Below are positions 1 to 64,000 of a DNA stretch of 64,000 nucleotides, one piece after another. This DNA comes from Ignavibacteriota bacterium (GTDB taxonomy: Bacteria; Bacteroidota; Ignavibacteria; UBA10030; SZUA-254). The stretch is taken from assembly GCA_025358305.1 (NCBI GenBank), contig JANYJZ010000032.1, positions 62,001 to 126,000 on the forward strand, written 5' to 3'. A program made the translations under genes and the position numbers. How positions within the stretch are numbered: the stretch's first letter is position 1; the number at the start of each line of letters is the position of its first letter. Below the pieces are notes generated by a model. The model did not search any database, was not told the DNA's origin, and saw nothing but the letters and a program-made list of their open reading frames with translations.

Positions 1-3033
<3,033 letters not shown>

Positions 3034-3048
3034 GCATTCGCTCCATTC

Positions 3049-6000
3049 TTATTCAATCTTGATGTCGAGGCCGAGGCCCATGAGTTCGCGGACGAGCACG
3101 TTGAACGATTCGGGGACGTTCGGTTCCGGCAAATTATCTCCCTTCACGATGGCTTCATAGAGCTTCGCGCGTCCGTAGACGTCGTCGCTCTTCACCGTGA
3201 GGATCTCCTGAAGGATGTTCGCGGCGCCGTACGCCTCGAGCGCCCATACCTCCATCTCTCCGAAGCGCTGGCCGCCGAACTGGGCCTTGCCTCCGAGGGG
3301 CTGCTGCGTGATGAGGGAGTACGGTCCGATAGAACGCGCGTGGATCTTGTCGTCGACGAGGTGCGAGAGCTTCATCATATAGATCTGGCCCACCGTCACC
3401 TCCTGGTCGAAGCGTTCGCCGGAGCGGCCGTCGATGAGGATGGTCTTCGAGTTCGTGGCAAGACCCGCCTTCACCATCTCCTGCTGCACCTCCTCCCAGC
3501 TTGCGCCGTCGAAGATGGGGGTCGCGTACTTCACACCGAGCCGTTTGCCGGCCCAGCCGAGCGCCGTTTCAAAGAGCTGGCCGAGGTTCATGCGCGACGG
3601 CACGCCCAACGGGTTGAGGACCATGTCGACCGGCGTCCCGTCGGGAAGGAACGGCATGTCCTCCTGCGGAACGATCTTCGCGACAACGCCCTTGTTGCCG
3701 TGACGGCCGGCCATCTTGTCGCCGACGGAGAGCTTGCGCTTCTTGGCGACGTAGACCTTGGCGAGTTGCACGATCCCCGAGGGGAGTTCGTCCCCGAGGA
3801 CGATCTTCGTCTTCTCGTGCTTGTAGAACTCCTCGATGTCGTTCTGCTTCTGGAAGAAGTTCTCGAAGATGCGCATGATGAGAACGTTCTTCTTCTTGTC
3901 TTCGACCCAGTCCTGCTTGTAGTTGAGCGATTCGATGTCCGCAAGGCCGGAGAACGTCTCCTCCTTGAGCATCGTCCCGCCGCGGATGACGAGATCGCCG
4001 TCCGTGCTCCGGATGCCGGCGGACTTCTCGCCGTCGAGAAGGATGCCGAGTTTCTTCCAGAGCTTCTCGGTGTTCTCCTTCACCGACTTCTTGTGGGCGC
4101 GGTCGAGCTGCTCGGTGAGGCGCTTGTCCTCCTTCTTCGATTCCGAATCCTTCTTCTTGCGGCTGAAGAGCTTCGTGGCAATGACGATGCCCTTCATGCC
4201 CGGCGGAGCCTTGAGCGAGGCATCCTTGACGTCGCCGGCCTTTTCGCCGAAGATCGCCTTGAGGAGCTTCTCTTCGGGGGTCGACTCGGTCTCGCCCTTC
4301 GGGGTGATCTTGCCGATGAGGATGTCCCCTTCGACGACCTCTGCTCCGACGCGGATGACGCCGTTCTCGTCGAGGTCCTTCACGGCGTCCTCGCTCACGT
4401 TCGGGATCTCGCGCGTGAGCTCCTCTTCGCCGCGCTTGGTATCGCGGACCTGAAGTTCGAACTCCTCGATGTGGAGGGAGGTGAAGACGTCCTCCGCCAC
4501 GGAGCGCTCGTTCACGACGATGGCGTCCTCAAAGTTGTATCCTCTCCAGGGCATGAACGCCACCAGGATGTTGCGGCCGAGGGCGAGCTCGCCCTTCTCG
4601 GTCGCGCAGCCGTCGGCGAGGATCTCGCCTTTCTTGACGCGCTGGCCCGGCTTCACGATGGCCCGCTGGTTGATGGCGGTGTCCTGGTTCGTGCGGAAGA
4701 ACTTCACCAGGTGGTACTCGACGCGCTTCTTGTCCTCGAATGAGACGAGCGCCTCGGTGTTCGACTCGTCGATGTCGTAATTGACGACGATGGTGTTCGA
4801 ATCGACGTAATCCACGACGCCATTGCGTTCGGCAACGATCATCGTGCGCGCGTCGCGGGCGATCTTCTCTTCGAGCCCTGTCCCCACGATGGGGGCCTGG
4901 GGCCGCAGAAGCGGCACGGCCTGGCGCTGCATGTTCGAGCCCATGAGGGCGCGGTTCGCGTCATCATGCTCGAGGAACGGGATGAGGGCCGCGGCGGCGC
5001 TGACGATCTGCGACGGGGCGACGTCGATGTACTGCGCGTCCTCCGGCTTCACCAGCGCGTAATCGCTCTGGATGCGCGCCTTGATCTTCTCCTCGGAGAA
5101 CCTTCCCTTGTCGTCGACGGCGGCGTTCGCCTGCGCGATCGTGTAAATGTCCTCTTTCTCGGCCGTCATGTACTCCAGTTCGTCGGTGACGCGGCCGTTC
5201 TTCATCTTGCGGTACGGGGTCTCGATGAACCCGAACTCGTTGACGTGGGCATGGATGCAGAGCGACGAGATAAGGCCGATGTTCGGGCCTTCGGGGGTCT
5301 CGATCGGGCAGAGCCGTCCGTAGTGCGTGTAGTGCACGTCGCGCACCTCGAAGCCAGCGCGTTCGCGCGTCAACCCGCCCGGTCCGAGCGCGGACATACG
5401 GCGCTTGTGGGTGATCTCCGCCAGAGGGTTGGTCTGGTCCATGAATTGCGACAGCTGGTTCGTGCCGAAGAACGCGTTGATGACGCTCGTGATCGTCCGG
5501 GCGTTGACGAGGTCCTGGGGCGTGACCTTTTCCTGGTCCCGCAAGCTCAAGCGCTCGCGGATCGTGCGGGCCATCCGAGCCAGGCCGATATTGAACTGCT
5601 GGCCGATCTGCTCGCCCACGGTTCGGACGCGCCGGTTCCCGAGGTGATCGATGTCGTCGACCGTCTTCTTCCCCTGCTGGAGGTCGATGAGATAGTTGAT
5701 GATCGCGATGATGTCTTCCTTCGTGAGCGTCGTGGTCGTCACCGGGATCGTCAAGGTGAGCTTCGCGTTCATGCGGTACCGGCCGACGTCGCCGAGGTCG
5801 TAGCGTTTCTCGTTGAAGAAGAGGCGCTCGAGGAGGTTCTTCGCCGTCTCCAGATCGGGCGCTTCCCCGGACCGGAGCTGCTGGTAGATCGCGTTGAGGG
5901 CCTCTTCGTTCGAACGCGCGGTGTCCTTCTGGATGGTGTTCGCAATGACGGAGCTCTCGCCGACGCCCTCATACTTCAGGAACCGTATCTTCTTGATCTC

Positions 6001-6834
6001 GGACTTCTTCACCTTCTTCATGAGCTCTTCGGTGAACTCGGCATCCTTGTTGACGAACACCTCGCCCGTCTTCTTGTCGAAGACGTCCGAGCAGACGATG
6101 CGGCCGATGTAGTCCTTCATCGTCACCTTGTGCGGATCGACCTCCTCGACAAGGTTGAAGAGCTGGAGGATCTCGTCATCCGAGGAGTATCCCAGAGCTC
6201 GGAGGAGCGTCGTAACGGGGAATTTCTTCTTCCGGTCGATGTAGACGTACATGACGTTGCTGATATCGGTGGTGAACTCCACCCACGACCCCCGAAACGG
6301 TATGACGCGCGCGGAATAGATCGACATCCCGTTGGGATGGACCGACTCGTCGAAGAAGACGCCGGGCGAGCGGTGGAGCTGGCTCACGACGACGCGCTCG
6401 GCGCCGTTGATGATGTACGTGCCGCGGTGCGTCATCATCGGGAGGTTGCCGAGGTAGACTTCCTGCTCGACCGTGTCGACGTAGCTCTTGCCGTCGTCGC
6501 TCTTCGTCGAGAGCCGGAGCTTCGCCTTCAAAGGAACGGCGTACGTCAGGCCGCGCTCCTGGCACTCGATGACGGAGTACTTCGGCTTTTCCACGTAGTA
6601 CTCGACGAACTCGAGGATGTAGTTCTCACGGGCGTCCGTGATCGGGAAGTTCATCTTGAAGATCTGCTGGAGGCCGCGGTTCTCGCGCTTCTCCGGCGCG
6701 GTCGTGGCTTGGAGGAAGCTGTCCCACGATTCGATCTGGACGTTCAACAGGTCAGGATACTCAACGACCGCGGGAATGTTGCCGAAGGAGATGCGGCCGT
6801 TGGAATGATTGTTTTGCGTTTTCAACGATATCAC
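3049..6834 (-). CDS. rpoB: DNA-directed RNA polymerase subunit beta
   Basis: ORF 3049..6897 contains RpoB signatures (GRLCPIETPEGPNIGLI, GDKMAGRHGNKGVV, KAQFGGQRFGEMEVWALEAYGA). Start is probably a non-ATG codon (TTG at about 6825 behind AAGGGTGAT, or GTG at 6834); the ORF track extends further upstream. Confidence 0.97.
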   Translation of the reverse strand: MISLKTQNNHSNGRISFGNIPAVVEYPDLLNVQIESWDSFLQATTAPEKRENRGLQQIFKMNFPITDARENYILEFVEYYVEKPKYSVIECQERGLTYAVPLKAKLRLSTKSDDGKSYVDTVEQEVYLGNLPMMTHRGTYIINGAERVVVSQLHRSPGVFFDESVHPNGMSIYSARVIPFRGSWVEFTTDISNVMYVYIDRKKKFPVTTLLRALGYSSDDEILQLFNLVEEVDPHKVTMKDYIGRIVCSDVFDKKTGEVFVNKDAEFTEELMKKVKKSEIKKIRFLKYEGVGESSVIANTIQKDTARSNEEALNAIYQQLRSGEAPDLETAKNLLERLFFNEKRYDLGDVGRYRMNAKLTLTIPVTTTTLTKEDIIAIINYLIDLQQGKKTVDDIDHLGNRRVRTVGEQIGQQFNIGLARMARTIRERLSLRDQEKVTPQDLVNARTITSVINAFFGTNQLSQFMDQTNPLAEITHKRRMSALGPGGLTRERAGFEVRDVHYTHYGRLCPIETPEGPNIGLISSLCIHAHVNEFGFIETPYRKMKNGRVTDELEYMTAEKEDIYTIAQANAAVDDKGRFSEEKIKARIQSDYALVKPEDAQYIDVAPSQIVSAAAALIPFLEHDDANRALMGSNMQRQAVPLLRPQAPIVGTGLEEKIARDARTMIVAERNGVVDYVDSNTIVVNYDIDESNTEALVSFEDKKRVEYHLVKFFRTNQDTAINQRAIVKPGQRVKKGEILADGCATEKGELALGRNILVAFMPWRGYNFEDAIVVNERSVAEDVFTSLHIEEFELQVRDTKRGEEELTREIPNVSEDAVKDLDENGVIRVGAEVVEGDILIGKITPKGETESTPEEKLLKAIFGEKAGDVKDASLKAPPGMKGIVIATKLFSRKKKDSESKKEDKRLTEQLDRAHKKSVKENTEKLWKKLGILLDGEKSAGIRSTDGDLVIRGGTMLKEETFSGLADIESLNYKQDWVEDKKKNVLIMRIFENFFQKQNDIEEFYKHEKTKIVLGDELPSGIVQLAKVYVAKKRKLSVGDKMAGRHGNKGVVAKIVPQEDMPFLPDGTPVDMVLNPLGVPSRMNLGQLFETALGWAGKRLGVKYATPIFDGASWEEVQQEMVKAGLATNSKTILIDGRSGERFDQEVTVGQIYMMKLSHLVDDKIHARSIGPYSLITQQPLGGKAQFGGQRFGEMEVWALEAYGAANILQEILTVKSDDVYGRAKLYEAIVKGDNLPEPNVPESFNVLVRELMGLGLDIKIE

Positions 6835-6962
6835 CCTTTTAATATTGAACACGGACCCGGGCCCGTTCGCGCGTGAGCGCTGTGCGGAAGCGGGCAACGA
6901 AAAGCGACGTTCTTGAGCTCGAACCTGAGGTGGAGTGAAGCATCCCCGAAGAAAACAGCAAA

Positions 6963-6992
6963 CCGATAATCAGTGTTACCACTGATTATCGG
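6963..6992 (-). promoter_or_regulatory. Perfect 13-bp inverted repeat in rplL-rpoB spacer (candidate attenuator/processing hairpin)
   Basis: ccgataatcagtg-ttac-cactgattatcgg; followed on the minus strand by a T-rich stretch (tttgctgttttcttc). Confidence 0.6.
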
Positions 6993-7067
6993 CGCTGTCG
7001 CTATGGGTGTACCGTACGGAACCTCGTCATGCGCTATCGGATTACTGAAGAAATCGAGTAACGAACG

Positions 7068-7086
7068 CACCGGAGGCCGTCCGGTG
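7068..7086 (-). promoter_or_regulatory. Second short hairpin downstream of rplL stop
   Basis: caccgga-ggccg-tccggtg inverted repeat in the rplL-rpoB spacer. Confidence 0.4.
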
Positions 7087-7110
7087 ATGAAGACGTCAGA
7101 CGTCGTGAAC

Positions 7111-7494
<384 letters not shown>

Positions 7495-7545
7495 GGGTGT
7501 TCTCCTTTTGTTCTATACGTTGATGGACCGTGTGTGAAAGAGCCG

Positions 7546-8067
7546 TTAGGCTGCTTTTTGTTTTTCGATCGCGTCGATGACGCTCACCAGATCGCGCATG
7601 ACCGCGTTGATCGCCCCGACGATGCCCTGAGCAGGCGCCTGGATCGTTCCCAGGATGCCGGCGATGATCTCGGACCGGGACGGAAGCTTCGCGATCTCGT
7701 CGAGACGCGAGCCGTCGAACACCTCGTGCTCGATGACGCAGACCTTCAAGGTCAGCTTCTCGTTCTTTTCGCGGAACTTCTTGATGATGCGCGCCGGGGC
7801 GACGGGATCGTCGTACCCGAAAGCGATCGCGGTCGGTCGTTCCAGCCGGTCGAGCACTGAATCGTACCCCGTGACGCTTTCGAGGGCCTTGCGCGCGAGC
7901 GTGTTCTTGACGACCTGATAGCCGACGTTGGACTTCCGGAATTCCCGGCGGAGCTCGTTGATCTGCTCAACCGTGATGCCGGTGAAGTCCGCAAAGTACA
8001 AGCCCTTCGCGCGAGCGACCTTCTCTTTCACCTCTGCGATGATCTGTTCTTTTTCAGAACGTTTCAT
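7546..8067 (-). CDS. rplJ: 50S ribosomal protein L10
   Basis: MKRSEKEQIIAEVKEKVARAKGLYFADFTGITVEQINELRREFRKSNVGYQVVKNTLARKA, typical L10; located rplA-rplJ-rplL. Confidence 0.97.
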   Translation of the reverse strand: MKRSEKEQIIAEVKEKVARAKGLYFADFTGITVEQINELRREFRKSNVGYQVVKNTLARKALESVTGYDSVLDRLERPTAIAFGYDDPVAPARIIKKFREKNEKLTLKVCVIEHEVFDGSRLDEIAKLPSRSEIIAGILGTIQAPAQGIVGAINAVMRDLVSVIDAIEKQKAA

Positions 8068-8089
8068 GTATTCCTCGTGATTTAGATGT

Positions 8090-8135
8090 GCCCTCTGAGA
8101 AGCCCCCGGACGAGCGTGCCGCCGAGGCAGAGAAC
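8090..8135 (-). promoter_or_regulatory. Candidate ribosomal protein L10 leader (autoregulatory RNA)
   Basis: In the rplA-rplJ spacer the minus strand reads GTTCTCTG CCTCGG ... CCGGGG GCTTCT CAGAGGGC: an 8-bp outer and a 6-bp inner stem separated by an asymmetric 3'-side internal loop, in the position of known L10 leaders. Confidence 0.5.
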
Positions 8136-8169
8136 GGTAATGGTTCGTGCGTGCGTAATAATCGTGTGT

Positions 8170-8865
8170 TTAGTGCGCGCCGGCCGCCGTGCGGTCGACG
8201 TGCACGCCGGGTCCCATCGTGCTCGAAAGGCAGATGCTCTTCACGTACTGCCCTTTCGACGATGCCGGCTTGATCCTCATGACGGTGCCGAGGAACGCGT
8301 TGATGTTGTCGACGAGCTTCGCAGCGTCGAAGTCCGCCTTGCCGACCTGGGCGTGGACGATGCCCGCTTTGTCGACCCGAAATTCGATCTTGCCCGCCTT
8401 CACTTCTTTGACGGCCTTCGCGACGTCCGCGGTGACCGTGCCGCTCTTCGGGTTCGGCATGAGCCCGCGAGGTCCGAGGACCTTGCCGAGCTTGCCGAGT
8501 TCACCCATGACGTCCGGCGTGGCGATGATGACGTCGATGTCCGCCCAGCCCTGCTGGATCTTCGTGAGGTAGTCCTGGAATCCGGCGTGGTCCGCTCCGG
8601 CGGCCTTCGCCTCTTCGTCCTTCGGCGGCTTCGCGATGACGAGGACCCGGACGGCCTTGCCGATGCCGTGAGGGAGCGCGACGGTGCCGCGGACGGCCTG
8701 GTCGGCCTTCTTCGGATCGACGCCCAAACGGATCGCGATGTCGACCGATTCGTTGAACTTCGCCGACGCCCCGTCCTTCACCCGGGCGACGGCTTCTTCA
8801 AGAGTGTAGAGCTTCTTCTCGTCGACCTTCTTCGAGGCCGCGGTGTATCGTTTGCTACGTGCCAT
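8170..8865 (-). CDS. rplA: 50S ribosomal protein L1
   Basis: MARSKRYTAASKKVDEKKLYTLEEAVARVK...GPRGLMPNPKSGTVTADV, typical L1. Confidence 0.98.
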   Translation of the reverse strand: MARSKRYTAASKKVDEKKLYTLEEAVARVKDGASAKFNESVDIAIRLGVDPKKADQAVRGTVALPHGIGKAVRVLVIAKPPKDEEAKAAGADHAGFQDYLTKIQQGWADIDVIIATPDVMGELGKLGKVLGPRGLMPNPKSGTVTADVAKAVKEVKAGKIEFRVDKAGIVHAQVGKADFDAAKLVDNINAFLGTVMRIKPASSKGQYVKSICLSSTMGPGVHVDRTAAGAH

Positions 8866-8955
8866 GGTTCGAGTTCCTTATGAATGTGGTGCAAGCGCCG
8901 GTTTTGCGAAAGGACACGCTGTCCCTCACGCGGCTCCCACGGGGTTTAAAAAAAA

Positions 8956-9378
8956 TCAGTCTTCGACAGTGATGCCCATGCTGCGGGCGGTGCCGGCGAT
9001 CATCGCCATCGCCGAATCGATGTTCGCGGCGTTGAGATCAGGCATCTTCAGTTCGGCGATCTCCCGAACCTGCTGACGTGTGACCTTGCCGACCTTCGTC
9101 CGGTTCGGTTCGCCGGATCCCTTCTCGACCTTCGCGGCCTTCGCCAGAAGGACGGCCGCGGGAGGCGTCTTCGTGATGAAGGTGAACGACTTGTCCGAGA
9201 AGACCGTGATGACGACCGGGATGATGAGGCCCTGCTTGTCCTGGGTGCGCGCGTTGAACTGCTTGCAGAACTCCATGATGTTCACGCCCTTCTGGCCCAA
9301 CGCGGGGCCGATCGGAGGGGCGGGGTTCGCCTGACCCGCGGGGATCTGCAGCTTGATGAATCCGGTTACTTTCTTCAT
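8956..9378 (-). CDS. rplK: 50S ribosomal protein L11
   Basis: [46 protein letters not shown], typical L11. Confidence 0.98.
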
Positions 9379-9404
9379 GTCTAGTCTGCCTTACGATTAA
9401 AGTG

Positions 9405-9968
9405 TTATTTTTCGAGTTCGACCTGGTTGAAGTCCAGTTCGACCGGCGTCTTGCGGCCGAAGATGCTCACCATGACTTTCAGCTTCATCTTTTCTTCGTT
9501 GACGTCCTGGACGAAGCCGGTAAAATTGTTGAACGGGCCGTCGATGACCTTCACCGGTTCGCCGACGTGGAACGGGACCTCCATGACCTCGACGTCCTTG
9601 CGTTCCTCCATCCGGCCGATGAGGCGGCGTACTTCGTCGAACTGGAGGGGCACCGGCTCGCCGCGCGGGCCCACGAAGCTGATGACGCTCGGCGTATTGA
9701 GGATCATGTGCTTCGTCTCCTTGTCGAGCGTCGCCTCGACGAGGATGTAGCCGGGGAAGAACGTCTTCGTGCGGCTCTTCTTCTTCCCTTCTTTCACTTC
9801 GATGATCTTCTCGGACGGCACCATGACCGATGCGATCCGCTCTTCCCATCCGACGAGCTTCACCTCGTTCTCGAGGTGCGCCTTCACCTTGTTCTCATGA
9901 CCGGAGTAGGTCCGGACGGCGTACCATCTGCGCGTTGTCGTCGGCACGGCCACAGAAGCGTTCCTCAT
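9405..9968 (-). CDS. nusG: Transcription termination/antitermination protein NusG
   Basis: RRWYAVRTYSGHENKVKAHLENEVK ... FFPGYILVEATLDKETKHMILNTPSVISFVG ... GEPVKVIDGPFNNFTGFVQDVNEEKMKLKVMVSIFGRKTPVELDFNQVE; KOW domain. Confidence 0.97.
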   Translation of the reverse strand: MRNASVAVPTTTRRWYAVRTYSGHENKVKAHLENEVKLVGWEERIASVMVPSEKIIEVKEGKKKSRTKTFFPGYILVEATLDKETKHMILNTPSVISFVGPRGEPVPLQFDEVRRLIGRMEERKDVEVMEVPFHVGEPVKVIDGPFNNFTGFVQDVNEEKMKLKVMVSIFGRKTPVELDFNQVELEK

Positions 9969-10147
9969 TGAATGATCTTCAGGAGGTTGCTCACGACCCA
10001 GTCGGCGCCGAAGACGAACACGGCAATGACGCCGCAGACGACCAAGACGACGACCGTCGACTCGCGGAGCTCTTCCGGGCGCGGCCACGTGACCTTCTTC
10101 ATCTCCTTCACCACATCGGTGAAGAAGCCAATGATCTTTTCTTTCAT
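9965..10147 (-). CDS. secE: Preprotein translocase subunit SecE
   Basis: MKEKIIGFFTDVVKEMKKVTWPRPEELRESTVVVLVVCGVIAVFVFGADWVVSNLLKIIQ; single-TM SecE upstream of nusG. Confidence 0.95.
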   Translation of the reverse strand: MKEKIIGFFTDVVKEMKKVTWPRPEELRESTVVVLVVCGVIAVFVFGADWVVSNLLKIIQ

Positions 10148-10183
10148 TTCATGTCCTTTGAGATCTGCGATCCTACAATCCTG

Positions 10184-10257
10184 CACGTCAGGAGGGACTT
10201 GAACCCCCAACCTGCGGTTTTGGAGACCGCTGCTCTAGCCAATTGAGCTACTGACGT
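10184..10257 (-). tRNA. tRNA-Trp (CCA)
   Basis: Cloverleaf on minus strand; anticodon loop CTCCAAA; acceptor ACGTCAG/CTGACGT. Confidence 0.93.
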
Positions 10258-10265
10258 ATGCGTGA

Positions 10266-10415
10266 TTACTTCGTTTCTTTATGCGTGGTGTGCTTCGTGC
10301 ACCAGGCGCAGAATTTCTTGTACTCGACCCTGCCGGTCTGCTTCTTCTTGTTCTTCGTGGTGGTGTAGTTCCGCCGTTTGCAGTCGGTGCATTCTAACGT
10401 GATGATGTCGCGCAT
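10266..10415 (-). CDS. rpmG: 50S ribosomal protein L33
   Basis: Minus-strand translation [49 protein letters not shown], with CxxC pairs typical of L33. Confidence 0.95.
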
Positions 10416-10454
10416 ATGTTCTTCTCCTTGACAAAATTTCCATGATCACAGCAG

Positions 10455-10527
10455 AGCTTGCGATCGGGATTGAACCGATGACCTCATCCTTACCAAGGAT
10501 GTGCTCTACCAACTGAGCTACGCAAGC
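10455..10527 (-). tRNA. tRNA-Thr (GGT)
   Basis: Cloverleaf on minus strand; anticodon loop TTGGTAA; acceptor GCTTGCG/CGCAAGC. Confidence 0.93.
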
Positions 10528-10552
10528 ATTGGACCCAGCACTTTCTCGAGAG

Positions 10553-10625
10553 AGCGGGAGACGGGACTCGAACCCGCGACCAACAGCTTGGAAGGCTGTG
10601 ACTCTACCAACTGAGTTACTCCCGC
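10553..10625 (-). tRNA. tRNA-Gly (TCC)
   Basis: Cloverleaf on minus strand; anticodon loop CTTCCAA; acceptor GCGGGAG/CTCCCGC. Confidence 0.93.
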
Positions 10626-10727
10626 ATGAACTCCGGCCGAAGGAACGGAGGGCGGAACTTCACGCGCAGACAATACCGCCGACCCACCCTACGAACGCCG
10701 CACGCGGGCGCACTTTCAAACTCTATG

Positions 10728-10810
10728 TGGGCAGGGGAGGATTTGAACCTCCGAAGGCCGAAGCCGACAGATTTACAGTCTGTTGCGTTTGACCACTTCG
10801 CTACCTGCCC
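10728..10810 (-). tRNA. tRNA-Tyr (GTA)
   Basis: Minus-strand cloverleaf with long variable arm; anticodon loop CTGTAAA; acceptor GGGCAGG/CCTGCCC. Confidence 0.92.
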
Positions 10811-10920
10811 GCAACATGTGTAGTCTCGCTACCCCGTCACGTCTGACAAGAGCGACACCGTTTCTGCTTCGATCGTCGTCTCATCACTTGCGTCTGGCGA
10901 TAGTCCTGCCAATGCCGCAG

Positions 10921-10992
10921 AGCCGATGAGAGGATTTGAACCTCCAACCAGCTGATTACAAATCAGCTGCTCTACCGTTGAGCTACATCGGC
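10921..10992 (-). tRNA. tRNA-Thr (TGT)
   Basis: Cloverleaf on minus strand; anticodon loop TTTGTAA; acceptor GCCGATG/CATCGGC. Confidence 0.93.
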
Positions 10993-11140
10993 GAACATAC
11001 TGCAAAGACCTTCATGGCGGGCCGAAGCGCACAAAATGGCCACGTCAACGGCTAGCGCTCACCCATGGAAAGTCTTTGAAATTTCTTCAAATTCTGGGTT
11101 TTCCGTCGAATTGAGGCAGGCCTTCAATGTTTTAAGGCAC

Positions 11141-11170
11141 ATAATATAACATTTTTTCGCTTAATGTCAA
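11141..11170 (-). promoter_or_regulatory. Strong sigma70-like promoter for the tRNA/ribosomal operon
   Basis: Minus strand TTGACA-N16-TATATT (or N18-TATTAT) in an AT-rich patch just upstream of tRNA-Thr(TGT). Confidence 0.6.
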
Positions 11171-11241
11171 ACAATTTTTGTGCCATGAAGCCTGTTCGGG
11201 CCTTCCAATGGGCCCCCGTTCGTTCGACCGAGGTGTCTTGG

Positions 11242-13203
11242 CTAACGCTGCAACGCGTCGTTGAGCCGGAGCGCCTCGGGGTTTGCGGGGTCGAGCGCGA
11301 GCGATTGCGCAACGAAGGCGCGGGCGCGCTCGCGCTGTCCGAGGGAGAAGGCGTAGAGCGCGGCCCGGAGGTACGCTCCTGAGTAGAGACCGAGGACGCC
11401 GTCGACATAGGCGTCACGGCGAGCCGGGACGTGCACGTGAAAGTCAGGCGTCACCATCGCCGGCCAGGCGGCCGAGTCGGCGGCCTCCGGGACGAGACGA
11501 TCGGCGAGTCCCGCGGGGATCCTCCGGAACCCGGGAGTGTACTGCGGCTCGACCTCGGGTGTCGCATAGACCGGCTTCGTTGCCATGTTCCGTTCGATGA
11601 AGCTCCGGATGACGGCGGCGTACCGGAACTCGATGAGCTGGGAACTGTACGGAAGGCTGTTCTCGAATTTCCGGAGCTCGACGAGGAAGGCATCCACCTC
11701 GGGCCGGGACTGGGCGATGAGCCAGGGATGTTCGCGTTCGAGCTGCGGGTAGTACCAGGAGCGCCTGAGGAGTTCCTTGTCGATCACCACCACATCCGTG
11801 CGCGACCTGTCGACATGCTGGGCGTAATAGGAAGCGGAGACGAAGTAATCCCACTGGTACGTCAGAACGACCGCGTTCGGCCCGACGGATTGGAACACGT
11901 CTCGGGTATAGTCCTCGACGAGAGTCATGTCGTGGAGGGTCACCTTGGGCGCATTGACGACCCCCTCCCCCACGATCGTCACAAGCGCCGCCCCGACTAG
12001 TACGGTCCGGGCCTCTTGCGACGTCACCACGGCGATGAGCTGACGAAATCCGAAGGACGCCCAGAGCGCGATCGTGAGGTACGCCACGAGGAAATACGAG
12101 TCGATGTCGTGGATATCGTAATTGATGGCGTAGAGGACGCAGCCGAGGAAAAGGAGCACGGTGAAGACGAAGAGCGTTCGGTGCCGCCGGAAGAGGCTCC
12201 AGGCGCCGAGCACGGCCAGAGCGACCCCGATATAGAAGAACTCCGGACCCAGGCACCCGAGGAAATACGCGAGCTGGCGCTGGGCAGTGTCCATCGAGGA
12301 AAAGAGCCAAACGCTATACTGCTTCGCGCTTGTATGGCGGAAAAAGGCCTCCCAGGTGACGGGATTACCCCAATTCATAAGGGGATGCCCCGCCGCACGC
12401 AACGGAAGATAGAGGTAGACCGAGAGCCCGGCCAGGAACGGCAGCGCCATCGCCCCGATGAGGCGCCACGCCTCTTTGCGGAACCCGAAGGCGGCGAAGT
12501 ACAGATAGAGGAACGCCGGCGCGAGGAAGATCGTCGTCATGTGGTTGGTGAACGAGAGCCCCAGGACGAACGCGAAGGCGGCAAGGAGAAGGGTATTGCC
12601 TTCTTTTGGTTCCCCCTTCCCCTTGATGGGACCGAGCGCTGGAACGACCCCTCGGACGAATACGTAGAGAACGAGACTCAGGAGCAGGACGTGCAGCGAG
12701 TAGACTTCGACGGCGAGAGCCTGGGACCAATAGGTCTCGGAGAAGGCGAGGAGGAGCGTGCCGAAGAGCGTCGGCAGCGTCCTCTCGTAGAACCGTGTCC
12801 GGGCTGAAGTCCCGCCGGATTGGTCGTGCTTTTCCCACACTACTGCAAGGATATAGGAGAGGAACTTAGAGTAAAAGATTAGGCCGACGGAACAGAGGAT
12901 CGCGGCCATGAGATTGAGCCGGTAGATGACGCTCCCTCCGAGCGGAAGGTGCGTGAAGAGCCAGCCGATGAGTGTGAACAGCGGGTACCCTGTCGGATGG
13001 GCGACGCCCAAGGTGTAGGCGACGGTTGCAAGCTCCCCGCTGTCGATGAAGTTGAGCGTGGGACAGAGCGTCATGGCGTAGACGATGAAAGCCGCAAAGG
13101 CGCCGGCCGCGAACACGGCGGTTTCCACGAGCTGTCGGGACCTCAGGTCTTGCAATTTCACGCGTCTGCTCCGTACGATAGTCAAAGGGTACAAATGTAG
13201 CAA
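11242..13203 (-). CDS. DUF2723 family polytopic membrane protein with C-terminal TPR-like segment
   Basis: Contains TLCPTLNFIDSGELATVAYTLGVAHPTGYPLFTLIGWLFTHLP (DUF2723 hallmark), many TM segments, C-terminal ALYAFSLGQRERARAFVAQSLALDPANPEA. Confidence 0.85.
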   Translation of the reverse strand: MLHLYPLTIVRSRRVKLQDLRSRQLVETAVFAAGAFAAFIVYAMTLCPTLNFIDSGELATVAYTLGVAHPTGYPLFTLIGWLFTHLPLGGSVIYRLNLMAAILCSVGLIFYSKFLSYILAVVWEKHDQSGGTSARTRFYERTLPTLFGTLLLAFSETYWSQALAVEVYSLHVLLLSLVLYVFVRGVVPALGPIKGKGEPKEGNTLLLAAFAFVLGLSFTNHMTTIFLAPAFLYLYFAAFGFRKEAWRLIGAMALPFLAGLSVYLYLPLRAAGHPLMNWGNPVTWEAFFRHTSAKQYSVWLFSSMDTAQRQLAYFLGCLGPEFFYIGVALAVLGAWSLFRRHRTLFVFTVLLFLGCVLYAINYDIHDIDSYFLVAYLTIALWASFGFRQLIAVVTSQEARTVLVGAALVTIVGEGVVNAPKVTLHDMTLVEDYTRDVFQSVGPNAVVLTYQWDYFVSASYYAQHVDRSRTDVVVIDKELLRRSWYYPQLEREHPWLIAQSRPEVDAFLVELRKFENSLPYSSQLIEFRYAAVIRSFIERNMATKPVYATPEVEPQYTPGFRRIPAGLADRLVPEAADSAAWPAMVTPDFHVHVPARRDAYVDGVLGLYSGAYLRAALYAFSLGQRERARAFVAQSLALDPANPEALRLNDALQR

Positions 13204-13254
13204 TCCCGCGCTACAAAAGCCAGAATGTCTGGCCGCTCAACCTTGGGTTTACCC

Positions 13255-13283
13255 TTGATTCTTTAGGTCCGGACAGGTATATT
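13255..13283 (+). promoter_or_regulatory. Candidate promoter for EthD/crotonase operon
   Basis: TTGATT-N17-TATATT upstream of ATG 13328. Confidence 0.5.
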
Positions 13284-13327
13284 GCTCTCAATTACTTTCC
13301 TTCCACCATTTCTCTCACGTAACCTCC

Positions 13328-13630
13328 ATGGTCAAATTGATCGCGCTCTACCGCAAACCGGCGGATGCCGCCGCCTTCGACAAGTATTACTACGACGTTC
13401 ATATCCCGCTCGTGAGAAAGGTCCCGGGACTCCGGAAAATCGAGATCACCTCCATTACCGGTGCGCCGATGGGCGAGGCCAAGTACCATGTCATGGCGGA
13501 AATGTATTACGATTCCATGGACGCGATGAACGCCGCGAACGCCTCCCCGGAGGGGAAGGCCGTCTTCCAGGACGTGATGAAGTTCGCCGCGGACGTCATC
13601 ATTCCCTTCTTCGGCGAGGTCCGCGCTTGA
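13328..13630 (+). CDS. EthD-family (dimeric alpha/beta barrel) protein
   Basis: MVKLIALYRKPADAAAFDKYYYDVHIPLVRKVPGLRKIEITSITG...; EthD family pattern. Confidence 0.85.
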   Translation: MVKLIALYRKPADAAAFDKYYYDVHIPLVRKVPGLRKIEITSITGAPMGEAKYHVMAEMYYDSMDAMNAANASPEGKAVFQDVMKFAADVIIPFFGEVRA

Positions 13631-14481
13631 GCCGCTACCGCGGAAAGTCGTCGCGGGAGCTCCGGTTCAAGAACCTCCTCTATGAGAAGAAGAACTGGCG
13701 CGCCACGATCACGATCAACCGCCCGAAGGTTCATAACGCGCTCGATTTCGACACGCTCGTCGAATTGAAGGCAGCCTTTGAGGACGCGAGCTGGGACGAC
13801 ACGGTCGCCGTCGTCATTCTCACCGGCGCCGGGTCGAAGGCATTTTGCACCGGCGCAGACATGAAGGAGTGGAGCAAGGAGTTCCTCGTTCAGCCCTCCG
13901 ATTTCTATAAATGGATGGGCGTGTTCATTGAAACTTTCGACCGCTTGCGCAATATCGGCAAGCCGACCATCGCGCGCTTGAACGGCATGGTCGTCGGCGG
14001 AGGCAACGAGCTGCAGATGTCGTGCGACCTGGCGATCGCCGCCGACGACGTCACCATCCGGCACGTCGGCGTCGCCAGAGGGAGCGTCCCGGCGGCCGGT
14101 GCCACGCAGTGGCTCCCCCTCATCGTGGGCGACCGGCGCGCACGGGAGATCATCCTTCTCTGCGAACCGATCACGGCCGCCAAGGCGCTCGACTGGGGCC
14201 TCGTCACCCGGGTCGTCCCCCGCAAGGGGCTCGACGCCGCCGTCGACGCGATGGCCGAACAGCTCGTCAACAAGCTCCCCGAATCAACGCGCTACGCGAA
14301 GCAGCAGCTGAACTTCTGGCGCGACTTCTCCTGGAGCCTCACGATCGGACACCTGCGCGACTGGCTCACCGTCCATACGGGCTCGGAGGAAGTGGCCGAA
14401 GGCGTCCGCGCGTTCGTCGAGAAGCGTCCCATCGATTACAAGAAGGTCCGCCGCAGAAGCACCGCTCGGCGGAAGAAGTAG
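13627..14481 (+). CDS. Enoyl-CoA hydratase/isomerase (crotonase) family protein, possibly hydrolase-type
   Basis: Crotonase fold motifs (INRPKVHNAL, ILTGAGSKAFCTGADMKEW, GGGNELQMSCDLAIAADD). Probable TTG start overlapping the EthD stop (TTGA), in frame with ORF 13282..14481. Confidence 0.85.
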   Translation: MSRYRGKSSRELRFKNLLYEKKNWRATITINRPKVHNALDFDTLVELKAAFEDASWDDTVAVVILTGAGSKAFCTGADMKEWSKEFLVQPSDFYKWMGVFIETFDRLRNIGKPTIARLNGMVVGGGNELQMSCDLAIAADDVTIRHVGVARGSVPAAGATQWLPLIVGDRRAREIILLCEPITAAKALDWGLVTRVVPRKGLDAAVDAMAEQLVNKLPESTRYAKQQLNFWRDFSWSLTIGHLRDWLTVHTGSEEVAEGVRAFVEKRPIDYKKVRRRSTARRKK

Positions 14482-14540
14482 CGCGCCCCGACGGCACCGC
14501 CACCCTCAACGTGCAACGCCCCCTGGCATACCGAACACCG

Positions 14541-16463
14541 ATGCGGTCGTTCTTCCGGGAACGGCGGCTCCTCCTCGCCCTTGCCGCCGCAGTGGCCGCC
14601 GTCGCCGCGTTCGCAGCGACGGCCGATCCGGAGCGGACCCTCACGTTCCTCCCCGGATCGCAGCCCGGCACGGTCGACACCGTCGGCTCGGGCGGATCGC
14701 TCCTGTGCAAGCAGTGCCACTACTCCCCCTCCCTGAGCCGCCCGGTCACCATCTCCACTGACTGGTCGGGAAGCATGATGGCGCAGTCGGCGCGCGACCC
14801 CGTCTTTTACGCCGCGATGGCCGTGGCGAACAAGTACGCCTCCAAGGCCGGGAACAACGCCGGCGAATTCTGCATCCGGTGCCACTCCCCGACGGGATGG
14901 CTCGCGGGACACTCCGAGGACATCTCCGGCCAATCCCTGCGCGGCACCGACCTCGACGGCATACAGTGCGAATACTGCCACCGGAGCGTCGACCCCCTTG
15001 ACCCCGACACGAGCGTCGCGCCGCTGACGTTCGCCGTGCCGGGATACGGCAACGGCATGCACGTCGTCCAGCGCATGAGTGAACCGAAGCGCGGCCCGTT
15101 CGACAGCACGTCGGCGCCGCACACGACGCGCTACGACCCGTTCCAATCGCGCTCCGAGCTCTGCGCGGTCTGCCACGAGGTGAGCAATCCGTTCAACACG
15201 ACAGGCCAGGACCGGATCTTTCTCTCCCCGCACCTTTACGCGCCGATCGAACGAACGTATAGCGAATGGCTCATGAGCGCGTACAGCGCGAAGGGGGATT
15301 CCGGGACGTGCCAGAGCTGCCACATGCCGTCGGCCGCGGGGTACATGTGCGTCTACACCACCTCCCCCTTGCGCCCCGACATCGCGAGCCACGACCTGAC
15401 CGGCGGCAACACGTTCGTGCCGTCGATCCTCCCCGATTTCTGGCCCGGCCTCGATACAAATGCGCTCGCGGCCGGCAGCGCCAGGGCGTCCGCGGCCCTG
15501 GGCCGCGCAGCGGAACTCACGCTCGACGCCTACCGCCTCGGCGACACGGTCGTCGCGTCGATCCGCGTCACGAACCTGACCGGGCACAAGCTCCCGACGG
15601 GCTATCCCGATGGCCGGCGGATCTGGATCGGCGTCGTCGGCCGGAACGCCGCAGGAGACACCCTGTTCCGGTCCGGATCCTACGACACGGACTCCGCCCG
15701 GCTCCTTCCGGACGCGCAGATACGGATCTACGAGGCGGTCTTCGGTCTGACGGACTCCGCCGCGCTACGCTACGGCCTCGCCGCCGGCGCATCCTTCCAC
15801 TTCGCCCTCAACGACACGATCCTGAAAGACAACCGCATCCCGCCGATGGGGTTCACGAACGCAGGGTTCGCCACGAGGCTCGCCTCGCCCGTCGGCGCCA
15901 CGTATGCCGACGGACAATACTGGGACAGGGCGCTCTACCGGCTCCCGGCGGCGATCACGCAGGTGAGCGCCACGCTCAGCTACCAGACCATCAGCCGCGA
16001 ATACATCGAATTCCTTGCCGCGGAGAACGCCGGCAACTTCTATGATTGGAATGACTGGGGCGCGCGCCTCCAGACCTCGTGGAAAAACCGCGGACGCTCC
16101 TCGCCGGTCCTGATGACGTCCGCTTCCGCCGCGGTCCGCGATTCAACGACTGCGGTCGGTGAGATTGCGTCGCTCCCGTTCCTGTTCGAGCTCCGGCAGA
16201 ACTACCCGAACCCGTTCAACCCCTCGACGGTCATCCGGTTCTCTCTCCCGCCCGACGGGATTCAAGGTGACGCGGACGCGCTCACGAGCGTGCGGATCTA
16301 CGACGTGCTGGGGCGCGAGGTCGCCTTGGTCCTCGACGAGCGGCTCGCCCCGGGGTCCTACGCCCGAACCTGGAACGCCGCCGGAGAGCCGAGTGGGATC
16401 TACTTTTGCCGACTCGTACGCGGGACACTCTCCCGCACCGAAAAGATGCTCTTGATCCGGTAG
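14541..16463 (+). CDS. Multiheme c-type cytochrome with T9SS C-terminal sorting domain
   Basis: Signal-like N-terminus MRSFFRERRLLLALAAAVAAVAAFAA; five CxxCH motifs (CKQCH, CIRCH, CEYCH, CAVCH, CQSCH); C-terminus [22 protein letters not shown]...SGIYFCRLVRGTLSRTEKMLLIR. Confidence 0.9.
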   Translation: MRSFFRERRLLLALAAAVAAVAAFAATADPERTLTFLPGSQPGTVDTVGSGGSLLCKQCHYSPSLSRPVTISTDWSGSMMAQSARDPVFYAAMAVANKYASKAGNNAGEFCIRCHSPTGWLAGHSEDISGQSLRGTDLDGIQCEYCHRSVDPLDPDTSVAPLTFAVPGYGNGMHVVQRMSEPKRGPFDSTSAPHTTRYDPFQSRSELCAVCHEVSNPFNTTGQDRIFLSPHLYAPIERTYSEWLMSAYSAKGDSGTCQSCHMPSAAGYMCVYTTSPLRPDIASHDLTGGNTFVPSILPDFWPGLDTNALAAGSARASAALGRAAELTLDAYRLGDTVVASIRVTNLTGHKLPTGYPDGRRIWIGVVGRNAAGDTLFRSGSYDTDSARLLPDAQIRIYEAVFGLTDSAALRYGLAAGASFHFALNDTILKDNRIPPMGFTNAGFATRLASPVGATYADGQYWDRALYRLPAAITQVSATLSYQTISREYIEFLAAENAGNFYDWNDWGARLQTSWKNRGRSSPVLMTSASAAVRDSTTAVGEIASLPFLFELRQNYPNPFNPSTVIRFSLPPDGIQGDADALTSVRIYDVLGREVALVLDERLAPGSYARTWNAAGEPSGIYFCRLVRGTLSRTEKMLLIR

Positions 16464-16536
16464 GGAGCGAACGCCGAAGGCTCTCCGAAAAAAAACGACA
16501 ACACCACCCAACGCCACACCAACAAGGGAACCCATC

Positions 16537-17310
16537 ATGCCATACACATCGATCATCGTCACCCGAGAAGAGGGCTACGCCGTCGTCCAATTGAACCGGC
16601 CCGAGGTCCTCAACGCGATCAGCATGCAGCTCATGCAGGAGCTCGTCGACGCGCTCGAAGCCCTCGACCGGGAGGACGCCGTCCGCGCGATCATCCTCAC
16701 CGGCAACGAGAAGGCGTTCGCCGCCGGGGCCGACATCACCGAAATGGCGGGCGCGGGAGCCGTCGAGATGCTCGTGCGCGATCAGTTCGCCCGGTGGGAC
16801 CGCATTCGGAAGATCAAAAAGCCGATCATCGCCGCCGTAAGCGGATTCGCGCTCGGGGGAGGATGCGAGATCACGATGTCGTGCGACATCATCATCGCCT
16901 CGGAGACCGCGAAGTTCGGCCAGCCGGAGATCTCCATCGGCGTCATGCCCGGGGCGGGGGGAACCCAGCGCCTCACGCGCGCCGTGGGCAAGGCGAAGGC
17001 GATGGAGATGGTCCTTACCGGCAGGATGATCACGGCCGACGAGGCCCTGCGCTGGGGACTCATCAACAAGGTGGTGCCGGTCGAGTACTACCTCGAAGAG
17101 GCGCGCGCGATGGCCCGGGAGATCGCCGCCAAACCGCCCTTGGCCGTCCGGCTCGCGAAGGAGGCCGTCTTGAAGTCGTTCGACACGACGATCGAGGGGG
17201 GCCTGGAGTTCGAACGGAAGAACTTTTACCTCCTGTTCGCCTCCGAGGATCAGAAGGAAGGCATGGCCGCCTTCACCGGAAAGCGCAAACCCGACTGGAA
17301 AGGAAAATAG
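16537..17310 (+). CDS. Enoyl-CoA hydratase
   Basis: LNRPEVLNAISMQLMQEL, AFAAGADITEM, GGGCEITMSCDIIIASETAKFGQPEISIGVMPGAGGTQRL: both catalytic Glu positions present. Confidence 0.93.
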   Translation: MPYTSIIVTREEGYAVVQLNRPEVLNAISMQLMQELVDALEALDREDAVRAIILTGNEKAFAAGADITEMAGAGAVEMLVRDQFARWDRIRKIKKPIIAAVSGFALGGGCEITMSCDIIIASETAKFGQPEISIGVMPGAGGTQRLTRAVGKAKAMEMVLTGRMITADEALRWGLINKVVPVEYYLEEARAMAREIAAKPPLAVRLAKEAVLKSFDTTIEGGLEFERKNFYLLFASEDQKEGMAAFTGKRKPDWKGK

Positions 17311-17466
17311 GACCACCCGGTCCCCGCCTCATCCCGCACGGATGGCCGCACGGATGGCCGCGCGGATGAATTCTGCTCGTCTGACGGACAACTATTTCCC
17401 CGCTTTTACGTATCACCCTCCAGGAATGTCGTTCTCATCCAACTGGCATCTATTGGGGGTTTCCAC

Positions 17467-19965
17467 ATGAACCGATTCAGCTTATCCGTGTTGTTTCTCT
17501 GCCTCTTTCCCGTGCTTGTATCCGCGCAGGTCAAAGAAGTGCCACGGACGACGTTCGCCGCACCGTGGGAGTTCATGGGACCGACGAACGTCCAGGGCCG
17601 CGTTCTTTCCATCGCCATCAACCCTCACAACTCCTCGACGATCTACGCCGGATCAGCCGGAGGCGGACTCTGGCGGTCGCGCACGGCGGGCCTCGGAGGC
17701 GACTGGCAGCGGATCAACACCGGGTTCCCCATCGCGAGCATCTCCGCGATCGCGATCGACTCCACCGACTCCAACACCATTTACATCGGCACGGGCGAGG
17801 TCTACCGCTACCACGCGGCCTTCGGCCCTTCCCTCGACCGGACGACGCAGGGGAGCTACGGCTATGGCATTCTCAAGACGACGAACGGCGGCGCCACCTG
17901 GACGCAGCTGCTCCCCTGGTCCCCGAGCGACCAGCGCGGCGTCGAGGTCATCCGGCTCAACCCGTTCAACCCCAAGACCATCCTGGCCGGCACGACCGAA
18001 GGTCTCTACCGTTCGACCGACGGGGGCGGCTCGTGGACGCGCCCGCTCGACGCGCTCATGGTCCAGGACATCGTCTTCGACCATAACGACACGACGCTTG
18101 TCATGGCGACCTGCGGCAACTTCCAGAGCACCGGTTGGGGCGGGTATCTCTCGCTCGACGGCGGCGCGGGATGGTTTCGGATGGATAATTTCCCCACGTT
18201 CAGAGGGAAGGCGCGGCTCGAGTCGTTCGCCGCGGACCCGAACGTCGTGTTCGCCACCGTCGGAAGCGACACGGGCATGCGCGGTACCATCTGGAAGACG
18301 ACCGACTTCGGCGCGACGTGGGACACGCTCTTGAGCGGCCGCACCTATGAGGCGGGCTGGTACGGCCACTTCGTCGTCGTCCATCCCGAGGATGCGCAGT
18401 CGCTCATTCTGGGATCGAGCCTCATGTACGCGACGAGCAATGGCGGCGCGACGCTCCTCGACGCGTCGGGAAGCGGCGTACGCAACCACAACTATGTGCA
18501 CGATCCCGCGGATCCGAACAAGGTTTACGTCGTGGGAGACAACGGAGTGTTCGTCACGAACGATTTCGGATACGGCTATACGAATATCAGCACCGGCATG
18601 GTGACCGCGCAGCTGCAGAACGGATTCTCGAACTCGGCCACCAGCCCGAACCTCGCCCTCGGGCAGATGGTCGGGACGCCCGGCGTCACCTTCACCGGCT
18701 CCACCACGTGGACAATCGGCAACGGCGACGAGGCGGGGTGGACGGCGATCTCCCAGGTGAACGACAGCCTCCTCTACCGCAACCTGAGTTACGGGACGTT
18801 CGTCGTGCGGTCCACCGACCGGGGCACTTCCTACAACACGTTCAACTTCGGCGGTGGTGGTGGCGGCGGGGTCTTCACCTTTTACCCGTCGAGCTGGAGC
18901 TCGCCCATGCTCGCCTCCCCTTCGAACCCGAACATCCTCTACGTCGGCCACGACCGCGTGTCGAAGTCGGTCGACAGCTCCTCGAGCTGGACCCAGACCA
19001 GCGGCGCCCTCGACGGCAATTTCGCGATCTCCATGGCGATGTCCGCCAAGAGCCCTGACACGGTCTTCGTCGGTATGGCGCCGGTCAACGTGCCCGCGCA
19101 TATCTTCCGGACGACGAACGGCGGCACCTCATGGCAGAACGTCACCGGGACGCTTCCGAATAAGTTCCCGCTCGACCTCGCGGTCGATCCGTCGAACGCC
19201 GTCAACGTCTACGCGGCTTTCGGCGGATACGGCACCGGACATCTCTACAAGAGCACGAACACCGGTTCGACCTGGTCCGACGTCTCCGCATCGCTTCCCG
19301 ACGCGCCGATCTCGGCCGTCGTCGTCGATCCGCTGAGCTCGGCGATGGTCTACGCCGGAGGCGACGCCGGCGTCTACGTTTCGACCGACGCGGGCGCGAC
19401 GTGGTCGGCGTTCAACGAGGCGCTGCCCGAAGGCTGCATGGTCTCCGAATTCACCATCAGCCCCTCGAACAGAAAGCTCCGGCTCGCGACGCACGGAAGC
19501 GGCATGTTCCAGCACGACCTCTTCTCTCCGACGGCCACGACGGTGGACGTCGCCCTCTCCGGGAACTGGAACCTCATCTCTTTGCCGCTCAATCCGATCA
19601 ACACGACGCCGGCGGCGCATTTTCCGACACTTCTGGCCGGGACGCTCTACAGCTACGACGGGCAGTACCTCGCCGCGACGAGCCTCGTCCCCGGGAAGGC
19701 GTACTGGGCAAAATTCCCCGTCGGCACGACGACGCAGCAGGTGAGCGGGCCCGCCCTCTCGGTCGTCGACGTCACGCTCAAGAAAGGCTGGAACCTCGTC
19801 GGCTCGATCGACCACGACGTGGCCGCCCCCTCGGGCGGGATCATCGCGAGCAGCTGGTACGAGTTCACCCCCACGGGGTATGCCGTGGCCGCGACCTTGA
19901 AGCCGGGCCACGGGTACTGGCTCAAGGCGAGCGACGCCGGCTCGATCACCATCGGGACCCATTGA
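17467..19965 (+). CDS. Secreted beta-propeller (BNR/sortilin-like) protein, no canonical T9SS tail
   Basis: Signal peptide MNRFSLSVLFLCLFPVLVSAQ; repeated TTNGGATWTQ / STDGGGSWTR / STDAGATWSAF Asp-box motifs; C-terminal GNWNLISLPL...KKGWNLVGSI module. Confidence 0.88.
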   Translation: MNRFSLSVLFLCLFPVLVSAQVKEVPRTTFAAPWEFMGPTNVQGRVLSIAINPHNSSTIYAGSAGGGLWRSRTAGLGGDWQRINTGFPIASISAIAIDSTDSNTIYIGTGEVYRYHAAFGPSLDRTTQGSYGYGILKTTNGGATWTQLLPWSPSDQRGVEVIRLNPFNPKTILAGTTEGLYRSTDGGGSWTRPLDALMVQDIVFDHNDTTLVMATCGNFQSTGWGGYLSLDGGAGWFRMDNFPTFRGKARLESFAADPNVVFATVGSDTGMRGTIWKTTDFGATWDTLLSGRTYEAGWYGHFVVVHPEDAQSLILGSSLMYATSNGGATLLDASGSGVRNHNYVHDPADPNKVYVVGDNGVFVTNDFGYGYTNISTGMVTAQLQNGFSNSATSPNLALGQMVGTPGVTFTGSTTWTIGNGDEAGWTAISQVNDSLLYRNLSYGTFVVRSTDRGTSYNTFNFGGGGGGGVFTFYPSSWSSPMLASPSNPNILYVGHDRVSKSVDSSSSWTQTSGALDGNFAISMAMSAKSPDTVFVGMAPVNVPAHIFRTTNGGTSWQNVTGTLPNKFPLDLAVDPSNAVNVYAAFGGYGTGHLYKSTNTGSTWSDVSASLPDAPISAVVVDPLSSAMVYAGGDAGVYVSTDAGATWSAFNEALPEGCMVSEFTISPSNRKLRLATHGSGMFQHDLFSPTATTVDVALSGNWNLISLPLNPINTTPAAHFPTLLAGTLYSYDGQYLAATSLVPGKAYWAKFPVGTTTQQVSGPALSVVDVTLKKGWNLVGSIDHDVAAPSGGIIASSWYEFTPTGYAVAATLKPGHGYWLKASDAGSITIGTH

Positions 19966-20006
19966 CCATTCATCACCAACGAACCGTATCGTAAGGAGAC
20001 CAAACC

Positions 20007-20108
20007 ATGTATTCCACCGTCACGCGGCTTGAAAAGGATGTCCGTATACTGAAGATCGCCTGCGCCCTCCTCGGCGTGGCGCTCATGATCATACTCTACG
20101 TCCGGTAG
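20007..20108 (+). CDS. Putative 33-aa single-TM small protein
   Basis: ATG preceded by GTAAGGAGAC ribosome-binding site; MYSTVTRLEKDVRILKIACALLGVALMIILYVR, charged N-terminus then hydrophobic helix. Confidence 0.5.
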   Translation: MYSTVTRLEKDVRILKIACALLGVALMIILYVR

Positions 20109-20363
20109 CACCGCCCACCCCCGCCCTTTTTTCGTTCGCCCGTCCCACGCGCGGGCCGCTTGAGTACGTTGCTTGAGCACGTCCAAGATGGCGTGCAACT
20201 TTCCTTCCCTTTTCCTACATTTGCGTCCATGACGCAACCCCCGAGAGTACGCATCCCGGCAGCGCGCGGCCGAAGATCCGCGGCAACCATGGCGGGAGCG
20301 ACCATTCGGTCGCACACACCCCCGCCCCTCGTCTATCAAGCGCGTAAGAAAGGACGAACATCG

Positions 20364-21572
20364 ATGAAAACTCTCTCTCTCCTTCTCATGCTTTTTGTCC
20401 TGGCCTGCCCGGGGATCTCGCAAAGCCCTGTGCATGGATCGATCGAACTCGTTGAAAGCATACCGGTCGAGACCGTGCTCGACAACCCGGAGATAGCGAA
20501 CACGCCGGAGGTCTGGCACGGCATGATCGCCTCGGCGAAGACCTCGCTCGACATCGAGGAGTTCTACATTTCGGACAAACCGGGCGAACCCTTGGAGGCG
20601 ATCCTCGCGGAGATCGTCAAGGCGGGCGAGCGCGGCGTGAGCGTCCGGATCCTCGCCGACTCGAGGATGTTCAAGACCTACCCTGAGAGCGTCACGCGCC
20701 TCGGAACGTTGAAGAACATCGAGTCGCGCACCATCGATTACGGCAAGCTCGCCGGCGGCATCCAGCATGCAAAGTACTTCATCGTGGACGGCAAGGAGAT
20801 TTTCCTCGGGAGCCAGAATTTCGACTGGCGCTCCCTGAAGCATATCCACGAGCTCGGGCTCCGCATACGGAGCGAGGAGCTCGTCGGCCCGTACCGCGAC
20901 ATCTTCAACCTCGACTGGACGCTCGCCTCGGACCCGAAGGCGCCCGTACCGGCGCGAGTCTACGGCGGGCCCGTGCGCGTTGCGCTTCCCTCGGGCGATA
21001 CCGTCTCCTTCCGTCCGACGGCGAGCCCACGGTCGCTTCTGGCCGATTCGACGATGTGGGACGAGACGAACATCGTGGCGCTGATCGACGGCGCGCGAGC
21101 TGAGGTCTCCTGCCAGTTCCTCACCTACTCCCCCGCCGGCCGCGACAAGAGCTCCTACGCGGTCCTCGAGGACGCGCTCAAGCGCGCAGCCTCACGCGGC
21201 GTCAAGGTCTCGATGATCGTCGCCGACTGGGGAAAGAACCATCCGACGGTCGACTACCTCGAGACCCTCGCGACAGTCCCGAACATCCAGGTGAAGTTCA
21301 GCGAGATCCCGGAGTGGAGCGGCGGATATATCTCCTTCGCTCGGGTCGAGCACTTGAAGTACGTCATCGCGGACGCGGATGCGTTCTGGCTTGGCACGGC
21401 GAACGCCGAGAAGAGCTATTTCTACAACACCCGGAACGTCGGCGCGGTCATCCGGGGTTCGGCCCTCACGGCGCAGATGCGGAAGATCTTCCTCAAGAGT
21501 TGGGACGGGCCGTATACGGCCCTCATCACGCCCGCGACGCAGTACAAACCCCGTGATCACGGCGAACATTGA
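20364..21572 (+). CDS. Secreted phospholipase D-like protein (two HKD motifs)
   Basis: Signal peptide MKTLSLLLMLFVLACPGISQ; HAKYFIVDGKEIFLGSQNFDWRS and HLKYVIADADAFWLGTANAEKS. Confidence 0.88.
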   Translation: MKTLSLLLMLFVLACPGISQSPVHGSIELVESIPVETVLDNPEIANTPEVWHGMIASAKTSLDIEEFYISDKPGEPLEAILAEIVKAGERGVSVRILADSRMFKTYPESVTRLGTLKNIESRTIDYGKLAGGIQHAKYFIVDGKEIFLGSQNFDWRSLKHIHELGLRIRSEELVGPYRDIFNLDWTLASDPKAPVPARVYGGPVRVALPSGDTVSFRPTASPRSLLADSTMWDETNIVALIDGARAEVSCQFLTYSPAGRDKSSYAVLEDALKRAASRGVKVSMIVADWGKNHPTVDYLETLATVPNIQVKFSEIPEWSGGYISFARVEHLKYVIADADAFWLGTANAEKSYFYNTRNVGAVIRGSALTAQMRKIFLKSWDGPYTALITPATQYKPRDHGEH

Positions 21573-21632
21573 CGAAGTGCCACAAGGGCCGTCATCTGAC
21601 GGCTCCACCCTCATCACAAAGGAGCAGCAGCG

Positions 21633-22337
21633 ATGGATGCAAAGGAGATACTCAGGCAGATCGAATCGTTCGGAGACCCACGGATCAAAAAGGTCCTACT
21701 GGAGCACGGCGCGAAAGAGCCGCTCGCCGGCGTGAAGGTCGGCGACCTCAAAAAGATCCAACAACGCGTCAAGGTCAACCACGATATCGCCCTGAAGCTC
21801 TTCGAGACCGGCCATTACGACGCGATGTATCTTGCAGGTCTCATCGCCGATGACATGCTCATGACGAAGAAGGACCTCGAGCGCTGGTCCCAGACCGCGT
21901 ACGCAGGTATCGCCGAGTACACGCTCCCCTGGGTCGCCGCCCAGGGACGCTTCGGGTGGGAAATGGGCCTCGCCTGGACCCTATCGAAGAAGGAGACGGT
22001 CGCCTCCGCCGGCTGGATGACCCTCTCGTCGGTCGTCGCGATGACGCCCGACGACGCGCTCGACATGAAAGCGCTCACCGCGCTCCTCGCCCGCGCCAAG
22101 AAGGAGATCCACAAGGCGCCGAACCGCATTCGGTCGGCGATGAACGCGTTCCTCATCGCCGTGGGGTGCTATGTCGTGCCGCTCTCAAAGAATGCCGTCG
22201 CCGCCGCCCAAGCGATCGGCGAGGTCTCCGTCGACGTCGGCGGGACGGCGTGCAAGGTCCCTTTTGCGCCCGACTACATCAAGAAGGTCGCCGCCCGCGG
22301 ATCCCTCGGCAAGAAGCGCAAGAGCGTCAAGTGCTGA
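21633..22337 (+). CDS. DNA alkylation repair (AlkD-like) protein
   Basis: GVKVGDLKKIQQRVKVNHDIALKLFETGHYDAMYLAGLIADDMLMTKKDLERW...; AlkD/HEAT-like family resemblance. Confidence 0.8.
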   Translation: MDAKEILRQIESFGDPRIKKVLLEHGAKEPLAGVKVGDLKKIQQRVKVNHDIALKLFETGHYDAMYLAGLIADDMLMTKKDLERWSQTAYAGIAEYTLPWVAAQGRFGWEMGLAWTLSKKETVASAGWMTLSSVVAMTPDDALDMKALTALLARAKKEIHKAPNRIRSAMNAFLIAVGCYVVPLSKNAVAAAQAIGEVSVDVGGTACKVPFAPDYIKKVAARGSLGKKRKSVKC

Positions 22338-22353
22338 CTCGGCGCGCCAAGGC

Positions 22354-23133
22354 ATGAAGGACAACTTCTCGAAACAATCCGGGCTCTACGCGCAGTTTCG
22401 GCCGCAATACCCTCGGGAGCTTGTCGCGTTCCTCTTGTCGCACGTCCCGGGACGCTCTCTGGCGTGGGACTCGGGCACGGGGAACGGCCAGTTCGCCCGC
22501 GAACTCGCCCGTGTGTTCGAGACCGTCTGCGCCACCGACGTGAGCCCGGAACAGATCTCGCACGCTCGGCCTGGGCCCAACATCCGCTACAGCGTCGGTG
22601 CGGCCGAAGCGTCGTCGTTCCCGGACGGCAGCTTCGATCTCGTCTGCGCGGCCCAAGCCGTCCGCTGGTTCGACTTCGGGCGGCTCTACCAGGAGGTCTA
22701 CCGCGTCCTGAAGCCCTCAGGGGTCTTCGCGGTGGCGGGCTATTCCCTCTGCACGGTCGGCCAGGAGCTCGATCCAGCGCTCCGTACGTTCTACACAGAC
22801 GTCGTCGGGCCGTACTGGGACGCCGAGCGCCATCTCGTCGATGCGCACTACCGCACGATCCCCTTTCCCCTGCGCGAGATACCCTGCCCGGAGTTCGCCG
22901 AGCACTTCCAATGGACCGTCGACGAGTTCATCGGATACGTCCGGACCTGGTCGGCGGTCCAGCACTATGTCGACGCGATGTCCGCCGACCCGACCGAGTC
23001 CCTGCGGACGGAACTCGTACGCACATGGCACCGGAGCGTGAAGCGCGATGTCGCATTCCCGTTCTTCCTCAGGATGGGGACACCCGATGAGCGGCTCCTG
23101 GACCGGCATCACGCCGGGGGAGCGCAGAGTTAA
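22354..23133 (+). CDS. Class I SAM-dependent methyltransferase
   Basis: AWDSGTGNGQFARELARVFETVCATDVSPEQI ... FDLVCAAQAVRWFDFGRLYQEVYRVLKPSGVFAVAGYS. Confidence 0.88.
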   Translation: MKDNFSKQSGLYAQFRPQYPRELVAFLLSHVPGRSLAWDSGTGNGQFARELARVFETVCATDVSPEQISHARPGPNIRYSVGAAEASSFPDGSFDLVCAAQAVRWFDFGRLYQEVYRVLKPSGVFAVAGYSLCTVGQELDPALRTFYTDVVGPYWDAERHLVDAHYRTIPFPLREIPCPEFAEHFQWTVDEFIGYVRTWSAVQHYVDAMSADPTESLRTELVRTWHRSVKRDVAFPFFLRMGTPDERLLDRHHAGGAQS

Positions 23134-23135
23134 TT

Positions 23136-23804
23136 ATGGACCCGACGGACCGACCGCGCGTCAAGATCTGCTGCATCAGTTCGGCCGCCGAAGCTCAGGT
23201 GGCGATCCGCCACGGCGCTTCTGCCGTCGGCCTGGTGTCGAGTATGCCGAGCGGCCCGGGGGTCATCGACGACGAACGCATACGGACGATCGCCTCGGGC
23301 ATGCCGAGCGGGATCTCCTCCTTCCTCCTGACGAGCCGCCGCACGACGGACTCGATCATCGATCAGATGCGGCTCACCGGGGCGACGACGGTCCAGATTT
23401 GCGACACGCTCGACCGAGGCACCTACGCCGATCTCGCCTTAGCCTTGCCGGGGGTGACGATCGTGCAGGTCGTCCACGTCACCGGCCCAGACTCGGTGGA
23501 CGAGGCCCTGGCCGTCGCGGAGCACGTCGACGCGCTTCTCTTGGATTCCGGGAACCCGTCGCTCCCGGTGAAGGAACTCGGCGGTACGGGACGGACGCAC
23601 GACTGGAGCGTGAGCGCCGAGATCCGCCGGCGCGCGGCCGTCCCAGTGTACCTCGCCGGGGGCCTCCATTCGGGCAATGTCGGTGAGGCCATCCGGAGAG
23701 TCGGGCCGTACGGCCTCGACGTCTGCAGCGGGGTCCGCACCCGAGGAGCGCTCGATCCGGCGAAACTTGCCTCCTTTTTCCATGAGATCCGTCTCGCGCG
23801 CTAA
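23136..23804 (+). CDS. Phosphoribosylanthranilate isomerase-like (TrpF-like) protein
   Basis: VKICCISSAAEAQVAIRHGASAVGLVSSMPSGPGVI ... ALLLDSGNPSLPVKELGGTGRTHDW ... VYLAGGLHSGNVGEAI...GLDVCSGVRTRGALD: TrpF-like phosphate-binding motifs with a divergent N-terminus. Confidence 0.8.
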   Translation: MDPTDRPRVKICCISSAAEAQVAIRHGASAVGLVSSMPSGPGVIDDERIRTIASGMPSGISSFLLTSRRTTDSIIDQMRLTGATTVQICDTLDRGTYADLALALPGVTIVQVVHVTGPDSVDEALAVAEHVDALLLDSGNPSLPVKELGGTGRTHDWSVSAEIRRRAAVPVYLAGGLHSGNVGEAIRRVGPYGLDVCSGVRTRGALDPAKLASFFHEIRLAR

Positions 23805-23874
23805 ACCCGTGCCGAGACACAGAGCGCACCGCTCGCCTCCTCCCGTCAATATCCGCGTTTCTTCCCCCAGGCCG

Positions 23875-23902
23875 TGTCAACCTTTTCACCCCTGCCTCCG
23901 TC
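23875..23902 (+). promoter_or_regulatory. Candidate ECF-type autoregulatory promoter
   Basis: TGTCAAC...CGTC: an AAC-containing -35 and CGTC -10 separated by about 17 nt, immediately upstream of the ECF sigma gene. Confidence 0.35.
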
Positions 23903-23927
23903 TTATATGACAGATTCAGGAGATCTC

Positions 23928-24512
23928 GTGACAGATGAGAAAGAATTGATCCACCGAGCGCAGTCCGGCGATACCGCAGCGTTCCGCGCACTCGTGGAGC
24001 GCTCGAGACTCCACGTCTTCCGCCTCGCCTACGACATGACGGGGAACCGTCACGACGCGGAGGATCTGTCACAGGATGTCTTTGTCAAAGCCTACCGGTC
24101 CCTCCACGCCTTCCGCGGCGATGCGAAATGGAGCACGTGGCTCTACCGGATCACGATGAACGCCTGCCTCGACCACCGCGGGGCGGCATCCCGAAAACCC
24201 ATGAACACACACGAACCCTTGAACGACGAGATCTTGCCGAGCCAGGCGCATGCGGGAGAGGTGACCCCCGACCGGGCCGCGGAGTCGCGGATCCTCGGCC
24301 GTCACATCGACGCCGCTCTCGGCCGGCTTTCCAACCGCGAGCGCGCCGTCTTCACCTTGCGGCACTATCACGACCTCCCCCTGAAGGAGATCGCCTCCGC
24401 CCTCGAGATCACGGAGGGGAGCGTCAAGTCGTACCTCTTTCGGGCGTTGGCGCACCTCCAAGAGGACCTCTCGTTCTATCGGAACGATCCCGGAATGGAG
24501 CACGCATCATGA
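23928..24512 (+). CDS. ECF-family RNA polymerase sigma factor
   Basis: ELIHRAQSGDTAAFRALVERSRLHVFRLAYDMTGNRHDAEDLSQDVFVKAYRSLHAFRGDAKWSTWLYRITMNACLDHRG ... LKEIASALEITEGSVKSYLFRAL. GTG start (23928) has AGGAGA upstream; alternative ATG at 23907. Confidence 0.93.
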   Translation: MTDEKELIHRAQSGDTAAFRALVERSRLHVFRLAYDMTGNRHDAEDLSQDVFVKAYRSLHAFRGDAKWSTWLYRITMNACLDHRGAASRKPMNTHEPLNDEILPSQAHAGEVTPDRAAESRILGRHIDAALGRLSNRERAVFTLRHYHDLPLKEIASALEITEGSVKSYLFRALAHLQEDLSFYRNDPGMEHAS

Positions 24513-25324
24513 CACACGAAGAATGCCAGGACAGATTCGCGGAACTCCTCTACGGCGGGCTCGAACCAGACGACGCCGCCGTGTGCCGGGAACACTTGCG
24601 GGGCTGCGACGGGTGCGCGAAGGCCTTCGCGGCACTCGAGTCGACGCGCTCCCTGATGGACCGGCGCGTCCGAGACGAGCCCGGCGAGGCGTACTGGGCG
24701 TCGTACTGGTCCCGGATCGAATCCCGGATCGGGTCGACCGCACCGAAGAGCGAAGCCGCCTCGCGGAGGCCGACGCCGATCTTCCGCTTGCCCAGCGCGT
24801 GGCTGGCCGGCGCGGCGGCGATCCTCCTCGTCGGGTTCGGGATCTACCTCGGACGGAACATCCTAGGGACCGCACCCTCCCCGGCCGAGGTCGCGCTGCA
24901 ACCCCCGACCGCATTGCATACGAGCGGCGAGGACTCCCTCGCCGCGCGGACCGCGTCGTACCTCGAGCGTTCCAAGGTCCTTCTGCAGGGGATCGTCAAT
25001 CAGGACGACCTCCAAGGGACCTTCGGCTCCGTCGAGCGCCAGCGGCGGATCTCGCGCCAGCTCATCGGCGAGGCGCACGTCCTTTCGGCTGCGCTGAAAC
25101 AGCCGGACCAGCAGCAGGTCCGGGAGCTCATCGCCGACTTGCAGATCATCCTCCTCCAGCTGGCGAACATCGAGGTGGAGCCCGGCACGCCGGCGATCGA
25201 GCTCGTGAAGCAGGGCGTGGACCATAAGTCCATTCTTCTCAAGATCCGCGTGGAGGAACTCCGGGCGCTCTCGCGCCGGACCTCCACCCAAGCGGCGGCC
25301 GACACCGCCAGAACACATCTCTAA
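24509..25324 (+). CDS. Zinc-finger anti-sigma factor with long extracytoplasmic domain
   Basis: ATGA overlap with sigma gene; HLRGCDGC (HxxxCxxC) zf-HC2 motif; TM AWLAGAAAILLVGFGIYLG; C-terminal IELVKQGVDHKSILLKIRVEELR. Confidence 0.85.
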   Translation: MTHEECQDRFAELLYGGLEPDDAAVCREHLRGCDGCAKAFAALESTRSLMDRRVRDEPGEAYWASYWSRIESRIGSTAPKSEAASRRPTPIFRLPSAWLAGAAAILLVGFGIYLGRNILGTAPSPAEVALQPPTALHTSGEDSLAARTASYLERSKVLLQGIVNQDDLQGTFGSVERQRRISRQLIGEAHVLSAALKQPDQQQVRELIADLQIILLQLANIEVEPGTPAIELVKQGVDHKSILLKIRVEELRALSRRTSTQAAADTARTHL

Positions 25325-25339
25325 CCCTAAGGAGCGACC

Positions 25340-26923
25340 ATGCAACGACACGCAATGAGATCAGCCGTCATCACCGCCGGAGCCATCCTTCTGCTCTTCG
25401 CCGGCGCACTTCGCTCCCCCCTCGGCGCCCAGGAGAAGGCCTCCGCTGCGTACGAGAAAGCCTACGGATACATCCTCGACGAGCGGTGGACGGACGCCCA
25501 AAAGGCGCTCGGCGAGTTTCTTCGGTCGTACCCGAAGAGCACGTATGCCGATGCCGCACAGTACTGGCACTGCTATACCCGAGAGAAGCTCGGCGAGAGC
25601 GCCGAGGAGGTTTACCGCTGCTTTAAGGAGTTCATCTCCGCCTATCCAAAGAGCAAGTGGGCAGATGACGCAAAGAACAACCTCATCACCCTCGGCACGA
25701 AGCTCGCCAAAGAAGGTAAGCCCGAGTACGCGGCGAGCATCAAGGGGAGCGACAGCGACGAGGATGACGACGTGAAGCTCGCGGCGCTCAACGCTCTCGG
25801 CAACATGGGAAGCACCGAGGCGACCTCGACCCTCGTCCGACTCTACGACCAGACCTCCGACGACCGGATGCGCGAGAAGATCGTCTATATCCTCGCGAAC
25901 AACGAGTCGGATGATGCGCTCAAGAAGCTCGCCGAGATCGCCGGAAAGGACCGCGCCCTCCCCGTCCGCAAGGCGGCTATCAACGCCCTGAGCAATCATG
26001 GCGGCAAGGAGGCAGAATCGGTCCTCATCGATATCCTGAAGAACGGGAAGGACACCGAGATGCGCTCTACGGCGCTCTACGCGCTCGCCAACACGGGCTC
26101 CGCATCGAGCATCCCTCTCCTCGGCGAGATCGCCCGGACGGAGACCGACAAGGGGCTCGCTCAAGCGGCCGCCTACGCGCTCGGCAACATGGAGAACACC
26201 CAGTCGACGGATGAACTCCGGCGCACGCTCAAGGAGGGCCGTCTGAAGGAAGCTCGGGTCGCGGCGATGTACGCGCTCGGTAACCGTGGCGATGCAGCAG
26301 CCGTGAGCATCCTGAAGGAAGCCGCCCTCACTGATGCCTCGGAAGATCTCGGGACGGCCGCCGCGTACTCCCTCGGGAATCTCCACGACGCTCAAGCGAT
26401 CGAGGCGTTGAAGGAGATCGTCGCCAAGAGCGCGTTCCCGAAGACACAGGAAGCCGCGATCTACAGTCTCGGGAACACCGGAGATGCGTCTGCGCGGGAA
26501 TTCCTGCTCCATACCGCACTGACGAGCACCGATGATCGTATCGGCAAAACAGCGCTCTATGCGCTCTGTAACTCTGAAGGGCACGACCGCGCCAAGAACA
26601 TGCTTGAGATCGTGAAGAATGCCCGATCGCGGGATGTCCGAAAACAGGCACTCTTTCAGATCGGCAACGGCGAGGACGCGGAAGGGATCCCCATCCTTGG
26701 GAAGATCATTCGCGAGGAGAAGGACCCCGAGATGCTCGTCGGCGCGATCTACGCGCTCGGCGGGACCCAGAATGACGATGCGGTGCCCTTCCTCGTCGAG
26801 GCCGCGGGGAAGGACCGGGACAAGAAGGTCCGGAGCGCCGCGGTGAACGCCCTCGGTCAGATCGGCACGGCAAAGGCCCGCGCGGCCCTCCTGGACATCC
26901 TCCAGGGGAAAGGAAAGGAGTAG
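25340..26923 (+). CDS. Exported TPR + HEAT-repeat protein
   Basis: Signal peptide; N-terminal YEKAYGYILDERWTDAQKALGEFLRSYPKSTYADAAQYW (TPR-like) followed by many AxxALGNxGD HEAT/PBS-lyase-type repeats. Confidence 0.85.
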   Translation: MQRHAMRSAVITAGAILLLFAGALRSPLGAQEKASAAYEKAYGYILDERWTDAQKALGEFLRSYPKSTYADAAQYWHCYTREKLGESAEEVYRCFKEFISAYPKSKWADDAKNNLITLGTKLAKEGKPEYAASIKGSDSDEDDDVKLAALNALGNMGSTEATSTLVRLYDQTSDDRMREKIVYILANNESDDALKKLAEIAGKDRALPVRKAAINALSNHGGKEAESVLIDILKNGKDTEMRSTALYALANTGSASSIPLLGEIARTETDKGLAQAAAYALGNMENTQSTDELRRTLKEGRLKEARVAAMYALGNRGDAAAVSILKEAALTDASEDLGTAAAYSLGNLHDAQAIEALKEIVAKSAFPKTQEAAIYSLGNTGDASAREFLLHTALTSTDDRIGKTALYALCNSEGHDRAKNMLEIVKNARSRDVRKQALFQIGNGEDAEGIPILGKIIREEKDPEMLVGAIYALGGTQNDDAVPFLVEAAGKDRDKKVRSAAVNALGQIGTAKARAALLDILQGKGKE

Positions 26924-26927
26924 CGCC

Positions 26928-28010
26928 ATGACCCCGAGAACTCTCTTCACCTGGAGCATCCTGATGCTGGTCACGGCCGGATCGGCCTTGGGCGGCCAGG
27001 AGGTCATCCGGCAGCCGCAGAGCGCGGGGGATCTCGCGCACAGGTGGGCGTGGGCCCAGCAAGAGGCCGCGCACCGAGGCGAGAAGCGCTACTGGATCGG
27101 TTATTCGATCGTAAAAATGATGCCGGAAGGATCGTTCACCGGAACGTTCTACAGCGATGAACGGCGGAACCGCCCCGCGCTGCGCGAGGTCCTCGCCGGC
27201 ACGAAGGTCGAGGAGATCGCCGCCGGCGCCCATGGCTCGCGCCTGGTCCCGAAGGAGGTCGCGTTCCTCTTTTCCATCGAACCTTCGGACGCCGGTGCCG
27301 GTAGGGTCCGGGAGGTGCGCATTTCAAATCTGACGCTTCATGTCGAGCTGGACAGGAAGCCGCTCTTCTGGCTCGAAGGGGCTCCCGACGGCGAGAGCAC
27401 GGCGCTCCTGTCGAAGGAATTTGCGGAATCGGACCTGGAGGCGGTGAAGGAAGATATCGTGCAGGGGATCGGAATGCATGAAGAGTCGGCGCTCGCCCTC
27501 CCGTTCTTGCGTAGCGTCATCGCCGGGAACGAACCGAAGGACCTCAGAAGCCGCGCAGCGATGGCGCTCGGCCAGATCCGGAGTGCGGAGTCCCTCGCGC
27601 TCCTCGGCGAGGCGGTCGAACACGACCCTTCCGAGGAGGTCCGGGCACAGGCGGTCGAGGCGATCGGCCAGATGGACAGCGCCTTCGGATTGGAAACGGT
27701 GATCCGGTTCGCCCGGGACCGCCGGCTTGACGCGGAGACCCGCCGAAAGGCGATCTCTGCGCTCAGCCAGATCGCTTCGGCCAAAGCGGTACGCACGCTC
27801 TCGGAGATCACGGAAAAGGACGAGGACGCGGAGGTCCAGCGCCAAGCGCTCTACGCGCTCGCCCAAACCGAAGGCGGCGGCATCGATGCGATCATCGCGA
27901 TCGCGAAGACGAATCCGAACAGGAAGCTCCGGCGCGACGCGATCTACATGCTGGGGGAATCGGACGATCCCCGGGCCTTTGAGACGCTCCTGGCGATCAT
28001 CCGGGAATAG
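26928..28010 (+). CDS. Exported HEAT-repeat protein
   Basis: Signal peptide MTPRTLFTWSILMLVTAGSALG; C-terminal half with repeats RSRAAMALGQIRSAESLALLGEAVEHDPSEEVRAQAVEAIGQM etc. Confidence 0.83.
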   Translation: MTPRTLFTWSILMLVTAGSALGGQEVIRQPQSAGDLAHRWAWAQQEAAHRGEKRYWIGYSIVKMMPEGSFTGTFYSDERRNRPALREVLAGTKVEEIAAGAHGSRLVPKEVAFLFSIEPSDAGAGRVREVRISNLTLHVELDRKPLFWLEGAPDGESTALLSKEFAESDLEAVKEDIVQGIGMHEESALALPFLRSVIAGNEPKDLRSRAAMALGQIRSAESLALLGEAVEHDPSEEVRAQAVEAIGQMDSAFGLETVIRFARDRRLDAETRRKAISALSQIASAKAVRTLSEITEKDEDAEVQRQALYALAQTEGGGIDAIIAIAKTNPNRKLRRDAIYMLGESDDPRAFETLLAIIRE

Positions 28011-28023
28011 GACCCTTGGAGGG

Positions 28024-28329
28024 CTACGCTTCTTCCGGGCCGCCGGCGAGGCTCTTGCGGCCGCGGATCATCTGCGTGTAGAAGAACGGCCCCTCGACGA
28101 GCGTCAGGAGCATCAGGGAAGCGGTGTCGCGGTCGAACCAGGTCCCGAACCCCTTTTCATCCATGAAGAGCTTTACGATGACCGTCGAGATCGACCAGCC
28201 GACGGAAAAGACAAGGAGGAGGAACGCGACTGCGAGGAGGCCTTCCTTGATATCCGACTCCTGCCAGCGCTTCGTGTAGAGCGCGGTCGCGGCGATGACA
28301 TGAAGATAGAAGATGCCGAGTGTGATCAT
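28024..28329 (-). CDS. Small polytopic membrane protein of unknown function
   Basis: MITLGIFYLHVIAATALYTKRWQESDIKEGLLAVAFLLLVFSVGWSISTVIVKLFMDEKGFGTWFDRDTASLMLLTLVEGPFFYTQMI; about three TM segments. Confidence 0.65.
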   Translation of the reverse strand: MITLGIFYLHVIAATALYTKRWQESDIKEGLLAVAFLLLVFSVGWSISTVIVKLFMDEKGFGTWFDRDTASLMLLTLVEGPFFYTQMIRGRKSLAGGPEEA

Positions 28330-28360
28330 ACGTCTCCGATCGTGGTGATGGTCGCGCCCG

Positions 28361-29794
28361 TCATGCGTGCCGGAAGAGTGCTCCCGCGGTCTTGAGCAGG
28401 ATCTTGATGTCGAACCGGAGCGACCAGTTCTCGATATAGTAGATGTCGTACTTGATCCGCTCCTCGAGCGACGAGTTGCCCCGAAGGCCGTTCACCTGCG
28501 CCCACCCCGTCATCCCCGTCTTCACCCTGTGCCGGTCGAGATACTTCGGGATCCGGTCCTTGAACTGGTCGACGAAGTAGGTCCGTTCAGGACGCGGACC
28601 AACGAGGCTCATGTCCCCCCGGAGGACGTTGAAGAGCTGCGGCAGCTCGTCGATGCTCGTCCGGCGCAGGACCTTTCCGACGCGCGTCTGCCGCGGGTCG
28701 TCCACAATGCCGAGGCCGGCCTCCCGGTCCCCCTTCTCCGCCCCCGCCACCATTGTACGGAACTTGATCATCTCGAAGCGCTTCCCGTCGAGGCCGAGCC
28801 GCTCTTGCCGAAAGAAGACCGGCCCCGAGGAGCCGAGCCGGACCGCGACTGCGGCCGCGAGAAGGAACGGCGAGAGAACGACCAGGAGCGAGCCCGCCAA
28901 GACCGCGTCGAACGCCCGCTTCGTGATGCCGCCCCACGACGTCATGGGGTTCCCCTTGAGCCGGATGAACGGGATCCCCTCGATCTCCTGCATCTGCATG
29001 TTCGCGGCGAGGAGCTCGAGGACGTCGGGGACCATCATGAACTCGACGTTCACCCCTTCGCACTCCTCGACGAGCGTGTAGAGCTTCGGATGGTCGGTGT
29101 GGGGAAGAGCGATGAGGGCGAGTTCGATCGATTCCGAGGCGAGTCGGGCGGGGACCTCCGAGAGCGTGCCGATGCATCGCGCCGCAAGAAGGGGCGAGCC
29201 GGCCGCCGGGGGCGCATCCGCGAAATACCCGGCGATGCGGTAGCCGAGGAGCGGATGGTTGTGGAGCACGCCGTAGATCCGGCCCGCGACGTCGCTCGAG
29301 CCGATGATGACCGCGTTGCGCACTTCGCGTCCGAGCCGGTGAAGCGCCACCTCGATTCGCCGGAGGAAGACCCTGCCGAGAAACACCCCGAGGATCGACG
29401 TGAGCCAGAGCAGGACGACGACGACGCGGGAGAACGAAAACGCCCTGTAGAAAAAGGCGGCGCTCATGACGATGAGGATGCCGAGGGTGATGCGGCCGGC
29501 GATGTGAAAGAACTCGTCGGCGAGGCCGACGTTCCGGCGCGCGCCGTAAAGTCCGCGCGACTGGAACAGGAGAAGCCACACGGGGATGATGACGGCCGAG
29601 GCGTAGAGGTAGGCGCCGAACGGGGGCGTGTCCTCGGTGAGCGGCAGGAAGCTGATGACCGCCGTGTTGAACCGCAGCCAGTACGCCAGAAGGAACGACC
29701 CCTCGATCGACAGCGCGTCGAAAAGGACTCCGAGAGCGGGAAGGAGCACGTCGTTGCGGCGGGGGCGCGCCATCACCGGGGTCTCGAGTGTCAA
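28361..29794 (-). CDS. Undecaprenyl-phosphate sugar phosphotransferase (exopolysaccharide polyprenyl glycosylphosphotransferase)
   Basis: Multiple N-terminal TMs; KRAFDAVLAGSLLVVLSPFLLAAAVAVRLGSSGPVFFRQERLGLDGKRFEMIKFRTMV ... RRTSIDELPQLFNVLRGDMSLVGPRPE ... RVKTGMTGWAQVNGLRG. Confidence 0.93.
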   Translation of the reverse strand: MTLETPVMARPRRNDVLLPALGVLFDALSIEGSFLLAYWLRFNTAVISFLPLTEDTPPFGAYLYASAVIIPVWLLLFQSRGLYGARRNVGLADEFFHIAGRITLGILIVMSAAFFYRAFSFSRVVVVLLWLTSILGVFLGRVFLRRIEVALHRLGREVRNAVIIGSSDVAGRIYGVLHNHPLLGYRIAGYFADAPPAAGSPLLAARCIGTLSEVPARLASESIELALIALPHTDHPKLYTLVEECEGVNVEFMMVPDVLELLAANMQMQEIEGIPFIRLKGNPMTSWGGITKRAFDAVLAGSLLVVLSPFLLAAAVAVRLGSSGPVFFRQERLGLDGKRFEMIKFRTMVAGAEKGDREAGLGIVDDPRQTRVGKVLRRTSIDELPQLFNVLRGDMSLVGPRPERTYFVDQFKDRIPKYLDRHRVKTGMTGWAQVNGLRGNSSLEERIKYDIYYIENWSLRFDIKILLKTAGALFRHA

Positions 29795-30393
29795 GCGAAC
29801 ATTTCGTTTTCCACGATGCCGCAGAGGATATGCGCGACCGTGATGTGCCCCTCCTGGATCCGCTGGGTGTCGTCCGACGGAATGATGATCGCGATGTCGA
29901 CGAGGTCCTTCGCGGGTCCTCCGCCCTTCCCGAGGAACCCGATGACGATCATCCCCTTCTTCTTCGCTTCGGCGGCCGCGCGGTTGACGTTTTCCGACTT
30001 GCCGCTCGTGCTGATCGCGATGAGGACGTCGCCCTTGTTCCCGAGTCCCTCCACCTGCCGCGAGAAGATGTTCTCGAAGCCGATATCGTTCCCGCCCGCG
30101 GTGATCATGGAGGAGTCGGTCGTCAGGGCGATCGCCGGGAGCGCTCTCCGGTCGTGCTTCGTCATCCGGATGACGAGCTCGGTGGCGATGTGCTGCGAAT
30201 CCGCCGCGCTTCCGCCGTTGCCGCAGAGGAGCACCTTGCCGCCCTCCTTGTACGTCCGGAGGATCGCGTCGACAGCCTTGAGGATGTCGCCGGCGCAGGC
30301 CTCGTACATCCGCTTCTTCGTATCGGCGCTGTCGTTGAGCTGGTCCTGGATGTATTTCTGTCGATAGACGAGCGTGAGCGGCGAGTGTGCCAT
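29791..30393 (-). CDS. gmhA: SIS-domain phosphoheptose isomerase
   Basis: GGKVLLCGNGGSAADSQHIATELV ... GNKGDVLIAISTSGKSENVNRAAAEAKKKGMIVIGFLGKGGG ... QEGHITVAHILCGIVE. Confidence 0.88.
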   Translation of the reverse strand: MAHSPLTLVYRQKYIQDQLNDSADTKKRMYEACAGDILKAVDAILRTYKEGGKVLLCGNGGSAADSQHIATELVIRMTKHDRRALPAIALTTDSSMITAGGNDIGFENIFSRQVEGLGNKGDVLIAISTSGKSENVNRAAAEAKKKGMIVIGFLGKGGGPAKDLVDIAIIIPSDDTQRIQEGHITVAHILCGIVENEMFA

Positions 30394-30473
30394 GGTGGTA
30401 TGTCGTAAAGTGATCGGTTTCAGTGACCCCGGCGCTCCTTCAACAAGAGCACTTGGGGGAGGTGACACTTGGT

Positions 30474-33326
30474 TTACATCATGCCGCGTACGATCGCGAG
30501 GGTCTCGGCCAAGGCGTCGTCGAGTTTTCCGGCGTCCTTCCCTCCAGCCGTCGCCAGGTGCGGCCGTCCGCCGCCCCCGCCGCCGACGCGGCGCGCGAGC
30601 TCGCCGACGATCTTGCCGGCCTGGAGCTTCTTCCCCGCGACGAGGTCGTCGGTGACGACGCAGACAAATGCCGCCTTGTCGTCGATGACGGCGCCGAGGA
30701 CGCCGACGCCGGAGGTGAGCTTCGTCCGGAGCGCGTCGCCCAGGGACTTCAATTCATCCATGTCCAGCGCGGCGATCCGTGACGACACAACGGTGATCGC
30801 GCCAACCTTCTCGCCCGAGGAAGCGAGCTCGTCAATGCCGCCGGAGGCTTCCTTCATCCGCTTGGCGCTGAGCGCCTTCTTCAGTTCGTGCGCCCGTTCG
30901 CCCGCTTCTTCGATCGCCTTCTCGCGTTGGGCAAGGAGGCCGTCGAGAAGCCCGATCGATGCGCGGTCCACTGTCCCGGCTGGAAGCGTGACGGCGCCGA
31001 GCGACGGCCGCGCCGCCTTTCCGGGATGCGCCCCAAGGGAGAGCTGCCGCCCGAGGTCCTCCTCCTCCCGAATGAGTTTCTCGAGCTGCGCGTCAAGCTC
31101 GCCGATGTGCGCCGCGCGCTTTCGGACGTACTGCGCCAGGCCTTCGCCCGTCACCGCCTCGAGCCGGCGTATGCCGCTCGCGATCCCCGACTCCGAAACG
31201 ATCTTGAACAGCCCGATCTCGCGCGTGTTTCGGACATGTGTCCCGCCGCAGAGCTCGACGGAGAACCCCGGGTCGATCTCGACGATGCGCACTCGGTCGC
31301 CGTACTTGTCGCCGAAGAACATCTTGACGTTCGGGTAGCGCGCCTTCGCCGCTTCGATCGTGAGCCACTCCTTCGGATCGTTCAAGGCGTGGACGGCGAT
31401 GTTCTCTCCGATCTTTCCGTTGACGATCTCCTCGATCTCCCTGAGCTGGTCGTGCGTGATGCGCTCGAAATGGTTGAAGTCGAACCGCAGATGCTCCGGG
31501 GAGACGAGAGATCCCTGCTGATGGGCATGCGTCCCGAGGACGCGCCTCAAGGCCTCGTGAACAAGGTGCGTCGCGCTATGGTTCCGTTCGATGTTCCTCC
31601 GGCGGTCCGGGCCTACCTCCGCAGCTACGGCGTCGCCGGGCTGGAGATCTGCGGCGGTCTTGAGAACGAGGATGCCGAGGGTGTCGTTTCGGACGGTGTC
31701 AAGGACGTCGAGGATCGCTCCGGAGTGCCGGACGACGCCCGTGTCGCCGACCTGGCCGCCGGACTCGCCGTAGAACGGCGAGGCTTCGATCACCAGGAGG
31801 TTCCCCTCGACCTGGACGACGGTCGTCTGGGAGAAAAGATCTTCGTATCCCGTGAAACGCGCGCTCTTGCGGACGGCGCTGACGTCAAGTTTCTTGGCAT
31901 CCGTGCTGCCGAGGAGCGCCGAGGCGACGCCGGACGCCTTGTCGGGCCTCGCGAGGCCCGACCGACGAGCGCCGCGGGCACGAGATTTCTGTTCCTCCAT
32001 GAGGCGCCCGAACACGGACGTGTCGACCGTGAGGCCACGTTCCGCGGCCATGAGTTCAGTGAGATCGAGCGGAAAGCCGTACGTGTCGTAGAGCTTGAAT
32101 GCCTCATCGCCGGGGAACTCGCCCGCGCCGCCAAGGCGTTTGGCGACCGCGTCGAAGACCTCGAGGCCGCGGTCGAGCGTTGCGTTGAAGCTCTCTTCTT
32201 CCCCCTTGATGACGCGCTCGATGTGCGCTTGGCGCTCACGGAGCTCGGGATACTGCGCGCCCATCGACGCAACGACGGCCTGGACGATCTCGAAGATGAA
32301 CGGATCGTGCATGTCGAGCGTGCGCCCGAATCGCGCCGCGCGCCGTAATATCCGGCGCATGACATAGCCTCTGCCCTCGTTCGAGGGGATGGCGCCGTCG
32401 GCGATGGAACAAGAGAGCATCCGCACATGGTCGGCGATGACGCGCATGGCGACATCGGTCTCGAACTGCGAGAGTTCGGCATCGGGCACCGGGCCCGTGT
32501 ACGCGCCGCGCAGATCGGCCTGCGAGATGAACCGACCGGCGTACGGCTTCCCCGTCACCGATGAGATCCTGCCGATGATGGGGAGAAAGACATCCGTGTC
32601 GTAGTTCGACCGCTTCTGCTGGAGGACGGCGCAGATGCGCTCGAACCCCATGCCCGTGTCGACGTGCTTCGCTGGCAGGGGCGTCAGCGCGCCGACCGCA
32701 TCCCGGTCGTATTGGATGAAGACGAGGTTCCAGATCTCCATGACGCGCGGGTCGCCCGCGTTGACGAGATCGCGCCCAGATCCGTCGGGCGTGAGGTCGA
32801 CGTGGATCTCCGAGCAGGGGCCGCAGGGACCGGTCTCCCCCATCTCCCAGAAGTTGTCCTTCTTCCCGAACCGGAGCACATGCGACGCCTCGATGTCCGT
32901 GACACTCGTCCAGAGCCCGGCGGCCTCGTCGTCCGACTCGAACACGGTGACGAACAGCCGCTTCTTGTCGAGGCCCCAGACATGCGTCAGGAGTTCCCAG
33001 GCCCAGGAGATCGCCTCTTTCTTGTAGTAGTCTCCGAACGACCAGTTACCGAGCATCTCGAAGAGGGTGTGGTGGTAGGTGTCGCGGCCCACTTCTTCGA
33101 GGTCGTTGTGCTTGCCGCTGACGCGGATGCACTTCTGCGAATCGGCGGCGCGCACATAGTCGCGCTTCCCCGTGCCGAGGAAGACGTCCTTGAACTGGTT
33201 CATTCCCGCGTTGGTGAACAGGAGCGTCGGATCTTCGAACGGGATGACGGGAGCGCTCGGTACGATGCGGTGCGCGCGCTCTTCAAAAAAACGGAGAAAA
33301 CTCGATCGGATCTCTGTGGATGTCAT
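30474..33326 (-). CDS. alaS: Alanyl-tRNA synthetase
   Basis: MTSTEIRSSFLRFFEERAHRIVPSAPVIPFEDPTLLFTNAGMNQFKDVFLG ... NHSATHLVHEALRRVLGTHAHQQGSLVSPEHLRFDF ... ELCGGTHVRNTREIGLFKI. Confidence 0.97.
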   Translation of the reverse strand: MTSTEIRSSFLRFFEERAHRIVPSAPVIPFEDPTLLFTNAGMNQFKDVFLGTGKRDYVRAADSQKCIRVSGKHNDLEEVGRDTYHHTLFEMLGNWSFGDYYKKEAISWAWELLTHVWGLDKKRLFVTVFESDDEAAGLWTSVTDIEASHVLRFGKKDNFWEMGETGPCGPCSEIHVDLTPDGSGRDLVNAGDPRVMEIWNLVFIQYDRDAVGALTPLPAKHVDTGMGFERICAVLQQKRSNYDTDVFLPIIGRISSVTGKPYAGRFISQADLRGAYTGPVPDAELSQFETDVAMRVIADHVRMLSCSIADGAIPSNEGRGYVMRRILRRAARFGRTLDMHDPFIFEIVQAVVASMGAQYPELRERQAHIERVIKGEEESFNATLDRGLEVFDAVAKRLGGAGEFPGDEAFKLYDTYGFPLDLTELMAAERGLTVDTSVFGRLMEEQKSRARGARRSGLARPDKASGVASALLGSTDAKKLDVSAVRKSARFTGYEDLFSQTTVVQVEGNLLVIEASPFYGESGGQVGDTGVVRHSGAILDVLDTVRNDTLGILVLKTAADLQPGDAVAAEVGPDRRRNIERNHSATHLVHEALRRVLGTHAHQQGSLVSPEHLRFDFNHFERITHDQLREIEEIVNGKIGENIAVHALNDPKEWLTIEAAKARYPNVKMFFGDKYGDRVRIVEIDPGFSVELCGGTHVRNTREIGLFKIVSESGIASGIRRLEAVTGEGLAQYVRKRAAHIGELDAQLEKLIREEEDLGRQLSLGAHPGKAARPSLGAVTLPAGTVDRASIGLLDGLLAQREKAIEEAGERAHELKKALSAKRMKEASGGIDELASSGEKVGAITVVSSRIAALDMDELKSLGDALRTKLTSGVGVLGAVIDDKAAFVCVVTDDLVAGKKLQAGKIVGELARRVGGGGGGRPHLATAGGKDAGKLDDALAETLAIVRGMM

Positions 33327-33374
33327 GGTTGCTAAAATAGTTGAATGGAACGGCCGGCCCCGCTTCGACTCTGC

Positions 33375-33662
33375 CTATACCTCGATCTGCGTCATGAGGT
33401 CGATCTCCTCCAGGACGGAGCTCACCTGCACGCACCGCGTCACTTCCCCCTCGAAGACGGTGGCTTTCCCGGTATGATGCACTTCCCAGGTCAGGGCCTC
33501 CGCTTTCGCGGTTTCACAGCCGGTCGCCTTGATGATCTGGTTGATCACCTCTTCGAACGTATGGACCTCGTCGTTGAACAGGATGACCCTGGCCGGATAC
33601 TCGAGGCCGAGATCAGGGGCATGCTCATCGTGCGCATGGGATAAAGGATCGGTTGCTGTCAT
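33375..33662 (-). CDS. clpS: ATP-dependent Clp protease adaptor ClpS
   Basis: YPARVILFNDEVHTFEEVINQIIKATGCETAKAEALTWEVHHTGKATVFEGEVTRCVQVSSVLEEIDL. Confidence 0.9.
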   Translation of the reverse strand: MTATDPLSHAHDEHAPDLGLEYPARVILFNDEVHTFEEVINQIIKATGCETAKAEALTWEVHHTGKATVFEGEVTRCVQVSSVLEEIDLMTQIEV

Positions 33663-33695
33663 GATAACGGGTACAATGGCATTGAAACTCACCCA

Positions 33696-33724
33696 AAAGT
33701 AGCAAGAATCAGGCACTTATGCAA
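33696..33724 (-). promoter_or_regulatory. Candidate clpS promoter
   Basis: Minus strand TTGCAT-N17-TACTTT. Confidence 0.4.
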
Positions 33725-33733
33725 GACGGTCTA

Positions 33734-33762
33734 TTGACTTTCTACTGGAGAAGAAATATATT
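33734..33762 (+). promoter_or_regulatory. Candidate promoter of 1229-aa T9SS beta-propeller gene
   Basis: TTGACT-N17-TATATT. Confidence 0.55.
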
Positions 33763-33776
33763 AGAGTTCCGTAGAA

Positions 33777-36700
33777 GTGCTCATTCAGAGAGGCATGAGA
33801 CCCCACAAGACCATACTACTCGCTGCGTTCATTCTGTTCCTCGCGACGTTCTTCGCAGTGCTCCGGCACGGCGCAGGCGCACCGGCATGGGCCGAGCGCG
33901 CTGAGACCGAAGAGACTGGTGAGATCGGCGGAGCCTGGGGCGCATTCGAATGGTGGTACGCCCAGCGCGCGCAGCCGTTCGACCTCATACCCGCGCAAGG
34001 ACTGCAGCGCGCCGCCCTCTACGCCCGCACGTCGATGAAACAGGAACGCACCGCCAACAGGATCTCGAGCGCCGAGTCGGGCTGGATGTCCCTCGGACCG
34101 GTCAACGTCGGGGGCCGCGTTCTCGCGATCGCCGTCGATCCGTCCGACCGGAACACGGTCTGGGTTGGCTCCGCCAGCGGCGGGCTCTGGAAGTCGACGG
34201 TCGGCGGCATCGGTTCCACCGCCTGGAACCGCGTCACGACCGGATTTCCGACGCTCTCGGTCAGCGCGATCGCGCTCGACCCCTCCTCCCCTTCCACCAT
34301 CTACATCGGTACCGGCGAGATCAGCCTCTACCACCGCCCGCTCATCGGCATTCCAGGCGCTCGGTCTTCGTACGGGCTCGGCGTCCTCAAATCGACCGAC
34401 GGCGGATTGAACTGGAGCATGACGGGACTGACCTCTGAGTTCGAGGACATCACGGCGGTCGAGAAGGTCCTCGTGAACCCCCTCAACCCGCACACGATCT
34501 ACGCCGCGACGAGCGAAGGGACATTCCGGAGCCGGAACGGCGGGGCGGACTGGACGAAGATCCACAGCGTGACGATGGCCATGGACCTCATCATGAGCCC
34601 GGCGGACACGAATCTCCTCTATGTTTCCTGCGGGAGCCTCAACTCTTCCGCCAACCCCGGCCTCTACGCCACGTTGGACGCGGGGAACAGCTGGACGCAG
34701 ATGACGAACGGCCTCCCGCTCGTGAACTTCGGCAGAACGGCGCTTGCGATCTCTCCGTCGAGCCCGTCGGTCGTCTATGCGGGGGTCGCCAATGCGAGCT
34801 CGTCGTCCATCCTCGGGCTCTACCGCACGACGAACGGCGGAGGGAGCTGGGCGCTCGCGACGACGGTGAACTACGTCGGGAGCCAGGGTTGGTACGACAA
34901 CGTCGTCGCGGTCCATCCGACGAACCCCGACACGGTCTACTGCGCGGGGTTCAACATCCACCGGTCGGCCGACGGCGGCGCCACGCTCCCCCAGATCTCC
35001 TCGAGCGGCGTCCACGTCGACCAGCACGCCATCGCCTTCGACCCGGTCGACCCCTCGGTCATGTATTTTGGGAACGACGGCGGCATCTACAAGAGCACCG
35101 ACGGCGGCACGACGTTCATGAACATCAGCAACAACTTCCTCACCACGCAGTTCTATCCGGGGTTCGCGAACTCCGCGACCGACACGAACCTCTTCATCGG
35201 CGGGCTCCAGGATAACGGTACGCTCAAGCATGTCGGGAACGGCTACTGGCAGCAGATCTTCGGTGGCGACGGCGGATGGTGCGCCATCGACCCCGTGCAC
35301 ACGAACCTCCTCTACTTTGAGTACCAGTACCTCCAGCTCTACCGGTCGGTGAACAACGGCGTCTCCGCGGGCCCGATCATGAACGGCCTGCCGATCGGCG
35401 CGTCGAACGCGAACTTCATCCCCCCGTTCGTCATGTCCCCCTCTTCGCCGTCGATCCTCTACGCCGGGAACAAGAACGTCTACAAGACGACGAACGGCGG
35501 ACTCCTCTGGTTCGCACCGAACGGCGGGGCGAACTTCAACGGCACGCCGGTGGCATGTATCGGGGTCTCCAAAACAAGCCCGGACACGCTCCTGGCCGCC
35601 ACCGGGACGGGATCCCTCGGTGTCACCTCCGCGTTTGAGGTGTTCGCTTCGGTCAACGGCGGGCAATCCTGGACGAACGTCACCGGGACATTGCCCAACC
35701 GCTATCCGACCGACCTGGAGTTCGATCCGACGAACAGCGCGACCGTCTACGTCACCTACTCGGGGTTCGGCGCGCCGCACGTGTTCAGATCGACGAACGT
35801 CGGCCAGTCGTGGACGGACATCTCTGCCGGTCTTCCCGACATCCCGCACCAGTCGATCGTCGTCGACCCGGAATACCCGGACCACCTCTATCTCGGCACC
35901 GATCTCGGCGTCTACCGCTCCACGGACGGCGGCGGGAGCTGGGAGGATTTCAGCGTCGGCATGCCGCCGGCGATGATCCTCGACCTCACGATCTCCCGGG
36001 AGAATAACGCCTTGAGGGCGGCCACGTTCGGCAGCGGGCTCTACCAACGCAAGCTCCACCGCACCCCGCTCGTCGCCCTCTCCTCGCCCTCCGGCGGCGA
36101 GAAGTATGTCTCGGGGGAAACGCACCCGATCACGTGGACGCAGAAGTTCCTCGAGTCGGTCCGGCTCGAACTTTCCACCGACGGCGGTGGCACCTGGAGC
36201 CTCATCGCGGACAATGTCCCGGCCGCGCCGGGGAGTTATGCGTGGGTCGTGCCAGGTACCACGACCTTTCACGCCCTCGTGCGCATCATCGACGCCGGGA
36301 GCGCCGAGGCATCCGACACGACCGCCGCCGAGTTCGGGATCTACTTTAATCCGGACGTCGCGCAGGGCTGGAACCTCATCAGCGTCGACCGGATCCCTCC
36401 CGACCCCTTGTGCACCTCGGTGTTCCCCACGTCCATCTCCAAGCCGTTCCGTTTCACGAACGGGTACGTCGAAGCCGACTCGCTCAACCCCGGCGTCGGC
36501 TACTGGCTGAAGTTCCCGGACCCGCAGTTCACCGACCTCATGGGGGATTCGCTCCAGAGCGACACGATTGACGTGAAGGCGGGGTGGAACATCATCGGAT
36601 CGGTCTCCCAGCCCGTCCCCGTCGCCGAGATCATCGAGCACCCCGCCGGCAACATTTCGTCCTTCATCTACAGCTTCCGGGGGGGCTATTCGACGACCGA

Positions 36701-37466
36701 CTCGATCATTCCGAAGCGCGCCTTCTGGGTCAAGGTGGCCTCCAGCGGCACGCTCGTCCTTCCCTACCTGGGGCCGGGATCCCCCGCAGCGCCGAAAGGC
36801 ACCCATCCAGGGCCGCTGCCGGAGAATGAGATCACGCTCACCGACCATGACGGGTCGTCCCAGACGCTCTATCTCGCCGAAGGAACGCCTAGCGGAAGGT
36901 TCGGCCGCGCCGAGATGCCTCCCGCGCCGCCAGCCGGCGTCTTTGACGCACGATTCGCCTCCAACGCTTTGGCGGAATCGTTCGCGGGACCCGACGGTAC
37001 GCCGGTCGTCCGGATGCTCCAGGTGCGCGATGCCGCTTATCCTCTGACGGTACACTGGAACATGGGAGCCGGCGCACACGGCATCTTCACACTCGTTTCC
37101 GGCTCCGCCACGACCGAACTCGAGGGGGAGGGGAGCACGGTCCTTGCCGGATCCACGCCGCTTTCGGTCGCCTATGCCCCGGGCGCGCCGACCGCGCTGC
37201 CGAGAGCGTTCGCATTGTATCAAAATTACCCGAATCCGTTCAACCCAACGACGACCATCCGGTATGATCTTCCCGAACAGGCACGGGTTTCCGTCCGCAT
37301 CTACGACCTCCTCGGCAGGCAGATCGCCTCTCTTGCCGACGCCGTAGAGCCGGCCGGCGTTCGTGCGGTGCGCTGGGACGCCGCGGGGATCCCGAGCGGC
37401 ATCTATTTCTGCACGGTTCGCACCGGTACGCAGAGCGCGACACGAAAGATGCTGCTCCTTCGCTAG
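33777..37466 (+). CDS. Large secreted beta-propeller (BNR/sortilin-like) protein with T9SS C-terminal domain
   Basis: Asp-box repeats (STDGGLNWSMT, TTNGGGSWALA, STDGGTTFMNI, SVNGGQSWTNV, STDGGGSWEDF); GWNLIS/GWNIIGS module; [23 protein letters not shown]...SGIYFCTVRTGTQSATRKMLLLR tail. Confidence 0.92.
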   Translation: MLIQRGMRPHKTILLAAFILFLATFFAVLRHGAGAPAWAERAETEETGEIGGAWGAFEWWYAQRAQPFDLIPAQGLQRAALYARTSMKQERTANRISSAESGWMSLGPVNVGGRVLAIAVDPSDRNTVWVGSASGGLWKSTVGGIGSTAWNRVTTGFPTLSVSAIALDPSSPSTIYIGTGEISLYHRPLIGIPGARSSYGLGVLKSTDGGLNWSMTGLTSEFEDITAVEKVLVNPLNPHTIYAATSEGTFRSRNGGADWTKIHSVTMAMDLIMSPADTNLLYVSCGSLNSSANPGLYATLDAGNSWTQMTNGLPLVNFGRTALAISPSSPSVVYAGVANASSSSILGLYRTTNGGGSWALATTVNYVGSQGWYDNVVAVHPTNPDTVYCAGFNIHRSADGGATLPQISSSGVHVDQHAIAFDPVDPSVMYFGNDGGIYKSTDGGTTFMNISNNFLTTQFYPGFANSATDTNLFIGGLQDNGTLKHVGNGYWQQIFGGDGGWCAIDPVHTNLLYFEYQYLQLYRSVNNGVSAGPIMNGLPIGASNANFIPPFVMSPSSPSILYAGNKNVYKTTNGGLLWFAPNGGANFNGTPVACIGVSKTSPDTLLAATGTGSLGVTSAFEVFASVNGGQSWTNVTGTLPNRYPTDLEFDPTNSATVYVTYSGFGAPHVFRSTNVGQSWTDISAGLPDIPHQSIVVDPEYPDHLYLGTDLGVYRSTDGGGSWEDFSVGMPPAMILDLTISRENNALRAATFGSGLYQRKLHRTPLVALSSPSGGEKYVSGETHPITWTQKFLESVRLELSTDGGGTWSLIADNVPAAPGSYAWVVPGTTTFHALVRIIDAGSAEASDTTAAEFGIYFNPDVAQGWNLISVDRIPPDPLCTSVFPTSISKPFRFTNGYVEADSLNPGVGYWLKFPDPQFTDLMGDSLQSDTIDVKAGWNIIGSVSQPVPVAEIIEHPAGNISSFIYSFRGGYSTTDSIIPKRAFWVKVASSGTLVLPYLGPGSPAAPKGTHPGPLPENEITLTDHDGSSQTLYLAEGTPSGRFGRAEMPPAPPAGVFDARFASNALAESFAGPDGTPVVRMLQVRDAAYPLTVHWNMGAGAHGIFTLVSGSATTELEGEGSTVLAGSTPLSVAYAPGAPTALPRAFALYQNYPNPFNPTTTIRYDLPEQARVSVRIYDLLGRQIASLADAVEPAGVRAVRWDAAGIPSGIYFCTVRTGTQSATRKMLLLR

Positions 37467-37514
37467 TCCGTTTCCAATTCTCGTGGGATGACCGCAGATT
37501 CAGGCATTTTCCCC

Positions 37515-37543
37515 TTGACTGAAGGCAGAATAAAGAGTACATT
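37515..37543 (+). promoter_or_regulatory. Candidate promoter of 2152-aa beta-helix gene
   Basis: TTGACT-N17-TACATT. Confidence 0.5.
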
Positions 37544-37632
37544 TATCAGGCTTTGCACGTAGAGATAGAACCTTCCACCCTTAACCGAGCAATTTCAAAA
37601 GTTCCACTACTTTCACCACTCTGGAGACCACC

Positions 37633-40600
37633 ATGAACTCTTTCCTGACGACTTCTTTTTTGCGCGCCGCGCGCCGCGCCGTGCTCCTCTCCCTCCTCGG
37701 GGCGCTCATCGCCGCCCCGCAGCTTCACGCGCAACTCTCCGGATCGTTCACGATCGGCTCCGGCGGATCCTACGCGAGCTTTACCGCAGCGGTCACGGCC
37801 CTGTCGACCTCGGGCGTCTCCGGTCCGGTAACGTTCAACGTCATCAACGGATCCTATAACGAGCAAATCTCCATCCCCCAGATAACCGGCGCGAGCGCCT
37901 CGAACACGATCACGTTCCAGTCCCAATCCGGCATCGCGGCGAATGTGACCCTCTTCTTCACGCCGACGAGCACGAACAACTACGTCGTGCGACTCGCGGG
38001 CGCGGATTACGTCACGTTCAAGAACATGACGCTCCTTTCCCAAACGGGGCCGAGCTACGGCGTCGTCATAAGCCTTGACACGGACGCAGGCCACAACAGC
38101 ATCGTGTCGAACGTCATCACCGGCATCGCCACCGCCTCCTCGGGCAGCACCCTGGCCGACATCTTTGTCGGGACCCAAACGGTGAACAACCTCACCGTCA
38201 CCGGCAATACGTTCACCAACGGCGCCTACGCGATCTACTTCGTGGGCAACAGCACCCCGCATTCAGCCGCCCCGGTCATTTCGAATAACACCATGACGGA
38301 CCAAGGCTACGGCGGCGCCTTCTTCCAGTACGCCGACGACATCACATTCCAGAACAACACCGTCACCGGGAGCCCGTCGCGCGGCATCGAGCTCCAGTAT
38401 TGCAACGGCGGCCTCCAGATCGTGAAGAACAAGTTCACCAACATCGGGTCCGGCATGGGCATCTACCTCTTCCAGGTCGCGGGCGGTACGGGATTTCCCA
38501 CAGGCCCCGCGCTCGTCGCCAATAATTTCGTGGAGATCGGGAGCGGCTCCTCCGGCATCGATATCTACCAGAGCAGCAACACGAACATCTACTACAATTC
38601 CATCAACGTCGTCGGCGGCAGCTCCCAGGGATACTACGGCTACAACAACGGCGCCACGGTGAACGTCGAGAACAACAACTTCGTCAACACCGGCGGCGGC
38701 TATGCCGTCAACTTCATCAGCTCCGACGGCGCCTCGACGATGAACTACAACAACCTCTTCACCGTTGGCAATTTCGTCGGCCGCTACGGCAGTACCGAGC
38801 TCGTCGACCTCGCCGCGTGGCAGTCCGCGTCGTCGAAGGACGCGAATTCCGTCGCCAACTACCCCTCGTTCACGAGCGCGACGAACCTTCATACGGGGAG
38901 CCCGTGGCTCAACGCGAAGGGGACGCCCGTCGCCGAGGTCACCGACGACATCGACGGGAACGCGCGCAACGGTTCGACGCCCGACATCGGCGCCGATGAG
39001 TTCACCCCCGTTGCTGGCGCGCCCCTTTCCGGCGCCTACACCCTCGGAGCGACCGGGACCTACCTGACGTTCACCGCCGCGGTGAACGACCTCCTCCTGC
39101 GCGGCGTCTCCGGTCCGGTGACGTTCAACGTCCAGACCGCGCAGTACAACGAGCACATCGTCATCTACAACATCCCCGGTGCCAGCGCCTCGAACACCGT
39201 CACGTTCCAGGCGGCCACCGGCAACGCCGCGAACGTCACACTCTACTACTTCTCGGCCGATGCGCCGAACAACTACGTCGTGTACCTCCAGAACGCCGAC
39301 TTCATTCGGTTCCATAAGATGACGCTCCGGTCGAACAACACCGTCAGCGCGTCGTATGGCATCGTGTTCTACCTCTACGGTAACGTCGACAACCTCACCC
39401 TCGACACGTGCACCGTGAGCGGCACGCCGACAGCGAGCAGCTCCGCAAACTACTCGATCGTCTACGGTTCGAGCGCCGTCACCCGAAACTTCACGGCGAA
39501 CGGCACGACCTTCAACGACGGCGGATACGCCATCCAGCTCGTGGGGTACAATACCTCCATCACGAGCACGAACTGCCATATCACGAACTGCACCTTCAAC
39601 AACCAGGACTATGCCGGCATCTATCTCCAGTACCAGACCGACGTGGTCGCGACCGGCAATACGATCACGAACCCGGTGAGTCGCGGGATCGAGCTCCAGT
39701 ACTGCTACGGCAGCACCCAAGTGCTCTACAACAAGATCACCGCTGTGAACGGCGGCAACGGCATCTACCTCTACCAGTGCACCGGCGGAACGGGGTTTCC
39801 CACCGGCCCCGGTTTTGTCGCGAACAACTTCATTCAGGCGGTCGGCAGCACCAACGGTATCGACATCTACCAGTCGAATTACGAGAACGTGTACAATAAT
39901 TCGGTGAACATCACCGGCGGATCGTCCACGGCCTACTACGGCTACAACAACGGCGCCACCGTGAACGTCGTGAACAACAACTTCGCCAACACCGGCGGCG
40001 GGTATGCCGTCAACTTCGCGAGCTCCGACGGCGGTACGATGAACTATAACAACCTCTATACGATCGGCAACTTCGTCGCTCGCTACGGCAGCACCGAGAT
40101 CGTTGACCTTCCCGCCTGGCAATCCGCCTCAGGGCAGGACGCGAACTCCGTCGCGTACTACCCGTCGTTCACGAGCGCGACGAACCTCCATACGGGGAGC
40201 CCGTGGCTCAACGCGAAGGGGACACCCCTGGTCGACATCACCGACGATATCGACGGGAACCCGCGCGACGGGTCGACCCCGGACATCGGCGCCGATGAGT
40301 TCACCCCCGTTTCGGGCGCGCCCCTCTCCGGCGCCTACACCCTTGGGGCGAGCGGCGTGTACACGACGTTCACCGCGGCGGTGAACGACCTCCTCCTGCG
40401 CGGCGTCTCCGGTCCGGTGACGTTCAACGTCCAGACCGCGCAGTACAACGAACACCTCGTCATCTACAACATCCCCGGCGCGAGCGCCTCGAACACGGTC
40501 ACGTTCCAGGCGGCCACCGGCAACGCCGCGAACGTCACGCTCTACTACTTCTCGGTCGATGCGCCGAACAACTACGTCGTGTACCTCCTGAACGCCGACT

Positions 40601-43600
40601 TCATTCGATTCCACAAGATGACGCTTCGGTCGAACAACAACGTGAGCGCGTCGTACGGCATCGTGTTCTATCTTTCGGGCAATATCAATAATCTCACCGT
40701 CGACAGCTGCACGGTGAGCGGGACGCCGACGGCGAGCAGCTCCGCGAACTATTCGATGATCTATGGCTCAGGTTCCGTCACGCGGAACTTCACCGCGAAC
40801 GGCACGACCTTCAACGACGGCGGATACGCCATCCAGCTCGTGGGGTACAACACCGCGATCACCAGCACGAACAGCCAGGTCACGAACTGCACCTTCAACA
40901 ACCAGGATTATGCCGGCATTTATCTCCAGTACCAGACCGACGTCGTCGCATCACACAACACCATCACCAACCCCGTGAGCCGCGGGATCGAGCTCGAGTA
41001 CTGCTACGGCAGCACCCAGGTGCTCTACAACAAGATCACTTCGGTGAACGGCGGCAACGGCATCTACCTCTACCAGTGCACTGGCGGAACGGGCTTCCCC
41101 ACCGGCCCCGGACTTGTCGCGAACAACTTCGTCGAGGGGACCACCAGCACCAACGGCATCGACATCTATCAGTCGAACTACGAGAACGTGTTCAATAATT
41201 CGGTGAACATCAACGGCCCATCGTCTGCGGCCTACTACGGCTACAACAATGCGACGGGGGTGACCGTCGAGAATAACAACTTCGCGAACACCGGCGGCGG
41301 GTATGCCGTCAACTTCGCAAGCTCCGATGGTGCCACCGCGATGGATAACAACAACCTCTATACGGTCGGCAACTTCGTCGCTCGCTACGGCAGCACTGAG
41401 CTCGTCGATCTTCCCGCCTGGCAGGCCGCAACGGGGAAAGACCTTGCCTCGGTCTCCTACAACCCGGCCTTCGTCAGCACGACGAACCTCCACACCGCGA
41501 GCAATTGGCTCAACGCCAAGGGGATACCCCTGGTCGACGTGACCGACGACATCGACGGGAACCCGCGCGACGGGTCTACCCCGGACATCGGTGCCGACGA
41601 GTACACGCCCGACCCGCTCATGACGCCGATGGCGGGCACCTACACGATCGGCGCTGCCGCGGCGAACTACGCGACCTTCCATGCAGCGAACAACGCGTTG
41701 CTCCTGCGCGGTGTCTCCGGCGCGGTGACGTTCAACGTCCAGCCGGCGACCTACCAGGAGAGCATCGTCTTCTACCCGGTCCCGAACGCCAGCGACGTCA
41801 ATACGATCACGTTCCAGTCCCAGAATGGCATTGCTGCGGGGACGACCCTCTATTCGGTCACGACGATCGACAGCAATTACGTCATGTTCCTCACCGGCGC
41901 GGACCACATCCACTTCAGCAAGATGTCGTTCCGATCAAACAACAACGTCGGCGCAACCTATGGCCTCGTCGCCTATCTCTGGGGCAATGTCGACGATTTT
42001 TCGATCCAGGACTGCATCATCAATGGGACGTCTGTTGCGAGCTCCTCGGCGAACTACTCGCTCGTCTACGCCAGCGCTTCATTGACGCGGAACATGAAGC
42101 TTATCCACAACATCTTCAATGACGGCGGATATGCGGTGTATTCAGCAGGCTACAACACCAGCATCCTCTCGACCGGCACGCAGATCCTGAATAATACGTT
42201 CAACAACCCCGACTACGCGGGCGTGTACCTCCAGTACCATGACGCACCGAGGGTAAATAATAACACCGTCGTCAACGCGGACGGCAGGGGGATCGAGCTG
42301 GATTACTGCATGAACGCGCTCGAGATGAAGAAGAACCGGATCGTGACAGACGGTTCTTCCGCGGTCGGCCTCTACCTCTACTTCTGCACGGGCGGAAGCC
42401 TTTCGCCGGGCATCACATCGAACAACTTCGTCTCCTGCCTCCAGACAAGCTCCACGGGCATCTACCTCTACGGGTCGAACTATCAGGACATCGTCAACAA
42501 CAGCGTCAACATGACGGCGGCGAGTTCGAACGGATTCTATACGTACCAGGGAAGCTCCAATTCCAACACGCTGGTCAACAACATCTTCGCCAACCCGGGA
42601 GGCGGATACTCCGTCAACGTCCAGTCCCCCGAAGGTCTCGGCGTCTCGAACTACAATGACCACTACTCCTCGGGGACGACGCTCGCGTACTGGGCGGGGG
42701 CGCGGACCGCGCTGTCCGACCTCCAGAGCGCCAGCGGCAAGGAAGCGAACTCGAAGGCGGCCTTCCCCGCCTACTACTCCGCGACGAACCTCCACTCGAT
42801 CTCCCCGCAGCTCGACAGCGCCGGCACGCCGCTCGGCGAGGTGACGGACGACATCGACGGCGACGTGCGCGACGGGATCAAGCCCGACATCGGCGCCGAT
42901 GAGTACTCCGTCATCGTCACACTTGGCGCGTCGATCCCGGGAGGATGGAACATGATCTCGCTCCCCTTGGCAGTGACCGACAGCCGCAAGACCGTCCTGT
43001 TCCCGACGTCGATCTCGAACGCCTTCGCATACGCTCCCCCTGCCGGGTACGTTGTGAAGGACTCCGTCGCCACGATGCTCGGGTACTGGCTGAAGTTCCC
43101 GTCGACCCAGACGGTGAACGTCACCGGGGCGCCCGACCTCAAGGACAGCGTGTCGGCCAGAGCCGGATGGAACCTCATCGGCTCGATCGCCGTCCCGATG
43201 CCGAAGACGGCCATCATTCAGAACCCCGTGGGGAACGTCATTTCGAACTACTTTGAATACGTGCCCGGCGTGGGCTACATCGTCGCCGACACGCTCAAGC
43301 CGGGACGCGCCTTCTGGGTGAAGACGACCGCCGTGGGGACACTCATGCTCGACGTCACCGCCATATTGCCGAAGCCCTTGGTCGCGGAAGCGGAGGACAT
43401 CCTGGCGAGCGTCCGGGGTCTCAATGAACTCCGGTTCCGCGGCGTGGACGCCGAAGCCGGCGCTCCGGGCGCGAGCCTCTATTTCGGGATGAAGACGGGC
43501 GGTCAGTCCGATCTCGACCGTTACAGCCTGCCGCCGGCCCCGCCGACGGAGGCCGCCGACGTCCGGTTCTCTTCAGGACGCTTCGTCGAACTCCTCTCCG

Positions 43601-44091
43601 GGACGGAGTCGGGAGAGATCCCGATCTCGGTCCAGGGCGCCGGTACGAGCTTCGTGATGTCGTGGACGATGAAGGAAGCGCAGAGTCGCGCCTACATCCT
43701 CGTGGAACGGACCGGCGCAGTGGTCTCGCGCGAAGTGCGGCTCCGGGGCACCGGGACGACGACGATCACAAGCGGCAAGCGTTACGCGATCCGCATCCAG
43801 GAGCTCCCGACGGCGTTCGCGCTCCTTCAGAACTACCCGAACCCGTTCAATCCCACGACGAGCGTTCGGTTCGACCTGCCGGAAGCGTCGGTGGTCACGC
43901 TCACGGTCTACACGATGCTCGGACAGGAGATGACTGTCCCGCTCCAGAGCGTCCAGCTCGACCGCGGAACGCATGAGGTCAGCATCGACGCCCGCACCTG
44001 GTCGAGCGGCACCTACATGTACCGGATCCAGGCTCTCGACTCTCACGGCCGCGCGATGAACGCGACGCGCAAGATGGTGCTTTTGAAGTAG
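37633..44091 (+). CDS. Giant secreted right-handed beta-helix repeat protein with T9SS C-terminal domain
   Basis: Four ~430-aa repeat units, each ending in DDIDGxxRxGxxPDIGADE; N/G-rich NosD-like strands; GWNMIS/GWNLIGS module; [24 protein letters not shown] tail. Confidence 0.92.
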   Translation: MNSFLTTSFLRAARRAVLLSLLGALIAAPQLHAQLSGSFTIGSGGSYASFTAAVTALSTSGVSGPVTFNVINGSYNEQISIPQITGASASNTITFQSQSGIAANVTLFFTPTSTNNYVVRLAGADYVTFKNMTLLSQTGPSYGVVISLDTDAGHNSIVSNVITGIATASSGSTLADIFVGTQTVNNLTVTGNTFTNGAYAIYFVGNSTPHSAAPVISNNTMTDQGYGGAFFQYADDITFQNNTVTGSPSRGIELQYCNGGLQIVKNKFTNIGSGMGIYLFQVAGGTGFPTGPALVANNFVEIGSGSSGIDIYQSSNTNIYYNSINVVGGSSQGYYGYNNGATVNVENNNFVNTGGGYAVNFISSDGASTMNYNNLFTVGNFVGRYGSTELVDLAAWQSASSKDANSVANYPSFTSATNLHTGSPWLNAKGTPVAEVTDDIDGNARNGSTPDIGADEFTPVAGAPLSGAYTLGATGTYLTFTAAVNDLLLRGVSGPVTFNVQTAQYNEHIVIYNIPGASASNTVTFQAATGNAANVTLYYFSADAPNNYVVYLQNADFIRFHKMTLRSNNTVSASYGIVFYLYGNVDNLTLDTCTVSGTPTASSSANYSIVYGSSAVTRNFTANGTTFNDGGYAIQLVGYNTSITSTNCHITNCTFNNQDYAGIYLQYQTDVVATGNTITNPVSRGIELQYCYGSTQVLYNKITAVNGGNGIYLYQCTGGTGFPTGPGFVANNFIQAVGSTNGIDIYQSNYENVYNNSVNITGGSSTAYYGYNNGATVNVVNNNFANTGGGYAVNFASSDGGTMNYNNLYTIGNFVARYGSTEIVDLPAWQSASGQDANSVAYYPSFTSATNLHTGSPWLNAKGTPLVDITDDIDGNPRDGSTPDIGADEFTPVSGAPLSGAYTLGASGVYTTFTAAVNDLLLRGVSGPVTFNVQTAQYNEHLVIYNIPGASASNTVTFQAATGNAANVTLYYFSVDAPNNYVVYLLNADFIRFHKMTLRSNNNVSASYGIVFYLSGNINNLTVDSCTVSGTPTASSSANYSMIYGSGSVTRNFTANGTTFNDGGYAIQLVGYNTAITSTNSQVTNCTFNNQDYAGIYLQYQTDVVASHNTITNPVSRGIELEYCYGSTQVLYNKITSVNGGNGIYLYQCTGGTGFPTGPGLVANNFVEGTTSTNGIDIYQSNYENVFNNSVNINGPSSAAYYGYNNATGVTVENNNFANTGGGYAVNFASSDGATAMDNNNLYTVGNFVARYGSTELVDLPAWQAATGKDLASVSYNPAFVSTTNLHTASNWLNAKGIPLVDVTDDIDGNPRDGSTPDIGADEYTPDPLMTPMAGTYTIGAAAANYATFHAANNALLLRGVSGAVTFNVQPATYQESIVFYPVPNASDVNTITFQSQNGIAAGTTLYSVTTIDSNYVMFLTGADHIHFSKMSFRSNNNVGATYGLVAYLWGNVDDFSIQDCIINGTSVASSSANYSLVYASASLTRNMKLIHNIFNDGGYAVYSAGYNTSILSTGTQILNNTFNNPDYAGVYLQYHDAPRVNNNTVVNADGRGIELDYCMNALEMKKNRIVTDGSSAVGLYLYFCTGGSLSPGITSNNFVSCLQTSSTGIYLYGSNYQDIVNNSVNMTAASSNGFYTYQGSSNSNTLVNNIFANPGGGYSVNVQSPEGLGVSNYNDHYSSGTTLAYWAGARTALSDLQSASGKEANSKAAFPAYYSATNLHSISPQLDSAGTPLGEVTDDIDGDVRDGIKPDIGADEYSVIVTLGASIPGGWNMISLPLAVTDSRKTVLFPTSISNAFAYAPPAGYVVKDSVATMLGYWLKFPSTQTVNVTGAPDLKDSVSARAGWNLIGSIAVPMPKTAIIQNPVGNVISNYFEYVPGVGYIVADTLKPGRAFWVKTTAVGTLMLDVTAILPKPLVAEAEDILASVRGLNELRFRGVDAEAGAPGASLYFGMKTGGQSDLDRYSLPPAPPTEAADVRFSSGRFVELLSGTESGEIPISVQGAGTSFVMSWTMKEAQSRAYILVERTGAVVSREVRLRGTGTTTITSGKRYAIRIQELPTAFALLQNYPNPFNPTTSVRFDLPEASVVTLTVYTMLGQEMTVPLQSVQLDRGTHEVSIDARTWSSGTYMYRIQALDSHGRAMNATRKMVLLK
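39022..41619 (+). repeat. Two adjacent near-identical 1299-bp in-frame units (R2, R3) inside the beta-helix gene
   Basis: LSGAYTLGA...GADEFTPVSGAP unit starts at 39022 and again at 40321, offset exactly 1299 bp (433 codons); diverged units flank on both sides (about 37735 and 41629). Confidence 0.85.
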
Positions 44092-44180
44092 AGCTCCTCA
44101 TACTCGCCGCGCGCCCTCTCGTTCGCTCATTTAGGAACACGGCGTCGGCGCAAGAAGACAGATCACTTCGTGTTAGGAGA

Positions 44181-44215
44181 AAGCGCAGGGCACTCACCGC
44201 CCTGCGCTTTTTTTT
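44181..44215 (+). terminator. Intrinsic terminator
   Basis: aagcgcagggc-actcacc-gccctgcgctttttttt. Confidence 0.85.
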
Positions 44216-44412
44216 GATCCCACACGGTCCGTCCGGCGATGTACCACGAGAGGGACATTGGCGTGATCGATCGTCGCATCGCTCCCGCACTTGAGCAGAT
44301 TTCGCCCCCCTCCCCCTTCCCCGGTGCCGCGCGAGTGAAGAGGAGGCTCGGCATGACAATTTCCGCACAGAGGGAATGCACGACTGGGTGGGGGCGTAGA
44401 AGTACGTACGTA

Positions 44413-44441
44413 TTGACAATCGGCCGAATCCTCGCTACCTT
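44413..44441 (+). promoter_or_regulatory. Candidate promoter of 884-aa T9SS protein
   Basis: TTGACA-N17-TACCTT. Confidence 0.5.
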
Positions 44442-44500
44442 TGTGATATCCCCCCCCCCAGCACATCGAGTTCCTTTCTAGCAACAGTGAGGATTGATCT

Positions 44501-47155
44501 ATGAACAGAACGATCATTCTTATCGGGCTCCTCTTCCTCGGACTTCCGGCCACGATGCTCTCTCAGTCCTTCGTGATCCCGGTTCGGATCTCGGACAGCC
44601 ACGCCCATTTCGATACGCTACGCTTTGGGCTCGATCCGAGCGCTTCGGCCTGTATGGACATCGATCTCGGCGAGCATTCGCTGCCGCCGAAGCCCCCGAG
44701 CGGGATCTTCGACGTGCGATTCACCGATCCGAGTGAGACGCCGGAACCCGCATGCTTCGATCTGGGGATGAAGCTCGATCTCCGGAAGTTCATCGACAGC
44801 ACCCAGTCCGATGTGTACGTCATCGAGATCCAGCCCTCATCCGGAGGATACCCCATTACACTCTCATGGCCGGACCTGACGCCATACTATACCGACGCGA
44901 TCCGGCTCAAGGATGATATCGGAGGGGTCTTCTACGATATCGACATGAAGGCGCAGCCGTCGGTGACCATTGCGCAGACGTTCATCACGCGACTTCGGAT
45001 CGTCACGGGCACGCCCGACACGACGCCCCTTCCTCCTCCTCCTGCGCATGTGTTGCTCGCGAATCCTCTTGTCGGCCAGACGACGGTTGAACTCCACGCG
45101 TGGGTCAACCCGAAGGGAGCCGCGACGACGGCCTGGTTCGAGTGGGGCACGTCGATACGTTACGGTCAATCAACGCCCGGCGATCTTGTCGGCAGCGGCA
45201 CGTCGGACGTCACGGTCGCCCGCACTCTTTCCGGTCTTTCGCCTCAGACCGCGTATCACGTCAGAGCGGCCGCCCAGAACGTGAACGGCACCTCGTATTC
45301 CGAAGATGTTCTCCTGACGACGTTCGTCGGCGGCACGATCGGTGAGTCGTTCTTCGATCTGACGGTCTCGGACACCGGCGGGAACGCTCAGATGCTCTGG
45401 CTCGGCGCCTACGCCGGCGCGACCTACTGCATCGACCCGAGCCTGGGAGAGAGCGAACTTGCCCCGAAGCCTCCCATCGGCTTTTTTGACGTGCGTATGA
45501 CAGACACCCGCGAAGGCTCGGACGCGTGTCTCGGCCAGGGAGTGAAGATCGACCTCCGCTCATACGTCGGCTCGAGCCAGGCCGACACCTTTCGGATCGA
45601 GGTCCAGCCCGCATCGACTGGATCTCCGATCACCCTCTCCTGGCCGGGGCTCAGTGCATGGTTTGCGGGACCGATCGTGCTGAGGGATGACATCACCGGT
45701 TCGCTCGTCCATGTCGATATGAAGGCGGAGTCCTCCTTTACGGCGATGTCGAGCATTGTGCATAGATTTCTCATCGTCAGCGGAACGCCCGGACCGGCGT
45801 CATTCCCGCCCGAGATTATCTCGTCGCACGTCAGCGTCGACGACCAGTCCAGCGCGCGGCTCGACGCAACGGTGGTCCCGAAGGGTTCCGGGACGGCCGC
45901 ATGGTTTGAATGGGGACAAACGACGAACTATGATCATTCGTCGACCCCGCAGCCGATCGGATCGGGCCCCGGAGCGGTCGGTGTCGAAGTGTTCCTTTCG
46001 GACCTCGCTCCCGGCATGATCTACCACGTACGGGCCGCCGCGCAGAATGTGAACGGCACATCCTACGGCAAGGACATGCCGCTCATCCTCCTGGCGGGCG
46101 GGACGGGAACGATCGCGATACCCTTGAGCGTCAGGGACCACGCGGGGTTCCACCGGACGCTCTACTTCGGCGTCCATCCGAATGCATCCGACTGCATCGA
46201 CGACTCCTTGGGCGAGGTGGAGCTCCCACCGAAGCCTCCGACGGGTGTGTTCGACGCTCGCTTCACCGATCTGCGCGATCCCGGCGGACCGTGCAAGGGC
46301 CAGGGCCTGTGGTTCGACCTCCGGCACTACGATACGCCCGCCCAGATCGACACCTACCAACTGGAATTTCAGCCTGCAACGGGAGGCCGGCCGTTCTCGT
46401 TCTCGTGGCCTCATCTCGACGCCTACTACAGCGACAGCGTCGTCCTGCGCGATGACTACGGGTTCGTCAATCTCGACATGAAGGCGGAGACGACCTATAC
46501 CCTCACGCAGACGTTCCTCTCGCGGCTCTACATCGTCGTGAAAGGCCCGATCTTCGCCCCCCGGGCGCCGGGTATCGTTATGAGCTCGACGGGACTCATC
46601 ACAGAGGCCGGTGCGGATCTCTGGGGATACATCACCCCCAACGGTTACGCGACATCGTGCTGGCTCGAATGGGGCCAGACGGCGTCGTACGGACATGCGA
46701 CCCCGGCAGAACCCATCGGAAGTTCCCTGCTCCCCACGTTCATATCGGACCTCTCGATCCTCGGTTTGACGCCGGGGAACGTCTACCATTACCGACTCAA
46801 GGCCCAAAACGCGATCGGCATGACGGCGGGAAAAGACAGCACCTTCACGACCCTTGGCCTCAGTTCCGCGCCGGCCAACGAGAGCGTGCCGCATGCGTTC
46901 TCCTTGCGGCAGAACTACCCCAACCCGTTCAATCCAACGACGATCATCGAGTATCAATTGCCGTCGCAACGACGCGTGAGCCTGAAGGTGTACAATGTCT
47001 TTGGTCAGCTTGTCCGCACGCTCGTCGACGGCGATCAAAGCGCGGGGTACAAGAGCGTCGGGTTCAACGCCGGGAACCTCCCGAGCGGAGTCTATTTCTA
47101 CAGGCTCTCGGCAGGCGAATTCACCGACACGAAACGAATGCTCCTCCTCAAATGA
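44501..47155 (+). CDS. Secreted three-unit repeat protein (PPKPP-G-FDxRF domain plus fibronectin-like domain) with T9SS C-terminal domain
   Basis: Three tandem units with LGExxLxPKPPxGxFDxRxTD, xITLSWPxL, [18 protein letters not shown], [39 protein letters not shown]...[23 protein letters not shown] tail. Confidence 0.9.
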
Positions 47156-47178
47156 GTGAACCGGGCGAGGGCCATAAG

Positions 47179-47212
47179 AAAAGGCGAAGAGGAAACTCTT
47201 CGCCTTTTTTTT
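47179..47212 (+). terminator. Intrinsic terminator between convergent genes
   Basis: aaggcgaagag-gaaa-ctcttcgcctttttttt. Confidence 0.85.
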
Positions 47213-47232
47213 ATTGTGCTTTCGAGGAAGGA

Positions 47233-48591
47233 CTACATGTTCTTGATGATCTCCGAAGCGAACTCAGAGCACTTCACCTCTTTCGCACCCGCCATGAGCC
47301 GGGCGAAATCGTAGGTGACGGTCTTCGCATCGATCGAGCGCTCCAGGCCACGGATGATGAGGTCCGCCGCCTCGCCCCAGCCCAGGTAGCGCAGCATCAT
47401 CTCGCCGCTCAGAATGACCGATCCCGGGTTCACCTTGTCGAGGTCGGCATACTTCGGCGCCGTCCCGTGGGTCGCTTCGAACACCGCGTGTCCGGTGACG
47501 TAGTTGACGTTCCCGCCCGGCGCGATGCCGATCCCCCCGACCTGCGCCGCCAGGGCGTCGCTGAGGTAGTCGCCGTTGAGGTTCAGGGTCGCGATGACGT
47601 CGAACTCCTCCGGCCTCGTCAGGACCTGCTGGAGCGTGATGTCCGCGATGGCGTCCTTCACCAGGACCTTGCCAGAGGCGAGGGCGGCTTTCTGCTCCGC
47701 GTTCGCCGCATCCTCCCCGCGCTCCTTCTTCGTCCGCTCCCACTGCGACCACGTATAGACCTTCGTGGGGAACTCCCGCTCCGCAAGCGCGTATCCCCAG
47801 TCCCGGAACGCTCCTTCGGTGAATTTCATGATGTTCCCCTTATGGACGATCGTCAGGGACTTGCGCTTCTCTTGGATCGCGAATTGCAAGGCGGCCCGGA
47901 TGAGCCGCTCGGACCCGAGCTGCGAGACTGGCTTGATGCCGATGCCGACGCGCAGGCCGTCCTCGCTCCGGGCGAGCGCCGCCGCCGCGTTCCACGCACG
48001 CGACGCCGCACCAGAGCCGAAGCGGATCTTCTTGAACTCGGCCGGGAACTCCTGTTCGATGAAGGCGAGCACCTTGGCGGCCTCCGCCGAGCCCGCTGAG
48101 AACTCGATGCCGGCGTAGATGTCCTCGGTGTTCTCGCGGAAAATGACCATCTTCACCGCTTCGGGGCGTTTCACCGGAGAGGGGACGCCACCGAAGTACT
48201 GCACGGGCCGCAGACAGACGTAGAGGTCGAGCATCTGCCGCAATGCGACGTTGAGGGAGCGTCTGCCGCCGCCGACCGGTGTCGTCAAGGGTCCTTTGAT
48301 GCCGACGAGGTACTCCTGGAACGCGCGGACGGTCTCGTCGGGAAGCCAGTTACTGAACTGCTTGAACGCTTTTTCGCCGGCGTAGACCTCCATCCAGGCG
48401 ATGGAGCGCGCATTGCCGTACGCCTTGGCGACGGCGGCGTCGAAGACGCGCACGGAGGCGCGCCAGATGTCGGGTCCGGTGCCGTCCCCTTCGATGAACG
48501 GGATGATGGGGTGCGCCGGAACGGTGAGGCGGCCCTGTTGGATCGTGATCCGTTCGCCGCTCGGACGCGGCGATGATATGGGAGAGGTCAT
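47233..48591 (-). CDS. icd: Isocitrate dehydrogenase (NADP-type)
   Basis: [30 protein letters not shown] ... [43 protein letters not shown] ... [27 protein letters not shown]. Confidence 0.95.
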
Positions 48592-49043
48592 GATGGTCTG
48601 TTCTGGGTTGGTGGTCGGATGGGGTCGGGAGCGATCGACTGCCTGATGCGTTCGGCATATTCGGTCATTTCCTGGCCGGCGTATTTCTTCAGTTCGAGGA
48701 TGAAACGGATGTTGTCGTCGTCATAGCGCGGCGTTACGTGGAAATGGAAATGGAACACCGACTGCCCGGCCGCGCGGCCGTTGTTCGAGAAAATGTTGAA
48801 CCCCGGCGGATGGAGCGCGCCGACGATGGCGCTCGAGATGATCTTCGTCGCAAGGGCGAGATCAGCGAGTTCCTCCTCCGGTACGTCGATGTAGGTGGCG
48901 CTGTGCGTCGTCGGGATGACGAGAACGTGGCCGAAGTGGATCGGATTGATGTCCAGGATCGCGAGCGCGTGGGGGTTCCGATAGAGCACGTGCGCGGCGG
49001 ATTCGCCGCGGATGATCTTGCAGAATGCGCAGTGTGTAGTCAC
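48588..49043 (-). CDS. HIT (histidine triad) family protein
   Basis: [43 protein letters not shown] ... [15 protein letters not shown]; likely GTG start. Confidence 0.9.
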
Positions 49044-49078
49044 GGACAAAGAGGCTCTGTAGGCAGTGAGAGTAGCTC

Positions 49079-49107
49079 TATATACCAAAATTCCGCACGA
49101 AAGTCAA
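49079..49107 (-). promoter_or_regulatory. Candidate HIT-icd promoter
   Basis: Minus strand TTGACT-N17-TATATA. Confidence 0.5.
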
Positions 49108-49173
49108 CGCCTCCGGCACTCAGGCGAGCCGAGGGCGGTGGCGAGAAGCCGAGGGCGAAAAGCGATAAGGTTG

Positions 49174-49202
49174 TTGATTCTTGTTCCACCGTTCCGTATA
49201 TT
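49174..49202 (+). promoter_or_regulatory. Candidate promoter of TPR protein gene
   Basis: TTGATT-N17-TATATT. Confidence 0.5.
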
Positions 49203-49254
49203 ATCCCCGAATTCTTCACCACCCATCCAGAAAACCATGTTCACAGGAGTTCGT

Positions 49255-50460
49255 ATGAAACAATGGTCCATCGTGTTCATCCTGGCCGTCATCCTCTCGA
49301 GTTTCTTCTTCACGGGGTTCCAGTGCGGATCGGCCGAAGAGACAAGCGCTAAATTGTACATGCAGCGCTCTGATTGGCGCAATGCGGAGACGGCCCTCCT
49401 CAAGGAGACCGACAAAAATCCGGCAAACGCCGAGGCATGGTATTTTCTCGGACAGACCCGATTGAAGCGCGGCGAAATCGCGGGAGATCAAGGATCGTAC
49501 GATTCGATGAAGATCCTCTTCTCCTCCATGGTCGAAGCGTACAAGAAGGCGAAGGACCTGAGTCCCGAGTACGCCTCCAAATCGAACACCGAGGAGCTCT
49601 ACGCCTGGCAGAAGGCCATCAATTACGGCGTAAACCTCTACAACAAGAGCGTCAGCGCGTCGAAGGACAGCGCTTCGATGCTCCGCACGAAGGCAATCAC
49701 GGCCTACGAGACGTCGATCTACATCCGCCCCGACAGCATTCTCGCCTACAAGAACGCCGCCGTCGCCCTCCACGCCGACGGCAAGATCGAGGAGGAGATC
49801 GCGATGCTGAAGCAGGCACGGCAGCACAAGAGCGACCCCGACGTCTCCTCGCAGATCATCCAGTACTACCTCGACAAGGCAGAGGAAGCCAGTGCGAAGA
49901 AGGAAACCGAGAAGGCGAACGGCCTCTATGCCACGGCCCTGACGGAGCTCTCCGATGCGCGGAAGGCCGATCCGGCGAACTCCCAGCTCATGGACGCGAT
50001 GATCAACGTCTACATCAAGCTCGGGAAGGCGTCCGAAGCCGTCCCCCTCATGCAGCAGGCGCTCGACAAGGACCCGAACAACAAGGTCTACCACTACAAC
50101 CTCGGCGTCCTCCTCATCCAGGCCGACAAGCTGCCGGAGGCCGTGGAGCATTTCGACGCGGCAATCAAGATCGACCCGACGTACGACATCGCGTACCAGA
50201 ACGCGGGCGTCGCGCAGATGAAGTGGGCGGACAAGATGAAGACGAAGGCCGTCGCGGAGTCCGAGGACAAGAAGGCGAAGATGGACAAATCGTATCAGGA
50301 GCACTTCAAGGCCGCCGCCGTCTACTTTGACAAGCTCGTTGCCATGAAGCCCCAGGACGTGAACCTCTATGACCTGCTCATCTCCGCCTATGCGAACGGC
50401 GGGGAACTCAAGAAGGCCGAAGAGTGGGCGAAGAAGGCCGACGTACTCCGGAAGAAGTAA
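49255..50460 (+). CDS. TPR-repeat protein, probable lipoprotein/exported
   Basis: MKQWSIVFILAVILSSFFFTGFQCGSAEE (lipobox-like) then TPR motifs (NAEAWYFLGQTRLKRGE, NKVYHYNLGVLLIQADKLPEAVEHFDAAIKIDPTYDIAYQNAG). Confidence 0.85.
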   Translation: MKQWSIVFILAVILSSFFFTGFQCGSAEETSAKLYMQRSDWRNAETALLKETDKNPANAEAWYFLGQTRLKRGEIAGDQGSYDSMKILFSSMVEAYKKAKDLSPEYASKSNTEELYAWQKAINYGVNLYNKSVSASKDSASMLRTKAITAYETSIYIRPDSILAYKNAAVALHADGKIEEEIAMLKQARQHKSDPDVSSQIIQYYLDKAEEASAKKETEKANGLYATALTELSDARKADPANSQLMDAMINVYIKLGKASEAVPLMQQALDKDPNNKVYHYNLGVLLIQADKLPEAVEHFDAAIKIDPTYDIAYQNAGVAQMKWADKMKTKAVAESEDKKAKMDKSYQEHFKAAAVYFDKLVAMKPQDVNLYDLLISAYANGGELKKAEEWAKKADVLRKK

Positions 50461-50482
50461 CGAAGTCAGGATCGACGAATTC

Positions 50483-50512
50483 AGCCCTCCGGGTCTCCCC
50501 GGAGGGCTGTTT
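50483..50512 (+). terminator. Hairpin terminator-like element
   Basis: agccctccggg-tctc-cccggagggct followed by gttt; short T-run. Confidence 0.5.
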
Positions 50513-50537
50513 CATTCTCATATCTGAAGGAAGACCC

Positions 50538-50867
50538 ATGGCCAACCAGCATCCCCAGCAGCAGCAGATCAACATCGAGCTCGGCGAGAAGGAGGCCGAA
50601 GGCATCTACTCCAATCTCGCGATCATCACGCACTCCCCGGCTGAATTCGTGATCGATTTCACTCGCGTCCTCCCCGGCGTGCCGAAGGCGAAGGTCCACG
50701 CCCGGGTCATCACGACGCCGCAGCACGCAAAGCTCCTCCTCAACGCGCTCCGAGAGAACATCGAGAAGTACGAGCATTCATTCGGGGAGATCAAGATCCA
50801 TGGCGAGCCGACTGCGGGAGGGTTCGGCTTTCAGCCGCCGACGACCGGCGGCGAAAAGGTCCACTGA
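50538..50867 (+). CDS. DUF3467 family protein
   Basis: QQINIELGEKEAEGIYSNLAIITHSPAEFVIDFTRVLPGVPKAKVHARVITTPQHAKLLLNALRENIEKYE. Confidence 0.88.
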   Translation: MANQHPQQQQINIELGEKEAEGIYSNLAIITHSPAEFVIDFTRVLPGVPKAKVHARVITTPQHAKLLLNALRENIEKYEHSFGEIKIHGEPTAGGFGFQPPTTGGEKVH

Positions 50868-50887
50868 AGGAAGAGTGCGGGGAGCGG

Positions 50888-52299
<1,412 letters not shown>

Positions 52300-52303
<4 letters not shown>

Positions 52304-52848
52304 GGCGTCCCCGGGAGCTCTTCGAGCGTCAAGTTCTTGTTCGTGTAGATGCAGATCTCGCTCGCCGCATCGAGGGACTGACGGACGATCTCGCCCGCGT
52401 CCAACGTGGTGTGCTTCCGGAGCATCCTCGCGGCGACGAGGGCAAAGTTGCCGCCGGAACCGATGGCGACAATGCCGTCATCGGGCTCGATGACCTCGCC
52501 TGTCCCGGAGATGACGAGAGCCTGGTTGCGGTCGAGGACGGCCAAGAGGGCCTCAAGCTGCCGAAGGTATTTGTCCGTCCGCCACTGCTTCGCGAGCTCG
52601 ACGGCGGCCCGAAGGAGATTGCCCCGGTACTGCTGGAGGTGGTCCTCGAACCGCTCAAAGAGCGTGAATGCGTCGGCGGCGGAACCGGCGAAGCCGGCGA
52701 GCACGGAATCATTGTAGATCTTCCGAACCTTCCGGGCTCCCTGCTTCATGATCGCGTTGCCGACGGTCACCTGGCCGTCGGCGCCGATGACGGTGCGTCC
52801 ATTGTGCGTCAATCCGATGACGGTCGTCGCATGAATGATGGAGGACAT
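52300..52848 (-). CDS. hslV: HslV peptidase subunit of HslUV protease
   Basis: [63 protein letters not shown]. Confidence 0.97.
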
Positions 52849-52884
52849 AGGGGCCTTCGAGAGCGTTGTGAAACGGTTGTGGAT

Positions 52885-54336
52885 TCAGATCTTCCGGCGA
52901 AGCCGCGCGACCGGCATGCGCATCGCTTCGCGGTACTTGGCGACGGTGCGCCGGGCGATGTTCAAGCCGTTGGCGTTGAGCATCTCCGCGATCCGGTCAT
53001 CGCTCAGGGGGTGCGCGCTATCCTCTCGGTCGATGATCTCCCGGATCATATTCTTCACTTCCTTGTTGGAGACCTCCTCGCCGGTCTGCGTCGTGAGCTT
53101 GTCGCTGAAGAAATGCCGGAGCTCGAAGACGCCGTACTCGGTTTGGACGTACTTCCCGTTGACGACCCTGCTGATCGTCGAGATGTCCATGCCGATGACC
53201 TCGGCAATGTCCTTGTAGATCATCGGCCGCAAGTTCTCTCCCGTCTCGAAGAACTGGCGCTGCTTCTCGACGATCGAGCGCATGACGCGCATCATCGTGT
53301 CCCGGCGCTGGTTGATCGACGCGATGAACCACTTCGCCGCCTCGAACCGCTTCCGGATGAAGTCCTTCACGCCGGTCGGCGTGCCGTTGCGACGCCGAGA
53401 CATGAGATCCTTGTACGCCTTGTTGATTCTGAGGGGGGGCACGCTCCGGTCGTTCAAGGAGATGATGAAGTCGTCGCCGTCCCGCTCCACGAGAAAATCG
53501 GGGATGACGTAGTTCTGCTGCGCCGTGAACTGCCCCTCCCCCGGCTTGGGGTTGAGCTTCTGGATGAGTTCGACGACGGGCCGAAGCTGGTCGATGTGCA
53601 TCTCGAGCGCCTTGGCAAGGTCCTCAAAATGCTTCATCGTGAAGTTCTCGAAATGGTCGCGGAGGATCTTCAGGGCGACGTCCTTCATTTTCGCCGGATA
53701 GTCGCCGATCTCCATCTGGACGATGAGGCACTCCTGGAGCGTCCGTGCGCCGATCCCCGGAGGATCGAGCCGCTGGACCGTGCTGAGGACGCGTTCGGCC
53801 TGTTCGGGCGTGATGGCGAGGGTGTGCGTGAGGTTGAGGTCCTGCACGATGAGCGCGAGGTCCCTGCGGAGGTAGCCGTCCTCGTCGATGTTGCCGATGA
53901 TCTCTTCGCCGAGGAGCTCTTCCTCGGGGCTGAGGTCGAGGAGCTTCACTTGGTCCAGGAGCCGCTGGGTGCTCGAGACCTCCGCGGGCTGGGGGTACTG
54001 CTCGCGGTCCTCGTCGTCGAACTCCTGCCGCGTCGCCTTGTGCCCGTCGAGATCGTCGTTCATGAAATCCTCGAACGTGTAGCCGTCCTCCGCCTTGGCC
54101 GCCTCCGCCTCTGCGGCCACCTCCGCCGCCTGGATCTCGACGTCGTCGGACTCCGGCTCCTCCTGTTCCTGTGTGAGCTCTACCTCGTCGGTCTCCTCCA
54201 GGAGAGGGTTCATCTCAAGCTCCGCCTTGATGCGTTGCTCGAGGGCGAGGATGGGCAGCTGCAGAAGCTGGAGGTACTGCACCTGCTGCGGCGTCAGCTT
54301 TTGCTGAAGGGATTGTCGCTGGGAGAGGTTAAGCAC
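52885..54336 (-). CDS. rpoN: RNA polymerase sigma-54 factor
   Basis: LSQRQSLQQKLTPQQVQYLQLLQLPILALEQRIKAELEMNPLLEE ... RRTVAKYREAMRMPVARLRRKI (RpoN box). Probable GTG start overlapping the upstream DUF3109 gene. Confidence 0.95.
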   Translation of the reverse strand: MLNLSQRQSLQQKLTPQQVQYLQLLQLPILALEQRIKAELEMNPLLEETDEVELTQEQEEPESDDVEIQAAEVAAEAEAAKAEDGYTFEDFMNDDLDGHKATRQEFDDEDREQYPQPAEVSSTQRLLDQVKLLDLSPEEELLGEEIIGNIDEDGYLRRDLALIVQDLNLTHTLAITPEQAERVLSTVQRLDPPGIGARTLQECLIVQMEIGDYPAKMKDVALKILRDHFENFTMKHFEDLAKALEMHIDQLRPVVELIQKLNPKPGEGQFTAQQNYVIPDFLVERDGDDFIISLNDRSVPPLRINKAYKDLMSRRRNGTPTGVKDFIRKRFEAAKWFIASINQRRDTMMRVMRSIVEKQRQFFETGENLRPMIYKDIAEVIGMDISTISRVVNGKYVQTEYGVFELRHFFSDKLTTQTGEEVSNKEVKNMIREIIDREDSAHPLSDDRIAEMLNANGLNIARRTVAKYREAMRMPVARLRRKI

Positions 54337-54928
54337 GTCCGTCCACCGCCTCGTCGTCGTCCGTACGTCCGGCGTCCATGCGCCGGCATTCGCTGCGGAA
54401 CTCATCGTACCACGCTGCGCCGAACTTTCGCTCGAGGGGTTCGCGCAGGAACTCATACAGGGGAACGTCCTCCTTGACGCCGCGTTCGACGCCGGGGAGG
54501 CATTCGCCGATCCGCTCGTAGTGGAGCCGGGATCCGTCGCGCGAGACCCGCACCGGAAAAAGGTGGCAAGAGAGCGGCTTCCGCCACTGCGTTTCGCCGC
54601 GAAAAAAGGCCTTCTCGATGGAGCACCGAGCGACCCCCTCCTCGCGTATGACAAAGACGCAGTCCTTGTCGTCGACGCAGTTCGTGTGGTAGCTTCCGGG
54701 CTCCCCCTCGAAGAGCCCCTGAGCCTCGATGACCCGGAGGTGGGACTCGGAGAGGTACTTCCGGACGATCGGGAACGCCTTCTCGATCTCGGCGAGTTCG
54801 TCATCGTCGAGGGGCGCTCCGCGCCCTCCGGGGAGGGTGCAGCAGGCCCCCTTGCAGGCGCTCACATTGCAGGCGAAGCGCTCGGTGACGATGGCCTCAT
54901 CCACGATGGATTTTACAAGAGTTGTCAT
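54329..54928 (-). CDS. DUF3109 family (Cys-rich, YkgJ-like) protein
   Basis: FACNVSACKGACCTLPGGRGAPLDDDELAEIEKAFP ... DCVFVIREEGVARCSIEKAF ... KPLSCHLFPVRV. Confidence 0.85.
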   Translation of the reverse strand: MTTLVKSIVDEAIVTERFACNVSACKGACCTLPGGRGAPLDDDELAEIEKAFPIVRKYLSESHLRVIEAQGLFEGEPGSYHTNCVDDKDCVFVIREEGVARCSIEKAFFRGETQWRKPLSCHLFPVRVSRDGSRLHYERIGECLPGVERGVKEDVPLYEFLREPLERKFGAAWYDEFRSECRRMDAGRTDDDEAVDGRA

Positions 54929-55074
54929 TCCACGCGTAAAATACGAAAGTTTTCCATCATTCGAAAGTATCCGGCCGGAGTATACGATATTGGCCGGCTA
55001 CGCGCTGTGACGGAGAATAAGGGATCGACCCCCCGTATCAGGGGGCACGGAATGACGATCCGGGCCGCATCAAT

Positions 55075-56058
55075 TTAGGAAGGCTCCGGCGGATCGAAGA
55101 GGGAGGGTTGGGCGCCGGCCGCGGCGGGGCTCGGGAATGGTCCCTCGGCAGCTCCCCCCGGGGCGAGCGCGGAGGTGAGTTCTTGGAGGATGTCTGCTAT
55201 ATCCTCGACAAGCTTCGCGCGGCCGTCGCGGATGAGCGCATTGCAGCCGAGGCTCGTCCGGACCCGGGCGGGTCCCGGCACGGCGAAGACCTCCCTGTTC
55301 TGATCGAGCGCCAGGCGCGCCGTGATCATCGCTCCGCCAATTAGGTCCGATTCGACGACGAGCGTGCCGAGCGCGAGGCCGCTGATGATCCGGTTACGGC
55401 GCGGAAAGTTCGCGGCCTCCGGCCGTGCGCCCATGGGGTACTCGCTGATGACCGCGCCGTGGCAGACGATCTCGTCGGCGAGCGTCGCGTTCTCCGGCGG
55501 GTAGGCGACGTCGAGCCCTGAACCGACCACGGCGACGGTCCAGCCGCCGGAGCCGAGGGCAGCTTTGTGCGCGGCCGTGTCGATGCCGCGCGCAAGCCCG
55601 CTCACGACGCACAGCCCGGATCGGGCGCACGAGCTGCTGAAGCCGGTGGCCTCCGCGATGCCGTACGGCGACGGTCTCCGGGTCCCGACGATGGCGAGTG
55701 CGAACCTGTCGACGAGAGTGAGCGTCCCGCGCACGTAGAGGAGCGCCGGAGGATCGTAGATGCGCGAAAGGAGCTCAGGGTAGGCCGCGTCCCAGCAGGT
55801 GACCACGCGAGCGCCGGAGCGCTCGACCGCACGAAGCTGCGCTTCGGCGAAGCGGGAAGCGGCGCCGGCCGGGTCGTGGAGGACGCGCCAGGCCGCCAGG
55901 GCGCGCTCCACCCCCATTCCCGGCACGGTGGCGAGGTCGCCGGGGGAAGCTCGGAGGACGCCCGATGGCCCCCCGCAGTGGTGGATGAGCGCACGGAAAC
56001 GGTTCGGACCGAGCGCGGGGATCCGCGCCAGGACCAGCAGGTCGAAGAGTGAGAACAT
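55075..56058 (-). CDS. dprA: DNA processing protein DprA
   Basis: ARIPALGPNRFRALIHHCGGPSGV ... AIVGTRRPSPYGIAEA ... VVSGLARGIDTAAHKAAL ... VVGSGLDVAYPPENATLADEI ... GAVISEYPMG. Confidence 0.95.
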   Translation of the reverse strand: MFSLFDLLVLARIPALGPNRFRALIHHCGGPSGVLRASPGDLATVPGMGVERALAAWRVLHDPAGAASRFAEAQLRAVERSGARVVTCWDAAYPELLSRIYDPPALLYVRGTLTLVDRFALAIVGTRRPSPYGIAEATGFSSSCARSGLCVVSGLARGIDTAAHKAALGSGGWTVAVVGSGLDVAYPPENATLADEIVCHGAVISEYPMGARPEAANFPRRNRIISGLALGTLVVESDLIGGAMITARLALDQNREVFAVPGPARVRTSLGCNALIRDGRAKLVEDIADILQELTSALAPGGAAEGPFPSPAAAGAQPSLFDPPEPS

Positions 56059-56121
56059 GTGACACCTCCCAAGAGACAAACACCAGCATGCCGCGCTCTC
56101 GCGCGGCAACGGGCCAATTCC

Positions 56122-56394
56122 TTACTTGGCCACTTCCATTCCGTCGATGACGGCGACGATCACCGAATGCACCGGGACCTTCTTATTCTTCAGGACCTGC
56201 GCCGCCGCGGCCCCTTCCTGGACGACAAGGACGCTGTCGCCGACTCCGGCGTCGACCGTGTCGAGCGCGACGAGATCGCGGCCGATAAACTCGCCGTCGA
56301 GCCCGACGGGCTGGCAGATGAGCATCTTCTGGCCGCGCAGCTGTTCGTTTTTTTGCGTCGCGACGAGCGTTCCGATCACTTTGCAGAGCGTCAT
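56122..56394 (-). CDS. EutN/CcmL-family bacterial microcompartment vertex protein
   Basis: MTLCKVIGTLVATQKNEQLRGQKMLICQPVGLDGEFIGRDLVALDTVDAGVGDSVLVVQEGAAAAQVLKNKKVPVHSVIVAVIDGMEV; matches remembered EutN/CcmL pattern (KVxGxxVxTxKxxxLxGxKLLxxQ, D-xVGAGxGExVLVxxGSSAR, PVDxxVVAIID). Confidence 0.88.
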   Translation of the reverse strand: MTLCKVIGTLVATQKNEQLRGQKMLICQPVGLDGEFIGRDLVALDTVDAGVGDSVLVVQEGAAAAQVLKNKKVPVHSVIVAVIDGMEVAK

Positions 56395-56400
56395 GTTGGC

Positions 56401-57774
56401 TCAATCCTGTAGGATATCGTGTTTGAACCTGTCGACGAGCGCCTGGGCCTGTTGGGCGCGCGGCGCTTCGGCGATGATGCGGATGATGGGCTCGGTGTTC
56501 GACCGGCGGAGATGGACCCACGAGTCGGGGAAATCGATCTTCAGTCCGTCGTCCATATTGATCGTCCCGTTCCCCGTATGGCGCTTGCACAGGACATCGA
56601 GCACCTCTTCCGAGCGTTCCTTCGACACCTCGACCTTCGATTTGACGATCTCATAGCGCGGAAGCGACGCCTTCAGGGCGGAGAGCGAGCCGCCGGACTC
56701 CGCAAGCTGCTGGAGGACGATCCCGATGCCGACGATAGCGTCGCGCCCGAAATGGAGCGCCGGGATGATGACGCCACCGCTCCCTTCTCCTCCGACGATC
56801 GACTGGAGCTCCTTCATCCGCGTCGCGACGTTGATCTCGCCGACGGGCGTCCGGAGGACGGTCACGCCGAACTTCCGCGCGACGTCGTCGACGGCGCGCG
56901 TCGTTGAGAGGTTTACGACGACGGGACGCGGCGCGGCGCCGGAAGAGTGAGCGGCCGCTTTTTCCAGTATGAAGCGCACGACGGATGTGATCGTGTACTC
57001 CTCCCCGAACGGCTCTCCCTCTTCGGTGATGAGGACGAGGCGATCCACGTCGGGATCGACGGCGATGCCGAGGTCGGCCTTCGTTTCCTTCACCTTGCTG
57101 CAGAGGGCGCCGAGGTTCTCCGGCACAGGCTCCGGCGGACGGTCGAAGACCCCGCTTCCTTCGCAGTTGAGTTCAATGACGTTGCAGCCCAATGCTCGCA
57201 GCATCTGCGGCACGATGAGGCCGCCCGCGGCGTTGATGCAGTCCGCCACGACGGTGAACTTCCGGCGCCGGATGGCGTCGACCTTCACGTATGGCAGATC
57301 GAAGACACGGTCGATATGCTTCTGGAGATAGGAAGGGTCCGAGGCGAGCCTGCCGATCTTGTTCCAGGGGACGAACCGCCTCGAAGGCTCTGCTGCGATC
57401 TCCCAGAAGCGCTTATTTTCACTGGCATTGAGGAACATACCCGTGCCGGCGATGAACTTCATGCCGTTCCATTCCATCGGGTTGTGACTGGCCGTCACGG
57501 CGATCCCGCCGGCTGCGCCCAGCTGCTCCACGGCGAGCGCGATCGTCGGGGTCGGTGCGACCCCCAGGGACACCACGTCGCAGCCCATGGAGACCAAGGT
57601 GGATGAGACGAGCTGCGCGACGCTCTCCCCCGTGACCCTCCCATCCCGGCCGATGACGATCGGACCACGGTTGCAATACTGCGCGAAGGCTGCCGCGTAC
57701 CGTACGACGACGTCCGGGACGAGGGACTCGCCGACGACTCCCCGGATCCCGGAGATGCTGACCATGAGTGACAT
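56401..57774 (-). CDS. Phosphoglucosamine mutase / phosphohexomutase
   Basis: VSISGIRGVVGESLVPDVVVRYAAAF ... GIAVTASHNPMEWNGMKF ... DLGIAVDPDVDRLVLITEEGEPFGEEYT ... GGEGSGGVI. Confidence 0.92.
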   Translation of the reverse strand: MSLMVSISGIRGVVGESLVPDVVVRYAAAFAQYCNRGPIVIGRDGRVTGESVAQLVSSTLVSMGCDVVSLGVAPTPTIALAVEQLGAAGGIAVTASHNPMEWNGMKFIAGTGMFLNASENKRFWEIAAEPSRRFVPWNKIGRLASDPSYLQKHIDRVFDLPYVKVDAIRRRKFTVVADCINAAGGLIVPQMLRALGCNVIELNCEGSGVFDRPPEPVPENLGALCSKVKETKADLGIAVDPDVDRLVLITEEGEPFGEEYTITSVVRFILEKAAAHSSGAAPRPVVVNLSTTRAVDDVARKFGVTVLRTPVGEINVATRMKELQSIVGGEGSGGVIIPALHFGRDAIVGIGIVLQQLAESGGSLSALKASLPRYEIVKSKVEVSKERSEEVLDVLCKRHTGNGTINMDDGLKIDFPDSWVHLRRSNTEPIIRIIAEAPRAQQAQALVDRFKHDILQD

Positions 57775-57806
57775 GAATGCTTCGAATGCTTTGAAAAGAC
57801 AATGAA

Positions 57807-57835
57807 AATGTAGCAAAGGCCAGGCAGAGAAGCAA
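57807..57835 (-). promoter_or_regulatory. Candidate promoter of phosphohexomutase gene
   Basis: Minus strand TTGCTT-N17-TACATT. Confidence 0.4.
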
Positions 57836-57949
57836 GGTAAATCACACGCGGCAGACGGAGGCTCGCGCGGTGTATCAATGTCGGAACCGCACATCCGCTC
57901 AACACGACCTCCGTTCCCCCTCGAGCCTCCATCGAGTGCGTCGGAACTC

Positions 57950-57978
57950 TTGAATTTCAGCCAATTTTTCCGTACGTT
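57950..57978 (+). promoter_or_regulatory. Candidate promoter of amrA-like operon
   Basis: TTGAAT-N17-TACGTT. Confidence 0.45.
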
Positions 57979-58015
57979 CAGAGTGATTCAGACGCAATGA
58001 TCTTTCGGGCGGGCC

Positions 58016-58573
58016 ATGCTTTCTTCGTCGGAACGAACGATTCTCCTTCAGGCAGCCAGGCATGCGATGACCTCGGCGGTGCGTCGAACGCCCTTCACGC
58101 CGGCGAGGGCGTCCGAAGGCGCGCTAGCCGCTCCGCGGGGAGCGTTCGTGTCGCTCCACGAAGCGGGAAGGCTTCGCGGCTGCATCGGCTACATCGACCC
58201 CTTGCGAGCGCTCCTCGACACCGTCGAGCGGTCCGCGCGGAAGGCGGCGACGGAAGACCACCGGTTCGAACCCGTTGCGCCGGACGAATTGTCCGCCATC
58301 CTCATTGAGATCTCGGTCCTCTCACTTCCTGAAGAGTTCCACGAGCCGCAAGAGATCGAGATCGGGACGCACGGCATTCTCATCGAAACACGGCACCGCC
58401 GGGGCATTCTGCTCCCGCAGGTAGCACGAGACCAAGGTTGGGACCCAATGATGTTCTTGCGCCACACAGCAGAGAAAGCCGGACTTCCCTCAGGCGCCTG
58501 GAACGCCCCTGGAGTGATCCTGTCGCGCTTTACCGCGGAGATCGTCTCCGAGGATCCGGACAGGGTATCATGA
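58016..58573 (+). CDS. amrA: AMMECR1-domain protein (AmmeMemoRadiSam system protein A)
   Basis: GAFVSLHEAGRLRGCIGYIDPLRALLDTVERSARKAATEDHRF ... ILIEISVLSLPEE. Confidence 0.9.
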   Translation: MLSSSERTILLQAARHAMTSAVRRTPFTPARASEGALAAPRGAFVSLHEAGRLRGCIGYIDPLRALLDTVERSARKAATEDHRFEPVAPDELSAILIEISVLSLPEEFHEPQEIEIGTHGILIETRHRRGILLPQVARDQGWDPMMFLRHTAEKAGLPSGAWNAPGVILSRFTAEIVSEDPDRVS

Positions 58574-59430
58574 CTCCTCTCCGCGGGCCCTCCAGTCATG
58601 CACCGGCCGTTCCGGTCCGGCCGCCGGCCGTCGCCGGTCTTTTCTACCCGGAAGAGCCGGTCGTGCTCCGCCGGGAGATCTCCGGACTCCTCGACCGCGC
58701 CCGGTCCCGCCGGACGGGCGCAGGCCTGGTGGCTCTCGTGTCCCCCCACGCGGGGTACCGCTTTTCCGGCGCGACCGCCGCGGAAGCCTATCGGCAGCTC
58801 GAGGGACGCTCCATCGGCACGGTCGTGATCGTGAGTCCGAGCCACAGGGAATACTTCCCAGGCATCTCGGTCTTCGACGGCCCGGCCTACCGGACCCCTC
58901 TCGGCGAACTTTCCGTCAACGGCGCGATGCGCGATGCGCTCGTCCGCAACGACGCGTACATCACCGCCTCCTCCGACGGCCACCGCACGGAGCATGCGAT
59001 CGAAGTGCAGCTTCCCTTCCTCCAGTCGGTCCTCGCCACAACGCCGTCGATCCTTCCGATCGTCATGGGGGACCAGCGCCGCGAACTCTGCGAGCACCTT
59101 GGACGGAGGCTCGCCTCCGTCCTGGCCCGAACGGACAGCATCATGGTCGCGAGCACCGATCTGTCGCACTATCACCCGTACGCCGATGCCGAGGCGCTCG
59201 ACCGCGAAGCGATCCGGTCGATCGAATCGTTCGACGACCAGCGTCTCATGGACGATCTCGAGGCGGAACGCGTCGAGGCGTGCGGAGGCGGGCCGACGGT
59301 CGCCGTCCTGATTGCCGCCCGGCTCCTCGGAGCGCGCCGCGTCGAGATCCTCGACCACTGCAATTCAGGAGACACCTCCGGCGACCGCCGGAGCGTCGTC
59401 GGGTACCTCTCCGCCGCCATCACGCGCTAA
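58570..59430 (+). CDS. amrB: MEMO1-family protein (AmmeMemoRadiSam system protein B)
   Basis: RPPAVAGLFYPEEPVVLRREI ... LVSPHAGYRFSGATAAEAYRQL ... VIVSPSHREYFPGISVFDGPAYRTPLG ... EHAIEVQLPFLQ ... STDLSHYHPY. Confidence 0.92.
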   Translation: MTPLRGPSSHAPAVPVRPPAVAGLFYPEEPVVLRREISGLLDRARSRRTGAGLVALVSPHAGYRFSGATAAEAYRQLEGRSIGTVVIVSPSHREYFPGISVFDGPAYRTPLGELSVNGAMRDALVRNDAYITASSDGHRTEHAIEVQLPFLQSVLATTPSILPIVMGDQRRELCEHLGRRLASVLARTDSIMVASTDLSHYHPYADAEALDREAIRSIESFDDQRLMDDLEAERVEACGGGPTVAVLIAARLLGARRVEILDHCNSGDTSGDRRSVVGYLSAAITR

Positions 59431-59447
59431 CAGACACGAGAGACCTC

Positions 59448-60374
59448 ATGGCACACCGGTTCCCCACCATCTCCATCGTCGGCGCAGGCATTGTCGGCGG
59501 CACGCTTGGCGCGGCCTTGCGAGCGAAGGGATACCGGGTCGCGAGCGTCATCGGACGCACCGGCCCCCCTGCGGTGGCCCTCGCCCGAGCGCTCAAATGC
59601 TCCCGGGCCTCGACCTCGGTAGCGGATCTCCCGGCCGAGACGGAGATCCTCCTCCTCACCGTCCCGGACCACGCGGTGGGGGAGGTCGCGAAACAGGCCG
59701 CAGCCTTGAAGCATCTTCGGTTCCGGAAGATGTTCGCCGTCCATTGTTCCGGCGTGCATAGCGCCGGCGTTCTCGCGCCCTTGAGGAAAAAAGGCGCCGC
59801 TGTCGCTTCGATGCACCCCATCCAGACCTTTCCGGCAAACCTCTCGAGCGCCGCATTGCGCGGACGGCTCAAAGGGATCTATTACGGCATTGACGGAGAG
59901 GCACTCTCGCTCCGAAAGGCGGAGAACCTCGTCGTCGACCTCGGCGGCCAAGCGGTCGAGATCCCCCCCGAGCTCCGCGCGGTCTATCACGCCACGTGCG
60001 TCTTCGCTTCGAGCTACCTCATGGTCCTCCTCAACGCGATCAGCGAACTTGCGCGCACACTCCCCTTGAAGGCGTCCTGGACCGAAGTGTTCGGACCCCT
60101 CATGACGGCATCGATGGAACAGACGATCCGCCTGAGCGCTCCCCGGTCGCTCACCGGACCGATCGTCCGCGGGGACGATGCAACCATTGACATGCATCTC
60201 CGGGCGCTCTCGGAGCACGCCCCGCAGTTCCTGCCGATCTACACCGTCGCCGGCATCGAGGTCGCGCGCGTCGCGCGCCGCGGCGGTCAGATCACCGACG
60301 ACGATGTGAAGCGCCTCGTCATGAAATTCAGACAATTCATCAAAACCCAACCGATCCGAAAGGTGAACTCGTGA
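59448..60374 (+). CDS. Rossmann-like / DUF2520-domain oxidoreductase
   Basis: ISIVGAGIVGGTLGAALRAKGYRVASVIGR ... FAVHCSGVHSAGVLAPLRKKGAAVASMHPIQTF. Confidence 0.88.
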   Translation: MAHRFPTISIVGAGIVGGTLGAALRAKGYRVASVIGRTGPPAVALARALKCSRASTSVADLPAETEILLLTVPDHAVGEVAKQAAALKHLRFRKMFAVHCSGVHSAGVLAPLRKKGAAVASMHPIQTFPANLSSAALRGRLKGIYYGIDGEALSLRKAENLVVDLGGQAVEIPPELRAVYHATCVFASSYLMVLLNAISELARTLPLKASWTEVFGPLMTASMEQTIRLSAPRSLTGPIVRGDDATIDMHLRALSEHAPQFLPIYTVAGIEVARVARRGGQITDDDVKRLVMKFRQFIKTQPIRKVNS

Positions 60375-61435
60375 AAGCCCTCATCGCCAGCGGCGGACGC
60401 GGAACGCGGCTCCGCCCCCTCACGCACACGCAGAACAAGCATCTCATCCCTATCGCGAACAAGCCGATCCTTCACTATGCGATCGAGGCGGCCGTCGACG
60501 CGGGCATCAAGCAGATCGGCATCGTCTGCAACGCCGACAGCCGCGAGGTCCAGGACGCCATCGGGAACGGGAAACGCTGGGGCGTACGGATCACATACAT
60601 CCCGCAGAAGGCCCCGCTGGGACTTGCGCACGTCGTGAAGATCGCGGAGAAGTTCATCGGGAAGGACGACTTCATCTTCTATCTCGGCGACAATATGCTC
60701 GTCGGCGGCGTGAAACAGTACATCGAACAGTTCCGCCAAAGCGGCTGCAACTGCTTCCTGACGCTCGCGAAGGTCCGCGACCCGGAGCGCTTCGGCGTTC
60801 CGGAGATCAAGCGCGGGAGGATCGTCCGCGTCGAGGAAAAGCCCAAGAAGCCGAAGAGCGATTTCGCGGTGGCGGGGATCTATATCTATGACCGCCACAT
60901 CTTCGAGGCCGTCAGGAAGATCAAGCCGAGCAGCCGGGGAGAGCTCGAGATCTCCGACGCACACCAGTACCTCATCGACAAGGGCTACCAAGTGGGCTTC
61001 GCGGAGATCACCGGCTGGTGGAAGGACACGGGCAAGCCGACGGACCTCCTCGAGGCGAATCGCCTCGTCCTCGACAACATCCAGCCTCGGATCGAGGGTT
61101 CGGTGGACCGGAGCTCTGTAGTTGCAGGCAAGGTCGTCATCGAGGAGGGCGCGAAGGTCATCAACAGCGTCATCCGGGGGCCCGCGATCATCGGGAAGAA
61201 CTGCATCATCGAGAACAGCTACGTCGGCCCGTTCAGTTCGGTCGGCAACAACAGCGCCATTCGGAACGCGGAGGTAGAATACAGCATCATCCTGCGCGAT
61301 TGCAGGATCCACAACGTACGGATCCGCATCGAGGGGAGCATCCTCGGGAACGACGTAGAGATCGTCGACGCCACCGGCAAACCGATGGTCCACCGGTTCA
61401 TGATCGGGGACCAGAGCCGCGTCGAGATCGCCTGA
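60371..61435 (+). CDS. Glucose-1-phosphate thymidylyltransferase-like nucleotidyltransferase with C-terminal left-handed beta-helix
   Basis: ALIASGGRGTRLRPLTHTQNKHLIPIANKPILHYAIE ... FIFYLGDNMLVGG ... TGWWKDTGKPTDLLEANR; hexapeptide-like repeats at C-terminus; GTG start overlapping upstream stop. Confidence 0.9.
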   Translation: MKALIASGGRGTRLRPLTHTQNKHLIPIANKPILHYAIEAAVDAGIKQIGIVCNADSREVQDAIGNGKRWGVRITYIPQKAPLGLAHVVKIAEKFIGKDDFIFYLGDNMLVGGVKQYIEQFRQSGCNCFLTLAKVRDPERFGVPEIKRGRIVRVEEKPKKPKSDFAVAGIYIYDRHIFEAVRKIKPSSRGELEISDAHQYLIDKGYQVGFAEITGWWKDTGKPTDLLEANRLVLDNIQPRIEGSVDRSSVVAGKVVIEEGAKVINSVIRGPAIIGKNCIIENSYVGPFSSVGNNSAIRNAEVEYSIILRDCRIHNVRIRIEGSILGNDVEIVDATGKPMVHRFMIGDQSRVEIA

Positions 61436-61457
61436 CGCGCGGCCATCCAATCATCAC

Positions 61458-62252
61458 ATGAGCGAACATATGACCTACACGACGATCCTCTTCGAGAGGC
61501 GCGGTCGAACCGCGCTGGTGACGATCAACCGCCCCGAGAAGCTCAACGCGCTCAACGCACAGTGCAAAGCGGAGCTCCGCGACCTGTTCACGCGCCTGAA
61601 GACCGACCCGGAGACAGATGCCGTCGTCTTGACCGGTGCGGGCGAGAAGGCGTTCGTCGCGGGTACGGACATCGCGGAACTCGCGAGCCTCGACGCGCTC
61701 ACAGGGAAGGAATTCGCCTCGGGAGGCCAAGCGGTCTTTGACCTCGTCCAGCACCTCGGAAAGCCGGTCATCGCCGCGGTGAACGGTTACGCCCTCGGTG
61801 GCGGCTGCGAGCTGGCCCTCGCCTGCCACCTCCGACTCGCCTCGGACCGGGCCAAGTTCGGCCAGCCCGAGGTGAACCTCGGCATCATCCCCGGCTACGG
61901 CGGGACGCAGCGCCTTGCCCGCCTTGTCGGCGCGGGACGCGCCGCCGAGATGATCCTCACGGGCAACACGATCGACGCGCAGGAGGCCTGGAGGATCGGG
62001 CTCGTCAACCGGGTCGTCCCCCTTGCGGAGCTCGTCGCGTCGGCCCTCGAGCTCGCCGGGGTCATCACGGCGAAGGGGCAGATCGCCGTCCGGATGGCCT
62101 TGAAGGCGGTGAACGTGAGCATGGAAGCCCCGCTGAGCGAGGGCCTCACGATCGAGGCGTCGCTCTTCGGCGAATGCTGCAGCACGGCCGACTTCCGGGA
62201 AGGCACGGCGGCGTTCCTGGAAAAGCGGTCACCGAAGTTCACCGCACGATGA
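61458..62252 (+). CDS. Enoyl-CoA hydratase
   Basis: INRPEKLNALNAQCKAEL, AFVAGTDIAELA, GGGCELALACHLRLASDRAKFGQPEVNLGIIPGYGGTQRL. Confidence 0.93.
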   Translation: MSEHMTYTTILFERRGRTALVTINRPEKLNALNAQCKAELRDLFTRLKTDPETDAVVLTGAGEKAFVAGTDIAELASLDALTGKEFASGGQAVFDLVQHLGKPVIAAVNGYALGGGCELALACHLRLASDRAKFGQPEVNLGIIPGYGGTQRLARLVGAGRAAEMILTGNTIDAQEAWRIGLVNRVVPLAELVASALELAGVITAKGQIAVRMALKAVNVSMEAPLSEGLTIEASLFGECCSTADFREGTAAFLEKRSPKFTAR

Positions 62253-62740
62253 ACGTTGCCACCAGGTTCGGCGCCGGCGTGCTCTTCCGGGTCCTCGTCT
62301 CGGCGGTGCTCGCGGGGGCTGCCTTGACGCTGTTCCTCATGCACCGCGCGACGCTGGAGCGTCCGAGCGAAGCGCGCCAGCGCAACGTCCGCGAGATCGT
62401 CGCCGACGTTGACCGCGAGGTGGACACCGTCCTGGCGCACTTTCAGATCGACCGACGGTGGATCCGGAAGGTAGAGATCCCGATCCCCAACGCGGAGATC
62501 AGCCGCACGGAGCGCCGGGTCGCGATCCCCCCCGACGTCATCCCGGTCCAGCTGAACCAGGCGTTCAACACGATGGCCCGGCGGTACAACGGAAGGGCGA
62601 TCGCGTCCGAGAACCTGAAGGAGAACTCCGTGACGATCCACATCGAACTGGAAGGGTACATCATCCAGACCATCGTCCTCAAGCCCAATCCCGACCTCCG
62701 CCGCGACGCAGTGGGGAAGGAACGGCAGAAGAAGGCATAA
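62249..62740 (+). CDS. Hypothetical single-TM protein
   Basis: [44 protein letters not shown]...; overlaps upstream stop; no family recognised. Confidence 0.65.
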
Positions 62741-62768
62741 CCCACGCACTCATTCACCGAAGGAACGT

Positions 62769-64000
62769 ATGTCGAAATCACCACAGAACAGCGACACCCA
62801 ACTCATGGAAAAACTCGTCTCCCTCTGCAAGAGGCGGGGATTCGTCTTTCAATCGAGCGAGATCTACGGCGGCCTCAACGGCGCGTGGGACTACGGCCCC
62901 TTAGGCGTCGAACTCTTGCGGAACATCAAGGACGCCTGGTGGAAAGAGATGACGAACCGGAGCAACATCGAAGGACTCGACGCGTCCATCCTCATGCACC
63001 CGCGGGTCTGGGAAGCGAGCGGGCACGTCGAAAACTTCACCGACCCGATGGTGGACTGCCGCCAGTGCAAGTCGCGCTACCGCCTCGACATCCTCTTCGA
63101 CGAGGTCTCGGTGAAGAAGCAGAAGGACGTCCTAAGAGAACTCGACCCGGCGAAGTACCAGGGCCAACAGCAGGACGCCCGTATCGAGGCCGAGTTCGGG
63201 AAGCTCGCGGAATCGACCCCCGACTCCCTCCTCCCCCTCCTCTCCTGCCCCAACTGCGGCAACAAGGGGACGTTCACCGCCGCGCGGACCTTCAACCTCA
63301 TGTTCAAGACGTTCGTCGGCCCCGTCGAGGATACGACGAACGTCGTCTTCCTCCGGCCGGAGACGGCGCAGGGGATCTTCGTCAACTTCCTCAACGTGCA
63401 GTCGTCCTCCCGGCAGAAGGTCCCGTTCGGGATCGCGCAGATCGGCAAGGCGTTCCGCAACGAGATTAACACGAAGAACTTCCTGTTTCGGACCAGGGAG
63501 TTCGAGCAGATGGAGATGCAGTACTTCGTGAAGCCGGGCGCGGACGACGCGGCGTTCGAATACTGGCGCGAACAGCGCATGGCCTGGTTCCTCCGGTTCG
63601 GAATGCAGAAGGAGAAGCTCCAGTGGCACCGGCACGAACCCGGAAAGCTCGCCCACTATGCGAAGGACGCCTACGACATCGAGTACGCGTTCCCCTTCGG
63701 CTGGGGCGAGATCGAGGGGATCCACAACCGCACGGACTTTGACCTGTCGCGCCATGAGGAGTATTCCGGCAAAAAGTTGAAGTACTTCGACGAGGAGACG
63801 AAGGAGAAGTTCACGCCCTATATCATCGAGACCTCCGCCGGCGCGAGCAGGTCGTTCATGGCCTTCCTCGTCAACGCATACGCCGAAGAGGAGGCCCCCA
63901 CGGCCGAAGCAGGGGCCACCGAAACGCGCGTCGTCATGCACTTTCATCCGGCCTTGGCGCCGGTGAAGGCCGCCGTCTTCCCCCTCGTCAACCGGGACGG
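62769..64000 (+). CDS. glyS: Glycyl-tRNA synthetase (alpha2-type, truncated by window end)
   Basis: [46 protein letters not shown] ... [30 protein letters not shown] ... [34 protein letters not shown]. Confidence 0.96.

Follow-up and report, generated by a model that had tools for sequence, protein, structure and literature searches.

The window analyzed here is a 64,000-nucleotide stretch of an Ignavibacteriota genome (GCA_025358305.1, contig JANYJZ010000032.1, positions 62,001 to 126,000), and positions 23928–28010 of its forward strand carry four co-directional genes. An extracytoplasmic function (ECF) sigma factor of 194 aa (23928..24512) shares an ATGA overlap with a membrane anti-sigma factor of 271 aa (24509..25324), which is followed after a 15-nt gap by an exported TPR-HEAT protein of 527 aa (HEAT1, 25340..26923) and, 4 nt further on, by a second exported protein of 360 aa (HEAT2, 26928..28010). 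The open reading frames are all present, and the tight junctions are those described in the original prediction.

The sigma factor contains Sigma70 regions 2 and 4 only (Pfam Sigma70_r2, 4.9e-18; Sigma70_r4_2, 1.9e-17), matches TIGR02937 (4.3e-32), and at 194 aa is close to the size of approximately 200 aa expected of the ECF family. Its GTG start is backed by the MTDEQ.. N-termini of orthologues. A further hallmark of the family, an ECF-type promoter for its own operon, is predicted from the sequence at 23875..23903 on the forward strand (TGTCAACC-N16-CGTCT), 24 nt 5' of the start codon, and autoregulation of the operon by the sigma factor is predicted on this basis. The window pattern is the sole exact match genome-wide; one-mismatch sites in the same genome that fell within genes or lacked a gene downstream were discarded as chance. 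Motifs of the same kind lie immediately 5' of the unit's sigma gene in 38 loci, and AAC-N16-18-CGTC occurs in 33/93 sigma upstream regions versus 12/500 controls. The motif is loose, with 58 matches compared with 20 when the pattern is reversed and 14–20 in shuffles.

The anti-sigma factor begins with a cytoplasmic zinc domain (24509..24673, forward strand, residues ~1–55) whose HxxxCxxC residues H29, C33, and C36 are invariant in 23 order-level relatives and conserved in at least 90% of 62 cross-phylum sequences. The Pfam zf-HC2 match is barely above its cut-off (22.5 versus 22.2 bits), and the profile matches the RsiW structure 5wuq at 2.2e-9. A single transmembrane helix (24797..24865, forward strand, residues ~97–119) is visible in the AlphaFold2 (AF2) model, which has a pLDDT of 84, and one such helix was found in 55/58 cross-phylum homologues; the zinc motif and the single helix had both been anticipated. 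With a zinc domain homologous to solved structures and one transmembrane helix, the protein belongs to the class I zinc anti-sigma factors (RsiW type), and its family and adjacency suggest that it binds and inhibits the cognate sigma factor. It shares the homologous N-terminal domain and membrane topology of SigW-RsiW and other class I pairs but differs from them in its large conserved ectodomain, dedicated exported HEAT partners, and hydrophobic tail end.

The periplasmic ectodomain (24926..25273, forward strand, residues ~140–255) is a helical bundle conserved across phyla, with a conserved ILLKI motif and AF2 helices at residues 140–163, 172–195, 199–219, 229–239, and 242–270. At E<=0.001, the model matched no fold in the PDB. 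Although described previously as unusually long, the ectodomain is ordinary within its family, since its length of ~150 residues equals the relatives' median (150). Nor does the protein end at ..IRVEELR, as had been stated: about 20 further residues (ALSRRTSTQAAADTARTHL) are present. They form a polar C-terminal tail with a hydrophobic last residue (25259..25321, forward strand, ..ADTARTHL). A terminal L, I, V, F, M, or Y was counted in 59/64 A-type and cross-phylum anti-sigma factors versus 23% of 643 other proteins, and the tail positions preceding it are only 9–22% hydrophobic. In this combination of a polar tail and a hydrophobic end, the sequence resembles a PDZ ligand.

Paralogous units of the window's circuit exist in the same genome. 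The anti-sigma tails of six paralogues end in -SEV or -SEI, and a terminal hydrophobic residue is rarer in paralogous B-type units (8/20). In 11/12 genomes from the window's family, the promoter motif precedes an exported tandem-PDZ gene that belongs to a paralogous circuit; in another family, this gene lies inside the operon. Its product was considered as a binder of the anti-sigma tail, and this reading was abandoned because tail type and PDZ presence are uncoupled in B-type units.

Both HEAT proteins carry signal peptides, as the original prediction held, and the composite architecture that it gave HEAT1 was borne out. The signal peptide of HEAT1 is followed by a TPR head (~35–142) and a HEAT solenoid (~145–522); in Pfam, the head resembles YfiO/TPR_6 and the solenoid matches HEAT_2 in eight stretches (2.7e-74). 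HEAT2 comprises a signal peptide, an alpha/beta domain (~26–151) with a WIGYSI motif, and a C-terminal solenoid (~154–360; Pfam HEAT_2, 3.3e-25), and was modeled by AF2 with a pLDDT of 94. Its Foldseek matches were HEAT/alphaRep repeats only; because these repeats dominated the output, the N-terminal domain was left without a fold match in that search. Two identities were rejected. As PBS-lyase proteins, the candidates scored far below the curated equivalog cut-offs (NblB, 91.9 of 300 bits; CpcE, 35.1 of 330); they share HEAT_PBS repeats with NblB and CpcE/CpcF but are exported and lack a bilin-lyase context. BamD (37.5 of 81.4 bits) and YbgF/CpoB (43.4 of 90.1) resemble HEAT1 only in the TPR head.

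To follow the unit across phyla, a HEAT2 alignment alone was used as bait against named genomes; a single-sequence HEAT1 scan of genome contigs had returned no matches. The alignment yielded 80 loci, 67 of them not interrupted by a contig end, and the sigma and anti-sigma genes lay directly 5' of HEAT2 in 58 of these 67, with the full four-gene order in 55. As the window's own genome has just 15 sigma70-region-2 genes, the chance expectation for sigma linkage is approximately 1%. Linked loci span Bacteroidota/Ignavibacteriota, Calditrichota, KSB1, Aminicenantes, Acidobacteriota, Gemmatimonadota, and others, and the HEAT1 TPR head is present in 58/58 cross-phylum units. The same-order four-gene operon occurs in at least five phyla. 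Deep support in the HEAT2 tree is weak, and the tree does not separate vertical descent from transfer. An incidental or lineage-specific co-location of these genes is highly improbable, being contradicted by the cross-phylum gene order and backed by no evidence that we found; the suggestion of a real, system-like unit, which would have fallen had linkage been confined to close strains, is upheld. The sequence comparisons give good support to the view that the four genes belong to one circuit.

The retention of two large dedicated solenoids across phyla also bears on whether the anti-sigma ectodomain directly senses the state of the membrane or its lipids, the HEAT proteins merely assembling or localizing it and passing no signal. 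Such a role would suit the ectodomain, a compact helical bundle close to the membrane whose conserved ILLKI segment is terminal and amphipathic, and many ECF systems detect their signals with no soluble co-regulator. Direct sensing nevertheless leaves the two solenoids unexplained, and we regard it as unlikely.

Approached from the anti-sigma side in a HEAT-blind survey, a bundle ectodomain was followed by a HEAT protein in 40/40 cases and, in a sister family, a HEAT-repeat ectodomain by a Toastrack/DUF4097 protein in 16/16. Among non-Bacteroidota genomes, all 16 gene-called bundle anti-sigma factors preceded a TPR-headed exported protein, although two of these repeat bait loci. In the sister units, the sigma and zinc anti-sigma domains are related to those of the window's unit, and both HEAT repeats and an exported solenoid are again encoded, but the HEAT repeats (HEAT_2) lie inside the anti-sigma ectodomain and the partner is a beta-helix. 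This arrangement provides a Rosetta-stone hint that HEAT repeats may act at anti-sigma ectodomains. By Pfam, the window's anti-sigma factor has no HEAT match and no DUF4097 gene follows, so it lies outside the Toastrack units; the genome that contains the window also encodes one such unit, with a DUF4097 partner and HEAT-ectodomain features, next to a paralogous unit (locus L036). A 2024 survey of PSP and Toastrack proteins mentions an operon-linked sigma factor. In that survey, the word 'HEAT' matches only 'heat shock' and 'heatmap'. The sister units, the paralogous units, the promoter, and the terminal hydrophobic residue are all features beyond the original prediction.

The joint exchange of ectodomain and partner also weighs on the possibility that the HEAT proteins are outputs, produced under an active sigma factor to serve as periplasmic scaffolds or chaperones, while the ectodomain senses alone or answers another protein. 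HEAT solenoids and BamD/YbgF-like TPR heads are common scaffolds, and HEAT2 genes without a linked sigma gene retain the sigma-type promoter motif (L054, L082, L094, L100, L111, and L114). The motif also precedes some DUF5916 genes, which lie no more than two genes from the unit in 16/32 order-level and 6/60 cross-phylum loci, and these together with the PDZ genes would place exported proteins among the targets; the window's own unit has no DUF5916 gene beside it. Outputs are usually replaceable, yet a HEAT or TPR-headed gene follows every tested bundle-type anti-sigma factor, and the sister family exchanges ectodomain and partner together. An output role is therefore a tentative alternative, possible but less than probable. 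The unlinked motif-bearing HEAT2 genes suit an output and a feedback co-regulator equally.

Most likely, the unit serves to report on cell-envelope status. Our main reading, to which we assign a probability of about 50%, is an autoregulated ECF envelope-sensing module resembling RpoE-RseA-RseB, with two exported solenoids replacing RseB. The RpoE-RseA-RseB(-RseC) system of E. coli, which serves outer-membrane homeostasis (PMC8103513), likewise has a single autoregulated operon for an ECF sigma factor, a single-TM anti-sigma factor, and a co-regulator in the periplasm, whereas the window unit has a zinc-type domain, an unrelated bundle ectodomain, and two TPR/HEAT solenoids; Pfam and NCBIfam scans detected no MucB/RseB-family domain in any of the four proteins. 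At rest, the zinc domain would retain the sigma factor at the inner membrane while HEAT1 and HEAT2 bind and gate the periplasmic bundle. The solenoids would become occupied by envelope cargo, possibly outer-membrane proteins that are unfolded or wrongly assembled, for example the DUF5916 proteins often encoded in or next to this circuit; this would expose the anti-sigma factor to release or proteolysis, for which its hydrophobic C-terminal residue may be a handle recognized by a PDZ protein or a tail-recognizing protease. Free sigma factor would then drive a small envelope regulon as well as the operon that encodes it, and so restore the supply of HEAT brakes. The predicted autoregulatory promoter and the association with genes of exported or outer-membrane type, namely DUF5916 and tandem-PDZ, fit the envelope-sensing role originally proposed. 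Gene order, topology, ectodomain/partner pairing, promoter pattern, and terminal residue are read from the sequences; the HEAT-ectodomain contact, the sign of its effect, the signal or ligand, the protease, and, by family, sigma binding are what we infer.

A bolder extension, which we advance tentatively, is that the unit represents a separate class of envelope sensing in several poorly studied phyla, in which HEAT solenoids gate a dedicated ectodomain bearing a PDZ-ligand-like handle. Because ectodomain and partner change as a pair, the bundle being matched with HEAT proteins and the HEAT ectodomain with Toastrack, the identity of the partner might then encode the signal that is sensed. According to a 2021 review, 102 of 157 ECF groups lack any known signal or mechanism (PMC8103513). 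No description of an ECF and HEAT unit was found in the open-access papers searched. The unit may reveal how outer-membrane surveillance operates outside Proteobacteria, and its elucidation would assign functions to the exported HEAT, DUF4097, and DUF5916 families, which currently have none. The four-gene form of the unit is unchanged across several phyla for which genetic systems are scarce, and it offers tractable parts: the promoter, the rule that pairs ectodomain with partner, and one residue at the anti-sigma C-terminus. Cultured Acidobacteriota that carry it include Acidicapsa dinghuensis and Terracidiphilus gabretensis.

The four genes of the unit lie on the plus strand where the original prediction had placed them, and Pfam backs each part: an ECF sigma factor (23928-24512, with a GTG start set by alignment to the MTDEQ.. 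N-termini of orthologues), a zinc anti-sigma factor (24509-25324), the exported TPR-HEAT protein HEAT1 (25340-26923), and the exported HEAT protein HEAT2 (26928-28010). The end of the anti-sigma required revision, as the protein extends about 20 residues beyond the segment first quoted, to ..ADTARTHL. Its zinc domain is homologous to RsiW in the solved SigW-RsiW complex (5wuq, E 2.2e-9). Its ectodomain is a helical bundle in the predicted structure (pLDDT mostly >75), for which no PDB fold match was obtained at E<=0.001. The HEAT2 model (pLDDT 94) comprises a small alpha/beta domain with a WIGYSI motif, followed by a HEAT solenoid. Clustered cysteines (e.g., CGNGRNMISLECDDGSCG) occur in this N-terminal domain in Acidobacteriota and Gemmatimonadota (L137, L150, L147) and are absent from the window's HEAT2. 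Six Gemmatimonadota anti-sigmas (L132, L140, L143, L147, L149, L151) lack HxxxCxxC and have a short cytoplasmic part, with ectodomain and HEAT partners kept. The component parts are of known kinds; no description of their arrangement turned up in searches of open-access papers on ECF factors with HEAT proteins, with an earlier neighborhood note in the ECF-group reclassification possible.

The anti-sigma bait matched 33 of 60 relatives' genomes, and a HEAT gene came next after every bundle-type anti-sigma wherever the contig continued. A cross-phylum neighborhood survey, which had been proposed alongside the envelope-sensing idea, bore out the linkage. From 183 matches of a HEAT2-only bait against named genomes, 80 loci were retained, 13 of which were cut by contig ends and left out; sigma and anti-sigma lay upstream in 58 of the remaining 67, with two HEAT genes in 55 and one in another 3. 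Since the window's own genome (3.2 Mb, 42 contigs) carries 15 sigma70-region-2 genes, chance alone would give about 1%. Record labels, which are the submitters' and mostly attached to MAGs, so that single records carry little weight, covered Bacteroidota, Ignavibacteriota, Rhodothermota, Calditrichota, KSB1, Aminicenantes, Acidobacteriota, and Gemmatimonadota, with one record each from Deferribacterota and Myxococcota. The TPR head was found in all 58 cross-phylum units. When further bundle-type anti-sigmas were collected from other phyla irrespective of their neighbors, an exported protein with the same head came next in 16/16 gene-called cases (two repeat bait loci). In some Aminicenantes and Acidobacteriota paralogues the TPR-headed protein is just ~280 aa with little HEAT remaining, indicating that the head, not solenoid length, is the constant part.

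The window belongs to contig C12 of its genome, and contig C34 carries a paralogous (B-type) unit of sigma, anti-sigma, and one TPR-HEAT protein. Directly after it lies a sister unit (L036:7040-9735) encoding a sigma, an anti-sigma, a Toastrack-like (DUF4097/DUF5649-like) beta-repeat protein, and a DUF5916 protein. HEAT_2 repeats lie inside the ectodomain of this anti-sigma (2.9e-13) and of its relatives, and its pairing with a Toastrack-like protein recurs across Bacteroidota. Among the relatives, L073 (G008) and L086 (G019) are MAGs labeled Ignavibacteria and Bacteroidia. In a HEAT-blind search starting from the anti-sigma, a helical-bundle ectodomain was followed by HEAT in 40/40 loci and a HEAT-repeat ectodomain by Toastrack in 16/16 (Fisher 2e-14); classes were assigned by profiles from order-level members, so labels are not fully independent, with many tested loci outside the training sets. 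This strict pairing, together with the HEAT repeats inside the sister anti-sigmas, argues for contact between the HEAT proteins and the anti-sigma ectodomain; as a further, inferred step, the HEAT proteins would gate anti-sigma release. RpoE-RseA-RseB shares the gene order, topology, and autoregulation read here from sequence, but its periplasmic part differs.

The main rival, itself plausible, holds that the HEAT proteins are outputs of the sigma, and the promoter sites bear on it. The motif TGTCAACC-N16-CGTCT (23875-23903, plus strand) precedes the window's sigma and is the sole exact match in the genome; AAC-N16-18-CGTC was present upstream of 33 of 93 sigma genes versus 12 of 500 other genes. 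A looser motif matched 58 times across the 1.39 Mb of loci; the reversed pattern matched 20 times and shuffles 14-20 times, so about one-third of the 58 is noise. Thirty-eight directly precede a unit's own sigma, 7 precede HEAT2 genes outside sigma operons, and 3 precede DUF5916 genes (6 and 2 independent sites, L054 and L104 being one genome); none precedes an unrelated gene. In the own genome, one-mismatch sites lie upstream of the paralogous sigma and of an exported tandem-PDZ gene (L187:421-1461; C18:173326-174366).

Among 12 genomes from the window's family with the tandem-PDZ gene, 11 retain its upstream site. Because this site reads NGTCTA in place of CGTCT, as before B-type sigmas, and because another family carries the gene within a B-type operon after the TPR-HEAT gene, the tandem-PDZ gene is most likely under the paralogous sigma. 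DUF5916 genes, encoding a CBM9-like and a large C-terminal domain, lie beside ECF units (L036:1716-4133, L036:9893-12295, L039, L041-L044) in 16/32 order-level and 6/60 cross-phylum loci. DUF5916 proteins carry an export signal, have the CBM9-like domain at the N-terminus, and end hydrophobic in 23/27 cases, from which we infer that DUF5916 may be an outer-membrane barrel. These neighbors and the PDZ gene in the paralogous regulon point to possible involvement of the outer envelope.

In the anti-sigma, ~22 polar, poorly conserved residues separate a conserved (I/L)L(F/L)KI motif from the end. A hydrophobic residue (L, I, V, F, M, or Y) nevertheless closes 59 of 64 A-type (window-like) and cross-phylum anti-sigmas, versus 23% of 643 other proteins from the same loci; at positions -2 to -10 the hydrophobic share is 9-22%, and the HEAT1 and HEAT2 C-termini are charged or polar. 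Among B-type anti-sigmas the proportion is 8/20, and HEAT-ectodomain anti-sigmas lack this bias. Six paralogous anti-sigmas terminate in SEV or SEI, the class-I PDZ ligand pattern. The tail is most naturally read as a putative tag to be recognized by a PDZ domain or by a tail-reading protease. The SEV/SEI endings belong to Aminicenantes/Acidobacteriota units L255-L257, L260, L263, and L265, whose short TPR-headed protein ends in an IPWALADL..GYDLDRI domain, also found in a separate exported protein of 127-135 aa in five of them. Downstream of several B-type units lies a gene for an exported TPR protein whose C-terminal domain is of the thioredoxin/AhpC-TSA type (L061:8309-10243).
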